From: Pseudomonadota bacterium
GTDB taxonomy: Bacteria > Pseudomonadota > Gammaproteobacteria > Steroidobacterales > Steroidobacteraceae
DNA length: 64,000 nucleotides
Direction of reading: 5' to 3'
Assembly: GCA_021792755.1 (NCBI GenBank)
Contig: JAJYUA010000007.1
Coordinates: 1-64,000 of the forward strand
The notes beneath the pieces are model-generated. The model searched no databases and was not told the DNA's origin. It worked only from the letters and a program-made list of their open reading frames with translations. The position numbers were made by a program, and so were the translations under genes. Shown here piece after piece: positions 1-64,000 of the stretch; position 1 is the first letter of the stretch; the number at the start of each line of letters is the position of its first letter.

Positions 1-131
1 AATCAACAAAGTCAGAGTGGATCCAAAATGGCTCCAGTTACTGCTGGACATTTTGGTCACTCGGTCTTAGCGCCAAAGGCTCTTTGACACGAGTCCCCAC
101 ACAAATTACCTGCCAAACTTTTAAAGAGCTC
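1..131 (-). promoter_or_regulatory. rRNA operon leader with boxA antitermination site
   Basis: Read on the minus strand, this stretch closely resembles the leader before 16S rRNA genes of gammaproteobacteria. It has a boxA core GCTCTTTAA (121-129) followed by a TGTGTGGG segment at the spacing seen in the E. coli rrn leader. It ends in a hairpin whose arms CCAAAATG/CATTTTGG lie at 49-56 and 23-30, probably part of the stem cut during 16S maturation. The 16S gene itself must start just beyond position 1 and is not in the window. In Pseudomonas an rRNA operon also follows tyrS, which agrees with the layout here. Confidence 0.85.
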
Positions 132-207
132 CCGTGCGGCTTGCGCCCGGGGTTTCGAGTGCGGCCGCCACGCTTCAGGTGGCGTCCTCGCTCTCGAAGG
201 GGCGGGC

Positions 208-235
208 AGTATATCCCTCGTTTTGCGCCCGTCAA
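208..235 (-). promoter_or_regulatory. rrn promoter P2 (sigma-70 type)
   Basis: On the minus strand a -35 box TTGACG (230-235) and a -10 box TATACT (208-213) are separated by 16 bases. A GC-rich discriminator follows, as is usual for growth-rate-controlled stable RNA promoters. It lies between promoter P1 and boxA and drives the same rRNA operon off the left edge. Confidence 0.75.
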
Positions 236-309
236 CCTTCTTTTCGCCATTCCTTTGTCGGGTTCCCGCAGCCGCCGACGCATTGCGCTCTCGGCTGCAG
301 GGGGCGCGC

Positions 310-337
310 AGTATAGCCCTGAACAAGGCCTTGTCAA
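310..337 (-). promoter_or_regulatory. rrn promoter P1 (sigma-70 type) with UP-like element
   Basis: On the minus strand a perfect -35 TTGACA (332-337) and -10 TATACT (310-315) are spaced by 16 bases and followed by a GC-rich discriminator. Just upstream (338-355) is an A/T-rich run that could serve as an UP element, which stands out in this GC-rich DNA. P1 and P2 sit exactly 102 bases apart with the same spacer length. I see no gene in the rest of 132-560. Confidence 0.85.
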
Positions 338-560
338 CGAATTGAAATAATTTTGCGCTTGCCGCTGCCGCGGAGGCGGCACAGCGGCGGCGCGGCGCCG
401 GCGCCCCCTTGCGGCCCTCGAGCCTGAAATCGCATTGGTATCAATATGTTGCGCGCGTCTTGAGGCGTTTTGATTGCCGGTATCGGCGACGTCGATACCT
501 GAATCAAGGCTGTCTTGAGGAGTCTGCCGGCACGGTCGGCCGCCGCTGTAATGCCGGCGT

Positions 561-1790
561 TCACGTTTCAAGCTCTAGCTTTATCCTGGCAAAGCGTCTT
601 GAGCCCACCTGCAGCACGTGATCGGACCCCGCCCTGAGGGTCAGAGCGCGATCCGTCGTCCGTACGCCGTCGATGCGCACCGCGCCCTCCTCGATCTTGC
701 GGTTGGCTTCCGAGGTGCTGGCAGCGAGCCCCGACGCCTTGAGCAGATTCGCCAGCCTCATCCCGGCGGCATCGACCGGCACTACCTTGGGCGGCAGGTC
801 CGCCGGCACCGTCCGCTCGCTCACACGCGCGAGAAATTCCCGCTGCGCCGCGGTGGCGGCGCCGGCCCCGTGGAAGCGAGCGGTGATCTCGCTCGCCAGC
901 TCCAGCTTGATGTCGCGCGGGTTGCGCCCTTCGCTAGCCGAGCGCCTGAGCGCGGCGATGTCCGCGAGCGGCCGGAAGGAAAGCAATTCGTAGTAGCGCC
1001 ACATGAGATCGTCCGAGATCGACATCACCTTGCCGAACATGTCACCTGGCGGCTCACAGATGCCGATGTAGTTGCCGAGCGATTTCGACATCTTGTTGAC
1101 CCCGTCCGTGCCCTCGAGTAGCGGCATGGTGAGCACGACCTGCGGCTCCTGGCCGTAGGCGCTTTGCAGCTGCCGCCCGACCAGCAGGTTGAACTTCTGA
1201 TCGGTGCCGCCGAGCTCGACGTCCGCCTTGAGAGCCACCGAATCGTAGCCCTGGGCAAGCGGATAGAGGAACTCGTGGATGGCGATGGGCTGGCCGCACT
1301 TGTAGCGCTTCGAGAAGTCGTCCCGCTCGAGCATGCGCGCCACCGTGTAGTGGGCCGCGAGGCGCACGAGGTCGGCCGCGCCCATCGCGCCCAGCCAGCG
1401 GGAATTGAAGTCGACCCGGGTGCGATCGGGATCGAGGATCTTGAACACCTGGGATTCGTAGGTGCGCGCATTGGCCTGCACCTGCTCGGCGGTGAGCGGC
1501 GGCCTGGTCTGGTTGCGTCCGGTGGGATCGCCGATGAGCCCGGTGAAATCCCCGATCAGGAAGATCACCTCGTGGCCGAACTGCTGGAACTGGCGCATCT
1601 TGTTGAGCAGCACCGTGTGGCCGAGGTGCAGATCCGGCGCCGTCGGGTCAAAGCCCGCCTTGACGCGCAGCGGCACGCCGCGGCGCAGCTTGCGCGTGAG
1701 ATCGGCGGTGAGCAGCACTTCGTTGGCGCCGCGCTCGAGCTCGGCCAGTTGCTCGGCCGGTGGATCGACCAATTCATCGTTGATTGCCAT
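561..1790 (-). CDS. tyrS: tyrosyl-tRNA synthetase
   Basis: Class I aminoacyl-tRNA synthetase that charges tRNA-Tyr in the cytoplasm. The 409-residue product carries the HIGH-type motif HLGH at residues 55-58, KMSKS at 233-237 and a C-terminal S4-like RNA-binding segment (about 340-409), all normal for the TyrZ-type bacterial enzyme. The reading frame is open further upstream, but the protein family starts at the ATG at 1790; the extra frame lies opposite ppk1. The gene is divergent from ppk1 (54 bases between starts) and points towards the rRNA operon promoters at 208-337, the same order as in Pseudomonas. Confidence 0.96.
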
Positions 1791-1844
1791 GGCTGTGAAC
1801 GCTGGGGTCCGGTTCGCGCGGCGGCAGGGCCGCGTGGAAAGTGT

Positions 1845-3950
1845 ATGCGATACTTGCCGGACATGGACGCCCCCGACCTCAAATCGCCCCGGCTTTACAT
1901 CAACCGCGAGCTTTCGTTCCTCGAGTTCAACCAGCGCGTGCTCTCGCAGGCCTTCGATGAGACGGTGCCGCTGCTCGAGCGGTTGCGCTTCCTCTGCATC
2001 TCCTCGGGCAATCTCGATGAGTTCTTCGAGATCCGTGTGGCGGGCCTGAAGCAGCTGCAGGAGCTCGGCTCCGGCCAGCTCGCCGCCGACGGTCTGTCGC
2101 TCGAGGAGCAGCTCGCGGCCATTCACGAGCGGGCGGTGCGGCTGGTCGCCGAGCAGTACCGGTGCCTCAACGAGGTGCTGCTGCCGCAGCTCGCGGCGCG
2201 GGACATCCTGCTGCTGAGCCATGGCGAGTGGTCGGCGCAGGCGAACGAGTGGCTGGAGCGCTACTTCGAGCACGAGGTCGAGCCGGTGCTGAGCCCGCTC
2301 GGCCTCGACCCCGCACGGCCCTTCCCGCGCATCCAGAACAAGAGCCTGAACTTCATCGTGCGCCTCGAGGGGCAGGACGCCTTCGGTCGCGACAGCGAGC
2401 TCGCCATCGTGCAGGCGCCTCGCTCGCTGCCGCGGGTCGTGCCGGTCCCGACGGACGGCGCCGGGCGCACGCTGGTGCTGCTTACCGGGATCGTGCAGGC
2501 GTTCGTGCAGAGGCTGTTCACCGGCATCCGCGTGGCCGGCTGCTATCAGTTCCGCCTGACCCGCAACAGCGATCTGTTCGTCGACGAGGAGGAGATCGAC
2601 GATCTGCGCCGGGCACTAGAGGGCGAGCTCGCGCACCGGCGCTACGGCGCCTCGGTGCGCCTCGAGACAGGCAGCGACTGCCCCGAGGACATCGTGCAGT
2701 TCCTGCAGCGCCAATTCGCGCTCGGGGAGCTCGACACCTATCACATGGCCGGCCCGGTCAACCTCAACCGCCTCTCGGCGGTGTACGACCTGGTGCAGCA
2801 CCCGGACCTGAAGTACCCGCCGTTCACCCCCGGGGTGCCGCGGCGCCTCGCCGGCGGTGCGGACATCTTCGCCTGCATGCGCCAGCAAGACATGCTGCTG
2901 CACCATCCGTACCAGAGCTTCACTCCGGTGATGGACTTCGTGCGCCAGGCCGCGGCCGATCCGAACGTGCTGGCGATCAAGCAGACGCTTTACCGCGCGG
3001 GCGATGACTCACCGATCGTCGATGCGCTGGTTGCCGCGGCCAATGCCGGCAAGGACGTCACGGTGATCATCGAGCTGCGCGCGCGCTTCGACGAGGAAGC
3101 CAACATCGAGCTGTCCAACCGCCTGCAGGAGGCCGGCGCGCACGTCATGTACGGCGTGGTCGGCTACAAGACGCACGCCAAGCTGGCCCTGGTGGTGCGG
3201 CGCGAGCCCGGGGGCATCCGCCGCTACTGCCACCTCGGCACCGGCAACTATCATCCGCGCACCGCCCGCCAGTACACCGACTACAGCCTGTTCACCTGCC
3301 GCGAGCAGGTCGGCCAGGACGTGCACGAGCTGTTCCTCGAGCTCACCAGCCTCACGCGCACGCCCCGACTGCTCTGCCTGGTGCAATCCCCGTTCGGCAT
3401 GCACGAGGCGGTGCTCGCCAAGATCGAGCGCGAGATCGAGCATGCGCGCGCCGGCCGCAAGGCCCGCATCATCGCCAAGATGAATGCGCTGGTCGAGCAG
3501 CGGGCCATCGAGGCGCTCTATCGCGCTTCGCGCGCCGAGGTGAGGGTCGATCTGATCGTGCGCGGGGTGTGTGCACTGCGGCCCGGCGTGCCGGGAGTGT
3601 CTGAGCACATCGAGGTGCGCTCCATCGTGGGCCGCTTCCTCGAGCACTCGCGCACGTTCTACTTCGAGAACGGGGGCGAGCCGGAGATCTTCTGCGCGAG
3701 CGCGGATTGGATGGAGCGTAATTTCTTTCACCGCGTCGAGGTGGCCTTTCCGATCGAGCGCCCCTCGCACCGCGTGCGGATTTTCGAGAACCTCGAGCTC
3801 GCCCTGCAGGACAACTGCCAGGCCTGGCGGCTGCTGCCCGACGGCCGCTACGAGCGGCTCTCGCCGGGAGAGGCGCCCAAGCTGTCGCTGCAGGCGGAAC
3901 TGCTCGCACGCAACGCCGCCGGATCGGTGTTCGGCGCGGGCAGCGGCTGA
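1845..3950 (+). CDS. ppk1: polyphosphate kinase 1
   Basis: Makes inorganic polyphosphate from the gamma-phosphate of ATP, reversibly, as a membrane-associated enzyme. The product has 701 residues, the usual PPK1 length. The N-terminal part ([16 protein letters not shown] from residue 15) and the two phospholipase-D-like C-terminal halves are recognisable. The autophosphorylated histidine is H444 in the motif KTHAK. The start at 1845 was chosen because GGAAAG stands 4 bases upstream; an in-frame ATG at 1863 has no ribosome site. The gene runs convergently into ppx with a gap of only 24 bases, pairing synthesis and breakdown of the same polymer. Confidence 0.97.
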
Positions 3951-3974
3951 AGCTCGAAAGGCCCGCTCCCTCGC

Positions 3975-5528
3975 TCAATGGCCCGGACCGACAACGAGCC
4001 GCACGCGCACCGCGCGCAGATACTGCACCTCCTGCTGCAGGTCCGCGAGAGTCAGTGGATGATCCCTCAGCCAGCGCGCCGGAAACACCAGCCGCAACGA
4101 CTTGCCGCGCGCCGCCAGCCTGAAGCGCGGCAGCTCGTCCCTGCCCCGTCCGCGGTGCAGCAACACCGCCAGGCGCAGCAGCACGATCAGGTACAGCGCC
4201 TGCCGGTCCCAGGGCGGCACGAGCTCGCGCAGGCTCTCGCGCGAGAGCTTGCGGCGCTGGCCGCCGACTACGCGGGCGAGCAACCGCTGCTCGTCGCGTG
4301 AGAATCCCGGCATGTCGGCGTTCTCGAGGAGGTAGGCGCCGTGGCGGTGGTAACCGCTGTGGGCGACATCGAGACCCAACTCATGCAGCCGGGCCGCCCA
4401 CTTCAGCACCAGGCCGGCTGCCGGCTCCCCCGGCAGTTTCCAGGCCTGCCGCGTGTCTTTCAGCAGTTTGAGCGCGGTCGATTCCACGCGGCCTGCCTGC
4501 TCTGCATCCACGTGATAGCGCAGCTGCATGCTGCGCACGGTGCGCTCGCGGGCGTCCTCGTCGGTGAATCGTCCGACCATGTCCTGCAGCAGCCCTTCGC
4601 GCAAGGCGCCCTCGGTGATGCGCATCTCCCTCAGGCGCAGCGCCGCGAAAATCTCCGCGAGGATGGCGAGCCCGCCGGGAAACACCGGCCGGCGGTCCTC
4701 GGTGACGGCCTGGAAGCGCAGGTTCCGTATGTGCCCGGCCGCCACCACGGCCTCCAGGACGCGCCTCAGCCCTGCGGGCGTGATGACAGTAACACGGGGG
4801 TTGAGCTCACGGACCGCCTCGCCGATGGCGCGCACCGTCCCCGAGCTGCCCGCACAATGCTCCCAGCCGCGCTGGCGAAACGCGGCCTGCACGGGCGCGA
4901 GCTGCGAGCGGACGGCCACCCGCGCCGCCTGCATGCGCCTGGCCGAGATCTTGCCGTCGCCGAAGAACCGCTCGCTCATGATCACGCAGCCGACGCGCAG
5001 GCTCTCGAGCTCGATCGGCACGAACCCCTCGCCGATGATGAGCTCGGTGCTGCCACCGCCGATGTCGATGACCAGGCGCCGCCCGGCCGCGCGCGGCAGG
5101 TGGTGCGCCACCCCCGAGTAAATCAGCCGCGCCTCCTCCCTGCCGGAGATGATCTCGATGGGATGGCCCAGGGCCGCGTGCGCACGCCTCAGGAACGACT
5201 CCTTGCGATGGGCGACTCGCAAGGCGCTGGTGCCTACGGCGCGGACATTCCCGGCGCGCATGGTGCGCAGCCGCTGTCCGAACCGCTCCAGGCAAGCGAT
5301 CGCGCGCGCCGCGACCGCCTCGTCGATACGGCCGTTTTCCTCGACGCCCTCGGCCAGACGGACCATCTCGCGCAGGCGATCGATGATGACCAGTTGGCCG
5401 TGCGAGTATCTCGCCACGACCATGTGGAAGCTGTTGGAACCGAGATCGACGGCCGCCAGGACGTCGGGGTGGGAGGCGGCGCGGCGGCGTGGGAGGGTAT
5501 TGTGGGAGCCGACCGGGCGCGAACGCAC
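3975..5528 (-). CDS. ppx: exopolyphosphatase (Ppx/GppA family)
   Basis: Releases phosphate from the end of polyphosphate, or, if it acts as GppA, converts pppGpp to ppGpp. The product has up to 517 residues. It carries the actin-like ATPase-fold signatures DLGSNSFHM near residue 30 and DIGGGSTELI near 160, followed by a C-terminal HD-like helical region as in the long gammaproteobacterial form. The start is a GTG 14 bases after erpA and is uncertain, since the conserved region begins about 22 residues later. Location beside ppk1 favours Ppx over GppA. The gene is probably cotranscribed with erpA. Confidence 0.93.
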   Translation of the reverse strand: MRSRPVGSHNTLPRRRAASHPDVLAAVDLGSNSFHMVVARYSHGQLVIIDRLREMVRLAEGVEENGRIDEAVAARAIACLERFGQRLRTMRAGNVRAVGTSALRVAHRKESFLRRAHAALGHPIEIISGREEARLIYSGVAHHLPRAAGRRLVIDIGGGSTELIIGEGFVPIELESLRVGCVIMSERFFGDGKISARRMQAARVAVRSQLAPVQAAFRQRGWEHCAGSSGTVRAIGEAVRELNPRVTVITPAGLRRVLEAVVAAGHIRNLRFQAVTEDRRPVFPGGLAILAEIFAALRLREMRITEGALREGLLQDMVGRFTDEDARERTVRSMQLRYHVDAEQAGRVESTALKLLKDTRQAWKLPGEPAAGLVLKWAARLHELGLDVAHSGYHRHGAYLLENADMPGFSRDEQRLLARVVGGQRRKLSRESLRELVPPWDRQALYLIVLLRLAVLLHRGRGRDELPRFRLAARGKSLRLVFPARWLRDHPLTLADLQQEVQYLRAVRVRLVVGPGH

Positions 5529-5542
5529 GCTGTGCCGGAAAT

Positions 5543-5899
5543 TCAGGCGGAGAACGAGGAGCCGCAGCCGCAGGTGGTCGAGGCGTTGGGGTTGCGGATG
5601 ACGAACTGCGCCCCGTCGAGGCCCTCGCGGTAGTCGATTTCCGCCCCCATGAGGTATTGCACGCTCATGGGGTCGACCAGCAGCTTGACGCCCTGGTTCT
5701 CGATACAGGTGTCGCCGTCCTGGATCTGCTCGTCGAACTCGAAGCCGTACTGCAGCCCCGAGCAGCCGCCGCCCTGCACGAACACGCGCAGCATGAGGCT
5801 GGGGTTGCCTTCGCCGCGAATCAGATCGCCGACCTTGCGGGCGGCGGCGTCGGTGAACAGGAGGGCGGGGGTATCTTCGATGACGTCGGTAGCACTCAT
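5543..5899 (-). CDS. erpA: A-type iron-sulfur carrier ErpA
   Basis: Carries and inserts [4Fe-4S] clusters into target apoproteins such as isoprenoid-synthesis enzymes. The 118-residue product has the three cluster-binding cysteines of the family at C46 (GGGCSG), C110 and C112 (CGCGSS), and the HesB/IscA fold length. C65 is an additional, non-family cysteine. The ATG at 5899 starts the conserved frame. ppx follows 14 bases downstream and a DUF6776 gene precedes it by 47 bases. ErpA is preferred over IscA because no isc genes are near and the N-terminal extension matches ErpA. Confidence 0.95.
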
Positions 5900-5946
5900 A
5901 GCGGCAGTCTAGGAGCTGCAGCCCCAGAGGTCAAAGCCCGCAGCTC

Positions 5947-6687
5947 TCAGGGGGTGGAAATGGCGCTCCAGGGATAGGTCTGGATGAGCGGCGCGATGTC
6001 CTTGCGGCTCGAGCGCACCGTCACCGTGAGACGGGCGGGCCGGAAGCCCGGTGGCAGCACCAAGTCTTCCCGCATCTGCTGGTAGTAGCGGAAGTGATAG
6101 GCCAGGTCGGAGCGCTGGCCGGTGAGTGCTTGATTGCTCAGCGCGGTCCCGTTCGGGCCCTCACCGCCAACTGAGAAGTCCACGGTCCCGCTGACGGTGC
6201 CGTCGGGCCGGTCGGCGCGCAGCAAAGAGACATGAACGACGTAATGCAGCGGCGTCTTGCCCGAGGACAGGCGCACTTCCCCGATCCTCATTCCGATCGG
6301 CGGCGTGCCCTTGGCGACGATGTTGCGGTAGAAGGCGAGCTTCACCGACTGGCGGGCAATCCTTGCCTGTAGATCGCTGATGGTCTGCGTGACGAGCTGG
6401 ACCTCGTGCCGGTGGCCCGCGTCCAGGGTCTCGAGCCGGATTACGTGAGCTTGCAACGTCTGATTGGACGCCTTGAGCTTCGCGATGTCAGCCTGCAGCG
6501 CCGCACGCTGGTGCATCGCCGAAAGGATGCTGTAGCCGGCGACATAGCGGCCCGTCTCGAAGACCAGGTACAGGACCAGAAGCGCGAGGAGCGCCAGCAC
6601 CATCCTCGTCACCGCTGGGCGCAGGCGGGTCCAGCGCATGCCGGAACCGGGGCCTTGCGGATGCGACTCGGCCGGGCTCAGCGGCAT
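5947..6687 (-). CDS. DUF6776-like membrane-anchored coiled-coil protein
   Basis: A 246-residue protein of unknown function. Residues about 28-52 form one membrane helix, followed by a coiled-coil stretch (about 58-120) and a beta-rich C-terminal domain that would face the periplasm. Proteins of this build (I place it in DUF6776 from memory of the family) often sit near erpA and bactofilin genes in gammaproteobacteria, which hints at an envelope or cytoskeletal role, but no bactofilin is present here. Its ATG directly abuts the stop codon of rppH (TGA then ATG), so the two are very likely translated from one message. Confidence 0.7.
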   Translation of the reverse strand: MPLSPAESHPQGPGSGMRWTRLRPAVTRMVLALLALLVLYLVFETGRYVAGYSILSAMHQRAALQADIAKLKASNQTLQAHVIRLETLDAGHRHEVQLVTQTISDLQARIARQSVKLAFYRNIVAKGTPPIGMRIGEVRLSSGKTPLHYVVHVSLLRADRPDGTVSGTVDFSVGGEGPNGTALSNQALTGQRSDLAYHFRYYQQMREDLVLPPGFRPARLTVTVRSSRKDIAPLIQTYPWSAISTP

Positions 6688-7254
6688 TCAATCCGCCCGG
6701 GACGCCGGCTGCGGCCGCTCGCTCGACACCTCGTCCCACCAGTGCGGCAGGGCGGGCTGCCCGCTCGGGAACGCGAGCGGCGCCAGCTCGGTGAGCGCGC
6801 GCTGGTAGACCTTGCGCTTGAAGTAGATGACCTCGCGCACCGGCTCCCAGAACTGCGCCCAGCGCCACTCGTCGAACTCAGGCTCCCCGGTGCTGGAGAA
6901 GTCGAACGCCACCGGCTCGCGCCTCAGACGCAGCAGGAACCAGCGCTGCTTCTGCCCGATGCACAGCGGCTGGCTGTTCCGTCGGACATAGCGCGCCGGC
7001 AGGCGGTAGCGCAGCCACCGGGCCGTGCGCCCGATGACCTCCACATCGCCGGCGAGCAGGCCAACCTCCTCGTGCAACTCGCGATACACGGCCTGCTCCA
7101 GGCTCTCGCCCTCGCGGATGCCGCCCTGGGGGAACTGCCAGCCCCGTGCGCCCGCCCGCGCCCGGCGGCCGAGGAACACTTCGCCGCACTGGCGCATCAA
7201 CACGATGCCGACGTTGGCGCGAAAGCCGTCCGAGTCAATGATGTCTCTTGCCAT
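6688..7254 (-). CDS. rppH: RNA pyrophosphohydrolase
   Basis: Removes pyrophosphate from the 5' end of triphosphorylated transcripts and so triggers mRNA decay by RNase E. The 188-residue product holds a full Nudix box at residues 44-66 (GGIREGE...REL.EEVGL), preceded by WQFPQGG exactly as in E. coli RppH. The frame is open upstream to 7416, but the family start MARDIIDSDGFR corresponds to the ATG at 7254. The gene leads an apparent rppH-DUF6776-erpA-ppx run. Confidence 0.96.
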   Translation of the reverse strand: MARDIIDSDGFRANVGIVLMRQCGEVFLGRRARAGARGWQFPQGGIREGESLEQAVYRELHEEVGLLAGDVEVIGRTARWLRYRLPARYVRRNSQPLCIGQKQRWFLLRLRREPVAFDFSSTGEPEFDEWRWAQFWEPVREVIYFKRKVYQRALTELAPLAFPSGQPALPHWWDEVSSERPQPASRAD

Positions 7255-7467
7255 TCGTTCATCGGCGGGAAATCCCCGCAGCGATTTCCGCGAAACCCTA
7301 CACGATTGTCGCGAGCCCTTTGCGACCCGCCTGCGCCAGAGCATACACCCCGGGAAACGGAACGGCCCTGCGTCCGCCCTTCCCTGCCACCGGCGGTTGC
7401 CCGGGGCCCTTCGCATCGCATGAGCGGGTCTCAGGGGGCGCCCCCGGGGCCTCGCCCCTACAGGGCC

Positions 7468-7489
7468 GCTGAGCGCCGCGGCGCTCAGC
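7468..7489. repeat. 22-base perfect palindrome between rppH and tyrA
   Basis: A perfect 22-base palindrome with core GCGCCGCGGCGC lies in the 268-base gap between tyrA (which ends at 7523 on the minus strand) and rppH. No T-run follows on either strand, so it is a weak candidate terminator or a hairpin that stabilises the tyrA 3' end. Nothing else is evident in 7255-7522. Confidence 0.5.
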
Positions 7490-7522
7490 GCGCCGAAAGG
7501 GCCGTGGCTCGTCCCGTGCCCC

Positions 7523-8644
7523 TCAGGCGCGCCGCTCCGCCACGGAGCGCCGATCTTCCAGATACTCGCGCCCTTGGCGCATCAGTGCAACGAATACCTC
7601 GTGATCCCGTGAGAGCACCGCGGTACGGATGCGCTCCACGGCCTTGGACAGAGCCTCCAGCGACTCAGCGCCGTAGTCGTTGAGACTCTGAATTTCGAAG
7701 TAGAGTTCAGGGCTCTCCTGCGCCACACGGCTCGCCACATCGAGCTGCGCATCGAACGTGGTGCTCGACATCTTCGCGAGTTTCGGGGCCGCCTCGCCGC
7801 TTTCCGCGAGCGCCGTGAAGAACGCGATATTGAGCGCGTGCGAAAGGCCCAGCACGTAGGCGATCAGCCGGTCGTGATCCTCGAGGCTCATCACCACCTG
7901 CTCGGCCATGGTGGGAGCGAACAGCTCGCGCGCCGCCTCGAGAGCCTCGGGGTTGCCGAGATCGACGAACACGACGTGCCGGCCGGAAAGCAGCTCGGTG
8001 TCGGGCCCGAACATCGGATGGATCGAGGTCACCCGGCATCCGTGCGACTTCAGCGCCATGAGACCGGCACGGAGCGGGGATTTGAGCGAACCGACATCGA
8101 AGATCACGCCCGCGGGCCGCAGCAGCGCCAGATCGCGCAGGATCGCATCGGTCGCGCCCAACGCCGTGGCGACGACGATGTAGTCGTGCTTCAGATCAGT
8201 GGCATGCCAGTCCGGCACGCAGGCCACCCCCTCGGGGCCGCCGCGAGGGTCCGCCACCTCCACATTGAAGCCCTGGGAGGCGAGGAACTGCACGAACCAG
8301 CGGCCCATCTTGCCGCCGCCGCCGATCACCAGCGCGCGCCGGCCCGACCCGGTCCCGCGCGCCGCAACGCTCGCCTGCTCCTGCGTGGCGAGCGAGGAGC
8401 GGATGAGCAGGCGCAGCAGTTCCTCGGCCAGAGCCGGCGACACGCCAGCCTCGAGCGCGGTGTTCCGAGCGCCCATGATCACGTCACGCTCGCGCGCGTA
8501 ATCCCTGGTCGGGTGTCCGGTGGCGCGTTTCACGCGTGCGACCTCGGTGCCGAGCGCAGTGCGCTCGGCCACGAGCCGGATGAGCTGGCGATCGAGGTCG
8601 CTCAGCCGTTGGCGTAGATCATCCAGCGTCACGTCGCAGGTCAT
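7523..8644 (-). CDS. tyrA: bifunctional chorismate mutase / prephenate dehydrogenase (T-protein)
   Basis: Converts chorismate to prephenate and then to 4-hydroxyphenylpyruvate for tyrosine synthesis, using NAD. The 373-residue product has an AroQ-type helical chorismate mutase domain at residues about 5-90, then a Rossmann motif GGGGKMG at 108-114, and the prephenate dehydrogenase signature HPMFGP at 209-214. Length and domain order match the enterobacterial T-protein. The gene is divergent from pdxH with 171 bases between starts, which should contain both promoters; I found no clear boxes. Confidence 0.95.
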
Positions 8645-8815
8645 CAGGCCGTTTCCGAGTGCATTTCAGGTTGGACCTCGTCCTTGTATCGGGATGAAGC
8701 GGGCCTCGCAAGTCCAGCGAGTCTCAGTCTTTGCGCCCGTCCCCCTAGGAAGGCGAGCTCGAGGCTCCTCGCGCCTACCCTGCAGCGGCAGGCGGATTTC
8801 CCGTACCATGCCGCC

Positions 8816-9499
8816 ATGACCGCTTCCCTGAACACCCTCTCCGACCCCCTCCCGGCAGAGCCGCTGGCCATTCTCGAGCACTGGCTGGCCGAGGCCTGGC
8901 GCCAGCGCTTGCAGCCCAACCCCAATTCGATGGTTCTCGCCACCAGCGATGCGCACGGCCGGCCCTCGGCCCGCGTGCTGCTGTGCAAGCAAGTCGTCCC
9001 GCGGCCCGGCTACCTGGTGTTCTTCACCAATTACCTGTCGCACAAGGGCCGGCAGCTGGCGGAAAACCCGCGGGCGGCGGCGGTGCTGCATTGGGATCAC
9101 CTGCACCGCCAGGTACGGATCGAGGGCCCGGTGCTGAAGGCGCCGGCGGCCGACAGCGATGCGTATTTCGCTTCCCGGCCCTGGCAGAGCCGTCTCGGGG
9201 CCTGGGCGAGCGCGCAAAGCGAGCCCACGGCATCGCGCGAGGCGCTGCGGCAGTCGCTCGCGGCCGCCGCCCACCGCTTCGAGGCGCCAGTGCCCGGCCA
9301 CTCCACCGCCCAGGAGCTCGACGTCCTGATCCCACGCCCGCCGCACTGGGGCGGCTATCACCTATGGGCCGAGTCCGTCGAGCTGTGGGTAGAGGGAGAA
9401 GCTCGAATCCATGACCGCGGACGCTGGACACGGACGCTGGCGCCCTGCCCTGATGGGTTCGAGCCGGGTGCCTGGAAGGCCACGAGGCTGCAGCCCTAG
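8816..9499 (+). CDS. pdxH: pyridoxamine 5'-phosphate oxidase
   Basis: FMN-dependent flavoprotein that oxidises pyridoxine or pyridoxamine 5'-phosphate to pyridoxal 5'-phosphate. The 227-residue product shows the family's FMN-binding core (SARVLLCK, NYLSHKGRQL) and ends in the typical RL.P tail (TRLQP). The ATG at 8816 gives the right N-terminus, starting at the conserved DPLPAEPLAILEHW region; an ATG at 8808 is out of frame. The gene stands alone between tyrA and the convergent rsmE. The stretch 9500-9613 holds no feature I can see. Confidence 0.95.
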   Translation: MTASLNTLSDPLPAEPLAILEHWLAEAWRQRLQPNPNSMVLATSDAHGRPSARVLLCKQVVPRPGYLVFFTNYLSHKGRQLAENPRAAAVLHWDHLHRQVRIEGPVLKAPAADSDAYFASRPWQSRLGAWASAQSEPTASREALRQSLAAAAHRFEAPVPGHSTAQELDVLIPRPPHWGGYHLWAESVELWVEGEARIHDRGRWTRTLAPCPDGFEPGAWKATRLQP

Positions 9500-9613
9500 C
9501 CGGCCGCGGGGGCCGCATGGGGGTGCCAGCCCCGGCGCCGCCGGAGGGTGCGTCCGCGCAGCCGACATCGTGCCTGCGTGCGGGCTACCGGATCACCCGT
9601 AGGCGATGGGCCA

Positions 9614-10345
9614 TTACAAATCGCCGAACCGATGCTGCAGCAGCGCCAGGGTCGCCACCGCCGCGGTCTCGGTGCGCAATACCCTGGGACCGAGGCGCAG
9701 CGCCGTGAAACCCTGCCCGCGCGCGGCGCGCTGCTCCTCCTCGCTCAGGCCGCCCTCGGGACCGATCAGCACGATGAGATCCCCCGCCGGGGGCGGCAGA
9801 CTCTCGAGCGTCGCGGCCCCCTCGGGGGACAGCAGCAGCCGCGTGCCGCCGGGCGAGAGGCCCAGCAGGAACTGCGCCAGCGTGGCCGGCGAGGCCACTT
9901 GCGGAATGCGATCGCGGCCGCTCTGCTCGCACGCGGCGACGGCAACCCCCTGCCAGTGGCGCTGCTTGCTCTGCGCCTGCTTCGGGTCGAGCCGCACGAG
10001 GCTGTGCTCGCTCAGCACGGGCACGAGCCGGGAGACGCCAAGCTCGGTCGCCTTCTGCACCACCCAGTCCATGCGCTCGCCGCGCGGCACGCCCTGCGCC
10101 AGGGTGAGCGACAGCGGCGACTCGCGATCGACGAGCTGCCGTTCGAGCACCGCCACTTGCACCGTCCCCTTGCCGATCGCCTCGATGCGGGCCGTATACT
10201 CCCCGCCCGCTCCGTCGAACAGAATCAGCGCATCTCCCGCCGAGAGGCGCAGCACGCGCGCGATGTGCCTAGCGGCAGCGCCTTCCACGGTGCACATCCG
10301 GCCCGCCGCCAGGGGTCCGGGCACGTGCACCCGGGTCAGTCGCAC
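9614..10345 (-). CDS. rsmE: 16S rRNA (uracil-1498-N3)-methyltransferase
   Basis: Methylates U1498 of 16S rRNA in the assembled small subunit, using S-adenosylmethionine. The 243-residue product has the N-terminal PUA-like part and the SPOUT knot signatures LIGPEGG (193-199) and LGPRVLRTETA (218-228). I chose the GTG at 10345 because the family begins with (M)RLTRV at that codon. This start overlaps the last 10 bases of bioA, so the two genes are probably translationally coupled. Confidence 0.93.
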   Translation of the reverse strand: MRLTRVHVPGPLAAGRMCTVEGAAARHIARVLRLSAGDALILFDGAGGEYTARIEAIGKGTVQVAVLERQLVDRESPLSLTLAQGVPRGERMDWVVQKATELGVSRLVPVLSEHSLVRLDPKQAQSKQRHWQGVAVAACEQSGRDRIPQVASPATLAQFLLGLSPGGTRLLLSPEGAATLESLPPPAGDLIVLIGPEGGLSEEEQRAARGQGFTALRLGPRVLRTETAAVATLALLQHRFGDL

Positions 10346-11691
10346 GTGGCAAGCTCTATGCCCTCTCGCGCGACCTCGATCATCAGGTCGATCTGCTCCG
10401 GCGTGATCACGTAGGGAGGCATGAAATACACGACATCGCCGATCGGGCGCAGCAGCACGCCCCGGCCGAGGGCGTGGCGATAAATCTTCAGGCCGCGCCG
10501 CTCCTGCCACGGATAGGGCTGCCGCGCGACCTTGTCACGCACCACCTCCACAGCGGCGATCATGCCGTGCTGGCGAACCTCGGCGACGTGGGGGTGGGAT
10601 TCGAGCTCGCGGGACCGCCGTCCCAGGTGCGCACTCAGGGCGCGATTGCGCGCGAGCACGTCGTCGGTGCGGAAGATATCCAGGGTGGCGAGCGCCGCCG
10701 TGCAGGCAAGGGGATTGCCCGTGAAGCTGTGCGAGTGCAGGAAAGCGTTGAGCTTGACGTACTCGTCATAGAACGCTTCGTACACCGGCTCGGTGGTCAG
10801 GACAGTCGACAGCGGCAGGTAGCCGCTCGTCAGGCCCTTCGACAGGCACATGAAGTCGGGGCGGATATGGGCCTGCTCGCAGGCGAACATCGTGCCGGTG
10901 CGGCCGAAGCCCACTGCGATCTCATCGGCAATCAGATGCACGTCGTGGCGGTCGCATGCCTCGCGCAGCAGCTCGAGGTAGACCGGGTCGTACATGCGCA
11001 TGGAGCCGGCGCATTGCACCAGCGGCTCGACAATCACGGCGGCGGCCTCGTGCGCGTGCTCTCGCAGCGCCGCCTCCATGTGCGCGAACTTGCGGCGGCA
11101 GTGCCCGGCCCAGCTCTCGCCGGGCTCGCGCTCGAAGCAATCGGGCGAGGGCACGGTGATCACATCCATGAGAAGGGGCTGGTAGATCGACTTGTAGAGC
11201 TGCACGTTGCCGACCGCGAGCGCGCCCAGAGTCTCACCGTGGTAGCTGTTGGACAGCGTGATGAAGCGCGTCTTGGCGGGGCGTCCGACATTGCGCCAGT
11301 AGTGGAAGCTCATCTTCACCGCCACTTCCACCGCGGAGGAGCCGTTGTCGGCGTAGAAGCAGCGGGTGAGGCCCCTCGGCGCAAGGGCGGTGAGCGCCTC
11401 TGAGAGCCGGATCACCGGCTCGTGCGTGAAGCCGGCCAGCATCACCTGCTCCAGGCGCTCGAGCTGCTCGCGCACCGCCGCATTGATGCGGGCATTGGCA
11501 TGGCCGAAGAGGTTCACCCACCAGGAGCTGACGGCATCGAGGTAGCGGCCACCCTCGAAGTCCTCGAGCCACACCCCCTCCCCGCGACGGATGGGAATCA
11601 TCGGCAGCTGCTCGTGATCCTTCATCTGGGTGCAGGGGTGCCAGACGTGGGCGAGGTCGCGGGCGACCCAGGCGGCATTGTCGGTCGTCAT
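10336..11691 (-). CDS. bioA: adenosylmethionine-8-amino-7-oxononanoate aminotransferase
   Basis: PLP enzyme of biotin synthesis that aminates KAPA to DAPA with S-adenosylmethionine as the amino donor. From the ATG at 11691 the product has 451 residues. Seen are HVWHPCTQMK near the N-terminus, the DEI(A)VGFGRTG motif (PLP-ring aspartate at about D256) and the Schiff-base lysine in LSKGLTSGY (about K285). Two more in-frame ATGs lie 9 and 27 bases upstream, none with a good ribosome site. No other bio genes are in the window; rsmE overlaps its end. Confidence 0.95.
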   Translation of the reverse strand: MTTDNAAWVARDLAHVWHPCTQMKDHEQLPMIPIRRGEGVWLEDFEGGRYLDAVSSWWVNLFGHANARINAAVREQLERLEQVMLAGFTHEPVIRLSEALTALAPRGLTRCFYADNGSSAVEVAVKMSFHYWRNVGRPAKTRFITLSNSYHGETLGALAVGNVQLYKSIYQPLLMDVITVPSPDCFEREPGESWAGHCRRKFAHMEAALREHAHEAAAVIVEPLVQCAGSMRMYDPVYLELLREACDRHDVHLIADEIAVGFGRTGTMFACEQAHIRPDFMCLSKGLTSGYLPLSTVLTTEPVYEAFYDEYVKLNAFLHSHSFTGNPLACTAALATLDIFRTDDVLARNRALSAHLGRRSRELESHPHVAEVRQHGMIAAVEVVRDKVARQPYPWQERRGLKIYRHALGRGVLLRPIGDVVYFMPPYVITPEQIDLMIEVAREGIELATCD

Positions 11692-11738
11692 GGCGGCCAT
11701 TGTGGCATGATTGCCCATTCCTTCGCGCCGCCACCGAT

Positions 11739-12446
11739 ATGCCGGTCTATCAGCTCCAGTATTTCCCCGTCAGCCTGCCGTTCCTTCTGATTCTCTGGGG
11801 GCTGCTGGTGGTCCTGATCGCACTGGTCGCGCTGCGGCTGCTGCGCTACGCCTCCGAGACGATGGGAATCAAGGAATCGTCGCTGATCGTCATCCTGGGG
11901 CTGTCGCTCCTCGGCAGCTACATCAACATCCCGATCGCCTACCTGCCCGCGCACCGGATCCTTACCGCCGGCGAGATCAGCTTCTTCGGCATGACCTACG
12001 TCATTCCCATGGTGCGCGAGACCGGCGCGACGGTGCTCGCGATCAACGTGGGAGGCGCGGTGATTCCGATCTTGCTGTCGGTCTACCTGCTCCTGAAGCA
12101 CAGTCTGTACGTGCTCGGGGCGATCGGCACGGCGTTTGTCGCGGCGGTTTGCCACTTCCTGGCGAGGCCGGTGCCCGGTTTCGGCATCGCCTTGCCGATA
12201 TTCGTGCCGGCGTCCGCCACGGCCATCATTGCCATGGCGCTCAGCCGGCGCCGCGCCGCGCCGCTTGCCTACATCAGCGGCAGCTTCGGGACGCTGATCG
12301 GGGCGGACCTGCTGAACCTGGGCGCCGTCCGGTCCCTGGGCGCCCCGGTCGCCTCCATCGGCGGCGCCGGTACCTTCGACGGGATTTTCGTGACCGGCCT
12401 GCTGGCCCTGCTCTACGCGGGCCTCGTCCGGTTCGTGAAAGATTGA
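11739..12446 (+). CDS. DUF1614 family membrane protein
   Basis: A 235-residue integral membrane protein of unknown function with about seven hydrophobic segments. It carries polar motifs between helices, including NIPIAYLP and the C-terminal GGAGTFDGIFVTG, which I associate with DUF1614. The start MPVYQLQYFP at 11739 was chosen as the first ATG that leads directly into the first helix. It is divergent from bioA with 47 bases between starts and stands before ampD, but no shared function is evident. Confidence 0.75.
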   Translation: MPVYQLQYFPVSLPFLLILWGLLVVLIALVALRLLRYASETMGIKESSLIVILGLSLLGSYINIPIAYLPAHRILTAGEISFFGMTYVIPMVRETGATVLAINVGGAVIPILLSVYLLLKHSLYVLGAIGTAFVAAVCHFLARPVPGFGIALPIFVPASATAIIAMALSRRRAAPLAYISGSFGTLIGADLLNLGAVRSLGAPVASIGGAGTFDGIFVTGLLALLYAGLVRFVKD

Positions 12447-12513
12447 AAGCGTTCCGCAATCGGAGGGCTCATGGGCCGCACCTTCGCTGTGGCAGGATCG
12501 GGATGGCGCCGCA

Positions 12514-13131
12514 GTGGCGCGCCCTGCCGGGCAACGCCCCGTGAGCGCCGAACCCAGAGCCCCTTTGCTTCACATCGACCCGGCCACCGGCCTGCTGGTC
12601 GGCGTGCGGCAGGTGCTCTCGCCGCACTGCGACGAGCGGCCTTCGGGTGTGGCCCCCGAGCTCCTCGTCATTCACGGCATCAGCCTGCCACCGGCGGAAT
12701 TCGGCGGCCCGTGGATCGAGCAGCTGTTCGCCGGGAGCCTGCCCGCCGAGGCTCATCCGGCCTTCTTCGATATTGCGCGGCTGCGCGTATCGGCACACGC
12801 GCTCATCCGTAGAGACGGCACGATCACGCAGTTTGTGCCCTTCGGCAAGCGCGCCTGGCATGCGGGCCAGTCGCAGTATCGGGGACGCAGCGCCTGCAAC
12901 GACTTCTCCGTCGGAATCGAGCTGGAAGGCACCGACACGACGCCCTACGCCGAACCGCAGTACGAAAGTCTCGCGGCTTTGGTTGCGGCGCTGCTCGCGA
13001 CTTACTCGACGCTGTCGGCCGAGCGCATCGCAGGTCACAGCGACATCGCACCCGGTCGCAAGAGCGATCCGGGACCGGCATTCGACTGGTCGCGATGGCG
13101 GGAAATGGTATCGCAGCGCCTGCGGGGCTGA
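12514..13131 (+). CDS. ampD: 1,6-anhydro-N-acetylmuramyl-L-alanine amidase AmpD
   Basis: Cytosolic zinc amidase that removes the stem peptide from anhydro-muropeptides during cell-wall recycling; loss of AmpD derepresses AmpC beta-lactamase where ampR/ampC exist. The product has up to 205 residues. The zinc ligands appear as H54 (VIHGIS), H175 (GHSDIAPGRKSDPGP) and D185, and E137 is in the IELEG motif. The start is either the GTG at 12514 or the GTG at 12541; neither has a strong ribosome site. No ampG or ampR is close by. Confidence 0.94.
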   Translation: MARPAGQRPVSAEPRAPLLHIDPATGLLVGVRQVLSPHCDERPSGVAPELLVIHGISLPPAEFGGPWIEQLFAGSLPAEAHPAFFDIARLRVSAHALIRRDGTITQFVPFGKRAWHAGQSQYRGRSACNDFSVGIELEGTDTTPYAEPQYESLAALVAALLATYSTLSAERIAGHSDIAPGRKSDPGPAFDWSRWREMVSQRLRG

Positions 13132-13181
13132 GGCACCTGCCGGTACTTTTTGTTGTTATCAGGCAACATGATCGAGCATCC

Positions 13182-13209
13182 TTGACGAGTGCGTCAAGAT
13201 GGCTATTAT
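13182..13209 (+). promoter_or_regulatory. predicted sigma-70 promoter of a small RNA
   Basis: TTGACG (13182-13187) and TATTAT (13204-13209) are spaced by 16 bases on the plus strand, downstream of ampD and with no open reading frame behind them. A start site is expected near 13217. The A-rich stretch after it (13221-13230) stands out from the surrounding GC-rich DNA. Confidence 0.55.
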
Positions 13210-13216
13210 TGCTTGC

Positions 13217-13372
13217 ATCGCAAAAAAACAATATCGTTCGGGGACACGCTGACGTGTCCGATAAGCCACAGATGTGAGCTCCCCGGGGGCAGGTGGTCTC
13301 GCGGCGGCCCCGGGGTGCGGGGTATCGAGGGGGGCGGGCAAGGCCGCGTGAGTGATCACGCGGCCTTGTTTT
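13217..13372 (+). ncRNA. candidate structured small RNA, about 155 nt
   Basis: An unassigned transcript is suggested by a promoter at 13182-13209 and a strong intrinsic terminator ending at 13372, with no plausible protein between. The predicted RNA opens with an unpaired A-rich segment. It then forms a hairpin with arms GGACACG/CGTGTCC and loop CTGA (13242-13259). A G/C-rich region that can pair CCCCGGGG blocks follows, and the terminator stem ends it. I compared it by eye with 6S, SRP, tmRNA and GEMM patterns and saw no match. It could also be a leader that ends before yceH. Confidence 0.45.
13340..13372 (+). terminator. intrinsic terminator with 12-base-pair stem
   Basis: Arms AAGGCCGCGTGA (13340-13351) and TCACGCGGCCTT (13356-13367) pair perfectly around a 4-base loop and are followed by GTTTT. 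This is one of the strongest terminator-like hairpins noticed in the window. The stretch 13373-13677 before yceH shows no further gene. Confidence 0.8.
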
Positions 13373-13677
13373 AGGAATGGCCCGAAGCGCTTCGCGCTCA
13401 TTGCACCGCTTCGCTGCCGCGCCGAGCCCTTCAGCGGACTGCCGCCGTCCAGAATCGCTCGCTGCGATTCGGTGAGCGGGGCGGCGCATCGAGTGTCTCT
13501 CCGTGCCGGCCATGCGTGGCGCCTCGAGGCAGGCAAGCCGAGCGAGCGCAGGGCGCGCCCTTATCCGCGCCGCGAGCGGCTGGTGGTTGCACCACCGGGC
13601 GGATCACGCGACCATCGCGCCGTCCGGCGGAAAATCCGGGCTGCACCATCACCCCCCCTCAAGGAGTCGCCACGGTA

Positions 13678-14385
13678 ATGAAGATCGAGCTGACTGCGCT
13701 CGAGGCGCGCGTGATCGGATGTCTCATCGAGAAGCAGATCACCACCCCCGACCAGTACCCCCTGTCGCTCAATGCTCTGGTCAACGCGTGCAACCAGAAA
13801 AGCAACCGTGATCCGGTGCTGGAGCTCGACGAGCCCGCCGTGCAGCAAACGCTCGATGCGCTGGCGAAAAAACACCTGCTCCTGCAGCGCGGCGGCTTCG
13901 GCAGCCGCGTCTCGAAGTACCAGCACCTGTTCTGCAACACCGAGTTCGGCACGCTGAAATTCACGCCCCAGGAGCTTGCCATCGTCTGCGAGCTGCTGCT
14001 GCGCGGTCCGCAGACCCCGGGCGAGCTTCGCAGCCGCGCGAGCCGCATGGCTGCCTTCGCCGAGGTCTGCGAGGTGGAGGCGGCCCTCAAGGCGCTGAGC
14101 GAGCGCGAGAGCGGCCCGCTGGTGGTCTGCCTGCCGCGCGAGCCCGGCAGGCGCGAGGCTCGCTATGCACACCTGTTCAGTGCCGGTCCGCCATCGGTGC
14201 CGGCCACGGTCCGGGCACCGGCCGGCGGTGGCGGCGACACCGAGGAGCGGGCAGGAGCAGGCGAAGCCGCGGCGTCGACGACCTCGTCGCGTTCGGCGCT
14301 CGAGACCCGACTGCTGAAGTTGGAATCCGAAGTCCAGACGCTCAGCCGCGAGCTCAGGGAGCTGAAGGCGCAGCTGGGATGCTGA
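13678..14385 (+). CDS. yceH: YceH family (DUF480) protein
   Basis: A 235-residue protein of the YceH/DUF480 family, made of two winged-helix domains and of unknown biochemical role. The family start [20 protein letters not shown] and the motifs [22 protein letters not shown] and [24 protein letters not shown] are clear. A Gly/Ala-rich linker (about 176-200) leads to a short C-terminal coiled coil (about 205-235). The ATG at 13678 follows AAGGAG at 13661-13666. The open frame upstream of it is in non-coding DNA. Confidence 0.93.
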
Positions 14386-14804
14386 GCGAGGGGACCGCGT
14401 CCGAATATGCTGCCGGCGCCGCGCCGCATCGGCCGGTGCCGGGCCTGTCCAGCGAGGCAAGCACGCGCATCCGTACCCGGCCCCCACAGGACCGACACGC
14501 GCCTCAGCGCAGGTTTGGCCCGCCCTCGGTCCCGCATCGAGGCAATCCGCGCCCCCGGGGTGACGGAGTCTCGGTCGCCGCCGCTTTTCGGATCGTTCCG
14601 AAAGGCGAACCCGATGCAAGTTGTGTCGGATGAGCGGGCTGCGAAAGGCCGCTGTGCACTGAGCGGGTCATTGCGGACCGCCCCCGGTTCTCGAGTGCGT
14701 TCTTTGATCGGCGTCTCACCCGCGGCGTCGCTCGATGACCGATAATGCCGGACATTGCGATTCTCCATCCCCGTACATGCGCCGTCCCGCACAGGCAGAG
14801 GAAG
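14386..14804. other. intergenic region without recognised gene
   Basis: This 419-base gap between yceH and a lipoprotein gene holds only short frames with no family resemblance. No clear promoter pair, terminator or RNA gene was found; AGAGG just before 14805 is the ribosome site of the next gene. Confidence 0.5.
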
Positions 14805-15821
14805 ATGAGGCAAAGAAATATCGCGCGACTGGCGGTTGCAGCAGTCTCGGCGTGCGCGCTTGCCGCGTGCGCGGCGCTGCCGCAGGCGCCGCAGATCGTG
14901 GAGGGTCCGACGCCCGCTTCTCTGAGCACGTTGAGGTCGCATCCCGACAATAAATTCGTGTTCGTATCAACCGATACGGCGGGCCGGAATATTGACGTGT
15001 TTCAGGACTCTTCGTGGATCTGGGCCTACGGTTTTCTGACGCCTTCCGGCCAATACAGAATTTACAATGCCCTGGACATAAGCAGGCTCTCCAGCCTGAA
15101 TTCCGTCCAGAGCACTCAATACGACCCCGGAGAGGGAACCTTTGCCAATGGAACGGCGAAAGTCACCATGAGAGACGGCCGCACGTTCGTCACCAAGCTG
15201 TCCAGTCTGCACTTGTACGCCTGCCCTACGGTGCACACGTGTCACTTTGCATCGGACAACGGCGAGGCCGGCCGCGGCCTCAGTCCCGCGCTGCAGGATC
15301 TTGGCTTCAGTTATGTCGGGGGCGAACTGTGTGTTCCGCTTGCATCGATGTATACCGACGACGAGATCAATACGTACAGCGATACCCTCAATTACTACTC
15401 CAGATCCGGCACCTGGGCGTCCTTTTTGTACCCCAGCCCGCATCTGCATGGCGCGTTCGACCCAGTCACGCGATCGGTGTCGATAAATCCGGATCTCGCG
15501 GGCGTTCAGAACGCCATCAAGCGCAGACTCGATGATCTGATACGGCAACGGCGGCGATTGGCGCAAGCAAGGCGGCGGCGCGCGCAACAACGCAGGCTGA
15601 GGAATCTGCGAGTTGCGCGGCGGTTTGAAAGAACGGTCAAAGTCGGAGCGCGGACGAATTGCGGACCGGTTCTTCGGCTGCGCGCCGGCATGGCGAAGGT
15701 CTACTCGCCCGTCAAGGATTACGGCAATGAGCATTGGATTGCGCTGCGTGCACTGGCGCCGCCGGGGTATGGTTGTACATTCCTGAACGGCAGGTACGTC
15801 CCGCCCGGTTTCCTGCAATAA
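14805..15821 (+). CDS. hypothetical lipoprotein
   Basis: A 338-residue predicted outer-membrane or periplasmic lipoprotein with no family I recognise. From the ATG at 14805 (AGAGG just upstream) it has a basic start, a hydrophobic stretch and a lipobox LAAC at residues about 19-22. The body is rich in Tyr, Ser and Thr and suggests a beta fold. It has cysteines in TVHTCHF and GELCVP and near the C-terminus (TNCGP, GYGCTF). Residues about 240-285 are a strikingly Arg-rich and Gln-rich helix. Base use is less GC-rich than its neighbours, which may mean a more recent arrival. Confidence 0.7.
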   Translation: MRQRNIARLAVAAVSACALAACAALPQAPQIVEGPTPASLSTLRSHPDNKFVFVSTDTAGRNIDVFQDSSWIWAYGFLTPSGQYRIYNALDISRLSSLNSVQSTQYDPGEGTFANGTAKVTMRDGRTFVTKLSSLHLYACPTVHTCHFASDNGEAGRGLSPALQDLGFSYVGGELCVPLASMYTDDEINTYSDTLNYYSRSGTWASFLYPSPHLHGAFDPVTRSVSINPDLAGVQNAIKRRLDDLIRQRRRLAQARRRRAQQRRLRNLRVARRFERTVKVGARTNCGPVLRLRAGMAKVYSPVKDYGNEHWIALRALAPPGYGCTFLNGRYVPPGFLQ

Positions 15822-15890
15822 CGCACGCCGCGCCCGCTCATCGGAACGGGAGTGTGGTGCTCGCGCAAGTCGGCGCCGCGGCGCGGCCGG

Positions 15891-16595
15891 CTACCCGAGC
15901 GGCACCTTGATGACCTCGCCCGCCCCGAAGATATGGGAGGTGACGTGCGTCGGATCGGAGTGCAGCCGCACCGTGCCCGCGCCGTCGATGTGCACCCGTA
16001 CGCTGTCGGTCGGAGCGATGTCGACCGTGCCGCTGCCATGAATGACTACCCGCGCTCGGGTTTCGGTCAGCTGCGCCAAGTGGATGTTTCCGGCGCCGTC
16101 GATCTCCAGTGCGGCAGTGCCCACCGAGCCGCTGCCGCGCACCGTGGCGCTGCCTTCGATTTTCAGCCGCAGGCGGTTTTGGTGAACGCCGTCGAGATCG
16201 ATGGTGCCCGTGCCCTCGACCTTGACCGAGCGCAGCGCAGGCCCCGTGAGCTCGACGTCCACGTTCTGACCGATACGGTCCCCGAAGCCGATGCAGAACG
16301 GGATGAGGGAGAAGCACCCGCTCGACTTCGCCTTGATCACACCGTTTCCCACCACCAGCCGAGGGAACGTGCGCTCGGGCGCCCGGATGCTGAGATGCCA
16401 GCTCGGGCCCGGGTGGAAGCGCACGTCGGCCGGGACCTCGAGCGTCAGCCGGTCGGAGCTCCACGGATAATCGCGAGTGACGAGCCGATACGGGCCGGCG
16501 TGCGCCAGGGACGGCAGGGCGAGCGCCAAAGCGGTCAGTCCGATGGACAGCCCTGCGGCAATAACGGCGAAGATGAGCTTGGCGATGCGGTTCAC
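15891..16595 (-). CDS. exported DUF2807-like (GIN domain) protein
   Basis: A 234-residue exported protein. A signal peptide (residues 1-32, ending SLAHA) precedes a repetitive beta-structure of short G-x-G turns (VEGTGTIDLDG, IEGSATVRGSG, IDGAGNIHL, IHGSGTVDI, IDGAGTVRL). This is the pattern of the auto-transporter-adhesin-like head domain, DUF2807. Function is unknown; a cell-surface or adhesive role is only inferred from the fold. The GTG at 16595 has GAGGAG 7 bases upstream. It may follow the adenosyltransferase gene 157 bases upstream. Confidence 0.75.
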   Translation of the reverse strand: MNRIAKLIFAVIAAGLSIGLTALALALPSLAHAGPYRLVTRDYPWSSDRLTLEVPADVRFHPGPSWHLSIRAPERTFPRLVVGNGVIKAKSSGCFSLIPFCIGFGDRIGQNVDVELTGPALRSVKVEGTGTIDLDGVHQNRLRLKIEGSATVRGSGSVGTAALEIDGAGNIHLAQLTETRARVVIHGSGTVDIAPTDSVRVHIDGAGTVRLHSDPTHVTSHIFGAGEVIKVPLG

Positions 16596-16752
16596 GGGGC
16601 GCTCCTCAGGCAGCTTCGCCGAAAGAACACACCGGGACTGCCGAAGTTGCGCCCCGGGGCCGCAGTGACTCGACAGGCGGCCCGCGGGGAACGGAAGGTG
16701 TCCCGCGCCGCCGGGCGCGCATGGGAGGCCAGGCAGCCCGGCCGGCATTGCC

Positions 16753-17319
16753 TTACCCGCCGCCCTCCTCCCGGCGATCGCGCCGCCAGAGCACCTCGGC
16801 GCCCTGCTCGTGGCGCGCCAGCACCCGGGCGAGGACGAACAGCAGGTCCGACAGGCGATTGAGGTAGCGCGCGGCCTCGGGATTGACCGTTTCCACGCCC
16901 GCCAGCGTCCACAGGCGCCGCTCCGCGCGCCGCGCGACGGTGCGGGCCAGGTGACAGGCCGCCGCCGCCGGCCCCCCTCCCGGCAGGATGAATTCCTTCA
17001 GAGGCGGGAGCGAGTCATTGAACCCGTCGAGTTCGGTCTCCAGACGCATGACCTGCGCGCCGGTGATGACCTTGTAGCCTGGAATGCACAGCTCCCCGCC
17101 CAGATCAAAGAGCTCGTGTTGCACCTCGGTCAGGCAGGCGGTGACCGCCTCCGGCGAGCCCGGCACGGCAAGCAGCACGCCGATCGCGCTGTTGAGCTCG
17201 TCCACGGTGCCGAAGGCCTCTACGCGCGCACTGTCCTTGGGCACGCGGGTTCCGTCGCCGAGACCCGTGGTGCCGGTGTCGCCGGTGCGCGTGTAGATCT
17301 TGCTCAGCCGATTGCCCAT
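16753..17319 (-). CDS. PduO-type ATP:cob(I)alamin adenosyltransferase
   Basis: Transfers the adenosyl group of ATP to cob(I)alamin to make coenzyme B12. The 188-residue product has the family's ATP-binding N-terminus (YTRTGDTGTTGLGDGTR, residues 9-25), VEAFGTVDELNS, QHELFDLGGEL, and the C-terminal NRLSDLLFVLARV. GGAGG lies 6 bases before the ATG at 17319. No other cobalamin genes are in the window, so it likely serves B12 taken up or made elsewhere. It is divergent from the monophosphatase gene by 74 bases. Confidence 0.92.
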   Translation of the reverse strand: MGNRLSKIYTRTGDTGTTGLGDGTRVPKDSARVEAFGTVDELNSAIGVLLAVPGSPEAVTACLTEVQHELFDLGGELCIPGYKVITGAQVMRLETELDGFNDSLPPLKEFILPGGGPAAAACHLARTVARRAERRLWTLAGVETVNPEAARYLNRLSDLLFVLARVLARHEQGAEVLWRRDRREEGGG

Positions 17320-17393
17320 GAGCGCCTCCGGCGGGCATTGTGCCAGAGCGCGCGATTGACAGCGGTCCGCGCGGCCGGCAATTTGGGCTTCCC

Positions 17394-18176
17394 ATGCCCT
17401 CAGCAGAACTTCAGGCCGCCCTCGAGGCGGCACAGGCCGCCGCCGAAGTGATCGGCGGCTTCTACCAGCGAAACCTCGCGATCCACACCAAGGCCGACCA
17501 GACCCCCGTCACCGAAGCCGATGTACGGGCCGAGCAAGCCATCCACGCAGTCCTGAGCAGGCGCTTTCCCGGATACGGCTTTTACGGCGAGGAGACCGGC
17601 CGCCACGGGGTGGGCGCCGAGAGCGTCTGGCTGGTCGACCCCATCGACGGCACCAAGTCCTTCGTGCGCGAGTGCCCGTTTTTCTCCACCCAGATCGCGC
17701 TGATGCGAGCCGGACGCTTCGTGCTCGGCGTCTCCAGCGCGTCGGCCTACGGGGAGCTCGCCTGGGCCGAGGAAGGCTCCGGCGCCTATCTCAACGACAA
17801 GCCGATCCGCGTCAGCGCCACGGCCGAGCTCTCGGCCGGCATCCTATCCACCGGCAACCTGAGGAGCCTCGCCCGTTCGCCACAATGGCGCAATCTCGGG
17901 CAGCTCATCGGCCGCATCAGCCGTATCCGCGGCTACGGCGACTTCCTGCACTACCACCTGCTCTCGCGCGGCGCGCTCGATGCGGTCATCGAGTCCGATG
18001 TGAGCATACTGGATATCGCCGCCCTGAGCGTCATCGTGCGCGAGGCCGGCGGCGCATTCACCGATCTGGGCGGCGGACAGCTGACGCTGGCCACGACTTC
18101 GGCGCTGGCGAGCAACGGCCGGCTGCATGCGCCGCTCATGGCGGCACTGGCATGGGGGGGCACGGCCGAGGATTGA
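17394..18176 (+). CDS. inositol-monophosphatase family phosphatase
   Basis: A 260-residue Mg-dependent, Li-sensitive-type sugar or nucleotide phosphatase. Metal-site motifs are GEETG (65-69) and DPIDGTKSF (82-90). The third motif reads LDIAALSVIVREAGG (206-220), with Leu in place of the usual Trp. The family includes inositol-1-phosphatase, CysQ (3'-phosphoadenosine phosphatase) and the HisN histidinol-phosphatases. The short length and DPIDGTKSFVR most resemble the HisN-like group, but I cannot settle the substrate. It converges on the diguanylate cyclase gene with a 13-base gap. Confidence 0.85.
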   Translation: MPSAELQAALEAAQAAAEVIGGFYQRNLAIHTKADQTPVTEADVRAEQAIHAVLSRRFPGYGFYGEETGRHGVGAESVWLVDPIDGTKSFVRECPFFSTQIALMRAGRFVLGVSSASAYGELAWAEEGSGAYLNDKPIRVSATAELSAGILSTGNLRSLARSPQWRNLGQLIGRISRIRGYGDFLHYHLLSRGALDAVIESDVSILDIAALSVIVREAGGAFTDLGGGQLTLATTSALASNGRLHAPLMAALAWGGTAED

Positions 18177-18189
18177 GCCGCAAAACCGC

Positions 18190-19482
18190 TCAGCTGCTTC
18201 TGCTCACCTGCGCATCGGCCCCAGGCTGCAGCCCCTGCTCCTGCCGGCGGGCCTTGCGCTCATACATCGCGCGGTCGGCAGACGCATAAAGACGATCCAC
18301 ATCCTCGCCCTCGTCGGGATAGATCGAGAAGCCGACGCTGGCGCGAACCGCCAGCTGCCGACCCCGAATCGCCATGCCGGTGTAAAGCGCGCGCCGCAGG
18401 TTCTGCGCAGCGCGGTCGGCGGCGGCGCGATCGGGGACATCGGTGAGCACGACGGCGAACTCGTCACCGCCCAGTCGGGCCAGCGCATCCTGCTCGCCGA
18501 GCTGTGCGCGAAATTGCCTCGCCGCGCACTGCAGCACCTCGTCTCCGGCGGCATGGCCCAGCGTGTCGTTGATTTCCTTGAAGCCGTCGAGGTCTATCAC
18601 GACCAACGCCATCCGTGTGCCCGCGGCTTTCGCCCGACCCATCGTCTCGCGCAGCCGGCGCCCGAACATTCGCCGATTGGGCAGACCGGTGAGATCATCG
18701 TGCAGCGAGGCGTACTCCGCCTTCGATAGCTGCTCCTCGAGCAGCGTGAACGTCATGCCGGTGGCGACCAGGAACTTCGGCAGATTCCACACCTCGGCGT
18801 CCACATGCACGTGCGGCCATAACACGGCCATCAGGTCGCTGACGGGAAAGACGAATGCCCAGGCGATGAAGCTGATCATGGTGAAGCGCACGCTCGCCGA
18901 GGGTTGCGGGGCGGTCGCCCGATAGAACTCCGCGACGGCCAGATAGTGCCAGACCAGCATCCACGTGACGCCCTCGCCCGGATGGTGCAAAGCCACCAGC
19001 GCTCCCTGCACCGCGTAGGCGGCCACCACCAGCGAGGTGCGCCAGCGCAGGCTCGGTTGCCCGGTCGCGCCGTGCCAGGCGCGCAGCATCCACAGCATCG
19101 AGCCCGTCCCGAGGACGGTGAGCGCCGCGTAGAGCCAGGTGGCGTGAATGCCGTACTGGTCGCATGTAAGGAACGCGACGTCCGGCACGGCGCTGAGCAC
19201 CACCATCGCCAGGTTGCGCCAGCGGATGTCGAGCTGATCGTTGCCGGCCCACAGGAAGGCGTTGGCGGTCATGACCAACATCGCAACAGCGACGGACCAC
19301 GCACCGTTGGCGCTGCCGGGGGTATTGTCGGCCACGAACTCCGCGACGATGTGAATCAGCAGCATTCCCCATCCGACCAGCCAGAAGTTGAGCCGGCTTT
19401 CCCGGGTGCGTCGCAGGAGCGTCCAGAAGACGGCAATCAGGCCGCCGATGGCGACGAAGTCTGGTACGACGGAAAAATTCAC
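18190..19482 (-). CDS. membrane diguanylate cyclase
   Basis: Makes cyclic di-GMP from two GTP. The 430-residue product has about seven hydrophobic helices (residues about 5-230) of a membrane sensor type and a GGDEF domain (about 255-415) whose active site is an intact GGDEF at 338-342. The inhibitory I-site arginine is missing: five residues upstream it reads GEQD where RxxD is expected, so product feedback is probably weak. The start is a GTG at 19482. It lies next to the pilus chemosensory genes, which suggests but does not prove a link to motility. Confidence 0.92.
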   Translation of the reverse strand: MNFSVVPDFVAIGGLIAVFWTLLRRTRESRLNFWLVGWGMLLIHIVAEFVADNTPGSANGAWSVAVAMLVMTANAFLWAGNDQLDIRWRNLAMVVLSAVPDVAFLTCDQYGIHATWLYAALTVLGTGSMLWMLRAWHGATGQPSLRWRTSLVVAAYAVQGALVALHHPGEGVTWMLVWHYLAVAEFYRATAPQPSASVRFTMISFIAWAFVFPVSDLMAVLWPHVHVDAEVWNLPKFLVATGMTFTLLEEQLSKAEYASLHDDLTGLPNRRMFGRRLRETMGRAKAAGTRMALVVIDLDGFKEINDTLGHAAGDEVLQCAARQFRAQLGEQDALARLGGDEFAVVLTDVPDRAAADRAAQNLRRALYTGMAIRGRQLAVRASVGFSIYPDEGEDVDRLYASADRAMYERKARRQEQGLQPGADAQVSRSS

Positions 19483-19669
19483 ACCGGCGCCGGATGCCCG
19501 CCTCGCTCTGGGGTGTACTCAACGCTGAACGTGTCCCGGCCGATGATGCGGGAAATGCCCCGCCGAGACGCCGAGTGAAGTCACATCCTCCTTCCCCTCA
19601 GGTCGGCCAAGGGCCGAAAACCTTGAGGCCCATAACGGTCACGCCCCAGTTACCGCTCGATGCGGTTCT

Positions 19670-20134
19670 CTATCGGGCGACGTGCGTCTCGTCGGCGATC
19701 ATGTTTTCGAGCCGCTCCAGGTCCGGCACGAGCGGAAGCTCGTTGGCCATGCGCAGCTGGCAGATCACCGCAGAGCGCTCGGGAAAAGTGGCCGAGCCCG
19801 GACTGATCACATCGGAGCTCACCCGCACGAGCTGCGGGAACCCCTGCGAGACGATCGCGAAGTGCGCCAGGCGGGTGCCGAGACCGACGAACACCACCAT
19901 GCGAGCGCGACCGGAGGCGGGCGGCATCGTCCGACCGCAGACCCCCTCGAAGGACACCAGCGGCACCGGCTTGCCCGTCCACAGCACGGTGCCGAGGTAC
20001 CACGGGGGCGCGCCGGTCATCTCGGAGGACACCGGCAGGCCCGCCACTTCGGCAACGCATGCGCGCGGCACGATGAGCCTGCCGTCCGACAGCGGAATCA
20101 GCAGGCTATAGATTTCCTGGACACGCTCGGCCAT
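19670..20134 (-). CDS. chpC: CheW-like protein of the pilus chemosensory operon (ChpC-like)
   Basis: A 154-residue single CheW-domain protein that would couple receptors to the ChpA kinase. The frame from MAERVQEIYSLLIPLSDGRLIVPRACVAEV matches the CheW beta-barrel start, with a typical WYLGTVLWTGKPVPLVSFE segment in the middle. The frame stays open upstream to 20413, but that extension is low-complexity and Arg-rich, so I start at 20134. Position after chpA matches chpC in Pseudomonas. No chpB methylesterase gene lies between them. Confidence 0.8.
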   Translation of the reverse strand: MAERVQEIYSLLIPLSDGRLIVPRACVAEVAGLPVSSEMTGAPPWYLGTVLWTGKPVPLVSFEGVCGRTMPPASGRARMVVFVGLGTRLAHFAIVSQGFPQLVRVSSDVISPGSATFPERSAVICQLRMANELPLVPDLERLENMIADETHVAR

Positions 20135-20136
20135 GG

Positions 20137-20406
20137 CTATTGCATGCGCTGCACGCTGCGCGCGCCGGAAAGAATCGCCTTGCTCGGCTCCTGCTGAGCC
20201 CCTTGCGCTTCGCCATCCTGCCTCGGGCGAGCCCTGGGCGGCCTCTTGCCTGCCTTTCCTGCTGCGCGATCTTTGCGGGGCAGGCTCCTGCCTGCCCGTT
20301 CTCGGCTCTCGCCGCCCGCCCTGACCGCCCGCGCGATGCATGCATCGCCCCCCCTTCGGGGCCGCGGCCGCGCGGCGTTGAAAACCGCTTCGGGCGATTC
20401 TTTCAT
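20137..20406 (-). CDS. possible small Arg-rich protein between chpA and chpC
   Basis: An 89-residue frame that fills the gap between chpA and chpC. Its ATG at 20406 stands 9 bases after an AAGGAG ribosome site at the end of chpA, and its TAG stop is directly before the chpC ATG. The product (start MKESPEAVFNAARPRPRRGG) is very basic and low-complexity and matches nothing I know. GC use at third positions is not clearly better than in the alternative frame that would extend ChpC, so it may be spacer DNA. Confidence 0.3.
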   Translation of the reverse strand: MKESPEAVFNAARPRPRRGGDACIARAVRAGGESRERAGRSLPRKDRAAGKAGKRPPRARPRQDGEAQGAQQEPSKAILSGARSVQRMQ

Positions 20407-20409
20407 CGA

Positions 20410-23400
20410 TCATTCTCCTTGAGCGGCGGCGGTGTCAGCCTCGGCGCCGGCTTCACGCGCCGCGCGGGCGCGCTCGACCAGCGGCGCGATGGCCTCGAGC
20501 AGCTCGGTTTCCTGATAGGGCTTGCCGAGATAGTCATCGACCCCGAATTCGATGGCGCGGGCGCGATGTTTCTCACCGACGCGCGAGGTGATCATGATGA
20601 TCGGCACATCCTTCAGGCGCGCATCGTTACGCACATGCGCGGCCACCTCGTAGCCGTCCATGCGCGGCATCTCGATGTCGAGCAAGATGATGTCGGGTAC
20701 GTGGTCCTGCAACAGCGCGACCGCGTCCATGCCATCGCGGGCGGTGAGCACACGCATGCCGTTGCGCTCGAGCAGACGCTGTGTCACGCGTCGCACCGTA
20801 ATCGAATCGTCCACCACCAGTGCAAACGTGCGCCGGTCGTCCTTCTCGCGCGACACCGACAGCACACCGCGGCCGCGCCACTCGGCACGCACCAGCGCGC
20901 CGATGTCGAGAATGATGACGATGCGGCCATCTCCGAGAATGGTCGCGCCGGAGATCCCGCGGATGCTCGAGATCTGCGGCCCGACCGACTTGACCACGAT
21001 CTCGCGGTTGCCGATCAGCTCATCGGCCACCAGGGCCGTGGAGTGTTCGCCCGCGCGCACCAGCACCACCGGAACGGTGGCGTCCTCACTCGGGAGGAGC
21101 GAGGGTGTCAGTCCGACGAACACCGCAAGATGCTGGAAGCGGTATCTCTGGCCGCCGTACTCGTAGGTGGCGGCGTCCGGCCCCAGATACTGCTCGACCT
21201 GTGCCGCCGGCAGCCGCAGCACGGCCTCAACGGTCGGCAGCGGCAACGCATACAGCTCGTCGGTGCTGCGCACGATGAGCGCGTGGCTGATGGCCAGAGT
21301 GAACGGCAGCCGGATGGTGAATTCCGTGCCTTCGCCCTGCTGCGTCTGCATGTGCAGCGCGCCCCCGAGCCGCTTGATCTCGGTGGCGACCACATCCATG
21401 CCGACGCCGCGGCCGGCCTGCTGCGTGACGCTGCCCGCGGTGGAAAACCCCGGCTCCAGGATGAGCTGCATGGCCTCCTCGTCGCTGATCGGCCCGGGTG
21501 GAATGAGTCCCAGTACGCGCCCCTTGGCGCGGATGGCATCCAGGTTCATGCCCGCACCGTCATCCTTCAGGCACACCACGACCTGTGCCCCCTCGCGCCG
21601 GAGGGTCAGCTCGATCCTTCCCGTGGGCGATTTCCCCAGACTCTGGCGCTCCTCGGGGGGCTCGATGCCGTGGACCACCGCATTGCGCAACATGTGCTCG
21701 AACGGCGGCAGCATCCGCTCGAGCACCTGCCGGTCGAGCTCGCCTGTGGCACCCTCCACCACGAGCTCTGCCCGCTTGCCGGTATCGGCCGCGGCCTGGC
21801 GCACGATGCGCGCCAGACGCTGAATGTGCTGCTGGAACGGCACCATGCGCGTGCGCATCAGCCCGTTCTGCAGCTCCGTCATGGTGCGCGCCTGCTGCTG
21901 CAAGAGCGTCTGGGCGTCCTTGCTCAGGTTCTCCAGCAGTTGCTGAAGGCTCGCCACGTCATTGGCCGTTTCGGCCAGCGCGCGCGAGAACTGCTGAATG
22001 GAGGAGTAGCGATCGAGCTCGAGCGGATCGAAGTCGCCGCGGTGGCCGCTTTCCTGGTCGTGACGGTTCAGGATCTGCGCCTCAGTCTCGATCTCCAGGC
22101 TGCGCAGCTGCTCTTTCAGCCGCGTTACGGTGCGCGAGAGCTCGCCCAGGTTGAAATCGATCGAGCTGACCTGCTGCTCGAGCCGGGAGCGCGCGATGCT
22201 CGCCTCGCCTGCCACGTTGAGCAGCTTGTCGAGCAGCTCGGCATCGACGCGAGCCATCTCCGCGCGCTCGGCCGGCGCAACCGGCTCACGTCCGGGTGGC
22301 ACTGGCTGCGGGGCGGCCAGGGGAAAAACCGAGGACGAGGGAGCCGTCGAGGTGGTCTGCGGCGGCTCTGCCGGCACGGCGGTCGTCGGCTCGATCGCGG
22401 CAGGCCCCCGCCCTGGCTGGGCGGGCTGCAAAACCGGATAATCCTCGGGCACGCTCGAGAGGGTCCCCGGCTCAGAGGCGGGGCGGGGCGGGAGGCTCTC
22501 CTGAGAGGTGAATTCAAGGATCTCTGCCACCGGGTCGGCAGGCACGAGCACGGGCAGCTCAGGCTCGCGCCGCTCAAGCACGGGCAGCTCAGGCTCGCGC
22601 CGCTCAAGCGCGGGCAGCTCAGGCTCGCGCCGCTCAAGCACGGGCAGCTCAGGCTCGCGCCGCTCAAGCGCGGGCAGCTCAGGCTCACGCGGCTCAAGCA
22701 CGGGCAGCTCAGGCTCACGCGGCTCAAGCACGGGCAGCTCAGGCTCGCGCGGCTCAAGCACGGGCAGCTCAGGCTCGCGCGGCTCAAGCACGGGCACCTC
22801 AGGCTCGCGCGGCTCCGGTTGCGCTTCGGGTACGGTGGCAGCGATCGCATCGGTTGCGGCCCCGGCAGCCGGCAAGGGGATCTCCTCTCCATGCTCCCGG
22901 GTGGCCGGCGCCTGGACGGCGGCCGGCTGTCCAGGATGGGTCAATTGGCGGATACGCGCGATCATCGCCCGCGCCGGCGGCACGCCCTGTCCGTTTGCCA
23001 CGGTCTCGCGCATGCGTGCCAGCTCGTCCAGGCTGGCCTGGATGACATCGAACACGGCTTCGCCTGCGGCAATCGCACCGCCCTCGGCCTGCGCAACCAG
23101 GGTCTCGAGCTCGTGAGCGAGATCGCCCATGTTCATGATGCCGGCCATGCGCGCCCCGCCCTTCAGGGTGTGCAGAGCCCGCTTGAGCGCGAAGGCGCGC
23201 GCGCTGCTCGCAGGGGCGGCGCGCCACTCGGCGAGCGCCCGCTCGGAAGCGTCGATGAGCTCCAGGGCCTCTTCGGTAAAGACAGCGGCGACTTCGGGAT
23301 CGAAGTCGGCAGCGGCTTCGGGGTACTGCACCGGCGCATCGGCAGACGCCGGCGCCGAGGGTGGCGCAACCTTCGCCGGACTCGCCGTTTCGCGCGCCGC

Positions 23401-26226
23401 CAGGGCAATGCGCTCATCGAGCGCCTTTTCGGCCTCGATCAGCCGCTCGACGAGCAACCGGTGATGGGCAAAGTAGCCGGTCGGCTCCTCCAAGTGCTCG
23501 GCCACTGACTCCATGGCCGTCATGCAGTCGCAGAGCAGCGCGAGGTCCGCGGTGCGCAAGCCCACGCCGCTCGCGAAGGTCCGCCGGATCCAGTGATCGA
23601 GTGGCTCGGCCAGACGCACGCCGTTGCGCGCCTGCGCCGTCTTCGAGCTGCCGGCGAGCGTATGACAGGCTCGGTAGACTTCTTCCGGCAACGCATGCGG
23701 CTCGGCCGCTTGCGCCTCCCGCTTGAGGAACTCCCGCACCGTCGCCACGTGCGCCTCGGTTTCCCGGGCGTAGATCTCGCGCAGCGCCTCGTCGATTCCA
23801 CTTTGTGGCGGCAGGGGAGCCGGCGGCTCGAGCGGCGCCTCGGGGGTTGCGATCGGAGCTTGCTCGGCGGGTGCTTCCGCGATCTCCGCAGGGGCGGGTC
23901 CGACGGCTGCCCCGGTGGCCCCCGCCGCCGGGATCCGCTGCGTCTGCTGCGCTGATACGGCCTGCGGCGGGACCGCCTCGCGTCCCGCAGCCAACGCATG
24001 CGCGGCGGCGGCGATGGCAGCCGACTCGGTGCCGGAGAGCTGTCCGCTGCGCAGACGCTCGATCAGCCGCGGCAGCGCGGCGATGGCCTGGCGCAAAGTC
24101 TCGACGATCGCCTGCGTACGCGTGAGCGTGTTGTCGAGCAGGCGGTTGAGCAGGCTCTCGGCGGCCCAGGCGAGCTCTCCGAGCTCGCGCGCGCCCACCA
24201 TCCGTCCGCTGCCCTTGAGCGTGTGGAAGGAGCGTCGCACGACCTCGAGCGCATCGCGATCGAGCGGGTTCTGATCCCAGAGCGGAAATTGGCGCTGGAT
24301 CTTCTCGAGCTCCTCCTGCGCCTCCTCGACGAACAGCCTCACCAGCTCCGGGCTCGCGTTCTCGGCGAGCGCACTCATCTTGGCGGTGGCCGACAGCCCC
24401 ACTAACGAGGGTTTGGTAAGCCCGCTCCTGGCCAGATCCGGAATGGTGGCCGACACGTGTGCGTCGGCCTGGCTCATCAGCACCGTCTTGGCGAACGCCG
24501 CCGGCTCGATCGGAGCGAGCGGCGCGGCCTCGGCCTGCGGCGTGCGCTCGAGCGCCTGCAGGCAGGAGTGGGCATTGTCCAGCATGTACCAGGGATCGCT
24601 GCGGCCGGCCTGCAGCGTCTCCATGTAGTACTCGATGCTCACGATGGCATCGGCAAGGCGATCGAGCCAGCCCGGCGGCAACTGCTGCGCGCCGGGGCGC
24701 ATGATGCGCCGCAGCTGCGTGGCGATGCCCTCGAGGATCTCCACCGCGCGGGTCTTCCCGAGCATCAGCAGCGCCGCCTTGAGGCCTCTCACCAGACCCT
24801 GCCAGCTGTCGAGCGCGGCGGCATCGAGCGAGCCGCCCAGGCTCTGGGTGACCGCCTCCTTGATCCAGGCCACGTTCTGAATGCATTCGCGCAGCACCGC
24901 AGCCTGGACCTCGCGGAACTCGCGGTCCTCGTGCTCCCCGCCAGCCTCGCTCTCGCGCGTGGGCCGGATCATGCCGACGAGACTGTCGTCGAGCCGGTCC
25001 TCGACCGCGATCAGGGATGCGGCGATCTCGACCAGCGCCGGCTCGCCGGCGGCCTCGGCCCCGCTCAAGATCCGCTCCAGCCGCTCGGTCTGCGTCTGCA
25101 CCGTGGCGCGCTGCTCGCCCAGGCCGAGCACCCCGAGCGTGTCGCCGATCTTGCGCAGCATCAGCACCTGCGGGCGAAGCTCCTCGCCCTCACGGGCGCC
25201 GCGGCGGGCGAAGTGCTCGAGGGCCTCCTTGACCTTGCCGAGGTCCTCGCGAATGGCCACCGCCACGGTCTGCATGAGCTTCACGCTCGGGGCCGAGAGG
25301 CTCTCGCGCTCCTGCTCGATGCTCTCGTCGAGCGGCAGCAGCTCCGAGAGGCGGAAAGAAGTGCGCACCGCCGACACCCGGGGGCCCGCGCTGTGCGCGC
25401 GCCCCACGTAATACAGCAGATTGTTCAGCAGCTCGACCGGCGGGCTCTGGCAATAACGGGTCTCGCCGAGCTCGTAGAGCCGGCGGATCTGCCGGTCCGC
25501 CAGTCCGAGCAGGCGCTTCACCGACACCCCACCCTCGAGTCCGCCCTCGCGCAGCGCCTCGATGAGCGCGCCCACCACCCACCAGAGCTGGAAGACCGGC
25601 TGGCGCGTCGCCGAATGCTCGAGCTTTTCGGCCACCTGCGCCAGCGCCGTCAAGTTGTGCTCGATGCGCTCGCCGCGGATCCAGCCGATGAGTCCCGCCT
25701 GGAACTGCGAGCGCAGCCGCCGGCACCACTGCTCGACGGTGAGGTGCGGCTCGTCGACGGCGGAGGCGAGCGGCTGCGCCTGTCTGTCCGACTTGAGATT
25801 GAGCAGCAGCAGCGTGCCTTCCGAGAGCAGCGCACTGCCGCGAACGGCCCTGAGGTCGTTGAGCAACGGCAGCAGCACCAGCGCGAGGTCGCGCCCGCCG
25901 GAGAGCACCCGCTCGAGATATCCCGGCAGTTGCACGAGCGAGCGCAGCAGCGCGTCCAGGCTCTCGGCCTGTCCCTTGCGCTCGGTGACGGTGGCGATGA
26001 GATAGTCGGCCACCTGCTCCATTTCCTCGGCCAGCAGCGCCGCCCCGTAGATCTCCAGCACCCGCAGCACGCCCTGCGCCCGGTGCAGCTCCTGCTTGCA
26101 GCGCTCGAGGAGCGACACATTGTCCGGCTGCTCGACGTAGCTCTCGATGGCCGTGCGTGCGTCGGCCAGCGTGTGGTTGAGCTCGCGCCCGACCAGCTCC
26201 AATGTTTGCAATGCGATTTCCGACAT
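20410..26226 (-). CDS. chpA: ChpA/PilL-type hybrid chemotaxis histidine kinase
   Basis: Central kinase of type IV pilus chemosensing. It phosphorylates itself on Hpt domains and passes phosphate to PilG/PilH. The 1938-residue product has a long helical N-terminal part with a degenerate Hpt-like site at H48. Three Hpt sites follow: H668 (HTLKGS), H855 (HTLAGS, lacking the usual Lys) and H1019 (HTLKGG). A repeat linker sits at about 1138-1227. Next come the dimerisation and ATPase domains (RNAVVHGIE near 1512, DDGAGMN near 1555, GRGVGMD near 1607), a CheW domain and a receiver with phospho-aspartate D1850. P. aeruginosa ChpA is larger and has more Hpt-like domains. It starts 18 bases after pilJ. 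Confidence 0.95.
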   Translation of the reverse strand: MSEIALQTLELVGRELNHTLADARTAIESYVEQPDNVSLLERCKQELHRAQGVLRVLEIYGAALLAEEMEQVADYLIATVTERKGQAESLDALLRSLVQLPGYLERVLSGGRDLALVLLPLLNDLRAVRGSALLSEGTLLLLNLKSDRQAQPLASAVDEPHLTVEQWCRRLRSQFQAGLIGWIRGERIEHNLTALAQVAEKLEHSATRQPVFQLWWVVGALIEALREGGLEGGVSVKRLLGLADRQIRRLYELGETRYCQSPPVELLNNLLYYVGRAHSAGPRVSAVRTSFRLSELLPLDESIEQERESLSAPSVKLMQTVAVAIREDLGKVKEALEHFARRGAREGEELRPQVLMLRKIGDTLGVLGLGEQRATVQTQTERLERILSGAEAAGEPALVEIAASLIAVEDRLDDSLVGMIRPTRESEAGGEHEDREFREVQAAVLRECIQNVAWIKEAVTQSLGGSLDAAALDSWQGLVRGLKAALLMLGKTRAVEILEGIATQLRRIMRPGAQQLPPGWLDRLADAIVSIEYYMETLQAGRSDPWYMLDNAHSCLQALERTPQAEAAPLAPIEPAAFAKTVLMSQADAHVSATIPDLARSGLTKPSLVGLSATAKMSALAENASPELVRLFVEEAQEELEKIQRQFPLWDQNPLDRDALEVVRRSFHTLKGSGRMVGARELGELAWAAESLLNRLLDNTLTRTQAIVETLRQAIAALPRLIERLRSGQLSGTESAAIAAAAHALAAGREAVPPQAVSAQQTQRIPAAGATGAAVGPAPAEIAEAPAEQAPIATPEAPLEPPAPLPPQSGIDEALREIYARETEAHVATVREFLKREAQAAEPHALPEEVYRACHTLAGSSKTAQARNGVRLAEPLDHWIRRTFASGVGLRTADLALLCDCMTAMESVAEHLEEPTGYFAHHRLLVERLIEAEKALDERIALAARETASPAKVAPPSAPASADAPVQYPEAAADFDPEVAAVFTEEALELIDASERALAEWRAAPASSARAFALKRALHTLKGGARMAGIMNMGDLAHELETLVAQAEGGAIAAGEAVFDVIQASLDELARMRETVANGQGVPPARAMIARIRQLTHPGQPAAVQAPATREHGEEIPLPAAGAATDAIAATVPEAQPEPREPEVPVLEPREPELPVLEPREPELPVLEPREPELPVLEPREPELPALERREPELPVLERREPELPALERREPELPVLERREPELPVLVPADPVAEILEFTSQESLPPRPASEPGTLSSVPEDYPVLQPAQPGRGPAAIEPTTAVPAEPPQTTSTAPSSSVFPLAAPQPVPPGREPVAPAERAEMARVDAELLDKLLNVAGEASIARSRLEQQVSSIDFNLGELSRTVTRLKEQLRSLEIETEAQILNRHDQESGHRGDFDPLELDRYSSIQQFSRALAETANDVASLQQLLENLSKDAQTLLQQQARTMTELQNGLMRTRMVPFQQHIQRLARIVRQAAADTGKRAELVVEGATGELDRQVLERMLPPFEHMLRNAVVHGIEPPEERQSLGKSPTGRIELTLRREGAQVVVCLKDDGAGMNLDAIRAKGRVLGLIPPGPISDEEAMQLILEPGFSTAGSVTQQAGRGVGMDVVATEIKRLGGALHMQTQQGEGTEFTIRLPFTLAISHALIVRSTDELYALPLPTVEAVLRLPAAQVEQYLGPDAATYEYGGQRYRFQHLAVFVGLTPSLLPSEDATVPVVLVRAGEHSTALVADELIGNREIVVKSVGPQISSIRGISGATILGDGRIVIILDIGALVRAEWRGRGVLSVSREKDDRRTFALVVDDSITVRRVTQRLLERNGMRVLTARDGMDAVALLQDHVPDIILLDIEMPRMDGYEVAAHVRNDARLKDVPIIMITSRVGEKHRARAIEFGVDDYLGKPYQETELLEAIAPLVERARAAREAGAEADTAAAQGE
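22546..22815 (-). repeat. nine 30-base tandem repeats inside chpA
   Basis: Nine head-to-tail 30-base units encode decapeptides of the form E-(P/R)-R-E-P-E-(L/V)-P-(V/A)-L. They differ by only a few bases from unit to unit. They form a Pro/Glu-rich, probably extended linker between the Hpt part and the kinase core of ChpA. Being whole codons, gains or losses of units would keep the frame and change linker length. Confidence 0.95.
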
Positions 26227-26244
26227 CGGGCCCCCGGGCAGGTC

Positions 26245-27747
26245 TCAGCTTCCGCCCAGGGCAAGGGGCTTTGAGCCCGGGTGCGTCCCGGGACCGGCGG
26301 TCGGGCCCTCCGGGAGCCCCGACGAAGCCGCCGCGGCCCCGTGAGCCCCGCCTGGCGAAGAAGGGGCTGGTTCCGGGAATCGCTCCGCGGAACGAGCGCC
26401 GAACCGGGTCGCGCTGGCCGAGAGGGTGTCATGCGGTGGCGCCTCGGACCGCTTGAAGGCGCCGCTCGCCGCGCTCGGCGCCCCCGGCAGACGGAAGCCG
26501 GCCGCCGCCCGCCGCAGCCCGGCGGAAAGCTCGGCGAGTTGGGAGATGGCCGCCGAGGTGGCATTGGTCGACTCGGTGGTCTGCACGCTGATCTCCTTGA
26601 GCACCTGCATGTTGCGCGCGATGTTCTGCGCGCCGCTCGCCTGCGCACGGGCGCTGCCCGAGATGTTCTGCACCAGGCTGGCGATCTGGTTGGAGACCTG
26701 CTCGATCTCCCCGAGCGCGGCTCCCGCGTTCTCGGCGAGCAGCGCCCCGCCGACCACGTCGGTCGTGCTGCGCTCCATGGATACCACCGCCTCGTTGGTA
26801 TCGGTCTGGATGGTGCGCACGAGCACCTCGATCTGCTTGGTGGCGTTGGCCGCGCGCTCGGCGAGGCGCTGCACCTCGTCGGCGACCACTGCGAAACCGC
26901 GGCCCGCCTCCCCGGCCATGGACGCCTGGATCGAGGCGTTCAGCGCCAGGATGTTGGTCTGCTCGGCGATGTCGTTGATCAGCTCGACGATGTTGCCGAT
27001 CTCCTGCGAGCTCTCGCCGAGGCGCTTGATGCGCTTGGAGGTCTCCTGGATGGTCTCGCGGATGGCGTTCATGCCGTCGATGGTGCGGCGGACCGCATCG
27101 GCGCCTTTGTGGGCGATCTCCACCGAGTGGCGGGCCACATCGGCGGCCCGCTCGGCGTTGCCGGAAACTTCGGCGACGGAGCTGGCCATACCGGAGGCGG
27201 ATTCGGTGGCCGAGGAGATCTGCTTGGACTGCGCGCTGCTCGCCCTGGCGAGGTGCTGCGAGAGCGCCTGGGTCTGGCGCGCGGCGCTGTCCAAGTGGAT
27301 GGCCGACTGGTTGATGGTGGTCACGAGGCCTCGGAGGGCATCCACCGCGTAATTGATCGAGTCGGCGATCGCCCCGGTGATCTCCTCCGTGACGGTCGCC
27401 TGCACCGTCAGGTCGCCGTCGGCGAGGCTGGAGAGCTCATCGAGCAGACGCAGGATCGCCTGCTGATTGCGATCGTTCTCCTTGCGCTGCATGTCGGCCG
27501 CGAGCCGCTGGTCCTCGACCGTTTTGTTGATCCGCCTGCCGACGACGACGGCCGCGTAGAGCAGCACCCCGGCGGCCGCAAAGGCGATGACCACGGGCAG
27601 GTAACGCACCCAGTCGGCCACCGAGGCCGGTCCCAGCGCCGTCATCGCCGCATAGGCGAGGCCGCTCGCGGCGGTCAGGCCGCCGGCGAGGCTCATCAGG
27701 AAAAGCAGAGCCTGGAAGCGTCCTTTGGATGCCGGCGGCGCGCTCAT
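26245..27747 (-). CDS. pilJ: PilJ-like methyl-accepting chemotaxis protein
   Basis: Receptor of the pilus chemosensory system. The 500-residue product has two membrane helices (about 11-35 and 47-71) with only about 11 residues between them, then a HAMP-like segment. The receptor signalling hairpin follows, with the PilJ-type tip EQTNILALNASIQASMAGEAGRGF in place of the usual ALNAAIEAARAGE. A Pro/Ser/Ala-rich tail follows (about 430-500). P. aeruginosa PilJ is near 680 residues with a large periplasmic sensor, which is absent here. The ATG at 27747 overlaps the pilI stop by 4 bases. Confidence 0.92.
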   Translation of the reverse strand: MSAPPASKGRFQALLFLMSLAGGLTAASGLAYAAMTALGPASVADWVRYLPVVIAFAAAGVLLYAAVVVGRRINKTVEDQRLAADMQRKENDRNQQAILRLLDELSSLADGDLTVQATVTEEITGAIADSINYAVDALRGLVTTINQSAIHLDSAARQTQALSQHLARASSAQSKQISSATESASGMASSVAEVSGNAERAADVARHSVEIAHKGADAVRRTIDGMNAIRETIQETSKRIKRLGESSQEIGNIVELINDIAEQTNILALNASIQASMAGEAGRGFAVVADEVQRLAERAANATKQIEVLVRTIQTDTNEAVVSMERSTTDVVGGALLAENAGAALGEIEQVSNQIASLVQNISGSARAQASGAQNIARNMQVLKEISVQTTESTNATSAAISQLAELSAGLRRAAAGFRLPGAPSAASGAFKRSEAPPHDTLSASATRFGARSAERFPEPAPSSPGGAHGAAAASSGLPEGPTAGPGTHPGSKPLALGGS

Positions 27748-28307
27748 GCCGCCGCTTCCATGAACGCGGGGCTCTCGAGCAGCGAGCGCAGGCTGAGCAC
27801 CGGCCACTGCTCGTCGCCGCGCCGAAAGGCCCCGGCGAGATAATGCTCGCAGCGAGCCATGGTGGGCGGCGCCTCGCCCGAGAACTCCGCTTCCGCGAAG
27901 CGGCGGAAGCCGAGCACCTCGTCCACCAGGAGCCCGGCGGGGATCTCGCGGTGATTGACGGCCACGACGCGGGTGGTGCGGCCCACGGGGGTGGCGCCGC
28001 TGCCGAGGAACTGGCGCAGGTCTATGACGGGCAACAACTGGCCACGCACGTTGGCGAGCCCCTTCACCCACGGCTTGGCGCCCGGCACCCGTGTCATGCC
28101 CGCCGGCACACCCAACACCTCGCGCGTCTCCTCGCGCGCGACCAGATACAGATCGCCCGCCATCCGCAGCGCCACTCCGACCCACTCGCGCTCCGGCGCT
28201 CCGTCCTGGCCGCTCTGCGCCGAAACGGCGCGGGCCCGCCGCTCGAGCTCGCAGAGCAGCTCGAAGGGGCGGTCTCGCAGCGCATGCAGGGACGGTGCCT
28301 CACTCAT
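27744..28307 (-). CDS. pilI: CheW-like adaptor PilI
   Basis: Links the PilJ receptor to the ChpA kinase. The 187-residue product has a PilI-type N-terminal stretch (LHALRDRPFELLCELERRAR) followed by a CheW domain (residues about 38-180: VPGAKPWVKGLANVRGQLLPVIDLRQFLG). It overlaps pilJ by 4 bases (ATGA) and follows pilH by 48 bases, so the whole set is one transcript. Confidence 0.93.
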   Translation of the reverse strand: MSEAPSLHALRDRPFELLCELERRARAVSAQSGQDGAPEREWVGVALRMAGDLYLVAREETREVLGVPAGMTRVPGAKPWVKGLANVRGQLLPVIDLRQFLGSGATPVGRTTRVVAVNHREIPAGLLVDEVLGFRRFAEAEFSGEAPPTMARCEHYLAGAFRRGDEQWPVLSLRSLLESPAFMEAAA

Positions 28308-28355
28308 GAGGGTGGGCGCAGCAATGGGAGGTCTGGAGCGGTGCCTTCATGGATG

Positions 28356-28730
28356 TCAACTTGCAAGCGCCGAGCGCGCCTTGGCGATGAGCTGGTCGGG
28401 CGAGACGGGCTTCACCATGTAATCCACCGCGCCCTGGCGCAGCCCCCAGATCCGGTCGGTCTCCTGTCCCTTGGAGGTGACCATGATGATCGGAATTTCC
28501 CGCGTGCGCGGATCGCTCACCAGCGCGCGGGTCGCCTGGTAGCCGTTCATGCCCGGCATGACGATGTCCATGAAGATCAGGTCGGGGCTCATCTCGCGGG
28601 CGAGACGCACCCCTTCGGCGCCGTCGGCGGCGGCCGCGGTGCGGTAGCCGTGCTTCTCGAGCGCCTTCTGCATCACGTGCACCTCGGTCGGGGAGTCATC
28701 CACGATCAGAATCAGCGGCATGGCCGTCAT
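28356..28730 (-). CDS. pilH: response regulator PilH
   Basis: Single receiver-domain protein of 124 residues that in Pseudomonas modulates pilus retraction and drains phosphate from ChpA. The acidic pocket (VDDS, residues 10-13), phospho-aspartate in FMDIVMPGMNG (about D55), the Thr/Ser in MVTSK and the Lys in VKPV are all present. Its start overlaps the end of pilG by 4 bases. Confidence 0.94.
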   Translation of the reverse strand: MTAMPLILIVDDSPTEVHVMQKALEKHGYRTAAAADGAEGVRLAREMSPDLIFMDIVMPGMNGYQATRALVSDPRTREIPIIMVTSKGQETDRIWGLRQGAVDYMVKPVSPDQLIAKARSALAS

Positions 28731-29125
28731 CTCCCGATATGCGTCTCGATCGCGCTCAGGAGCTCGTCCTTGGTGAAAGGCTTGGTGAGGTAGTGCTCGG
28801 AGCCCACGATCCGGCCCCGCGCACGATCGAACAAGCCGTCCTTGGAGGACAGCATGATCACGGGGATGGAGCGGAAGACCTTGTTGTGCTTGATGAGCGA
28901 GCAGGTCTGATAGCCGTCGAGCCGCGGCATCATGATATCGACGAACACGATATCCGGCTGGTGGTCGGCGATCTTCGAGAGCGCATCGAACCCGTCGATG
29001 GCCGTGTAGACCTCGCAGCCCTCCTTGGCAAGCAGGGTCTCGGCCGTTCGCCGGATAGTCTTGCTGTCATCGATCACCAGGACCTTCAGGCCCTGGAGCT
29101 TCGCGTTGCTGCCGTTCACGGCCAT
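28727..29125 (-). CDS. pilG: response regulator PilG
   Basis: Single receiver-domain protein of 132 residues that activates pilus extension and FimV/CyaB signalling in Pseudomonas. Seen are VIDDSKTIRR (18-27), the phospho-aspartate in VFVDIMMPRLDG (about D62), MLSSKDG and the conserved LTKPFTKDELL near the end. It is the first gene of the pil-chp operon. The 295 bases between it and the divergent gshB should hold the promoter. An inverted repeat CCCGAG-AA-CTCGGG at 29227-29240 is the only marked feature there. Confidence 0.95.
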   Translation of the reverse strand: MAVNGSNAKLQGLKVLVIDDSKTIRRTAETLLAKEGCEVYTAIDGFDALSKIADHQPDIVFVDIMMPRLDGYQTCSLIKHNKVFRSIPVIMLSSKDGLFDRARGRIVGSEHYLTKPFTKDELLSAIETHIGR

Positions 29126-29420
29126 GCAACTCCTTCCGTCAGGAAACTGGAGCGGCCGGTGGAGCCGACCCCCAAAGCCCCCGAGCGTACACGCAATGTC
29201 CGCAGAGCCACCAGCGACTCTTCGGTCCCGAGAACTCGGGCAGGTTTTGTTTTAACATATCGGCACGACCCCCGCCATGTGGTCTGCTTCACGTTTTCAG
29301 CGAGCCGCGCGGACGAGTCGCGGAAAAATCGCCGGGCGCGGGGGGTGCCGCGCGCGCTGGCGAGCGTGGCGCCCGGCGCCGATCGGACAGCCGCCTCGGC
29401 TTTTGGCATCATTTCGCCCT

Positions 29421-30401
29421 ATGTCCCACCCCTCCCGTCGTCTCGGCGTCGTCATGGATCCGATCGACGCCATCCATTACACCAAGGACTCGACGCTCGC
29501 CATGCTGCTGGCGGCCCAAGCCCGCGGCTGGGCGCTCCATTACCTCGAGCAGCGCGATCTTTCGCTGCGCGACGGGGTGGCCTGGGGCCGGGGTCGGCCG
29601 CTTTCGGTCGCGGCCGACCCCGGGCGCTGGTTCGAGCTCGGCGACCCGCGCGCCGAGCGGCTCGCCGAGCTCGATTGCATCCTGATGCGCAAGGACCCCC
29701 CATTCGACGTCGAATACGTTTACACCACGTACATTCTGGAGAAGGCCGAGGAACAGGGCGTCCTGGTCGTCAACCGGCCCAGGGGACTGCGCGACATGAA
29801 CGAGAAGGTCTACACCGCCTGGTTCCCGCAGTGCTGTGCGCCGACCCTGATCACCCGCGACATGGACGATATGGCGGCATTCCTGCGCGAGCACGGCAAG
29901 ATCGTGTGCAAGCCCCTGCACGGCATGGGCGGACGCTCGATTTTCGTGCTGGAGCGCCAGGACAAGAACATGGCGGTGGTGTTCGAGACGCTCACCGACT
30001 ATGGCCAGCGCTTCGCCATCGTCCAGCGGTATCTGCCCGAGATCGTCGAGGGGGGAGATACGCGGGTGATACTCGTCGACGGCGAGCCGCTGCCCTACGT
30101 GCTCTCGCGCATCCCTCTGCCCCACGACAACCGCGGAAATCTGGCCGCCGGCGCGCGGGCTGTGGTGCGACCGATCGGAGAGCGCGAGCGCTGGCTCGCC
30201 GGGCAGATCGGACCGGCGCTCGCCGCCCAGAGCATGCTGTTCGTCGGGCTCGATGTGATCGGCGGCTACGTCACGGAAATCAATGTCACGAGCCCGACGG
30301 GGATCCGCGAGATCGAGCAGCGCTTCCCCATCGATATTGCCGGGCGATTGCTGGATGCGATCGAGCGGCGGCTCGCCGCGGGCCCGGCCGCCGCGCCCTA
30401 G
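29421..30401 (+). CDS. gshB: glutathione synthetase
   Basis: ATP-grasp enzyme that joins glycine to gamma-glutamylcysteine in the last step of glutathione synthesis. The 326-residue product shows the family start (LGVVMDPIDAIHYTKDSTLAMLLAAQ), the ATP-binding RKDPPFD, KPLHGMGG and the C-terminal EINVTSPTG. The ATG at 29421 gives the standard N-terminus, although the ribosome site is poor. It begins a run gshB-tonB-yqgE-ruvX-pyrB in the order known from Pseudomonas and is divergent from pilG. Confidence 0.96.
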   Translation: MSHPSRRLGVVMDPIDAIHYTKDSTLAMLLAAQARGWALHYLEQRDLSLRDGVAWGRGRPLSVAADPGRWFELGDPRAERLAELDCILMRKDPPFDVEYVYTTYILEKAEEQGVLVVNRPRGLRDMNEKVYTAWFPQCCAPTLITRDMDDMAAFLREHGKIVCKPLHGMGGRSIFVLERQDKNMAVVFETLTDYGQRFAIVQRYLPEIVEGGDTRVILVDGEPLPYVLSRIPLPHDNRGNLAAGARAVVRPIGERERWLAGQIGPALAAQSMLFVGLDVIGGYVTEINVTSPTGIREIEQRFPIDIAGRLLDAIERRLAAGPAAAP

Positions 30402-30406
30402 GCCAC

Positions 30407-31282
30407 ATGGCTTCGCGCCAGGCAACCCGGCGGGCAGCCCGCGCCCCTCGCGATCGGCTGCTCGTCATGCTGTTTCTCACCGCGGCGCTGCACGGCGTGC
30501 TGATTCTGGGCGTGACCTTCCACTCTGCGCTCGCCGGCGGCCGGGGCGCTCCGGGTCTGCAGGTGCTGCTGGTCTCGACCCGGCTGCCGAGCGCGCCTCG
30601 CAATGACACGGCGGCCTATCTGGCGCAACGGACCCAGCTCGGCTCCGGCAATACCCGCGCTAACGTCGCACCCCGAAGACCCGCACCTTCGGGGATGCCG
30701 CACGGCGCAACCGCAGGCACCGCCGCGCAGCCCGATGGCGGCAGCGCGCGCCGTGATAGCGCCGAGCCGGTGCTCACCACGCGGGGCTTCAGCTGGCGCA
30801 CGCAGGTCAACTACCTGACCGCCGGCCTGGCCGGCGCGAGCCAGGCGGCGCCGCCCGGGGGGCCCGTGCAGAGGGCGCGCGGATCGAGTAACGGGCCTGT
30901 GCGCCTCAGCGGGCCAAAACGCGAGCTGTGGGTGAGCCCGGACACCCGCTCGACTCTCGTCGCCCCGTATCTGGTGGCCTGGCGGCGCAAGGTCGAGCGC
31001 ATCGGCACCCTGAACTTCCCGGTGGCCGCCCGCCGCGCCGGCCCGCACGCCAATCCCGTGATCGAGGTGCAGATCGATGCCGATGGCACGCTTGCCCGGG
31101 CCGTCATCCGCCGCTCCAGCGGCGACCCGGCGCTCGACCATGCGGCGCTCGCCATCCTCCGTCTCGCCAGCCCCTTCGACCCCTTCCCCCCGGCTCTCGC
31201 CCGCCGCTACTCGGTGCTGCGTTTCACATATGAGTGGCAGTTCGAGGGCGGGCGGATGCAGGGCACCGTGACCGTGCCTTGA
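30407..31282 (+). CDS. TonB-like energy-transducing protein
   Basis: A 291-residue inner-membrane protein that would pass proton-motive force to outer-membrane receptors. A basic start is followed by a membrane helix (about 19-42), a long Pro/Ala/Ser-poor-structured periplasmic linker and a C-terminal TonB-like domain (about 195-290; WRRKVERIGTLNFP, VIEVQIDADGTLARAVIRRSSGDPALDHAAL). It starts 5 bases after gshB. No ExbB/ExbD genes are near. Orthologues at this position in Pseudomonas are annotated TonB3 and are reported to affect twitching, which would fit the neighbouring pil genes. Confidence 0.88.
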   Translation: MASRQATRRAARAPRDRLLVMLFLTAALHGVLILGVTFHSALAGGRGAPGLQVLLVSTRLPSAPRNDTAAYLAQRTQLGSGNTRANVAPRRPAPSGMPHGATAGTAAQPDGGSARRDSAEPVLTTRGFSWRTQVNYLTAGLAGASQAAPPGGPVQRARGSSNGPVRLSGPKRELWVSPDTRSTLVAPYLVAWRRKVERIGTLNFPVAARRAGPHANPVIEVQIDADGTLARAVIRRSSGDPALDHAALAILRLASPFDPFPPALARRYSVLRFTYEWQFEGGRMQGTVTVP

Positions 31283-31313
31283 GCCGCGGGCGCTCCATCC
31301 CCATACTTGGGCC

Positions 31314-31985
31314 ATGGGCGAGCACGGCAGCAAGGCGGGCGGCGCAGAGCCGGACACCGAGGTCGGCCCGGAGGACGTGCGCGGGCGCAGCGGCAAGGCG
31401 GAGCACGCCGGGCAGCCGGACGCGGCGCGCTTTGCCAGTCTGACCAATAATCTGCTGATTGCGATGCCCTCGCTCAGCGATCCGAACTTTGCGCAGACGG
31501 TGGCGCTCATCTGCGAGCACACCGATCGCGGCGCGCTCGGCATCGTGCTCAACAAGCCGCTGCCGATGCGCCTCTCGGACGTGTTCTCGCAGATGCAGAT
31601 CACCCCCGCCAGCGAGATCATCGCGGCCCAGCCGGTGCTGCGCGGCGGCCCCGTGCATACCGACCGGGGATTCGTGCTGCACCGGCCGGGCGGACACTGG
31701 GATCACACCCACAAGGTCTCGGAGACGATCCAGGTGACGACTTCGCGGGACGTGCTCGCCGCCATGGCGCGAGGTGAGGGGCCGGCGGATGCGTTCATCG
31801 CACTCGGCTATGCCGGCTGGGAGTCCGGACAGCTCGAGCGCGAGATCCGCGAAAACGCCTGGATGTCCGTGCCGGTGGACGCGCGGGTCGTTTTCGAGCT
31901 GCCCTTCGAGAAGCGCTGGACCGGAGCCTGGCGGCTGCTTGGTGTCAATGTCGGCCAGGTGAGCCTCACCGCCGGACATGCCTGA
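31314..31985 (+). CDS. yqgE: YqgE/AlgH family protein
   Basis: A conserved protein of the YqgE/AlgH family, first linked to alginate regulation in Pseudomonas; its biochemical role is unknown. The 223-residue product has the family body (LIAMPSLSDPNFAQTVALICEH, GALGIVLNKPL, VLRGGPV, ALGYAGWESGQLEREI) after a longer than usual hydrophilic N-terminus of about 40 residues. An internal start is therefore possible. It overlaps ruvX by 8 bases. Confidence 0.93.
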   Translation: MGEHGSKAGGAEPDTEVGPEDVRGRSGKAEHAGQPDAARFASLTNNLLIAMPSLSDPNFAQTVALICEHTDRGALGIVLNKPLPMRLSDVFSQMQITPASEIIAAQPVLRGGPVHTDRGFVLHRPGGHWDHTHKVSETIQVTTSRDVLAAMARGEGPADAFIALGYAGWESGQLEREIRENAWMSVPVDARVVFELPFEKRWTGAWRLLGVNVGQVSLTAGHA

Positions 31986-32427
31986 AGCCGTACAGACCGT
32001 TCTCGCCTTCGACTTCGGACTCAAACGCATTGGCATCGCTGCCGGAGACACGCTGACGGGGAGGGCTTCGCCGCGTCCGGTCGCCCGGGTTGGCGGCGGC
32101 GGACCCGACTGGGCCGCCATCGAGCGTGAAGTGCTCTCGCTCAAGCCCGCGCGGCTGGTGGTGGGAGCCCCATATAATGTGGACGGCACCGCGGGGGCGC
32201 TGCTGCCGAGCGTGCGCCGGTTCGCCCGTGAGCTCGCGCGCCGCTTCGCCCTCCCTGTCAGCCTGGTCGATGAGCGCTTCTCGTCCCTGGAGGCCAGCGC
32301 AGCGCTCAAGGCGCGGCGCAGCGCTGGCGAGCGGCGGCGGACGCGCCGCACGGATATCGACAGCGCCGCCGCGGCCGTCATCCTCGAGCGCTGGCTGTCC
32401 GGAGAGCGAACAGACGAACTGACGTGA
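31978..32427 (+). CDS. ruvX: Holliday-junction resolvase-like RuvX (YqgF)
   Basis: RNase-H-fold nuclease needed for 16S rRNA precursor 5'-end processing and possibly junction resolution. The 149-residue product has AFDFGLKRIGIAAGD (about 9-23), LVVGAPYNVDG, VSLVDERFSS and a final DIDSAAAAVILERWL with the acidic metal ligands. It overlaps both yqgE (8 bases) and pyrB (4 bases, GTGA), so the three are translationally coupled. Confidence 0.94.
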   Translation: MPEAVQTVLAFDFGLKRIGIAAGDTLTGRASPRPVARVGGGGPDWAAIEREVLSLKPARLVVGAPYNVDGTAGALLPSVRRFARELARRFALPVSLVDERFSSLEASAALKARRSAGERRRTRRTDIDSAAAAVILERWLSGERTDELT

Positions 32428-33413
32428 ACACGATGACGAGCAAGCCGAAAGAAGTCATGACCCAGCAGCTCCATCCGGACGGCAGCCTGAGACATCTCAT
32501 CACCCTCGAGGGGCTGCCGCGGCTGCTGATCGAGCGGCTGCTCGATCGTGCCCAGAGCTATGTCAGGCCGCTCGGCGAGAAACCGCCGGCCAGCCGGGCT
32601 CTGGCCGGCTGCACGGTCGCCAACCTGTTCACCGAGCCTTCCACCCGAACGCGGGTCTCGTTCGAGCTGGCGGCCAAGCGCCTGGGCGCTGACGTCGTGA
32701 ACCTGGAGGTGCAGCTGTCCTCACGCGTCAAGGGCGAGAGCATGCTCGACACCGTTTACACGCTCCAATCCCTGCACGTGGATGTCATGGTCATCCGGGA
32801 TGCCGAGCCTGGCGTGCACGCCACGGTGGCTGCCCACGTTGCGCCGCACGTTAATATCCTCTCCGCAGGAGAAGCACACGTGGCGCATCCGACCCAGGGC
32901 CTGCTGGACGCGTTGACCGTTCGGCAGCATAAAGGGCGGTTCGACAACCTCGCAATCGCCATCGTGGGCGACGTACGCCACTCACGGGTCGCACGCTCGG
33001 CGTATCATGTGTTCAGCGTCCTTGGCGTAACCGACCTTCGGATCGTCGCCCCGCCCGTCCTGATGCCCGAGCGCGACGAATTCAGCGGGTGCACTCGCCA
33101 TACCACCCTGGAGAGCGGGCTGAAGGACGCCGACGTCGTGATGATGCTGCGCATCCAGAAAGAGCGCATGGCGCAGGCGGAGCTGCCCGATGCGGACCGC
33201 TACTTCCGCAACTACGGCTTGACGCCGCAGCGGCTCGCGGCGGCCCGCCCGGATGCCATCGTCATGCACCCGCAGCCGATGAACCGCGGCATCGAAATCG
33301 CCTCGGACATAGCCGATGGGCCGCGCTCGGCCATCCGCGACCAGGTGCGCAACGGCGTGGCGGTACGCATGGCGGTGCTGGCCGAGGTGATGGCCTCCCG
33401 AGGCGCCCCGTGA
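32424..33413 (+). CDS. pyrB: aspartate carbamoyltransferase catalytic subunit
   Basis: First committed step of pyrimidine synthesis: carbamoyl phosphate plus aspartate gives carbamoyl-aspartate. The 329-residue product has the carbamoyl-phosphate signature FTEPSTRTRVSFELA and HPTQGLLDALT, and MHPQPMNRG near the end. The start is the GTG at 32424, with an ATG 9 bases later. Neither pyrI nor the inactive pyrC' partner found after pyrB in Pseudomonas is present, and pyrR, which lies between ruvX and pyrB there, is also missing. Confidence 0.96.
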   Translation: MNTMTSKPKEVMTQQLHPDGSLRHLITLEGLPRLLIERLLDRAQSYVRPLGEKPPASRALAGCTVANLFTEPSTRTRVSFELAAKRLGADVVNLEVQLSSRVKGESMLDTVYTLQSLHVDVMVIRDAEPGVHATVAAHVAPHVNILSAGEAHVAHPTQGLLDALTVRQHKGRFDNLAIAIVGDVRHSRVARSAYHVFSVLGVTDLRIVAPPVLMPERDEFSGCTRHTTLESGLKDADVVMMLRIQKERMAQAELPDADRYFRNYGLTPQRLAAARPDAIVMHPQPMNRGIEIASDIADGPRSAIRDQVRNGVAVRMAVLAEVMASRGAP

Positions 33414-33468
33414 CGGAATCGCCTGCAGCGATTTTGGACGGCGCCAGCCGGCCCAAGGGGGTTGCCCC

Positions 33469-34392
33469 GTGAATCTCCCCTCCGGAACGCGGATCTCGCA
33501 GGGCGCAGGGACGGAGCCTCGCGACCGCCAGACACGCGGCACCCTGTACCTTGAGGACGGCGCCATCCTCCAGCACAGCGCGTACGAAGGCGGCCAGTTC
33601 GTGCTGCGGCTTTCCGCTCCCGCCTGCGCCGCGCGTGCCGAGCCGGGCCAGTTCGTACACCTGACCTGCGACCCGGCGATTCCGATGCGCCGGCCGCTGT
33701 CGATCCTGCGCGCCTGCCGGGAGGAGGGTTGGATCGAGCTGCTTTACAAGGTCGTCGGTCAGGGCCTCAAAGCCCTCGCCGCACGCAAGGCCGGCGAGAC
33801 GCTCAGCCTGATCGGACCGATCGGCCGGCCGTTCACGGCGCATCGCGAGCGCCCGCGCGCCGTGCTGATCGGCGGGGGCGTCGGCATCCCACCGATGATC
33901 TTCCTGGCCGAGCGTCTGCGGGCCAGTCCCGAGCCTTACGAGCCGCTGGTGCTCATGGGATCGGAGATTCCATTTCCGTTCCGCCCGCGCCCTTCGACCT
34001 TCGTGGTGCCCGGCATGCCGGCGGGCACCATTGCGTGCATGCCTCTGCTGGAGGAGTGGGGAGTGCCGAGCCGCCTGGCGAGCCGTGCGGGCTTTCCGGG
34101 ATGTTTCGAGGGCTATGTCACGGAACTCGCCAGCGAGTGGCTGGGCGCGCTCCCGGCCCGGGAGATCAAGGAAGTGGAGTTGTTCGCCTGCGGGCCGACG
34201 CCGATGCTGGCGGCGGCCGCGCAGCTCGCCCGCCGCCACGAGGTGCCCTGCCAGGTTTCGCTGGAGGAGTTCATGGCCTGCGGGGTCGGGGGATGCGCGG
34301 GCTGCGCGGTGCGGGTGCGGACGCCGCAGGGGGATGCGATGAAGCGGGTGTGCGTGGACGGACCGGTGTTCGACGCACTGAGCGTTTTCTAG
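33469..34392 (+). CDS. PyrK-like dihydroorotate dehydrogenase electron-transfer subunit
   Basis: Ferredoxin-reductase-type flavoprotein of 307 residues. Seen are the FAD motif RRPLSI (about 75-80), the NAD(P) loop IGGGVGIPP (about 142-150) and a C-terminal [2Fe-2S] motif with four cysteines in ACGVGGCAGCAVRV and RVCVDG, as in PyrK. PyrK normally works with the class 1B dehydrogenase PyrDB to pass electrons to NAD. Neighbouring pyrB supports a pyrimidine role. The GTG at 33469 is the likely start; the first 25 residues are not conserved-looking. Its TAG stop shares the palindrome CTAG with the stop of the convergent pilU-like gene. Confidence 0.85.
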   Translation: MNLPSGTRISQGAGTEPRDRQTRGTLYLEDGAILQHSAYEGGQFVLRLSAPACAARAEPGQFVHLTCDPAIPMRRPLSILRACREEGWIELLYKVVGQGLKALAARKAGETLSLIGPIGRPFTAHRERPRAVLIGGGVGIPPMIFLAERLRASPEPYEPLVLMGSEIPFPFRPRPSTFVVPGMPAGTIACMPLLEEWGVPSRLASRAGFPGCFEGYVTELASEWLGALPAREIKEVELFACGPTPMLAAAAQLARRHEVPCQVSLEEFMACGVGGCAGCAVRVRTPQGDAMKRVCVDGPVFDALSVF

Positions 34393-35549
34393 CCGAAATT
34401 GATTTTGGCTTCGAGGTTGGCGCGCGAGTCGGCGTTGGCGAGCGCGTCGGCGAGCTCGACCCGGCCTTGCTTGTACAGCTCGTACAGCGCGATGTCGAAG
34501 CTGCGGATGCCGCGCTCGCCGCAGGCGGCGATCGCCTCCTTGACGCCGACGATATCGCCCTTGCCGATGAGGTCCGAGATGTGCGGCGTGTTGAGCATCA
34601 CTTCGACGGCCGCGACCCGATGCCCGTCCTTGCCCGTGACGAGGCGCTGCGAGAGGATGCCGCGCAGGTACTGCGACAGATCGAGAAAGATCTGCCCGCG
34701 ATGCTCGGAGGGGAACAGGTTGACGATGCGATCGAGCGCCTGGGCGCAGTTGTTGGAGTGCAGCGTCGAGAGCACGAGGTGCCCGGTGCCCGCGAGCTGG
34801 ATGGCCGCTTCCATGCTCTCGCGATCGCGCACCTCGCCGATAAGGATCACGTCGGGCGCTGCGCGCAGTACCCCGCGCAGCGCGCGCGAATAAGACTTGG
34901 TATCGAGCCCCACCTCGCGCTGGTTGACGATCGAGCGCTTGTTGGCGTGCAGGAACTCGATCGGGTCCTCGATGGTCAGAATATGGTCCGAGACGTTCTC
35001 GTTGCGCAGATTGATCATGGAGGCGAGCGTGGTCGACTTGCCCGAGCCGGTCGCGCCGACCACGAGGACGAGCCCGCGCTTCATCATCGCCAGGTCGGCG
35101 ACGGCGTGCGGCAATCCGAGCGCCTCCAGGCGGGGCATGTCGGCCGAGATATAGCGCAGCACTACCGCCGGGTTACCGCGCTGCATGAACACGTTGACGC
35201 GGAAGCGGCCGAGACCGGGCTCCGAGATCGCGAAATCGAGCTCGAGCTCGCTCGCGAAGCGCTCACGCTGCTCCGGCGTCATGAGCGCGAGAGCGGTTTG
35301 CCGCACCATCTGCGGCGTGAGCACGTGCTTGTTGACCGGCAGGATCTGCCCTTCGATCTTGATTTTGATCGGGGCGTTGCAGGCGAAAAACAGATCCGAG
35401 GCCTTGCGTTCGGCCATCAGCTTGAACAGCGGCAGGGTATTGATGTGCGGTGCGGCGCCCGGGGCGCCCTGAGACAGCGCGCCAAATCCACCCGTGCTCT
35501 CGGCCTTGGACTCAGGCTGCGGCGGCTGTATCAGGGTGGTCTCGCTCAC
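34389..35549 (-). CDS. second PilU-like pilus retraction ATPase
   Basis: Cytoplasmic secretion-ATPase family member of 386 residues. After a Pro/Gln/Gly-rich N-terminus (1-38) it has the PilT/PilU N-domain (MAERKASDLFF), Walker A GATGSGKST, the Asp box ILTIEDPIEFLH, Walker B VILIGEVRDRE and the His box TGHLVLSTLHSNN. It resembles PilU more than PilT. It overlaps the end of pilU by 4 bases (ATGA) and is probably a duplicate of it. A separate role in retraction force or in another pilus is possible. Confidence 0.9.
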   Translation of the reverse strand: MSETTLIQPPQPESKAESTGGFGALSQGAPGAAPHINTLPLFKLMAERKASDLFFACNAPIKIKIEGQILPVNKHVLTPQMVRQTALALMTPEQRERFASELELDFAISEPGLGRFRVNVFMQRGNPAVVLRYISADMPRLEALGLPHAVADLAMMKRGLVLVVGATGSGKSTTLASMINLRNENVSDHILTIEDPIEFLHANKRSIVNQREVGLDTKSYSRALRGVLRAAPDVILIGEVRDRESMEAAIQLAGTGHLVLSTLHSNNCAQALDRIVNLFPSEHRGQIFLDLSQYLRGILSQRLVTGKDGHRVAAVEVMLNTPHISDLIGKGDIVGVKEAIAACGERGIRSFDIALYELYKQGRVELADALANADSRANLEAKINFG

Positions 35550-36697
35550 GGTGACTTGCCCTCTTTCTCATCGACGATGCGCAGGCCCTCGTCCTCGAGT
35601 TTCGGGGCCTGCCTGCGACTCTCGAGCTTCACGCGCAACCGCAGCTCGTTCTTGGAGTCGGCGTTGCGCAACGCGTCCTCGTAGGAGACGAAGCCCGCCT
35701 CATACAGCTCGAACAGCGCCTGGTCGAAGGTCTTCATGCCGAGGCGGTTCGAGCGCGCCATCACGTCGCGGATCTTGACCACCTCGCCTTTGAAGATCAG
35801 CTCCTGGATGAGCGGGGAATTGAGCATGATCTCGGCAGCGGCGATGCGGCCGCCGCCGCTCTCGCGCGGCACGAGCCGCTGCGAGACGAAAGCGCGGATA
35901 TTGAGCGACAGGTCCATCAGCAGCTGCTCGCGCCGCTCGTCCGGAAAGAAGTTGACGATGCGATCCAGCGCCTGGTTGGCGTTGTTGGCGTGCAGGGTCG
36001 AGAACACCAGATGCCCGGTCTCGGCGAACTGCACCGCATATTCCATGGTCTCGCGGTCGCGGATCTCGCCGATATAGATGACGTCGGGTGCCTGCCGCAG
36101 GACGTTCTTGAGCGCCACGTGCCAGGAGTCGGTGTCGACTCCGATGTCCCGGTGGGTGATGACGCATCCTTTGTGCTGGTGGACGAATTCCACCGGGTCC
36201 TCGATGGTGACGATGTGGCCGCGCGTCTTCTCGTTGCGGTAGCCGACCATCGCCGCAAGCGTGGTCGACTTGCCCGAGCCGGTGCCGCCCACCACCATCA
36301 CCATGCCGCGCTTCGATAGCGACAGCTCCTTTAGGATCGGCGGCAGGTCGAGCTCCTCGAAGGACGGGATCTTGGCGTTGATCATGCGGATCACGCAGCC
36401 GGTGGCCGCCTGCTGCACGAAGGCGCTGACGCGGAAGCGGCCGATCCCGGGCGGGGCGATCGCGAAGTTGCACTCCTTGGTGGCATCGAACTCGCGCGAC
36501 TGCCGATCGTTCATCAGTGAGCGCACCAGGGTGGCGGACTGCTCGGCGGTGAGCGTCCGCTCGCTTTGCGGGCGCACCTCTCCGTCGATCTTCAAAGCGG
36601 GCGGGAAGCCGGCGGTGAGGAACAGGTCCGAGGCCTTCCTCTCGACCATCCGCTTCAGCAGGTCATGAATCAGCTTGATCGCTTGATCACGGTCCAT
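35546..36697 (-). CDS. pilU: pilus retraction ATPase PilU
   Basis: PilT-dependent accessory retraction ATPase of type IV pili. The 383-residue product has MVERKASDLFLTAGFPPALKIDG at the N-terminus, Walker A GGTGSGKST, Asp box IVTIEDPVEFVHQHKG, Walker B VIYIGEIRDRE and a His box TGHLVFSTLHANNANQALDRI, close to Pseudomonas PilU including the YEDALRNADSKNELRLRVKL end. The ATG at 36697 has GGAGG 12 bases upstream. It lies 132 bases after pilT; that gap contains GC-rich inverted repeats but no gene. Confidence 0.93.
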   Translation of the reverse strand: MDRDQAIKLIHDLLKRMVERKASDLFLTAGFPPALKIDGEVRPQSERTLTAEQSATLVRSLMNDRQSREFDATKECNFAIAPPGIGRFRVSAFVQQAATGCVIRMINAKIPSFEELDLPPILKELSLSKRGMVMVVGGTGSGKSTTLAAMVGYRNEKTRGHIVTIEDPVEFVHQHKGCVITHRDIGVDTDSWHVALKNVLRQAPDVIYIGEIRDRETMEYAVQFAETGHLVFSTLHANNANQALDRIVNFFPDERREQLLMDLSLNIRAFVSQRLVPRESGGGRIAAAEIMLNSPLIQELIFKGEVVKIRDVMARSNRLGMKTFDQALFELYEAGFVSYEDALRNADSKNELRLRVKLESRRQAPKLEDEGLRIVDEKEGKSP

Positions 36698-36829
36698 AGT
36701 AATACTCGGCCTCCAGGTCTGCCCGGCGCGCACCGCCGCTTCAGGCGCGGGGTTCGCCCCGGGGCGCTTCGCGCCGCCTCCCGTTCGGGTTGCGCGCAGC
36801 GGACTTCGTTCAATCCTGCACGCATTGCA

Positions 36830-37867
36830 TCAAAGCGCATCTTTGTTTTGAGCCTTGAAGCGCGCCTCCTCCTTGCTCACCAGTCCCTTGGAGAGCAGCT
36901 CCTGCAGGCACTGGTCGAGCGTCTGCATTCCGCTCGCCTGGCCGGTCTGGATGGACGAGTACATCTGGGCGATCTTGCCCTCGCGGATCAAATTGCGGAT
37001 CGCCGGCGTGCCGATCATGATCTCGTGGGCGGCGATACGGCCGCCGCCGATGCGCTTCAGCAGCGTCTGCGAAATCACCGCGCGAAGCGATTCGGACAGC
37101 ATCGAGCGCACCATGTCCTTCTCGGCTGCGGGAAACACGTCGACCACGCGGTCGATCGTCTTGGCCGCGGAGCTGGTATGCAGGGTGCCGAATACCAAGT
37201 GACCGGTTTCCGCGGCGGTGAGCGCCAGGCGGATCGTCTCGAGGTCGCGCATCTCGCCGACCAGGACGACGTCCGGATCCTCGCGCAGCGCCGAGCGCAA
37301 CGCCTCGCTGAAACCGAGCGTGTCGCGGTGTACCTCCCGCTGGTTCACCAGGCAACGCTTGGACTCGTGCACGAACTCGATCGGATCCTCGATGGTGATG
37401 ATGTGGTCGGGACGATTGTCGTTGCAGTGATTGACCATCGCTGCGAGCGTGGTCGACTTGCCCGAGCCCGTCGGCCCCGTCACCAGCACCAGGCCCCGCG
37501 GCAGCATGCACAGGTCGCGGAAGATCTTCGGGGCGCGCAGGTCATCGAGCGACTGGATGACCGAGGGAATGTTGCGGAACACCGCGCCGGCGCCGCGATT
37601 CTGGTTGAACGCGTTGACGCGGAAACGCGCAAGCTTCGGGATCTCGAACGAGAAATCGGTCTCGAAGAACTCCTCGAAGGCCTTGCGCTGCTTGTCGTTC
37701 ATGATGTCATACACCATGCTGTGCACTTCCTTGTGGGCAAGCGGCGGCATATTGATCCGCTTCATGTCGCCGTCGACACGGATCATGGGCGGAACACCGG
37801 CGGACAGATGCAGGTCCGAGGCGTTGTTCTTGACGGCGAAGGCGAGCAGTTGCGCGATGTCGACCAT
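36830..37867 (-). CDS. pilT: twitching motility ATPase PilT
   Basis: Hexameric ATPase that powers type IV pilus retraction at the inner-membrane base. The 345-residue product starts MVDIAQLLAFAVKNNASDLHLSAG as PilT does. It has Walker A GPTGSGKST, the Asp box IITIEDPIEFVH, Walker B VVLVGEMRDLE, the His box TGHLVFGTLHTSSAAKTIDRVVDVFP and the AIRNLIREGK C-terminal motif. GGAG lies 6 bases before the ATG at 37867. A -10-like TATACT (37921-37926) stands upstream without a convincing -35. Divergent from yggS, as in Pseudomonas. Confidence 0.95.
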   Translation of the reverse strand: MVDIAQLLAFAVKNNASDLHLSAGVPPMIRVDGDMKRINMPPLAHKEVHSMVYDIMNDKQRKAFEEFFETDFSFEIPKLARFRVNAFNQNRGAGAVFRNIPSVIQSLDDLRAPKIFRDLCMLPRGLVLVTGPTGSGKSTTLAAMVNHCNDNRPDHIITIEDPIEFVHESKRCLVNQREVHRDTLGFSEALRSALREDPDVVLVGEMRDLETIRLALTAAETGHLVFGTLHTSSAAKTIDRVVDVFPAAEKDMVRSMLSESLRAVISQTLLKRIGGGRIAAHEIMIGTPAIRNLIREGKIAQMYSSIQTGQASGMQTLDQCLQELLSKGLVSKEEARFKAQNKDAL

Positions 37868-37948
37868 CGGATCTCCGTACGAGTCGGGCCTGGCGCATCC
37901 GGTGGCCGGACGGTCCCGGCAGTATAGCGGAGGGGTTCGGGCATCCAT

Positions 37949-38656
37949 ATGTTAAGGGTTTCGCAAAATATGCCGGAGCGTGTGCGCCAGCTTCGGGCGC
38001 GCATCGCGGCGGCGGCAGAGCGCGCGGGGCGAAGTGCCGATTCGGTCACACTTCTGGCCGTGGCCAAGACCCAGCCGGCGGCACTGATCCGCGCGGCCGC
38101 CGCGCAAGGCGTGCGAGACATCGCAGAGAGCTACCTCGATGAGGCGCTCGGGAAGCTCGCAGTCCTGGAGGATCTGCCGCTTACCTGGCACTTCATCGGC
38201 CGGTTGCAAGGCAACAAGACCCGGCCGGTGGCGGAGCGCTTCGCCTGGGTGCACGGGATCGATCGCCTGCGCATCGCCCAGCGGCTCTCGGCGCAACGCC
38301 CCTTCCATGCCCCGGCGCTCAACGTGTGCATCCAGGTGAATCTGGCGGCGGAGGCCTCCAAGGGGGGGGTGCCCCCCGCGCAGCTGCCAGCCTTTGCGGG
38401 GCAGCTCGCAGCGCTGCCCCGCCTGAAGCTGCGCGGCCTCATGTGCATTGCGCCGGAGGAAGCCGACCCGGCCCGCCAGCGCCAGTGGTTCGCGCAGCTG
38501 CGCCAGCTCCAGGAGAGGCTGAACGGCGGCGGCGCACACCTCGATACCCTGTCCATGGGCATGAGCGGGGATTTCGAGAGCGCCATCCTGGAGGGGGCGA
38601 CCGTGGTGCGCATCGGCACCGCGCTGTTCGGCCCGCGGCCGGCAAAGGGCCGCTAA
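37949..38656 (+). CDS. yggS: YggS family pyridoxal phosphate homeostasis protein
   Basis: Single-domain PLP-binding TIM-barrel protein of 235 residues that balances vitamin B6 and amino-acid pools. The PLP lysine is in LLAVAKTQP (about K40). Also present are HFIGRLQGNK, VNLAAEASKGG, GLMCIAP and the phosphate-binding end LSMGMSGDFESAILEGATVVRIGTALFG. It heads a conserved yggS-proC-yggT-DUF167 set. The 273-base gap before proC holds no gene, only a hairpin-prone GC-rich stretch. Confidence 0.95.
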   Translation: MLRVSQNMPERVRQLRARIAAAAERAGRSADSVTLLAVAKTQPAALIRAAAAQGVRDIAESYLDEALGKLAVLEDLPLTWHFIGRLQGNKTRPVAERFAWVHGIDRLRIAQRLSAQRPFHAPALNVCIQVNLAAEASKGGVPPAQLPAFAGQLAALPRLKLRGLMCIAPEEADPARQRQWFAQLRQLQERLNGGGAHLDTLSMGMSGDFESAILEGATVVRIGTALFGPRPAKGR

Positions 38657-38929
38657 CAAGTGCCCGATCCGGGCATCGCGCCCGGCCCCTGGACGCGCGC
38701 GGCGCGCAAAGAGCGGGGTCTTTGCCCGCTGCCCGCCTTGCGCTGCGGGTGCGCTATCCGTGCTGCGCACAGGCGCGCAATGCTTTGCTCAAAGCCACCG
38801 CCGCGCTCTTGCGCGACGGGCGCATCTCCGTGCCTGCCCCTCATGGCCCACGGCCGCCTCGGGCGCAAAGGCCCCGGCAGCATGAATCCGGCCACGGCGG
38901 GTCGCGTCAACCGCTAGAATCTGGCGCCT

Positions 38930-39754
38930 ATGACTCAGCTCGATCTGGCGATTCTCGGGGGCGGCAACATGGGCCGCGCACTGGTCGGAGGCCTGCTGCG
39001 CCAGGGATTGCGCACCGAGCGGATCACCGTCGGTGAGAGCGGCCGGGAGGCACGCGAAAGGCTATCGCGGGAGTTCGGCGTCGCGGCCACCGCGGACAAC
39101 GCCGAAGCCGTGCGCCGCGCCAAGATCGTGGTGATCGCGGTCAAGCCCCAGGACGTGGAGACCGTCCTAACCCCTCTGAGGACGCAGTTCGAGCAATCGC
39201 ATCCCGTTTGTTTGTCTATCGCGGCCGGGATACGCACCCGAGCACTGCGCCGCTGGTGTGCCGCGCAGGTACCCGTGGTCCGCGCCATGCCCAATCGGCC
39301 CGCACTGGTCGGCGCCGGCATCACGGGCCTGTTCGCCGGCGCGGAAGTCGATGCCGCGCACTATGCGTTGGCCGAGGAGGTCATGCAGTCGGTGGGCGAG
39401 GTCGTCCGTGTCGACACGGAAGACGCCCTGGACGTGGTCACTGCGGTCTCCGGCAGCGGACCGGCCTATTTCTTCCGACTCGCGGAGCTGATGGCGCAGT
39501 CGGGCGCCGACCTCGGCCTCGCGCCGGAGGCGGCGCGGCGGCTGGCGATCGCCACCTTGCACGGCGCGGGACTGCTGGCGCACACCGGCGGGGATCTTGC
39601 ACGGCTGCGCGAGGAGGTGACCTCCAGGGGCGGCACCACCGAAGCGGCGCTGCGTACGCTGGAAGCCGCCGGGATCGGAGAAATCGTCTCGCGCGCCATC
39701 GAGGCGGCGACCCGGCGCAGCCGCGAGCTTGCGGAACAGTTCGGCCCGACCTAA
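38930..39754 (+). CDS. proC: pyrroline-5-carboxylate reductase
   Basis: NAD(P)H-dependent last step of proline synthesis. The 274-residue product has the Rossmann start [42 protein letters not shown] and the C-terminal signature [18 protein letters not shown]...LHGAGLL...[14 protein letters not shown]. It sits 18 bases before yggT in a conserved gammaproteobacterial arrangement. Confidence 0.96.
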
Positions 39755-39772
39755 GCGGAGCTTTTCGACACC

Positions 39773-40312
39773 ATGAGCGCCCTGATCTACATCATCGAGA
39801 CGCTGCTGTCGCTTGCGCTGTTCGTAGTGCTTGCGCGACTGTTGCTGCAATTGACGCGAGCTGATTTCCGCAATCCGCTCTGCCAGGCGGTGGTCAGGCT
39901 GACCAATCCGCTCATCGTGCCGCTGCGGCGCGTGCTGCGGCCCATCGGCAAGGTGGACACGGCCTCGGTCGTCGCAGTGGTGCTGGTCGCCGCCGTCGAG
40001 GTGGCGGTCATTTTCGCGCTCGAGGGCATCACCTGGGCGGGCCCCTGGATGTGGGTGCATGCCGTGGCGCTCGAGATCGCCCGCACCCTGCTGTGGACCT
40101 ATTTCTATGCGATCATCGTCTACGCGCTGCTCAGCCTGGTGGCACCGGGAGGCTATTCCCCGCTGCAGTCGGTGCTCGCCTCGCTGTGCGAGCCGGTGTT
40201 GCGGCCCTTTCGGCGCCTGATCCCCGCGATCGCAGGTCTGGACCTGTCCCCGCTCTGGGCGTGCATCATCATCCAAGCGGTGATCATTCTGCTGCATTCG
40301 CCTATGTTCTGA
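39773..40312 (+). CDS. yggT: YggT family membrane protein
   Basis: A 179-residue inner-membrane protein with two YggT units, each of two helices, containing the repeated motif [16 protein letters not shown] and [24 protein letters not shown]. The exact role is unknown; relatives affect osmotic stress and cell division. It follows proC by 18 bases. Just after it (40330-40361) is a 12-base-pair imperfect hairpin without a T-run. Confidence 0.93.
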
Positions 40313-40471
40313 GCGGACTCGGACTGTAACGGCGGGCAAAGCGCGTAGTCTTTGCTCGCCGCTGTCGGCGACGGGGACATTGCGCGGCACCGCTCTGCTG
40401 CGCTGCCCCTGGCACGCAGGCGTACCGGGACTACCGCACGCTACGCTATCTTCGAGATCGCGCGAGGAACG

Positions 40472-40843
40472 ATGGGCAACTGGTATGAATTTCGTGGGCA
40501 GGACTGCCTGCTGCACGTGAGGGTTCAACCGCGTTCGTCCCGTGAGGGAATCGACGGTGTGCGCGACGGCAGGCTTCGCGTACGGGTTTCGTCGCCTCCG
40601 GCGGACGGCGCTGCCAATGAGAGGCTCATCCGCCTGCTGGCACATGCACTTGGCGTGCCTAAAACACACATTTCACTGCTCCGCGGCGCCAAAATTCGCG
40701 ACAAGGACCTGCTGGCACGAGGTGCCGGCGCCTTCGGAAGCGATATCGGCGCTCTCCTGGCGCCCGAAAGCGCAAATGCGGGGCGCGCCAACCCGGGCGC
40801 AGGCGCACCGGTATCGAAAAAGCCTGAAAAAAAGCCTTTTTAG
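40472..40843 (+). CDS. DUF167 (YggU family) protein
   Basis: A 123-residue protein of the small DUF167 family, unknown function. The core (LLHVRVQPRSSREGIDGVRDGRLRVRVSSPPADGAANERLIRLLA) is complete. The C-terminus is longer than usual, with a Lys/Ala/Pro-rich tail after residue 95. The ATG at 40472 has GAGGA upstream. The gene ends the yggS-proC-yggT set, as in many gammaproteobacteria. Confidence 0.88.
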   Translation: MGNWYEFRGQDCLLHVRVQPRSSREGIDGVRDGRLRVRVSSPPADGAANERLIRLLAHALGVPKTHISLLRGAKIRDKDLLARGAGAFGSDIGALLAPESANAGRANPGAGAPVSKKPEKKPF

Positions 40844-40866
40844 CGCCTGCCCGAACGAAAAAAGAG

Positions 40867-40894
40867 TTGCGCGGACGCCCCCATGTGCTATTTT
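40867..40894 (+). promoter_or_regulatory. predicted promoter of the HU-like gene
   Basis: TTGCGC (40867-40872) and TATTTT (40889-40894) with a 16-base spacer lie 69 bases before the start of the HU-like gene, in the 120-base gap after the DUF167 gene. The boxes are imperfect but no better pair is present. Confidence 0.45.
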
Positions 40895-40963
40895 CCGCGG
40901 CGATTCCAATCGGCGCAGCTGCACAACAGCGCGCACAATCTTTCACTCGAGGAGTGGCGCAAT

Positions 40964-41278
40964 ATGGCGAAAAAGGGTAGCGCTCCGACCAAGTCGGAAG
41001 TCTTGACTCAAATTTCCAAAGACACGGGGCTCTCCCGCAAGCAGGTCAGCGGTGTGTTCGATTCGCTCAACGGTGTGATCAAAAAGAGCCTGCGCAGCAA
41101 TGGCCTGTTCACCATGCCGGGATTGCTGAAGATGAAGGTCGTCAAAAAACCAGCCACGAAGGCGCGCGAGGGAATCAACCCGTTCACTGGGGAGAAGATG
41201 ATGTTCAAGGCAAAGCCGGCCAGCAAGAAGGTCCGCGTGATGCCGCTGAAGAACCTCAAGGCGATGGTCAACTCTTGA
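40964..41278 (+). CDS. HU-family DNA-binding protein
   Basis: A 104-residue nucleoid protein of the HU/IHF fold. It has a helical N-terminal part (SEVLTQISKDTGLSRKQVSGVFDSLNGVI) and the beta-arm core KKPATKAREGINPFTGEKMMFKAKPASKKVRVMPLK. It is slightly longer and more divergent than HU-alpha/beta, matching the single-gene HU-like group seen in several gammaproteobacteria. GAGGAG stands 9 bases before the ATG. Its own promoter and a downstream hairpin suggest a monocistronic, strongly expressed unit. Confidence 0.92.
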   Translation: MAKKGSAPTKSEVLTQISKDTGLSRKQVSGVFDSLNGVIKKSLRSNGLFTMPGLLKMKVVKKPATKAREGINPFTGEKMMFKAKPASKKVRVMPLKNLKAMVNS

Positions 41279-41300
41279 TCATGCGCTGAGGCGCAGGTCC

Positions 41301-41327
41301 AACGGGGTTCGCTCCGCGAACCCCGTT
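41301..41327. terminator. likely bidirectional terminator hairpin
   Basis: Arms AACGGGGTTCGC (41301-41312) and GCGAACCCCGTT (41316-41327) pair perfectly around TCC. The sequence lies between the ends of two convergent genes (HU-like and the hydrolase). The following bases are T-poor on both sides, so termination may be only partial. Confidence 0.6.
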
Positions 41328-41382
41328 CATTTGACTTCAAGAAGAAGGCGCCGCGCGCCGCTCGAGCAAGGGGTGACGACCT

Positions 41383-42042
41383 TCAAGCCCCGGAGGCCAG
41401 AAATTGCACGACCGTCTGTCGCAGCTCCTGCAGGCGGCCGTGAAAGAAATGCCCGCCGCCGGCAAATCGGCGGACATCGGGCGCGGGAGACTGCCCCTGC
41501 GCCCACTCGAACACGGCGGCCGGCTCGATCACCTCGTCCGCATCTCCCTGCACCAACAGCCACCGGCATTGCGGCGAGGGCACGCCCTCCATGCCTACCC
41601 GGGTGATTCCAGGCGCCACCGTCACCAGGGCCTCGGGGCAGGCGCGCTGCGCGGCGCGCATGGCCACCGCTGCACCGAAGGAAAATCCCGCCAGCCACAG
41701 CGCCGCTCCCGGCCAGCGCTGGCGGCCATAGCGGATGACGGCCAGCGCGTCCTCGGTCTCTCCGCGCCCCTCGTCGTAGCGGCCCGCGCTCGCGCCGACC
41801 CCGCGGAAGTTGAAGCGGAGGGCCGGCGCACCGCACTCGATGCACGCGCGGGCGAGGGTGTAGACGACCTTATTGTCGAGCGTACCGCCGTAAAGCGGGT
41901 GCGGATGGCAGAGAACCCCGAAAGCGGCCGGCACACCGCCCGTTGCGGCGTCCGCCGTATCGCCCCCGGGACTCTCGATCAACGCCGCAAGTGCGCCGGC
42001 CGGCCCCGGCAGAGTCACCCGCTCGGCCCGCGGCGGCCTCAC
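41383..42042 (-). CDS. alpha/beta hydrolase (dienelactone hydrolase-like)
   Basis: A 219-residue alpha/beta hydrolase of unknown substrate. The nucleophile elbow GFSFG, the acid in VQGDADEVI and the histidine in [10 protein letters not shown] form a normal triad. [17 protein letters not shown] and FNFRGVGAS match the group often annotated as alpha/beta family hydrolase or COG2945. I chose the GTG at 42042, which overlaps the htpG stop as GTGA; an ATG at 42066 would overlap more. Probably cotranscribed with htpG. Confidence 0.85.
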
Positions 42043-43958
42043 TCGGCGTGATCCGAAGTGAGGCACACCAGCAGGCGATTGAGCCGTTGAACGAACTCCG
42101 CCGGGTCACCGAGCTGACCGCCCTCGGCGAGCTGCGCCTGCTCGTGCAGCAGGAGCGAGAGCTCCTTGAACCGCGCCGTGTCGGTGAGCCCCTCGAGGTA
42201 TTTCACCAGCGGATGGGCGACATTGAGCTCGAGCGCGGGCTTGGATTGCGGAACTTTCTGTCCCGCTGCCTCGAGAATGCGGCGCAGCCCCGTGCTGAGA
42301 TCGTGCTCATCGAGCACCAGGCAGGCGGGCGAATCCTTCAGGCGAGCGCTGACGCGCACTTCGAGAATGCTGTCGCCAATGGCGTCCTTCACCTTCTTCA
42401 GCAGGCTCTTGCTCTCCTTGAGCGCCTCCTCGTGCTGCTTCCGGTCCGCCTCGCTCTCGAGCGTCCCCAGCGCCAGATCGCCGCGCGCCGCGTCCTTGAA
42501 TCGCTTGCCCTCGAAACCCTCGATCTGGCCCATGACCCACTCGTCGATGCGCTGATCGAGCAGCAGCACCTCCACACCGCGCCCGGTGAGCTGCTCGATG
42601 TAGGGACTCTTGCGCGCGGCCGCGACACTCTCGGCGATGATGTAGTAGATCCAATCCTGTCCGGGCTTCATGCGCTCGAGGTATTGCGCCAGGGCGACCA
42701 CGGGCTCGTCCGAAGCCTCGTGGGTGCTGGCAAAGCGCAGCAGCGGCAGCAGGGCCGGCCGGTTGGCGACATCCTGTCCGATCCCTTCCTTGAGCACGGA
42801 GCCGAATTCCTTCCAGAACGTGGCGTACTTCTCGGGCTCGTCCTTGGCGAGCTTCCCGAGCATGTCGAGCACCCGTTTGGTGAGGCTGCCGCGTATGGCC
42901 TCCACCTCCGGCTCCTGCTGCAGCAGCTCTCGCGAGACATTGAGCGGCAGGTCGCTGGAGTCGACCACGCCTTTGACGAAGCGCAGATACAGCGGCAGGA
43001 ACTGCTCGGCATCGTCCATGATGAACACACGTTTCACGTACAGTTTCAGCCCGTGGGCGGCATCGCGCTGCCACAGGTCAAAAGGCGCGCGGCCCGGAAC
43101 GTAGAGCAGGCTCGTGTACTCGCGCTTGCCCTCGACGCGGTTGTGGCTCCAGGCGAGCGGCTCGGTGAAGTCGTGCGCCAAGTGCTGGTAGAACTGGCGG
43201 TACTCCTCGTCGGGAATTTCGGCGCGGGGCCTCACCCAGAGTGCCTTGGCCTGGTTGACGGTCTCGTACTCGAGCGAGGCCTCGCCCTCTTTCCTCATGC
43301 GCACCGGAAAGGCAATGTGGTCGGAGTAGCGGCGGATGAGCGAGCGCAGGCGGAACGGGTCGGCGAACTCCTTGGCCTCGGCCTTCAGATGCAGCCTCAC
43401 CGCGGTACCCCGCTCCTCGCGGGTCACGGTCTCGACCGTGAACTCCCCGTCGGCCTGCGATTCCCAGTGCACACCGCTCGCGGCGGGCAATCCGGCCTTT
43501 CGGGACAGCACTTCCACGCGATCGGCCACGATGAACGCCGAGTAGAATCCGACGCCGAACTGGCCGATCAGCTGCGCGTCCTTCTGCCGCTCCCCGGACA
43601 GCGAGCGGAAGAACTCCGCGGTTCCGGAGCGGGCAATGGTGCCGAGGTTGGCGATCGCCTCCTCGCGCGTCATGCCGATGCCGTTGTCGATGATGGTCAC
43701 GGTGGCCGCCGCCGGATCCGCTTCGACGCGGATCGCGAGCTCGGCGTCGCTCGCGAGCAGCTCCGGCTCCCCGATGGCCGCGAACCGCAGCCGGTCATTG
43801 GCGTCGGAGGCGTTCGAGATCAGCTCGCGCAGGAAGATCTCCCTGTGACTGTACAGGGAGTGAATCATGAGCTTCAGCAGCTCGCGCACCTCGGCCTGAA
43901 AGCCGTGGGTCTGGCGGCCTTGCGCCGCGCTGGCAGAGGTTTCCGGGTTCGTGCTCAT
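42039..43958 (-). CDS. htpG: molecular chaperone HtpG (Hsp90)
   Basis: Dimeric ATP-dependent chaperone. The 639-residue product has the GHKL ATPase N-domain with [47 protein letters not shown] and GTAVRLHLK. The middle domain carries VFIMDD and DLPLNVSRE, and the C-terminal dimer domain is complete. AGGA lies 7 bases before the ATG at 43958. The upstream gap to the small gene at 44196 contains no clear heat-shock (-35/-10 sigma-32) promoter that I could identify. Confidence 0.97.
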
Positions 43959-44195
43959 AGGCCGATCCTGCGTGTTTTCGGAGCCGGAAACTTGGGTGCC
44001 GAAACGCAATTTTCAATGGGCGCAGCGCGCCGGGGGCGAAATCGGCCTCCGAAAGCCTTGCGATGAAGACGGAAGTGCCGCCGGAAACAGGCCCCGGGGC
44101 AGATCAATTGGCGGGCGCGCGAGGCGCCGCGGCTCCCAGGCCGGGAGCGCAACCGAGAAACGGCACGCCGGACGGGCTTGGCGGGGCGGGAATGC

Positions 44196-44384
44196 CTATC
44201 GCGCGGGATCCTCGACGGGGAGCGGGTTGCGGGCTGGCATCCGGCGCCATCGGCTCACAGCCGCGGCCCATGCGCCGAACGGAGCACCCACCGAAGCCAG
44301 CTCATCGATGACGGTACGCGACACGTGGCGGCAGAGCGCGACCGCGTCATCGAGCTCATCCCAGCACATCAGCAGGAATTCCAT
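44196..44384 (-). CDS. hypothetical small protein, coupled to upstream small gene
   Basis: A 62-residue product starting MEFLLMCWDELDDAVALCRHV. It has an amphipathic helical N-terminal half and a basic C-terminus. Its ATG shares one base with the TGA stop of the preceding small gene (TGATG), a typical sign of translational coupling. I recognise no family. The helical, acidic-then-basic composition is not typical of random frames in this GC-rich DNA. Confidence 0.5.
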   Translation of the reverse strand: MEFLLMCWDELDDAVALCRHVSRTVIDELASVGAPFGAWAAAVSRWRRMPARNPLPVEDPAR

Positions 44385-44662
44385 CAGTGACTCGGCGGGT
44401 TGTGCCCGCCGCGGCTGATTCCCTGGAGCGGCTCGCTCGCCGCCTCCCGTTCCCAGGTGCTGCGCATGCGCTCGGCCCAATTCTTGTAGTTCGACCAGGT
44501 ATTGAGGTTGCGGGTAATGGCATCGTGGCGTGCGTGCGTCGTCTGCGCTCGCTCGGCCCAATCGGGGAAAGAGTCTGACGGGGGTGCCACCGGTGGAATC
44601 TTCGCGGAGACTTCCTGGCGTGCGGCGGGCGGGACTTCACGTCCCCTGAAGGGTGTGCTCAT
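44384..44662 (-). CDS. hypothetical small hydrophilic protein
   Basis: A 92-residue product starting MSTPFRGREVPPAARQEVSA. It has a Pro-rich first third and a middle part rich in Trp, Arg and His (DSFPDWAERAQTTHARHDAI, NTWSNYKNWAERMRSTWERE) that could form helices. No signal peptide or membrane segment is seen, and no known family. It is coupled to the next small gene by a TGATG overlap. The 224 bases between it and ppnN hold no other gene I can support. Confidence 0.5.
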   Translation of the reverse strand: MSTPFRGREVPPAARQEVSAKIPPVAPPSDSFPDWAERAQTTHARHDAITRNLNTWSNYKNWAERMRSTWEREAASEPLQGISRGGHNPPSH

Positions 44663-44886
44663 GGACGGACCTCCATTCTCTGCGCCGGCAGGGTACGTCC
44701 TTTCGGAACGGCCACGCAGGAACTGGTTCACAGGGCGTGCCAAAGGCTGCCGGCACACCTTTGCCGCCGCTGTCCGCCGCGCGAGCGCACGGGAGGCTTA
44801 TGTCAGACGGAAAATACGGCCGGAACGTGTCCTCGAGTGGATTGTCCCGGGACGCAACGGTCCGGGGCCGGGGCACGGAACGGAAC

Positions 44887-46293
44887 TCAGGCGACCAGGC
44901 GGTAGACCGGGCGATAGATGCTGCCGGGAAGCTTCATGCGGCCTTGGGATACGAAGGCGGCAAGCAGCTCATCGAGCAGCTGCATGACGTGCGCATCGCC
45001 CGTGAGCTCGTACGGGCCGTGGCGCTCGATCGCCTGGATACCGTGCTCCTTAACATTGCCGGTGACGACGCCCGAGAAGGCGCGCCGCAGGTTGGCGGCA
45101 AGCTGGTGCACGGGCTGGTCGCGGCCGAGCGCGAGCGCACGCATGGATTCGTGCGTGACCTGGAACGGCTGCTGAAACTCCGGCTGAACGGTAAGCAGCC
45201 AGTTGAAGTTGTAGGCGTCCCGGCGCTGGCGGCGAAATTCGCGCACCGCCTCGACGCCGCGCACCATGTGCCGGCCGGCCTCGGCCGGATCGTCGATGAC
45301 GATCTTCAGCCGCTGCAGCGCCTGCTCGCCGAGGGTGCCGCGGATGAAGCGACTGATGTGCTCGAAATAGGCGGCGCTCGAGCGCGGCCCGGTGAGCACC
45401 ACGGGAACGGGCTGATCGCGGTTGGCCGGGTCGAGGAGAATTCCGAGCAGGTAGAGTATCTCCTCGGCCGTGCCGGCACCGCCCGGGAACACCACGATGC
45501 CGTGCGCGACGCGCACGAAGGCCTCGAGGCGCTTCTCGATATCCGGCATGATCACCAGCTGGTTGACGATCGGATTGGGCGGCTCGGCGGCGATGATCCC
45601 GGGCTCGGTGATGCCGATGTAGCGGCCGTGGTCGATGCGCTGCTTCGCGTGGCCGATGGCCGCGCCTTTCATCGGGCCCTTCATCGCGCCCGGACCACAG
45701 CCGGTGCACACGTCAAGACCCCGAAGTCCCAGCTCGTAGCCGACACGCTTGGAGTACTTGTATTCCTCCGAGCCGATCGAATGTCCGCCCCAGCAGACCA
45801 CCAGGTTGGGCCGCGACTTGTAATCGAGCAGGCGGGCGTTGCGAAGAATGTGAAACACCGCGTTGGTGATCGCGGCGGAGTCCGCCAGGTCGAAGCGCCC
45901 GCCGGCCATGATCTCGTTGGAGGTGTACACCACGTCGCGCAACACCGCGAACAGATGCTCCTTGATCCCCTGGATCATCTGCCCGTCGACGAACGCGCTG
46001 CCCGGCGCCTGGCGCATCTCCAGGCGGATGCCCCAGGGCTGGCGCATGATGCGGATGTCGAAGTCGCGATAGCGGTCGAAAATCTCCTTGACATCGTCGG
46101 TGGCCGCGCCGCTGTTGAGCACCGCCAGGGCGCACTTGCGAAACAGCGGATACAGCCCGCCGCGGCCGGAGTCGAGAAGCTTGTCGATCTCGTGCTGGGA
46201 GAGGTTCTCGAGACTGCCGCGGGGATGGACGCGCGCGTCGATGAATTCCGGCTCGAGGTCGTTGTCCCTGCCGCCGTGGTGCCAGCCTGTCAC
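44887..46293 (-). CDS. ppnN: pyrimidine/purine nucleotide 5'-monophosphate nucleosidase (YgdH)
   Basis: LOG-fold enzyme that splits nucleoside monophosphates into base and ribose 5-phosphate. In E. coli it is bound and activated by (p)ppGpp. The 468-residue product has the long N- and C-terminal extensions of PpnN around a Rossmann core with GCGPGAMKGPMKGAAIGHAK and the catalytic motif PGGAGTAEEILYLLG. It is far longer than cytokinin-type LOG proteins. Its ATG overlaps the stop of the L,D-transpeptidase gene by 4 bases. Confidence 0.93.
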   Translation of the reverse strand: MTGWHHGGRDNDLEPEFIDARVHPRGSLENLSQHEIDKLLDSGRGGLYPLFRKCALAVLNSGAATDDVKEIFDRYRDFDIRIMRQPWGIRLEMRQAPGSAFVDGQMIQGIKEHLFAVLRDVVYTSNEIMAGGRFDLADSAAITNAVFHILRNARLLDYKSRPNLVVCWGGHSIGSEEYKYSKRVGYELGLRGLDVCTGCGPGAMKGPMKGAAIGHAKQRIDHGRYIGITEPGIIAAEPPNPIVNQLVIMPDIEKRLEAFVRVAHGIVVFPGGAGTAEEILYLLGILLDPANRDQPVPVVLTGPRSSAAYFEHISRFIRGTLGEQALQRLKIVIDDPAEAGRHMVRGVEAVREFRRQRRDAYNFNWLLTVQPEFQQPFQVTHESMRALALGRDQPVHQLAANLRRAFSGVVTGNVKEHGIQAIERHGPYELTGDAHVMQLLDELLAAFVSQGRMKLPGSIYRPVYRLVA

Positions 46294-46832
46294 GGTTCGA
46301 TATCGATCGGCATACCATCCCGCGTCAGCATCCAGATCTGCATCATGTCCGCATCCGACACGGCGATGCAGCCGTCGGTCCAGTCGAAGTGCTGGTAGTA
46401 ATAGAGGGAGGAGCCGTTCAGTCTGTTCGGCAGACCGTGAATCATGATGTCACCTCCCGGATTCCAGTGATGCGCCTGCGCACGCGCCAGGTCCTTCGCG
46501 TTGGGGTAGGAGATCTGGATCGACATGAAGAACTCGCTGTGCGGATCGCGGCGGATCAGCCGATACCGGCCCACGGGCGTGCGGAAGTCGCCGGAACGCT
46601 CCTTGGCCCCCCGCGGATCGAGGCCGAGATGGATCTTGAACGAGCGCACGACCTTATTGCCGTCCATCAGGAAGAGCCGCCGCTCGGATTTCTTCACCAC
46701 CACGCGGGTAACGTAAGGCAGGGTCGGGTCCGACAGGAACGCCACCCGCCGGATCGGCCCCGCAGCGGCGCAGGCCACGGCGGCGGCACAGAGCGCCAGG
46801 ACCGCCGGAAGAACTCTCGATGATCGCAGCAT
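46290..46832 (-). CDS. L,D-transpeptidase (YkuD domain)
   Basis: Periplasmic peptidoglycan cross-linking or lipoprotein-anchoring enzyme, 180 residues. A signal sequence (1-24, ending AVAC or ACA) is followed by a YkuD domain. The conserved IMIHGLPN and DWTDGCIAVSDADM hold the catalytic His and Cys. A lipoprotein start is possible because a Cys follows the hydrophobic stretch. It overlaps ppnN by 4 bases and follows the lytic transglycosylase gene by 25 bases, so two cell-wall enzymes are adjacent. Confidence 0.9.
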   Translation of the reverse strand: MLRSSRVLPAVLALCAAAVACAAAGPIRRVAFLSDPTLPYVTRVVVKKSERRLFLMDGNKVVRSFKIHLGLDPRGAKERSGDFRTPVGRYRLIRRDPHSEFFMSIQISYPNAKDLARAQAHHWNPGGDIMIHGLPNRLNGSSLYYYQHFDWTDGCIAVSDADMMQIWMLTRDGMPIDIEP

Positions 46833-46857
46833 AGGCCGATTATAGGCGCTCGGGCCG

Positions 46858-48924
46858 TCAGCCGCCGGCCGAGACCACGGCGATCCGGGGGATCACGATC
46901 CGGGTGCCGGGCTGCAGAACGGAGAAGTCGGTGTTCGGATTGTATTGGCGCAACAGCCAGCTCGGCAGCAACGGGAAGCGCTGCGTGAGGCCCCACAGCG
47001 AATCACCGCTGCGGGTCAGATAGACCTCGGTGCCTTCGATGCGGTGGCTGGCGAAGTAGCGGGCCTGCAGGGCCAGGTGGTAGGCGATGCGCCGCTGCTC
47101 GAACTGCAGTGGCGAGACTCGCCGGAAGTCCAGGCGGATCCGCTGCCCGATCCGCACCGGCTGATGGAATCGCAAGTGGTTGATGCGCCGGAGGTCCCAG
47201 GCGGTGACATCCAGCCACTGCGCGTAGTACCCCAGGGACTCGGCCGCCGCCACGCGGATGGTGCCATTCGGAGCCACGGCATAATTGGTGGGGTCGGCAC
47301 TTTGCCGCGGGCCGCCCACCGGTGCGAGCGTCGGGCTGATCGCTTTCGCCTGCGCGCCGGAGACGGGCTGCACATCCCCGCCGTCCGCAAAGGCTGCCCG
47401 GGCAGTCTGCAGCCGCGAGGCGCGATCGACACCGCGCGAGACCCCACCGTCACGGCCGGGCATCGGCTGCCGGGTCAAATCGTAGGCGACCGCATGCTGC
47501 AGTCCTGATAAGGAGCCTCCCGTCTTGTCCACCGCAGCCACGAGCCGACCGGGGGGCGCAGGCGGCGTGCTCGGGTGCGGCAGGAGAATGCGCTCTCCGA
47601 CGCGCAGCCATGCGTCGGGCTGAATGCCGTTGTACCGAGCCAGGACATCGACACCCACTCCATAGCGCGCGGCGATGCCGGACAGAGTGTCGCCCCAGTG
47701 TACGCGGTAACTGGGCGGAACGGGCTGCGCAGCAAAAAGCTCCCGCGGGCCAAGCCGCTGCTCGAGCAGCGCGGCAGTCCATACGGGACCTGCGGCCGGG
47801 AGCCGCAGACGGTACCCCTTGGGCACATCGAGTGCGCCCTCCCAGACCAGCGGGCGCAGCGCCGGATTGAGCTCGTGGAGCTTGGCCGCAGCAACCCCCA
47901 GGACGTGCTCCAGGGGACCGATGGCCACGTAGGCCGGCATCGGCACCTCGCGGAAATGCTCTTCCGGGAGTTCGTGGATGACGCCGAAATAGCGACGTGC
48001 GTGACGCTCGACCTCGAGCGCCGCCAGGAAGCACACGTAGAAGTTACGTGAAGCGAAACCGAACATCGGAGTATGGTAACGGCGCACTATGGTGACGATG
48101 TTCTTCGTCCCAACGGCCGCGACGGCCCGCATCATCCCGGCCAACCCGTGGTTGTAGGCAGTGATGGCTAGCGGCCAAGTGCCGAGGATACGGTAGTTGT
48201 AGGCAAGCAGCTGTGCGGCGGCCTCCGTGGCACGGAACGGATCGAGTCGATCGTCCACCGCCCGGTCGATGGTGAGAAAGCGCCTGGCCGTCGAAGGCAT
48301 GAACTGCCAGAGTCCCGCGGCGCCGTCCTTGGAATAAGCGCGGGGATCGTACGAGGACTCCACCAGCGGCAGGGCGGCAAGCCCGGCGGGCAGCCCGGCG
48401 CGGGTCAGCGCCCGCGCAATGGCATGCTGCCAGGCACCGGAGCGGACGAGCCCCGCCCGGAAGCGGTTCGACTGACCCAGCTGGAAACGGATGTCGTTTG
48501 CGGCCTCGCGCAGGCGCGCCGGAGTTGCCCGCGGGCCCCAGAGCGCCTTGATGCGGCGCTCCTCCGGCGTCAGGGGCCGCCGCCCAGAAGCGATCTGACG
48601 CAACTCCTCGGCGATGCGATCGCGCGCGCGATCGACGATGAGCTGGCGTTCGTCGGCCGAGCTCCCCGGCGTGAAATGCAGGGTCCGGTAGATCACGGCC
48701 AGGTCGCGTCGATCGTGCAGGAACCCGGCGTTGGTATCGATCCGGGTGTAGACGCGGACCCAAAAGCGCACAGCGGGGGCAAGTTGCGGCGGGTCGGGCA
48801 ACTCGGCTGCTGCGAGCGTGCCGATGGGGGCGGCATGCGCCCGGACGAACTGCGGCATCAGCAGCGCCAGTCCTGCCCCGAGCCAAGCCCTACAGAGCGG
48901 CCGTGCCCGCTTCGTCGAGATCAT
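46858..48924 (-). CDS. mltD: MltD-like membrane lytic transglycosylase with LysM domains
   Basis: Cleaves peptidoglycan between MurNAc and GlcNAc to make anhydromuropeptides. The 688-residue product has a signal peptide (about 1-31), a long N-terminal domain, and an SLT lysozyme-like domain. The catalytic glutamate is E189 in LPLVESSYDP, followed by AAGLWQFMPSTARRF and AYNHG. At least two LysM-type repeats follow (YRVHWGDTLSGIAARYGV and YLTRSGDSLWGLTQRFPL), with a third degenerate one between. Its turnover products would feed AmpD. Confidence 0.92.
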   Translation of the reverse strand: MISTKRARPLCRAWLGAGLALLMPQFVRAHAAPIGTLAAAELPDPPQLAPAVRFWVRVYTRIDTNAGFLHDRRDLAVIYRTLHFTPGSSADERQLIVDRARDRIAEELRQIASGRRPLTPEERRIKALWGPRATPARLREAANDIRFQLGQSNRFRAGLVRSGAWQHAIARALTRAGLPAGLAALPLVESSYDPRAYSKDGAAGLWQFMPSTARRFLTIDRAVDDRLDPFRATEAAAQLLAYNYRILGTWPLAITAYNHGLAGMMRAVAAVGTKNIVTIVRRYHTPMFGFASRNFYVCFLAALEVERHARRYFGVIHELPEEHFREVPMPAYVAIGPLEHVLGVAAAKLHELNPALRPLVWEGALDVPKGYRLRLPAAGPVWTAALLEQRLGPRELFAAQPVPPSYRVHWGDTLSGIAARYGVGVDVLARYNGIQPDAWLRVGERILLPHPSTPPAPPGRLVAAVDKTGGSLSGLQHAVAYDLTRQPMPGRDGGVSRGVDRASRLQTARAAFADGGDVQPVSGAQAKAISPTLAPVGGPRQSADPTNYAVAPNGTIRVAAAESLGYYAQWLDVTAWDLRRINHLRFHQPVRIGQRIRLDFRRVSPLQFEQRRIAYHLALQARYFASHRIEGTEVYLTRSGDSLWGLTQRFPLLPSWLLRQYNPNTDFSVLQPGTRIVIPRIAVVSAGG

Positions 48925-49033
48925 TTACACCCCGTTCTCCGGCGAATTTACTATTTCAGTCAACGAGTTAAGGTTTCTTGAGCCGGGATTCGCACCCGCG
49001 GATCCAGGCCGCGACGTCGGGATAATTTACACC
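48913..49033. repeat. 19-base imperfect direct repeat around the mltD start
   Basis: The segments 48913-48931 and 49015-49033 agree at 17 of 19 bases and lie 102 bases apart in the same orientation. One covers the mltD start codon region; the other has the ATG changed to ATT. Some similarity extends outside both copies. It could be a small duplication or a binding-site pair. Confidence 0.55.
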
Positions 49034-49581
49034 TGTCCAGTCCGTCTTGCATCGAAGGCCGTCGCAACCGCTCCATGCCGTCCTCGGAGGCCAGCGATGG
49101 AATCTCGATAGTGTGAATTGGATCACAAAGTGCGCCTCGCGGGCTGCTGCTATGTCACATTCGAGGCCCATAGGTCTGCCGCGACAGCGTACCGGACCGA
49201 TATGGCACGAGTATTGCTGGCATTTGCCCGCCTGGGACGGGCAATACGTTCCAGATGAGGAGACACCAGAACACTGGAAAACCAACAAGAAAGCACGGGC
49301 TCGCAGTGCGCAACAGACGTCGCATGCCGTACCGTGCCGGCCGAAGAAAAAAAACACGACTCGATGCAAGCAAGCGACCGACCCCGCTCCGGCGGGGTCT
49401 TCTTTCGGAATCACAGCCGCACACTTCCGGCGCCTTCCGCAACGCCCTGCAAAGTTACCGCCGGCTCGGCAGCCGTGCTTCGCCGGCCGCTCGCCGCCAT
49501 CGGCGCTTGGCGCGCCGGAAAGACACGAAACCCCGTACGGGCAGGCGCGAAGACGCCCCGGAACGAGCCCGGGCTTGCCGC
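48925..49581. other. intergenic region between mltD and the MFS gene
   Basis: This 657-base stretch has no gene I can support. It holds one copy of a 19-base direct repeat and a perfect inverted repeat TTGCCCG-n7-CGGGCAA (49224-49244). It also has a plus-strand terminator (49381-49405). A minus-strand frame ending at 48968 reads DWTGVNYPDVAAWIRG and looks protein-like, perhaps a remnant, but has no start nearby with a ribosome site. Confidence 0.5.
49381..49405 (+). terminator. intrinsic terminator without an assigned gene
   Basis: Arms ACCCCGC (49381-49387) and GCGGGGT (49392-49398) with loop TCCG are followed by CTTCTTT, on the plus strand. No gene on the plus strand ends here, so an unannotated transcript may end at this point. 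Confidence 0.6.
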
Positions 49582-50796
49582 CTACGTGCTCTTTACCCGC
49601 GAGCGATCCGGTGACCGCACGAGCTCGAGGCCGCCGAACACCACTGCCGCCAGCATGGCGGAAGCGAACGCGTAGAAATACGGCACCGCCGGACCCAGCG
49701 CGAACAGCAGCCCCATGATCAGATTGGAGAGAAACTGGCCGACGGCCCGCGACACCGACAGAAAGCCCATGCCCCGCCCGAGCCGCGTGTGCCCCACGAT
49801 CGAGGACACCAGAGTCGGCTCGTAGGTCTCGACCGCACCCATGCCGAAGCCCAGCAGGGCGACGGCGGCATAGAAGGCGGCTTGCTGCCAATGCATGAGC
49901 TCGCACACCCCGATGAAACCGGAGCCGAGCGCCGACGGCAGGTATCCCATCAGCCACAGCGAGCGCACCGCCGAGCCGCGGCGCGCCCCGAGCGCATAGC
50001 CGCTGACAGCCGACACGCCAAGATACACGACATACGCGAGCACGCCCCACTCGTACCCTGTCCTCGCGTGGCCGGCCACCGCGCTCAGGATGGGGAACCC
50101 GAGGTTGTAGAAACTGAAGCCATAGAGAGTCGCGGACACGAGCAGGGCGATCATCAGGGTTCGCGGCGCCGGCGAGCGCAGCCCGGCGCGCGCCGCGTCG
50201 GGGGTCCGGGAGGGATATACCGCCGTGCGCCGCACCAAGAACAGCAGCGTCGTCGACACCAGAAGCGGCGCAACGGCATAGAGCATCACGGTGCCGATCG
50301 CGGCGTGCCGCCATAGAGCGAGCAACGCAAACACCGCCGACAGCATGCCTCCGCCGATGTCGAGCGCGTGCAGCACGGCGAAGGCCCGGCCGCGCGCTTC
50401 GGGCGGCGTCACATTGACCAGCAGGGCCCGCCGGGGCGGGCTGCGAAAGTAGCGCGCCCACCAGCCGAGGATGAACAGCAGTGCCGACAGCCACGGTGCG
50501 CGGGCGAGTCCCGAGAGCGCCATCAGCGGAATGAGGGTGTTGCCGGCGATGGACACGGCTTTCTTGTCGAACCGGTCGCCCGAGACGCCGCCAAGATAGG
50601 AAATGAATGCTCCGCCGCCGAAAGCGATGGCGGTCACGATGCCGTACACGTACAGCGGAGCGTGCAGCTGGTAAACCAGATAGAGCGGAAACAGGGCTGT
50701 CACGCCCTGGTAGCCGAGGTCCGCGAAGAATGCGGAGAAGCACAGCAGCCAGGCGTCCCGAGGAAGCGCTTTGACGGCGGATTCGGCGGAGCTCAC
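49582..50796 (-). CDS. MFS transporter
   Basis: A 404-residue inner-membrane transporter with about 12 hydrophobic helices. It has the family's loop motif after helix 2 (GGVSGDRFDKKAVSIAG) and a loop after helix 4 (RRALLVNVTPPEARGRAFAVLHALDIGGG) typical of drug/metabolite-type MFS members. The substrate cannot be told. The GTG at 50796 overlaps the stop of an upstream hypothetical frame as GTGA. Neighbouring ahp genes point the other way. Confidence 0.88.
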   Translation of the reverse strand: MSSAESAVKALPRDAWLLCFSAFFADLGYQGVTALFPLYLVYQLHAPLYVYGIVTAIAFGGGAFISYLGGVSGDRFDKKAVSIAGNTLIPLMALSGLARAPWLSALLFILGWWARYFRSPPRRALLVNVTPPEARGRAFAVLHALDIGGGMLSAVFALLALWRHAAIGTVMLYAVAPLLVSTTLLFLVRRTAVYPSRTPDAARAGLRSPAPRTLMIALLVSATLYGFSFYNLGFPILSAVAGHARTGYEWGVLAYVVYLGVSAVSGYALGARRGSAVRSLWLMGYLPSALGSGFIGVCELMHWQQAAFYAAVALLGFGMGAVETYEPTLVSSIVGHTRLGRGMGFLSVSRAVGQFLSNLIMGLLFALGPAVPYFYAFASAMLAAVVFGGLELVRSPDRSRVKST

Positions 50797-51215
50797 GGAC
50801 GTCCTCGGGCGACAGGCGGGATTGCGGCGATGATCTCATACACGGTGCCGGCGGTGCCGGGATTCCTCGTGGCAGGCGCCGCGGACCGCAAGACCGCTCC
50901 GGCGCGGCGCCTGCGCACCGCCAACCGATCAGCCCGACGCGCAATCGGCCATGCCCGTGTCGTGCAGGCCCGCTCCCTCGCAGCGCAACACTCGGCCAAC
51001 GCCGCCCGCGGCTCACGCAGCTTCGGCGGCTCGGCGAGCAGGCGATCGATGTTGGCGGCCGCGTCCGTCTGCGAATCCACCCCGCGCCCCGGCCAGCCGG
51101 GACAATGACGGGTGCCATGGGCGATACCGCTCTGCAGCTGTCCGAGAGCCCGCAAACGCTTGCGGCGCAGGATGGTCCTGGGCGTGCGGCGCAGGTCATC
51201 ATAGGCGCTTCGCAA
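50793..51215 (-). CDS. hypothetical basic protein upstream of the MFS gene
   Basis: A 140-residue frame whose TGA overlaps the GTG of the MFS gene. Third codon positions are mostly G or C, which supports coding. But the product is Arg/Ala-rich, shows no family, and the ATG at 51215 has no convincing ribosome site. It may be a false frame in the leader of the transporter gene. The stretch 51216-51519 holds nothing else I can identify. Confidence 0.3.
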   Translation of the reverse strand: MRSAYDDLRRTPRTILRRKRLRALGQLQSGIAHGTRHCPGWPGRGVDSQTDAAANIDRLLAEPPKLREPRAALAECCAARERACTTRAWPIARRADRLAVRRRRAGAVLRSAAPATRNPGTAGTVYEIIAAIPPVARGRP

Positions 51216-51519
51216 CCTGCGCTCGGCGGCCTCGCGCCTGGTGTTTTCGGCTGCGAGCCGGCCCGTAGCCGCCGCCGAGCCGCTCAGCCGCGCGTGCCCT
51301 CACTTCAGTCGTTTGCGGCGAGGTTGGATTGGTTGTCTCGCGCTGTTTCGGTTGCCTCCGATTCCATCCGCTCGATGCGAGACGCCACCACCGTCCGGGC
51401 GACCCGGCAATGTCGCCTCACGCCGACCATCGCGGCGAGGCATGATTCGCGCGGACGCGAGTGATCACCGGCGTGCTTGGCGCACAGCTCGGCCACCGGG
51501 GAGAGACACTGCGCCGTAG

Positions 51520-51556
51520 ATAGACAATATCTATCAGATATATAGAATATTTCGAT
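51520..51556 (+). promoter_or_regulatory. OxyR binding site upstream of ahpC
   Basis: Four tetranucleotides ATAG (51520-51523), CTAT (51531-51534), ATAG (51542-51545) and CGAT (51553-51556) are each separated by exactly 7 bases, with only the last deviating by one base. This is the known OxyR tetramer recognition pattern. A -10-like TATCAT follows at 51562-51567, so OxyR would sit over the -35 region and activate ahpC-ahpF under peroxide stress. The A/T-rich stretch is conspicuous in this DNA. Confidence 0.85.
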
Positions 51557-51623
51557 TTCCTCTATCATGAGATCCGTTCTAGAGTCTGCCCCGTTTCCCA
51601 TCCAGCAACGAGGTGCAAGGCAC

Positions 51624-52187
51624 ATGTCTCTCATCAACAAGGAAATCAAGCCCTTCAAGGCCACCGCATTCCATGCCGGGAAGTTCGTGGAGGTCACCGA
51701 AACGAGCGTTCGCGGCAAGTGGGCGGTGTTCTTCTTCTATCCAGCCGATTTCACCTTCGTGTGCCCGACCGAGCTCGGGGACCTGGCGGAGACTTACCCG
51801 CAGTTCCAGCGCCTGGGCGTCGAGATCTACGGCGTATCGACCGACACTCATTTCACCCATAAAGCCTGGCACGACACCTCGGAGACGATCTCCAAGGTAC
51901 AGTTCCCGCTCATCGGCGATCCCAACCACGTGCTGGCACGCAACTTCGAGGTGCTGATCGAGGACGCCGGTCTCGCGGACCGGGGCACATTCGTGGTCGA
52001 CCCGCAGGGTCGCATTCAGATCCTCGAGATCACCGCCGGCGGCATCGGGCGCAACGCCGGCGAGCTGCTTCGCAAGGTCGAGGCGGCGCAGTACGTCGCC
52101 GCTCACCCCGGCGAGGTCTGTCCGGCGAGATGGAAGCAAGGCGAGAAGACCCTGCTTCCCTCGCTCGATCTGGTCGGAAAGATCTAA
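51624..52187 (+). CDS. ahpC: alkyl hydroperoxide reductase peroxiredoxin subunit
   Basis: Typical 2-Cys peroxiredoxin that reduces hydrogen peroxide, organic peroxides and peroxynitrite. The 187-residue product has the peroxidatic C47 in FTFVCPTE and the resolving C166 in GEVCPARW, with the AhpC start [13 protein letters not shown]. The ATG at 51624 fits the family; an upstream ATG at 51567 would add 19 unconserved residues and overlap the promoter. ahpF follows by 81 bases and is its dedicated reductase. Confidence 0.97.
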
Positions 52188-52268
52188 GCGTCGCAACGGA
52201 TCGCCTGCGTCGGCCGGCAAGGCCGGCGCAGGCGGCCTCCACTCCTGCTGCCGAAACGGACAACCTTT

Positions 52269-53858
52269 ATGCTTGACTCCACCCTTCAGAGCCAGTTGAA
52301 GACGTATCTCGAGCGGCTTGTGTTGCCGATCGAGCTCGACGCCTCGCTCGACGAAAGCCCCGGCTCGCGTGAGCTCGAGGAACTGCTGCGGCAGATCGCG
52401 GCACTCTCGGACAAGATCCGCCTGCACCGTTCGAACGATGTGCGCAAACCCTCGTTCGCGATCCGCCGGCCGGGCAGCGATATCTGCGTGCGCTTTGCGG
52501 GGACACCGCTCGGCCACGAGTTCTCCTCGTTGGTGCTGGCGCTTCTGCAAGTCGGCGGTCATCCGCCCAAGGCGGACCCGCAGCTCCTGCAGCGAGTCCG
52601 CGAGCTCCCCGGCGAGTATCGCTTCGAGACCTATTTCTCCCCCTCCTGTCAGAACTGCCCCGATGTGGTTCAGGCGCTCAATCTGATGAGCGTGCTCAAC
52701 CCACGCGTCCGCCACGTCGCGATCGACGGCGCATCATTCCAGAGCGAGGCCGAGGCGCGCTCGGTCATGGCGGTCCCGAGCGTGTTCCTCAATGGCGAGC
52801 CGTTCGCTCAGGGCCGGATGGACCTCGGGCAGATTCTGGCGAAGCTCGACACGAGCCCTCCGGAACGAGAGCGGCAGAAGCTCGAGAACGAAGCGCCTTA
52901 CGACGTGCTCATCGTGGGCGGCGGACCGGCCGGTGCGGCTGCCGCCCTCTACGCCGCCCGCAAGGGCATACGGACCGGCCTCGTGGCGGAGCGGTTCGGC
53001 GGCCAGGTGCTCGATACGCTCGGCATCGAAAATCTCATCTCCATTGCCCATGTCGAGGGACCGCAGTTCGGACGAGCTCTGGAGCAACGCGTCCGTGAGC
53101 ACGGCGTGCACGTCGTAAGCGCTCAAAAGGCGGCGCAGTTTCTCCCGCCCGCCTCGGCCGGCGGCTTGGCAGCGCTGCGGCTCGAGAGCGGCGCGACCTT
53201 GCGCTCCCGCACGATCATCGTCTGCACGGGCGCACGCTGGCGCACGCTCGACGTGCCCGGGGAGGAGCGCTACCGCAATCGCGGTGTCGCCTATTGCCCG
53301 CATTGCGACGGCCCGCTCTTCAAGGGCAAACGCGTCGCGGTGATCGGGGGCGGCAATTCCGGCGTGGAGGCGGCCATCGATCTCGCGGGAATCACATCGC
53401 ACGTCACGTTGCTCGAGTTCGATTCCCGCCTGCGCGCCGACGGTGTGCTGCAGCGCAAGCTTCGCAGCCTGGCGAACGTCGGAGTGCGATTGAACGCCCA
53501 GACGACCGAGGTCGTTGGCGATGGAAGCCGGGTGAGCGCACTGCGCTGGAAGGATCTGGCCAACGCAACCCAACACGAGCTGGCCGTGGAGGGCGTGTTC
53601 GTCCAGATCGGGCTCCTGCCCAACACCGAGTGGCTGCGCGGCACAGTGGAGCTGTCGGAGCGCGGCGAGATCGTGATAGACGATCGCGGCCGATGCTCCG
53701 TGCCCGGCGTTTTCGCGGCCGGCGACGCCACCACCGTCCCGTTCAAGCAGATCGTGATCGCGATCGGCGCGGGTTCGACGGCGGCGCTCTCCGCGTTCGA
53801 CTACCTCATCCGTCATGGCGTGCGGACGGAGGCCGCAGACGTCGGGATTGCGGCGTGA
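52269..53858 (+). CDS. ahpF: alkyl hydroperoxide reductase flavoprotein subunit
   Basis: NADH-dependent disulfide reductase that recharges AhpC. The 529-residue product has the N-terminal double thioredoxin-fold domain with CQNC at C127/C130, the FAD loop [18 protein letters not shown], the redox centre CPHC at C343/C346 and the NAD loop [16 protein letters not shown]. All key cysteines are present. It shares the OxyR-controlled promoter with ahpC. The 81-base gap contains no terminator. Confidence 0.97.
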
Positions 53859-53870
53859 GTCTGCTTCAGG

Positions 53871-54563
53871 TCAGGGGTGTCCGGCGGCGGGACACGCGGA
53901 CAGCTTCGCGATCAGGTGAACGAGCTGGCTCGAGAAGATCGGATCGCTGGAATGCACCGGCAGCCCCGCGGACTGCAGAGCGTCCGCCGTCCAGGTATTG
54001 CAGGTGTGCAGCCCATCGTACCGCTCACCCGATGCATAGAACGCACTGTCGGTCCAGGGTCCGGCGCCGAGTCTCACCGGCTTGCCGTGGCGCCGCAGCA
54101 GCGCATGGCGCAGATACGCATCGACCTTCCAGACCTCGTTCCGATCGGCGCAGAGCGAGCGATAGCGCGCCCCCGGGGGCACCAGCGCCCGCAGCGTCCG
54201 GGCATCTTGGACCAGCAGCACGCTCGGGGAGCTGAACAGTGCGGCGATCGCATCGGAGAAGGTGGGATGGGATGCCATGTAGAAGCGCCGATTGCCCCAC
54301 CCAAAGCTCACGTAGCGCTCACCCGCATAGGGGGGCAGCAGCGACCTCAAGGGGCCGAGCTCCCGCACCGGCAGAATCAGTCCGCTGTGCCATCCGGTCA
54401 CCAGCACCCCAATCACGGGCGCGCGCGGCGGCACGCCCGGACGGGCCGCAAGGAATGCACGCGGTGGCGCAGGGACCGATGCGGACATGGGCGGCCCGGC
54501 GCAGCTGCACAGCAGCGCCGCGGCCACGGCGCCGAGCAGCGAAAGTACGGCATGGCGCATCAT
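53871..54563 (-). CDS. DUF2459 family lipoprotein
   Basis: A 230-residue exported protein of the DUF2459 (TIGR02117-like) family, unknown function. A signal with lipobox LCSC (about 18-21) precedes the domain, whose conserved parts WHSGLILP, FGWGNRRFY and LHTCNTWTADALQSAGLP are visible. The Cys and His in these motifs suggest a papain-like peptidase fold, an inference only. It converges on ahpF with a 12-base gap. Confidence 0.85.
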   Translation of the reverse strand: MMRHAVLSLLGAVAAALLCSCAGPPMSASVPAPPRAFLAARPGVPPRAPVIGVLVTGWHSGLILPVRELGPLRSLLPPYAGERYVSFGWGNRRFYMASHPTFSDAIAALFSSPSVLLVQDARTLRALVPPGARYRSLCADRNEVWKVDAYLRHALLRRHGKPVRLGAGPWTDSAFYASGERYDGLHTCNTWTADALQSAGLPVHSSDPIFSSQLVHLIAKLSACPAAGHP

Positions 54564-54684
54564 CAGCGGCTAGCATACCGCCAATCACGCGGGCGGCATC
54601 GGCGGTGCGGCTTGCCGCCGTCCGCACGCTGTTGCAGCATTCGCCGTGGAACCTTGCCCGATTCGCAGCCTTAGGGGGAGTGCC

Positions 54685-55005
54685 ATGATCAAGGTCAGCG
54701 TAATGTACCCGAACACGCCCGGTGCCCGGTTCGACCACGATTACTATCGCGACCGGCACATGCCGCTCGTGAAGCGTCTCATGGGCGAGAAGTGCAGGTA
54801 CTACACGGTCGACAAAGGCCTCTCGGGCGCCGCGCCGGGCACGCCGCCGACCTACCTCGCGATGTGCCACATCTTCAGCGATTCCCTCGAGACGTTCCAG
54901 GCCGGCTTCGGTCCGCACGCCGAGCAGATCCTGGCCGACATTGCCAACTACACCGACCTCTCTCCGGTCATGCAGATCAGCGAAGTCATCGTCGGCAAAG
55001 GCTGA
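54685..55005 (+). CDS. EthD family protein
   Basis: A 106-residue dimeric alpha+beta-barrel protein of the EthD type. The start MIKVSVMYPNTPGARFDHDYYRDRHMPLVKRLMG has the family's H-M-P-L motif, and FSDSLETFQAGFGPHAEQILADIANYTD follows. Relatives assist ether degradation or have unknown roles; no degradation genes are nearby. GGGGAG stands 6 bases before the ATG at 54685. Confidence 0.88.
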   Translation: MIKVSVMYPNTPGARFDHDYYRDRHMPLVKRLMGEKCRYYTVDKGLSGAAPGTPPTYLAMCHIFSDSLETFQAGFGPHAEQILADIANYTDLSPVMQISEVIVGKG

Positions 55006-55086
55006 GGGCACGCGGCCCGACGACGCCGGCCTCGGTGCGGAGGCGGTGCGCAAGGCGCATCACCAAGGGACGTCGGGAGAGTCGAG

Positions 55087-55524
55087 ATGGGCTCGAGCAC
55101 GCCACGCTTCGTTTTGTCTTCGCTTTTCGCGGGCTTTGTGTTCGCCGGAACGCTGACCTATGGGCTGCTCTGGGGCGTGCCGCAATGGAACGAGGCCTTT
55201 CAGGGGTCGCTCGCCCCGCTCATTTCCACTTATGGCGGCTGGCCCATGTCCATCGGCATTGTGACAGCGGGTTTTCTGACGGCCGGAATCTGCGCCACGC
55301 TGAGCTGGAAACGTGCAACCTTCGACTACCTGATTCCGGCGCTCGGCGTGCTGTCCGTGCTGGCGTTTGTGTCCTTGGGGCTGCCGGCGCCGGTCATCGC
55401 CCAGATCAGGAATGCGCTCAGCGTTGCCGTAGTGGCGCTCTGTGGACTGATGGTCGCCGGCATACTTTTCTTGGCCTTCAAGGACAGGCTCTCTCGAAGG
55501 CGCCGGGTGTTGCCGCGCGAATAG
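55087..55524 (+). CDS. hypothetical four-helix membrane protein
   Basis: A 145-residue inner-membrane protein with four predicted helices (about 8-30, 47-70, 80-100, 107-130) and a very basic C-terminal tail. No family is recognised. It starts 81 bases after the EthD-like gene and could be cotranscribed with it. The 149 bases to the next gene hold no feature. Confidence 0.65.
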   Translation: MGSSTPRFVLSSLFAGFVFAGTLTYGLLWGVPQWNEAFQGSLAPLISTYGGWPMSIGIVTAGFLTAGICATLSWKRATFDYLIPALGVLSVLAFVSLGLPAPVIAQIRNALSVAVVALCGLMVAGILFLAFKDRLSRRRRVLPRE

Positions 55525-55673
55525 ACCGGCCGCCACGGTAAACTCGCGTCTGGGGCTTCGGCGGTCCGCGAGCGCCGCCGCAAGCTCGCGGCAGGCGGGA
55601 TTTCACCGCGTGGGTGCACTTGGCTCGACCGGACACGCAGGGGAGCGGCGGGCGATTCGGTGGCGACCGATGC

Positions 55674-55997
55674 TCACTGGCCGACCAACCGCTCGAGGCG
55701 CCGGACCCGGCTTTCGAGCTCGCGCTGCGCCTCCAACAGCTCGACGGCGAGCACTGCGCCGCTCACATTGACTCCGAGGTCGCGGATCAGCCTGCCGGCC
55801 AGGGTCAGGCGCGGCAGCGCCGCCGCCGGCAGCTGCCACTCCTCCGGGGAGCCGCCCCGCAGCGAGACGAGGCCAAGGTCGGCGAGCTCGATCACTGCGG
55901 TGAGTTCGAGCCGGCATAGCCGGCAGATCTCGGCGACGGTGACCCAATCCGCCTCCCCGACCAGGCGCACTTCATGCACGTGCACGACATCGATCAC
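55674..55997 (-). CDS. cbpM: CbpM-like modulator of CbpA
   Basis: Small MerR-like protein that binds the J domain of CbpA and blocks its co-chaperone and DNA-binding activities. The 107-residue product has a winged-helix-like start (VTVAEICRLCRLELTAVIELADLGLV) and a C-terminal coiled coil (LEAQRELESRVRRLERLVG). The GTG at 55997 is supported by an AGGAGGT ribosome site 6 bases upstream, the strongest seen in the window. It starts 4 bases after cbpA. Confidence 0.88.
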   Translation of the reverse strand: MIDVVHVHEVRLVGEADWVTVAEICRLCRLELTAVIELADLGLVSLRGGSPEEWQLPAAALPRLTLAGRLIRDLGVNVSGAVLAVELLEAQRELESRVRRLERLVGQ

Positions 55998-56001
55998 GGC
56001 G

Positions 56002-56967
56002 TTACCTCCTGTTGAGATCGGCGCGTGGATCGAAGCCCGCCAGCTTCGCCCGCATGGTCTCGTACAACGCCCGCGCCTCCGGCGAGGCCGCGGGCGGCAG
56101 AACGATCTTGAGCTGCACGTACTCATCGCCCGGCGGCTGACCGGGCAGGCCGCGGCCCCGCAGCCGCAGCTTCTGACCGGACTGCGCGCCGGGCGGAACT
56201 TGCATCTCGACCGTACCTCCGAGGGTCGGCACGGTCACCGTCGCCCCGAGCGCGGCCTCCCAGGGTGCAACCGGCAGCGTCAGGACGACATCACGTCCGT
56301 CCAACTGATAGAGGCGGTGCGGGCGCACGTGCACCTCCAGGTACAAGTCGCCCGCGCGTCCTGCGCCCGGGGCCGCTTCGCCCTGGCCGGCGAGCCGGAT
56401 GAGCTGGCCATCGGCGACACCCGCAGGAATGCTGACCCGCACCGTGTGCGAGCGCAGCTCGAGCGTTCCGTCCGCCTTCACCTCGGGGCGTTTCAGGTCG
56501 AGTGTGCGAGTGCCCCCGCCGAAGGCTTCCTCGAGATCGATGTCGATGCGGGCATGGTGATCGCGCCCGCCCTGCTGCCGCTGCCCTGCCGCTCCAAAAG
56601 GACTGCCGCCGCCAAAGAGCGAGGAGAAAAAGTCGCTGAAGCCTCCTTCCTCGAACACGTGTGATCGGCCGGCACCGGGGGAGCGGCTGCCGCCGCTGAA
56701 TTCAAAGCCGCTTGCCCAGTCGGGCGGCGGCCGGAACTGCTGGCCGGATTTCCAGCCGCTGCCGAGCTGATCGTAGGCGGCGCGCTTCTCCGGGTCCTTA
56801 AGTACCTCGTAGGCCTCCTGCAGTTCCTTGAACTTCTCCTCGGCGTCTTTTTCCTTGCTGACGTCAGGATGGTATTTGCGAGCGAGCCGGCGGTAGGACT
56901 TCTTGATGTCTTCGGCCGTGGCCGTCCGCGCCACACCCAGAATCTTGTAGTAATCCCGGTATTCCAT
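56002..56967 (-). CDS. cbpA: DnaJ-like co-chaperone CbpA
   Basis: Co-chaperone for DnaK and curved-DNA-binding nucleoid protein. The 321-residue product has an N-terminal J domain (1-68) with HPD at 33-35, a Gly/Phe-rich linker, and two beta-sandwich substrate domains (about 140-310). It lacks the zinc-finger domain of DnaJ, which defines CbpA/DjlA-type class II proteins. The start MEYRDYYKILGV at 56967 is the family start. The cbpA-cbpM pair is conserved. Confidence 0.94.
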   Translation of the reverse strand: MEYRDYYKILGVARTATAEDIKKSYRRLARKYHPDVSKEKDAEEKFKELQEAYEVLKDPEKRAAYDQLGSGWKSGQQFRPPPDWASGFEFSGGSRSPGAGRSHVFEEGGFSDFFSSLFGGGSPFGAAGQRQQGGRDHHARIDIDLEEAFGGGTRTLDLKRPEVKADGTLELRSHTVRVSIPAGVADGQLIRLAGQGEAAPGAGRAGDLYLEVHVRPHRLYQLDGRDVVLTLPVAPWEAALGATVTVPTLGGTVEMQVPPGAQSGQKLRLRGRGLPGQPPGDEYVQLKIVLPPAASPEARALYETMRAKLAGFDPRADLNRR

Positions 56968-57094
56968 CAGCTCGCTGGCCCTTTTGGAAAGATTGAGGAT
57001 ACGCCGAGTGCTGACGTGGGGGCGAGGGGGACGAACCCAAGGCCCCCGCCCCCGGCGCGCTTGAATCGCCGCCGCCCGGCCCCATGCAGCACCC

Positions 57095-57553
57095 ATGAAC
57101 GCCGAAAACCGCGTCATCGCCGACACCGTGCTGGTGGCCTGTCCGCAGTGCCATTCCCTCGTTCGCGTGCCCGAAGCCCGGGCGCTCGAGCATCCCGGCT
57201 GCCCGCGCTGCAAGGCACAGGTTTTCTCCGGCAAGCCTGTGGCGTTGGACGCCGGAGCATTCGCCGCGCACGTGGAGCGCGGCACGATACCGGTGCTCGT
57301 GGACTTCTGGGCGCCCTGGTGCGGCCCCTGCCGCATGATGGCTCCGGTACTCGAGCGCGCGGCGGCCGAACGCGCGACGCAGCTTCGTGTGGCGAAGGTC
57401 AACACGGATGAGCAGCCGCAGCTCGCCGGGCGCTTCGGCATCCGCAGCATCCCGACATTGATCCTTTTCCGTGACGGGCGGGAGCTCGCGCGCCAATCCG
57501 GCGCGATCGACGCGGCCACCCTTGCGCGCTGGCTGGACCGCGCTCTCTCCTGA
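57095..57553 (+). CDS. trxC: thioredoxin 2 (zinc-binding)
   Basis: Cytoplasmic disulfide reductase, 152 residues. The N-terminal zinc site has four cysteines, C16/C19 (CPQC) and C36/C39 (CPRC). The thioredoxin domain has the active site WCGPC with C76 and C79. E. coli trxC is OxyR-regulated; no OxyR pattern is seen directly upstream here, but ahpCF lies 5 kb away. It is divergent from cbpA. Confidence 0.95.
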   Translation: MNAENRVIADTVLVACPQCHSLVRVPEARALEHPGCPRCKAQVFSGKPVALDAGAFAAHVERGTIPVLVDFWAPWCGPCRMMAPVLERAAAERATQLRVAKVNTDEQPQLAGRFGIRSIPTLILFRDGRELARQSGAIDAATLARWLDRALS

Positions 57554-57892
57554 GCACGCCGCGCCCGCCGCCGCGAAGGGGTGCGGGCACTTCCGGGTGC
57601 GACAGCGTCAGCACAGCATATGCGGCCCGCCGGCCGGCCTGCAGGGCCTGCGGCGCCCGCGCCTGCAGACCTGCTCCTGCCGCAGAGCTGCCCGTACGGT
57701 TACACCCTGATCCGTCCTTCGGCGAAAAGCGTCAGCCGCCCACGAGCTGCAGCGCCACTGCGCCGCCGAGCTCAAGCACTGGACATCGCGTTCGCGCGCA
57801 CCGGTGGCAAGCCGAAGGCGCTGAGCGGCGAATCAGACTACGCGTACGCCGCCATCCGGTCCCGGGTTACGCAAGCCGCCCGGGCCCGGCCT
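57554..57892. other. intergenic region without recognised gene
   Basis: The 339 bases between trxC and the convergent SGNH hydrolase gene are GC-rich with several short inverted repeats, but contain no terminator with a T-run, no promoter and no supported frame. Confidence 0.5.
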
Positions 57893-58698
57893 TCACCGGT
57901 GCCGCCACTTCAATGCCTCCTCGATACCCGCCTGAGCCAGGGGCGCCATCACGGCATAGCCGGCTGGAGACGGATGCACGCCGTCAAGGCCCAGAGACTG
58001 CTCAAGCCCCCCGCTGCATCCTTCATCGCGCCGCAATAGCTTACGTACACGTAGCGGTGTCTCACGGCATACGCCCGGATCCACCGGTTTAGCGCAGCGA
58101 TCCGGCGCGCCGGATCGGGCACTTGCGGGTGCCACCAGTAATGGACGGCCGCCAGCAGCGAGCACAGCAGCGCTGCGATGCCATTGGCCCTGCTCAACTG
58201 AGCCATGGATTGCAGGTTGCCTTCAACCTGGGTCAACGTCACCGGACCGCCATTCCCGGCCAGATCATTGGTCCCACCGAGGACCACCACCACCTTGGGA
58301 TGCAGGTCGATGACGTTCTGGCGAAAGCGGACCAACATCTGCGAGGTGGTTTGCCCGCTGATGCCGCGGTTGATATAGGGTTTGCCGGGGAAAGACTGGC
58401 GCAGCTTCCATCCCTCCGTGATCGAATCCCCGAGAAACACCGCCCGGTCGGTGCCCGGCGCCGGCGGGCCCAATCGCCGATCCGCCGCCCGAAAGTGCGC
58501 GAGGTCGGCGAAATCCACCAGCAGATTGTGATCGAAATCGGCCCAGTACGTGCCGGACTGCCACGCCGAAGCGACAAGCACGATGGGCGCGTGAGTCTTC
58601 CGCGGTCTGGCGGGAAGTCTCATCGCCATGGCAGACAGCGAAACCCCGAGCGCAGCGAGACTCGCCAGCACCAGTGTCAACCGTTTGCGCATCGCCAT
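57893..58698 (-). pseudogene. SGNH/GDSL hydrolase with a 3' frameshift
   Basis: An exported SGNH-type esterase, perhaps for carbohydrate or lipid acetyl esters. The frame from 58698 has a signal peptide (MAMRKRLTLVLASLAALGVS), block I FLGDSITEGW and block III GGTNDLAGN. At a run of six C (58007-58012, G on the coding strand) the frame breaks. The downstream frame continues the family exactly with GLDGVHPSPAGYAVMAPLA and ends at 57893. Without correction, translation stops at 57949 and lacks the catalytic D-x-x-H. It is either a real mutation in a homopolymer or a sequencing error. Confidence 0.8.
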
Positions 58699-59036
58699 CT
58701 GCGCACCAGTGTATCTGGTATCGTCACGATTCAACCTCCAACCTCGATCCAAAATCCGGGTGCTGACGGGCGATGCGGCTCTTTGCCCTCCTCGCGCCCG
58801 AATTGCGCTGCGCCGGAACGACGCCGAATTCATTCGAGACAACCCTTTCCAGCCGTGTTTTGCAGCGCCATCCCCATCCGCCCGATCTCGCCTGCCCCAA
58901 CGTACGGCAGCCAACGCTCACCTCCTGGCCGCAAACACACGTGCCGCGAACCTGATGAAATAGGGCCAGTTCGGCGCCGGCGTATGGCCGTAAGGCTGGC
59001 GGCGGAACCCCGCGTATCGGGAACCTACCATCGTGT
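58699..59036. other. intergenic region without recognised gene
   Basis: The 338 bases between the ROK gene and the SGNH gene contain a minus-strand frame that continues past the end of the ROK gene (GLGTHIPYPTVNTMVGSRYAG), with no family resemblance. No promoter or terminator was identified. Confidence 0.4.
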
Positions 59037-60287
59037 TCACTGTAGGGTACGGAATGTGCGTCCCGAGTCCCTTCTCCACGGTGCCGCCGCCCTGGGTCGA
59101 ATCAGGGGGCGTCGTTGAAATACGAGCGCGGCTGCGCCGCGCAAGCGCGCAATATCTCCGTCGGGAATCGGCACGATGGCCGGAGGCGTGCCGGCCATCG
59201 TCGTGCTTCTGACCGTCTTGTCGATCGTCGGGCGGTAGCGGTGCCAGGCGGACGTCATCTCTCCGGCGATGTAGACGATCTCCGGCGACAGCGCCGCCAC
59301 GATGAGCCGCAGGCCGCCGCCGATCTCCCGCGCCTGCCGGGTCAGCGCGGCGTCGGCGTGTGCATTGCCCGCTTCCGCCAGACTCAGCAGCTCCGAAAAC
59401 GTGACGGAACGATGGTCGGGCTGCAGCTTCCGGAAGTAGCGCAGCGCCGCCTGACAGGAGGCGAACACCTCCCAGCATCCCCGCTGCCCGCAAGCGCACT
59501 CCGGCCCCTGCGGATCGATGGAAATATGCCCTATCTCACCCGCCATACCGTCGTGGCCGGTGATGATGCTGCCGTTGAGGAAAATGGCCGCGCCGAGCCC
59601 CTCGGAAGCGGTGATGAGAACCGCGTCGCCGTTGCCCTCGACCTGGTGGAAAGTCAGCTGCGCGAGCAGGCAGGCGATCGCGGCGTTGGCCACGTGCACC
59701 GGCAGCTTCATCTTTTTCTCTATCGCGCTCTTGAGGTCAAAGTCGCGCCAGTGCAGGTTTGGCGCGAAGATCACCTTAATCTGTGTGCGGGTCCACGCAG
59801 CCCGGAACACTGACGCCGATTCCCTCCACGGACATGCCCCTGAGCTCGACCTTCATGCGCGACAGGGCTCTCAGGATCGAGTCGGTGGAGGCGTCGGCGT
59901 CCCGGCTCAAAGGCGCCATGGAGCGGGACAGCAGCTTGCCGTTGAGATCCACCGTGGCGATCGTTGCCAGGCGTGGATGGACGTCTACGGCGCGCGCGAC
60001 CAGACGCTCGTTGAGGCCGATGAGTGTCGGCCTGCGCCCGCGCTGCGAGACTGCCGTGTGGCCTTCACACAGCCATTTTTCCGCGAGAAGTGGCTCGATG
60101 ATCTGCGAAACGGTGCTTCGCTGCAGCCCCGATTGCCGGGCGAGCTCGGCGCGCGAGATTGGCTGACGTGTCCGAATCAGCTCGAGCACGATGCCGCGGT
60201 TGATGCACCGCGCCGTGCCGCTCGAGGCGAGCTCGACATCCGTCAGATCGACGCAGCGAATCTCCGGCGCGCGCTGGCGCTTTTCAT
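59037..60287 (-). pseudogene. ROK-family transcriptional repressor with two frameshifts
   Basis: A NagC/XylR-type sugar-responsive repressor. Reading from the ATG at 60287 the frame breaks at once at a run of four A (60281-60284). The shifted frame gives EIRCVDLTDVELASSGTARC and then INRGIVLELIRTRQPISRAELARQSGLQ, a typical ROK N-terminus with its helix-turn-helix. A second break lies near 59778-59790, after GIGVSVPGCVDPHT. The sugar-kinase-like domain continues in another frame (VIFAPNLHWRDFDL) with the ROK zinc motif GHISID...CACGQRGCWE. A shortened helix-turn-helix protein could still start at the GTG at 60189 and end at 59776. Confidence 0.8.
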
Positions 60288-60443
60288 TGTCGTCGTTCCC
60301 TCGCCGCCCGACTGCAGCATGGCGCGTGCATCACCCCGATCCGTCCGCGGCGGCTGAACGGCCTGGCCCGAACGGGCACCTTGCTTTGGAAATCTCGGCC
60401 GAAATCGCCCCGGGCATGCCAGCCCCGCCGACACTTCGGCACC

Positions 60444-62642
60444 CTAGCGCGAAACTGGATTCCGGTTCGGGCCATTCGAGGATGTCAGCGGAATCCAGTT
60501 GACCGTCACCGCCGAGCTGTAGCCGCTGCTCCTGCCGCTGTTGCTGTCGAGAACGTGAAATCTCACCCTAAGCGGGTCCTCGACGTCGGTCGTGAGAAAC
60601 CCAGGTCCTCCGGGATTGGCGATGCCGTGTTCCGAGGCTCCGGTGGCGTTGAAGTACGCGTTGGTCACCCGGCCGTCGCTGCATGCCCGAGATCCTGTGA
60701 AGACCGTGGTTGAGCCTTGGTAGTTCAGCGGGCTGAATGGGTCCTCGGACGGAAGCCAGCGCCGATCCCCGGCAGGAATCGAATAGGTGTGCGCCGGCAA
60801 CGGAAGGCTGAGGATGTACGAGTGGCCGTGGGCACAGGCGATATCGAGGGATATGCGCGCTCCGCCGACCAGAGACACGGTTACCGCAGGGTGAAGCCCC
60901 CCCATCATCAATTCGTATCCGGCCTTCAGCGTATCACCGGCATGGACTTTCAGCTCTCGCACTTCCGGCTCCCTTCGTGACCCGCCCGGATGCGCTCGGT
61001 CTGCAGCGGCCGAATCGATCCGCTCGAGGTGCTTCAATGATGCCACCACGGTTCCGCCCGTGTTCCAGTTGTCCGGAAACCGCGGATCATGAGTCCCCCA
61101 CCAATCCGTCCAGCGCCGGTAGTCGATGGTGGGAAAGTAATATCCATAGCCACCGACGCCTTCAACGACCCTACCTTTGGCAAATTGACCCATTACGATT
61201 GGATATCCATAATTCACGGTGTCGGCGGGGTTTGGGTAGACGTGAACGTCCGTATTCACATCCGCCTTGTCGAGCATGAACTTGTCCACAAAGGCCTCGA
61301 TGACCGGCACCTCGGCCGGCCGGACCGCGCAGTGCGCATGGTCGCCGTCCAGATAAAACCCGAAGCGGTCTTCGACGCCCAGCGTATCGTACACTCTCTG
61401 CGTCGCCCGGGAAGCAACGTAGTTCGATCCGTTCGACAGCCAGTAGAACTCGGTGTTTCCGGTTTCCAGCAGTGCCCTCGGCGCCACCATGTCCATCAAC
61501 TCATCTTGATCGACCGGCAGCTTGTATACGTTGTCGCCGGAGAATTGCTTCATTTGTCCGGCCCACCAGTTGTAGTTCGTATCGCCGATATCTTCCACGG
61601 AGTTTCGGGCCTCGATCTGGTGCGAGAAGCGCCAGGACGTTGCGCCGCCACCCCCGCTCTCCTGCGCTATCGTAAGCGCAACACGCTCGTCGAATGCGCC
61701 GGCAAAAAGCGCCATCTTGCCGGCAAAGGAGCAGCCGGTCACTGCCAGGCGTTTCATCTCGATCGGAAGCGGGTGAACCCGCTGGTGCACCGCGATGTCG
61801 ATGCCGTCGATCAGGCGGTCCATTCCCCAGGTCCAGGCGGCATATATTCCGGAGTTGCTGGCCCCCCTGCAGGCTCCCGCGCACAGATTCGGGTAAAGCA
61901 GGTAGAAGGGATCCTTCGTGTTGCTACACAGCCCAGAGGCGCAATACCGGGCCACCTGGGTGCTGACATAGTTGATCGTGGCAATAGGAAGATTCTTGAA
62001 GATGCGCGGAGGAAGACTTCCGTAGTTCGGAGACTTCGGCGGAGCAAAGCGGATCGTCTTGCCATGCAAGCGCATCGAGGCGATCGTCATGGGGATCAGC
62101 ACGGGGAACGGACCCTTGCCCATTCCCTGCGGAAGGTACACGCTCGAAGTCAATGTAACCGTTTTCCCGTTTCGCACGACACGCACGGTCAGAATTCCGC
62201 TGCCCCCCGAGGCCGCCGGCGGGACATAGCGAGCCGTAATGGCGCACTGCGAACAGCTCGGAACAGGTCCGATCTCATACTTTTCGATCGCCGCCATGAT
62301 CTGGTTGCGATGCCTCTCCCAACTTGCGAACGAGGTGTTCCTTTGCCCGCTGAAGAACCGAAACGGATCCGGCAACGGGCGAATGATCGGAAGCCTGCCG
62401 AATGACGGCAAGTGAGGCCGCGGAAATCGGGCGCCGGTATTCTGCGCCGAATATACCCGCGGGATGCCGGGGACACCCTTGGTCTTATCGCGCCGCGTGC
62501 CCGCTCGAGACGCCCCGACCGTCCCTTGGTCCCGGGCGGATGCCGGGGGTGTCCCAATCTGCGGCAACAGAAGAAGCATCAACGAAAAAGCGGCTTCGGC
62601 GAGTGCGACGCCGCTGTAGCGGAGCCGGTTCATAAACCTCAT
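60444..62642 (-). CDS. secreted CE15-type glucuronoyl esterase-like protein
   Basis: CE15 enzymes cut ester bonds between lignin alcohols and 4-O-methyl-glucuronic acid on xylan. The 732-residue product has a signal peptide (about 1-37) and an alpha/beta-hydrolase domain (about 90-460). Its nucleophile S305 is in GCSFAG, its acid E328 in QESG, and His is in DHAHC (H435 or H437). The Ser-to-Glu spacing of 23 equals that in fungal glucuronoyl esterase. The usual GCSRxG arginine is Phe here (F306). A C-terminal beta-rich domain of about 170 residues follows. Own promoter at 62813-62840. Confidence 0.82.
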   Translation of the reverse strand: MRFMNRLRYSGVALAEAAFSLMLLLLPQIGTPPASARDQGTVGASRAGTRRDKTKGVPGIPRVYSAQNTGARFPRPHLPSFGRLPIIRPLPDPFRFFSGQRNTSFASWERHRNQIMAAIEKYEIGPVPSCSQCAITARYVPPAASGGSGILTVRVVRNGKTVTLTSSVYLPQGMGKGPFPVLIPMTIASMRLHGKTIRFAPPKSPNYGSLPPRIFKNLPIATINYVSTQVARYCASGLCSNTKDPFYLLYPNLCAGACRGASNSGIYAAWTWGMDRLIDGIDIAVHQRVHPLPIEMKRLAVTGCSFAGKMALFAGAFDERVALTIAQESGGGGATSWRFSHQIEARNSVEDIGDTNYNWWAGQMKQFSGDNVYKLPVDQDELMDMVAPRALLETGNTEFYWLSNGSNYVASRATQRVYDTLGVEDRFGFYLDGDHAHCAVRPAEVPVIEAFVDKFMLDKADVNTDVHVYPNPADTVNYGYPIVMGQFAKGRVVEGVGGYGYYFPTIDYRRWTDWWGTHDPRFPDNWNTGGTVVASLKHLERIDSAAADRAHPGGSRREPEVRELKVHAGDTLKAGYELMMGGLHPAVTVSLVGGARISLDIACAHGHSYILSLPLPAHTYSIPAGDRRWLPSEDPFSPLNYQGSTTVFTGSRACSDGRVTNAYFNATGASEHGIANPGGPGFLTTDVEDPLRVRFHVLDSNSGRSSGYSSAVTVNWIPLTSSNGPNRNPVSR

Positions 62643-62710
62643 CCCTCTTGCGCGCGCGCAAACGGGACACTGCGCTGTGCGGTGAGCGGCGAAATCGTGC
62701 TCGGCGTGTC

Positions 62711-62727
62711 TTGCGACGTTGTCGCAA
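62711..62727. promoter_or_regulatory. operator-like inverted repeat in the CE15 leader
   Basis: TTGCGAC-GTT-GTCGCAA is a perfect 7-base inverted repeat with a 3-base centre, located in the untranslated leader about 85 bases downstream of the CE15 -10 box. Its size suits a dimeric repressor; the nearby ROK gene is a candidate but this is inference. Confidence 0.45.
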
Positions 62728-62812
62728 CGTCATCAGTTGGAATTCTCCAAACTGGCCATGTCGAGCCGTCGAATCGCGGTCCGGTGCTTGGCTCTAATAA
62801 TTCGGCTGGAAA

Positions 62813-62840
62813 ACTATATGAGACGAACCGTGTTTGTCAA
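62813..62840 (-). promoter_or_regulatory. strong sigma-70 promoter of the CE15 gene
   Basis: On the minus strand TTGACA (62835-62840) and TATAGT (62813-62818) are separated by 16 bases, with an A/T-rich run TGTTTTTTC upstream. The transcript would have a leader of about 165 bases before the ATG at 62642. Confidence 0.75.
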
Positions 62841-63452
62841 GAAAAAACATGCTCCGTCGGCGCCCCATTTCCAGCGCTAAGCCATCCGCTTCGATCGCGG
62901 GTGGCGCGAAGAGCGGGGCAGTCGCCGCCGCATGAGGGCGGCAAAACTCCCCGCGGCCGGTGCGAAAAACGGAACGGCGTCGACGGTAAACCGCCTGCCG
63001 GGCAGCAGCAGCGCCGAATACATTCGATACGCGGCCACTTCATTCCTTCACGAGCCACCGTCCATGTTTTGACCAACATGCATGTACAGTCGATGGGCCG
63101 CGGAATCATTCAACTGGTTCACACGGGCGCAGGTGCGCTTGCGACTTGCGGTGTCGCCGCGCATTGCTCTGCGCTCTCGCTGCTGTCACGAGCCGTGCGG
63201 CTTTGTCGGAACGCCGCGCGATAAATAGCTGAACTGTCGCCCGCGAGTCGGATGCCGAAAGGCATTTGCCTTCTGCGACGTGACGATGAGAAAAGTCACC
63301 GCACTCGGCCCCCATTCACGTGCTCTGCTTACCGCTGGTAAAACTGAGCAACCGCGCATGGAATCATCATCGCACCTGCCCAAATATTGCGCGCCGGCGC
63401 CGATGGCGTTCTTTGGCGTTGATAATAGTCAATGACAATTCAAGGAGATATG

Positions 63453-64000
63453 ATGGTGATGTGTGGTAGATTTTTTTGGCGAATTGCAGCCGTCGGCTTG
63501 ATTTGTACGGCCTCGTTCGGGCTCACCGCGTGCGGAGGCGCCGGTTCGGCGAGCGGCTCGGCGGCTGCGACATACAGCATTTCGGCCAAAATTGCAGGTC
63601 TCACGTCCAATGGGCTGTCTTTGGATGTGAACGGATCGGGTGTTTCGATTTCCGGCGACACGACCGGTGCCACACTCAGGTCCGGCCTCGCCAACAGCAC
63701 CGCCTTTACGGTTTCCGTTGCGACACAGCCGAGCGGAGAGGACTGCACGGTGGCCAATGGCGCCGGAACCATCTCTTCCGCCAATGTCGTCGATGTTTCC
63801 GTAAGTTGCGGCTATACGGTATCCGGGAGCATCACTGGTCTCGGCGCAGCTAGCGGTCTTTCCTTATTGGCAAACGGGAGCTATGCGACCCAGATTGCGG
63901 CGAATTCGACCGCTTTCACTATCGAGTCGAGTCTTGCATCGGGGACCACGTATGACGTAACTGTCGGTGCCGACCCAAGCGGCCTGCTGTGCATGCCGAG
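63453..64000 (+). CDS. repeat-containing lipoprotein, cut by the window edge
   Basis: The frame runs off the right end (at least 182 residues). It begins with a signal and lipobox LTAC (residues about 24-27) followed by a Gly/Ser/Ala-rich stretch. Then two imperfect repeats of 60 to 80 residues appear, each with (S/A)-I-(A/T)-GL, GLSL..NGS, NSTAFT and PSG..C motifs, suggesting a string of beta-sandwich domains on the cell surface. The ATG at 63453 is 5 bases after AAGGAG (63442-63447); ATGs at 63450 and 63459 are alternatives. Function unknown. Codon use is less GC-rich than in the housekeeping genes. Confidence 0.75.
   Translation, partial: MVMCGRFFWRIAAVGLICTASFGLTACGGAGSASGSAAATYSISAKIAGLTSNGLSLDVNGSGVSISGDTTGATLRSGLANSTAFTVSVATQPSGEDCTVANGAGTISSANVVDVSVSCGYTVSGSITGLGAASGLSLLANGSYATQIAANSTAFTIESSLASGTTYDVTVGADPSGLLCMP

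Follow-up and report, generated by a model that had tools for sequence, protein, structure and literature searches.

SgrS, Spot 42 and ChiX are sugar-responsive enterobacterial small RNAs (sRNAs) that stand under carbon-source regulators, and CrfA of Caulobacter crescentus is reportedly linked with TonB-dependent receptors. CrfA is described as a carbon-starvation sRNA (PMC12559287). For LacI-family regulons, a comparative study reports a central CG in the operator for 1173 of 1303 LacI-type factors, which makes this centre usual, not universal, and the term small RNA is absent from its main text (PMC4052901).

Here we describe a predicted sRNA gene from a Steroidobacteraceae genome, which resembles each of these systems in part. 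Like SgrS, Spot 42 and ChiX, it would be a free-standing gene with a Rho-independent terminator, in bacteria where Hfq is present and under a carbon-source regulator (here predicted), but it has no Rfam match, and both the regulator and the seed differ. It would resemble CrfA in being tied to nutrient switching; unlike CrfA, to which no sequence match was seen (the sole Rfam match, at the loci of seven relatives, was to CC2171, another Caulobacter sRNA), the RNA described here has a promoter with the dyad of a putative LacI regulon. This dyad shares with the LacI-family regulons reconstructed in PMC4052901 an even 18-bp palindrome, a site at the regulator's own gene and an association with sugar-related genes, whereas its centre is mostly not CG and the regulon here includes an sRNA. 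New here is the dyad itself, which stands ahead of the -35 hexamer of the sRNA gene and also precedes a LacI-family gene and TonB-receptor genes. With a probability of about 0.62, we read the locus as a stand-alone, clade-specific small regulatory RNA gene within a LacI-type nutrient regulon, controlled through the dyad and most likely acting in trans.

The candidate sRNA gene behind ampD

The features of the locus in the window, i.e., the whole 64,000-nucleotide stretch of DNA that was analysed, are collected in Table 1.

Table 1. Predicted features of the sRNA locus, in positions of the window
Feature	Position	Strand	Basis or remark
Predicted operator, 18-bp dyad TGTTGT-N6-GCAACA	13151..13168	+	One departure from YGTTGC-N6-GCAACR
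-35 hexamer TTGACG	13182..13187	+	Promoter scan; TTGAC in 22/22 loci
-10 hexamer TATTAT	13204..13209	+	Promoter scan; 16-bp spacing in 22/22 loci
Predicted sRNA, 156 nt	13217..13372	+	Start assumed, 8 nt past -10
5′ hairpin GGACACG-CUGA-CGUGUCC	13242..13259	+	Type A only; minimum-energy fold
UCGAGGGGGG element ahead of terminator, candidate seed	13325..13334	+	Loci alignment
Terminator stem-loop, 13 bp, loop GUGA	13339..13368	+	Stem 13339-13351 / 13356-13368
Short U-tail	13369..13372	+	Window sequence

The promoter lies where the original prediction had placed it and matches 10 of the 12 consensus letters. Two promoter-like sites were found between positions 12500 and 14200, compared with a shuffle mean of 0.1; the second overlaps the first on the minus strand. 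The -35 region of the window (13181-13198) is a perfect inverted repeat, CTTGACG-AGTG-CGTCAAG, which gives this minus-strand match and is absent in the loci compared (L022 and L024). The hairpin that had been claimed within a non-coding stretch was recovered together with the terminator stem in the minimum-energy fold (z of -3.78, with 1 of 200 shuffles as good). The claimed intrinsic terminator was also located and shows compensatory changes in relatives of type B (see below), but its stem has 13 rather than 12 base pairs. Only four T follow it (TTTTA), and it was not flagged by a terminator scan; elsewhere, the tail reaches eight T in some type B loci and reads CTTTA in others.

The upstream neighbour is ampD (an NCBIfam equivalog, over the cut-off), and the downstream neighbour encodes a DUF480/YceH-type protein, which is over the Pfam cut-off and scores 281 bits against 321 bits for NCBIfam. 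The position between ampD and yceH thus holds in the window; among relatives, however, the constant link is with ampD, and yceH follows only in the subgroup of the window. As had been predicted, no known RNA family was recognised. The covariance search of the window gave no Rfam match, the region 13140-13400 had none up to an E value of 10, and the best match among the loci of seven relatives (E up to 5) was to CC2171 at chance level, with 19.4 bits against a threshold of 75. A small open-access literature search returned no account of the element by title or abstract among the matches listed. No reading frame is kept across the alignments of the sRNA sequences of either type, and a small ORF was rejected, there being no conserved frame or common peptide; the possibility that the conservation fits a short protein better than a structure, named at the outset as a refuting outcome, was not borne out. 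With a promoter, a terminator, no ORF and no Rfam family, the predicted transcript fits a discrete non-coding transcription unit.

Distribution and conservation of two RNA types

The element occurs as one copy each, behind ampD, in 22 of the 58 genomes of the genus, as found with a covariance model (R1) trained on type B alone (17 sequences). The same 22 carriers were obtained by synteny, out of 52 readable ampD flanks. The ampD gene was found in 55 of the 58 genomes; 52 downstream flanks were fetched, 53 with the window, and G018 was unreadable (N at the spot). The genomes left out of the flank counts are thus the three without an ampD match, G060 and G061 (ampD apparently at or near the contig end) and G018. 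Carriers among the flanks were chosen by the terminator stem, which is present in 22 of 22 by definition, and R1 recovers the same 22. In these genomes, the only other matches of R1 at E up to 1e-5 lie on the reverse strand of the same terminator. A DNA search of 60 genomes (own and relatives) gave a match in 17, mostly to the terminator alone. A pattern scan of contigs gave 18 records, among which L078, L086 and L091 score like L064, L041 and L022 and were omitted from the counts.

Beyond the genus, R1 yielded no convincing copy at E up to 0.01 in 296 genomes of the order, although 12 genomes from outside the genus gave a match. Seven of these 12 matches were inspected and rejected: they had no ampD, yceH or bioA within about 3 kb (tblastn) and, by eye, no TTGAC-16-TAnnnT promoter, the majority being GC-rich terminators where a gene ends. 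A search of 369 genomes of the class, at E up to 1e-6 with stricter Infernal filters, found only the genome of the window. The carriers are related to one another and form a single group known from metagenome assemblies. In G018, whose AmpD is the second closest, an assembly gap of N lies exactly over the sRNA position (L023), and a strong hairpin may have caused the broken assembly.

In 24 of the 30 readable non-carriers, the end of an adenosyltransferase gene on the opposite strand lies at most 350 bases from the ampD stop, whereas among the 22 carriers this gene was seen in six flanks, at distances of 268 and about 1,070-1,090 bases. Since most non-carriers have the adenosyltransferase close to ampD, the sRNA element looks like an insert, and this spacing implies that it occupies a stretch missing from most other members of the genus.

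The 22 sequences are of two types. Type A comprises the window and L022, L024, L026 and L027, in which the 5′ hairpin is present and yceH follows, and type B comprises 17 sequences in which GGAUUGCG is conserved and the 5′ part differs from that of type A, often being shorter; the gene after the sRNA in type B is another plus-strand frame, or nothing stands close. Common to both are promoter, G-run and terminator. The promoter pattern TTGACn-16-TAnnnT is kept in all 22 loci although the RNA body differs between the types. R1, trained on type B, scores the five type A sequences at 53-59 bits, which means that the 3′ part, at the least, is shared between them. Every one of the 22 loci keeps a G-run of five or more, while the UCGA of the seed is lost in L024, L026 and L027, and the seed differs between subtypes.

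Compensatory changes, which had been named as a check, were found in type B, but the covariation in type A is non-significant. In type B, 98.0% of the cells are paired and double changes affect 5 pairs (shuffles: 2.0) and 14 cells (shuffles: 3.0), compared with 30-47% paired and at most 3 double-changed cells in slid structures. These changes lie in the terminator (helix 4, with 98.8% of cells paired and 3 pairs with double changes) and in a small hairpin. In type A, the terminator is invariant except for one pair, and the 5′ hairpin has 7 pairs in the five sequences, two of these pairs having a single unpaired cell each; 46 of 500 shuffles equal its covariation, and the hairpin itself is conserved.

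When the window was set beside L022, L024, L026 and L027, the -35 hexamer was identical (6/6) and the -10 hexamer kept 5/6 letters, with 61-72% identity in the dyad and 38-56% in the promoter spacer. Within the RNA, identity was 59-72% over the first 54 bases, 38-56% in the middle and 80-96% over the last 50 bases. It fell to 25-39% in the 128 bases past the terminator, and the next 177 bases showed 54% for L022 and 16% for the other type A loci. Conserved hexamers and a conserved RNA 3′ part amid diverged surroundings are the pattern of a small RNA gene.

The upstream dyad and a LacI-family regulator

A conserved dyad upstream of the promoter, absent from the original prediction, is the best clue to function. 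With a pattern relaxed so as to take in type A, it is found upstream of the -35 hexamer in all 22 sRNA loci, as an exact YGTTGC-N6-GCAACR in 18, with one departure in the window, L024 and L026 and two in L022. Between its centre and the start of the -35 hexamer there are 24 bp in each of the 17 type B loci, and 21-22 bp in those of type A. The letters of the 6-bp spacer vary between loci, and the centre is CG in only three of the 22.

Across the 22 carrier genomes there are 127 exact dyads, compared with 23 for the reversed pattern, and 91 when 18 sRNA and 18 LacI sites are set aside. Four genomes that have the LacI gene (see below) but no sRNA hold 20 (6 reversed), and 15 genomes with neither the sRNA nor this LacI, including G018 with its unreadable locus, hold 46 (28 reversed). 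The carrier G013 has only its sRNA dyad, against 2 for the control. Two of these 15 genomes, G065 and G077, are rich in dyads (7 in G065 and 8 in G077, with 1 each for the control) though they have neither a close LacI orthologue nor the sRNA, and another regulator may use the same dyad there.

Forty other dyad sites were read in six carriers, three dyads of sRNA genes having been set aside, and 29 of them lie between predicted genes as called by a rough script. In all six genomes, a dyad separates a LacI-family gene from a glycosidase gene with an alpha-amylase domain. Among the matches listed, four of the six have a dyad upstream of a TonB-dependent receptor gene beside a FecR gene, four upstream of a gene for an RRM protein and four beside an XylE-type transporter gene, the neighbour families having been assigned on one member and extended by BLAST. 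Other sites stand at genes for a GlcNAc epimerase and a ROK regulator and at additional genes for TonB receptors or beta-barrel proteins, and one dyad lies at the 3′ end of a gene for a GH30 enzyme.

An orthologue of the LacI-family protein (at least 77% identity) is encoded in 25 of the 58 genomes: 20 of the 22 carriers, compared with four of the 30 readable non-carriers, plus G008, which has no ampD match. The two carriers in which it is missing, G013 and G022, have assemblies that are 75% and 62% complete. A dyad stands upstream of all 25 orthologues (21 exact, four with one mismatch), at 167-197 bases from the aligned LacI start in the carriers and G008 and at 97 bases in the other four, whereas in five more distant homologues that were fetched the best dyad has 2-4 mismatches. 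Hence, the LacI protein is, by inference from these sites, the most likely binder of the dyad. In the LacI tree (midpoint root, with a long-branch warning for G028), the four holders without the sRNA lie outside the carriers, and G008, whose sRNA locus was unseen, lies inside. The tree and the distribution fit a regulator that was there first and an sRNA gained once, though the four sRNA-less holders may instead have lost it.

The loci of these four holders (L169-L172, in G079, G080, G032 and G035) have a further peculiarity: three carry a second exact dyad 3′ of the LacI gene, and in one the only exact dyad stands there. The LacI loci of the carriers have no 3′-side dyad of this kind. In the genome of the window, the LacI match is in two in-frame pieces with 95% and 88% identity (G000:C45:103170-103877; L113:3108-3893, plus strand; L177), and about residues 150-261 (some 110) are lacking in frame. 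This shortened protein keeps the DNA-binding part and the C-terminal end, and the gene of the relatives, e.g., G003 and G066, is full length; the gap is either a real deletion or an assembly error.

Possible function and alternative explanations

Comparison between loci, i.e., at the level of sequence, establishes the predicted gene, its limits and its non-coding nature, as well as the dyad and its sharing with other genes. From these, a mechanism can be proposed. Most simply, the sRNA gene would have been gained once, behind ampD, in one clade of the genus. A transcription factor at the 18-bp dyad would control its promoter, the likeliest candidate being the LacI-family protein with the same dyad at its own gene, whose regulon would comprise TonB-dependent receptors and sugar-related genes. 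That the dyad lies ahead of the -35 hexamer suggests activation. The RNA would stop at its own terminator and most likely act in trans, its G-rich 3′ part (and possibly the type B GGAUUGCG as well) pairing with C-rich stretches of mRNAs, probably with the help of Hfq. A match to Hfq above the cut-off was obtained in all 12 genomes that were searched for it, whether or not they carry the sRNA. As an arm of a nutrient-uptake regulon, the sRNA probably helps to tune nutrient uptake. A more specific version is tentative and, to our mind, doubtful: the LacI protein would activate from the wide-spaced dyad, and its regulon of TonB receptors and sugar genes, with the regulator already there, would once, in one clade, have gained a post-transcriptional arm, a new sRNA family whose sole fixed contact is the run of about six G.

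Scans for targets gave no signal that would single out the carriers. With one mismatch allowed, anti-seed sites numbered 259 in eight carriers (17-47 each), compared with 116 for the reversed control, and 92 in four non-carriers (15-32 each), compared with 35, so that the two groups do not differ. A duplex scan of 173 gene starts in 40 loci, weak in that its windows are long and accessibility is left out, gave a mean z of -0.15 (standard deviation 1.03, lowest -2.5) and no outlier.

Possible, though clearly the less probable course, is that the sRNA is real and its dyad is bound by a different factor, e.g., of the CRP/FNR type, with the LacI gene merely one of the targets. The centre of the dyad is mostly not CG, unlike the LacI-type norm, and so another factor may bind; in addition, it falls some 56 to 59 bases ahead of the assumed start, and dyads are numerous in G065 and G077, where this LacI is missing. 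Placement upstream of the -35 hexamer is a usual position of activators, and the CRP/FNR type uses TTGA-N6-TCAA-like sites. However, of the 26 different neighbour proteins annotated at a selection of sites, no regulator other than LacI has a dyad at its gene in six of six genomes, and all 25 orthologues have the dyad while the five distant homologues do not. Rather unlikely, on balance, is a protein-binding or decoy RNA, whose G-rich part might, for instance, titrate an RNA-binding protein, or which might sponge a C-rich sRNA. Its best-conserved unpaired part is indeed a low-complexity G-run ahead of the terminator, the anti-seed and duplex scans are without signal, and CrfA offers a precedent for an sRNA sponge in carbon starvation (PMC12559287); the GGA motifs, by eye, are nevertheless few and outside hairpin loops.

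That the element is a leader, an attenuator or part of the ampD 3′ UTR with no RNA function of its own is very improbable. It does lie between genes on their strand, with yceH next in type A, but its own promoter is conserved in 22 of 22 loci, the downstream context changes from yceH in type A to another plus-strand frame or nothing close in type B, and the adenosyltransferase near ampD in 24 of the 30 readable non-carriers makes it insert-like. A short protein gene is scarcely conceivable: some type B sequences allow GGGGAUUG to be taken for a start region, but there is no 12-codon frame in L039, L041, L043 and L044, in others the frame runs through the terminator without a stop, in type A the frames move as the G-run varies in length, and there is no common peptide.

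For the preferred reading of a dyad-controlled sRNA, a concrete operator and a candidate regulator are now named, which makes its function testable. If the sRNA was gained once in an existing regulon, the entry of a new sRNA into a circuit becomes directly comparable, since four relatives have the regulator and the operator without the sRNA.

Two further patterns lie in the type B loci. In 11 of the 17 (e.g., L033 and L041), a conserved GGAACT-N15-GTCAAA stands 35-67 bases past the terminator stem and upstream of a plus-strand reading frame; it resembles the promoter consensus of extracytoplasmic-function sigma factors. Type B loci such as L033 also carry a conserved GCAACA half-site that overlaps the assumed start (GATACCAT-N4-GCAACA), possibly a second contact of the dyad-binding factor.
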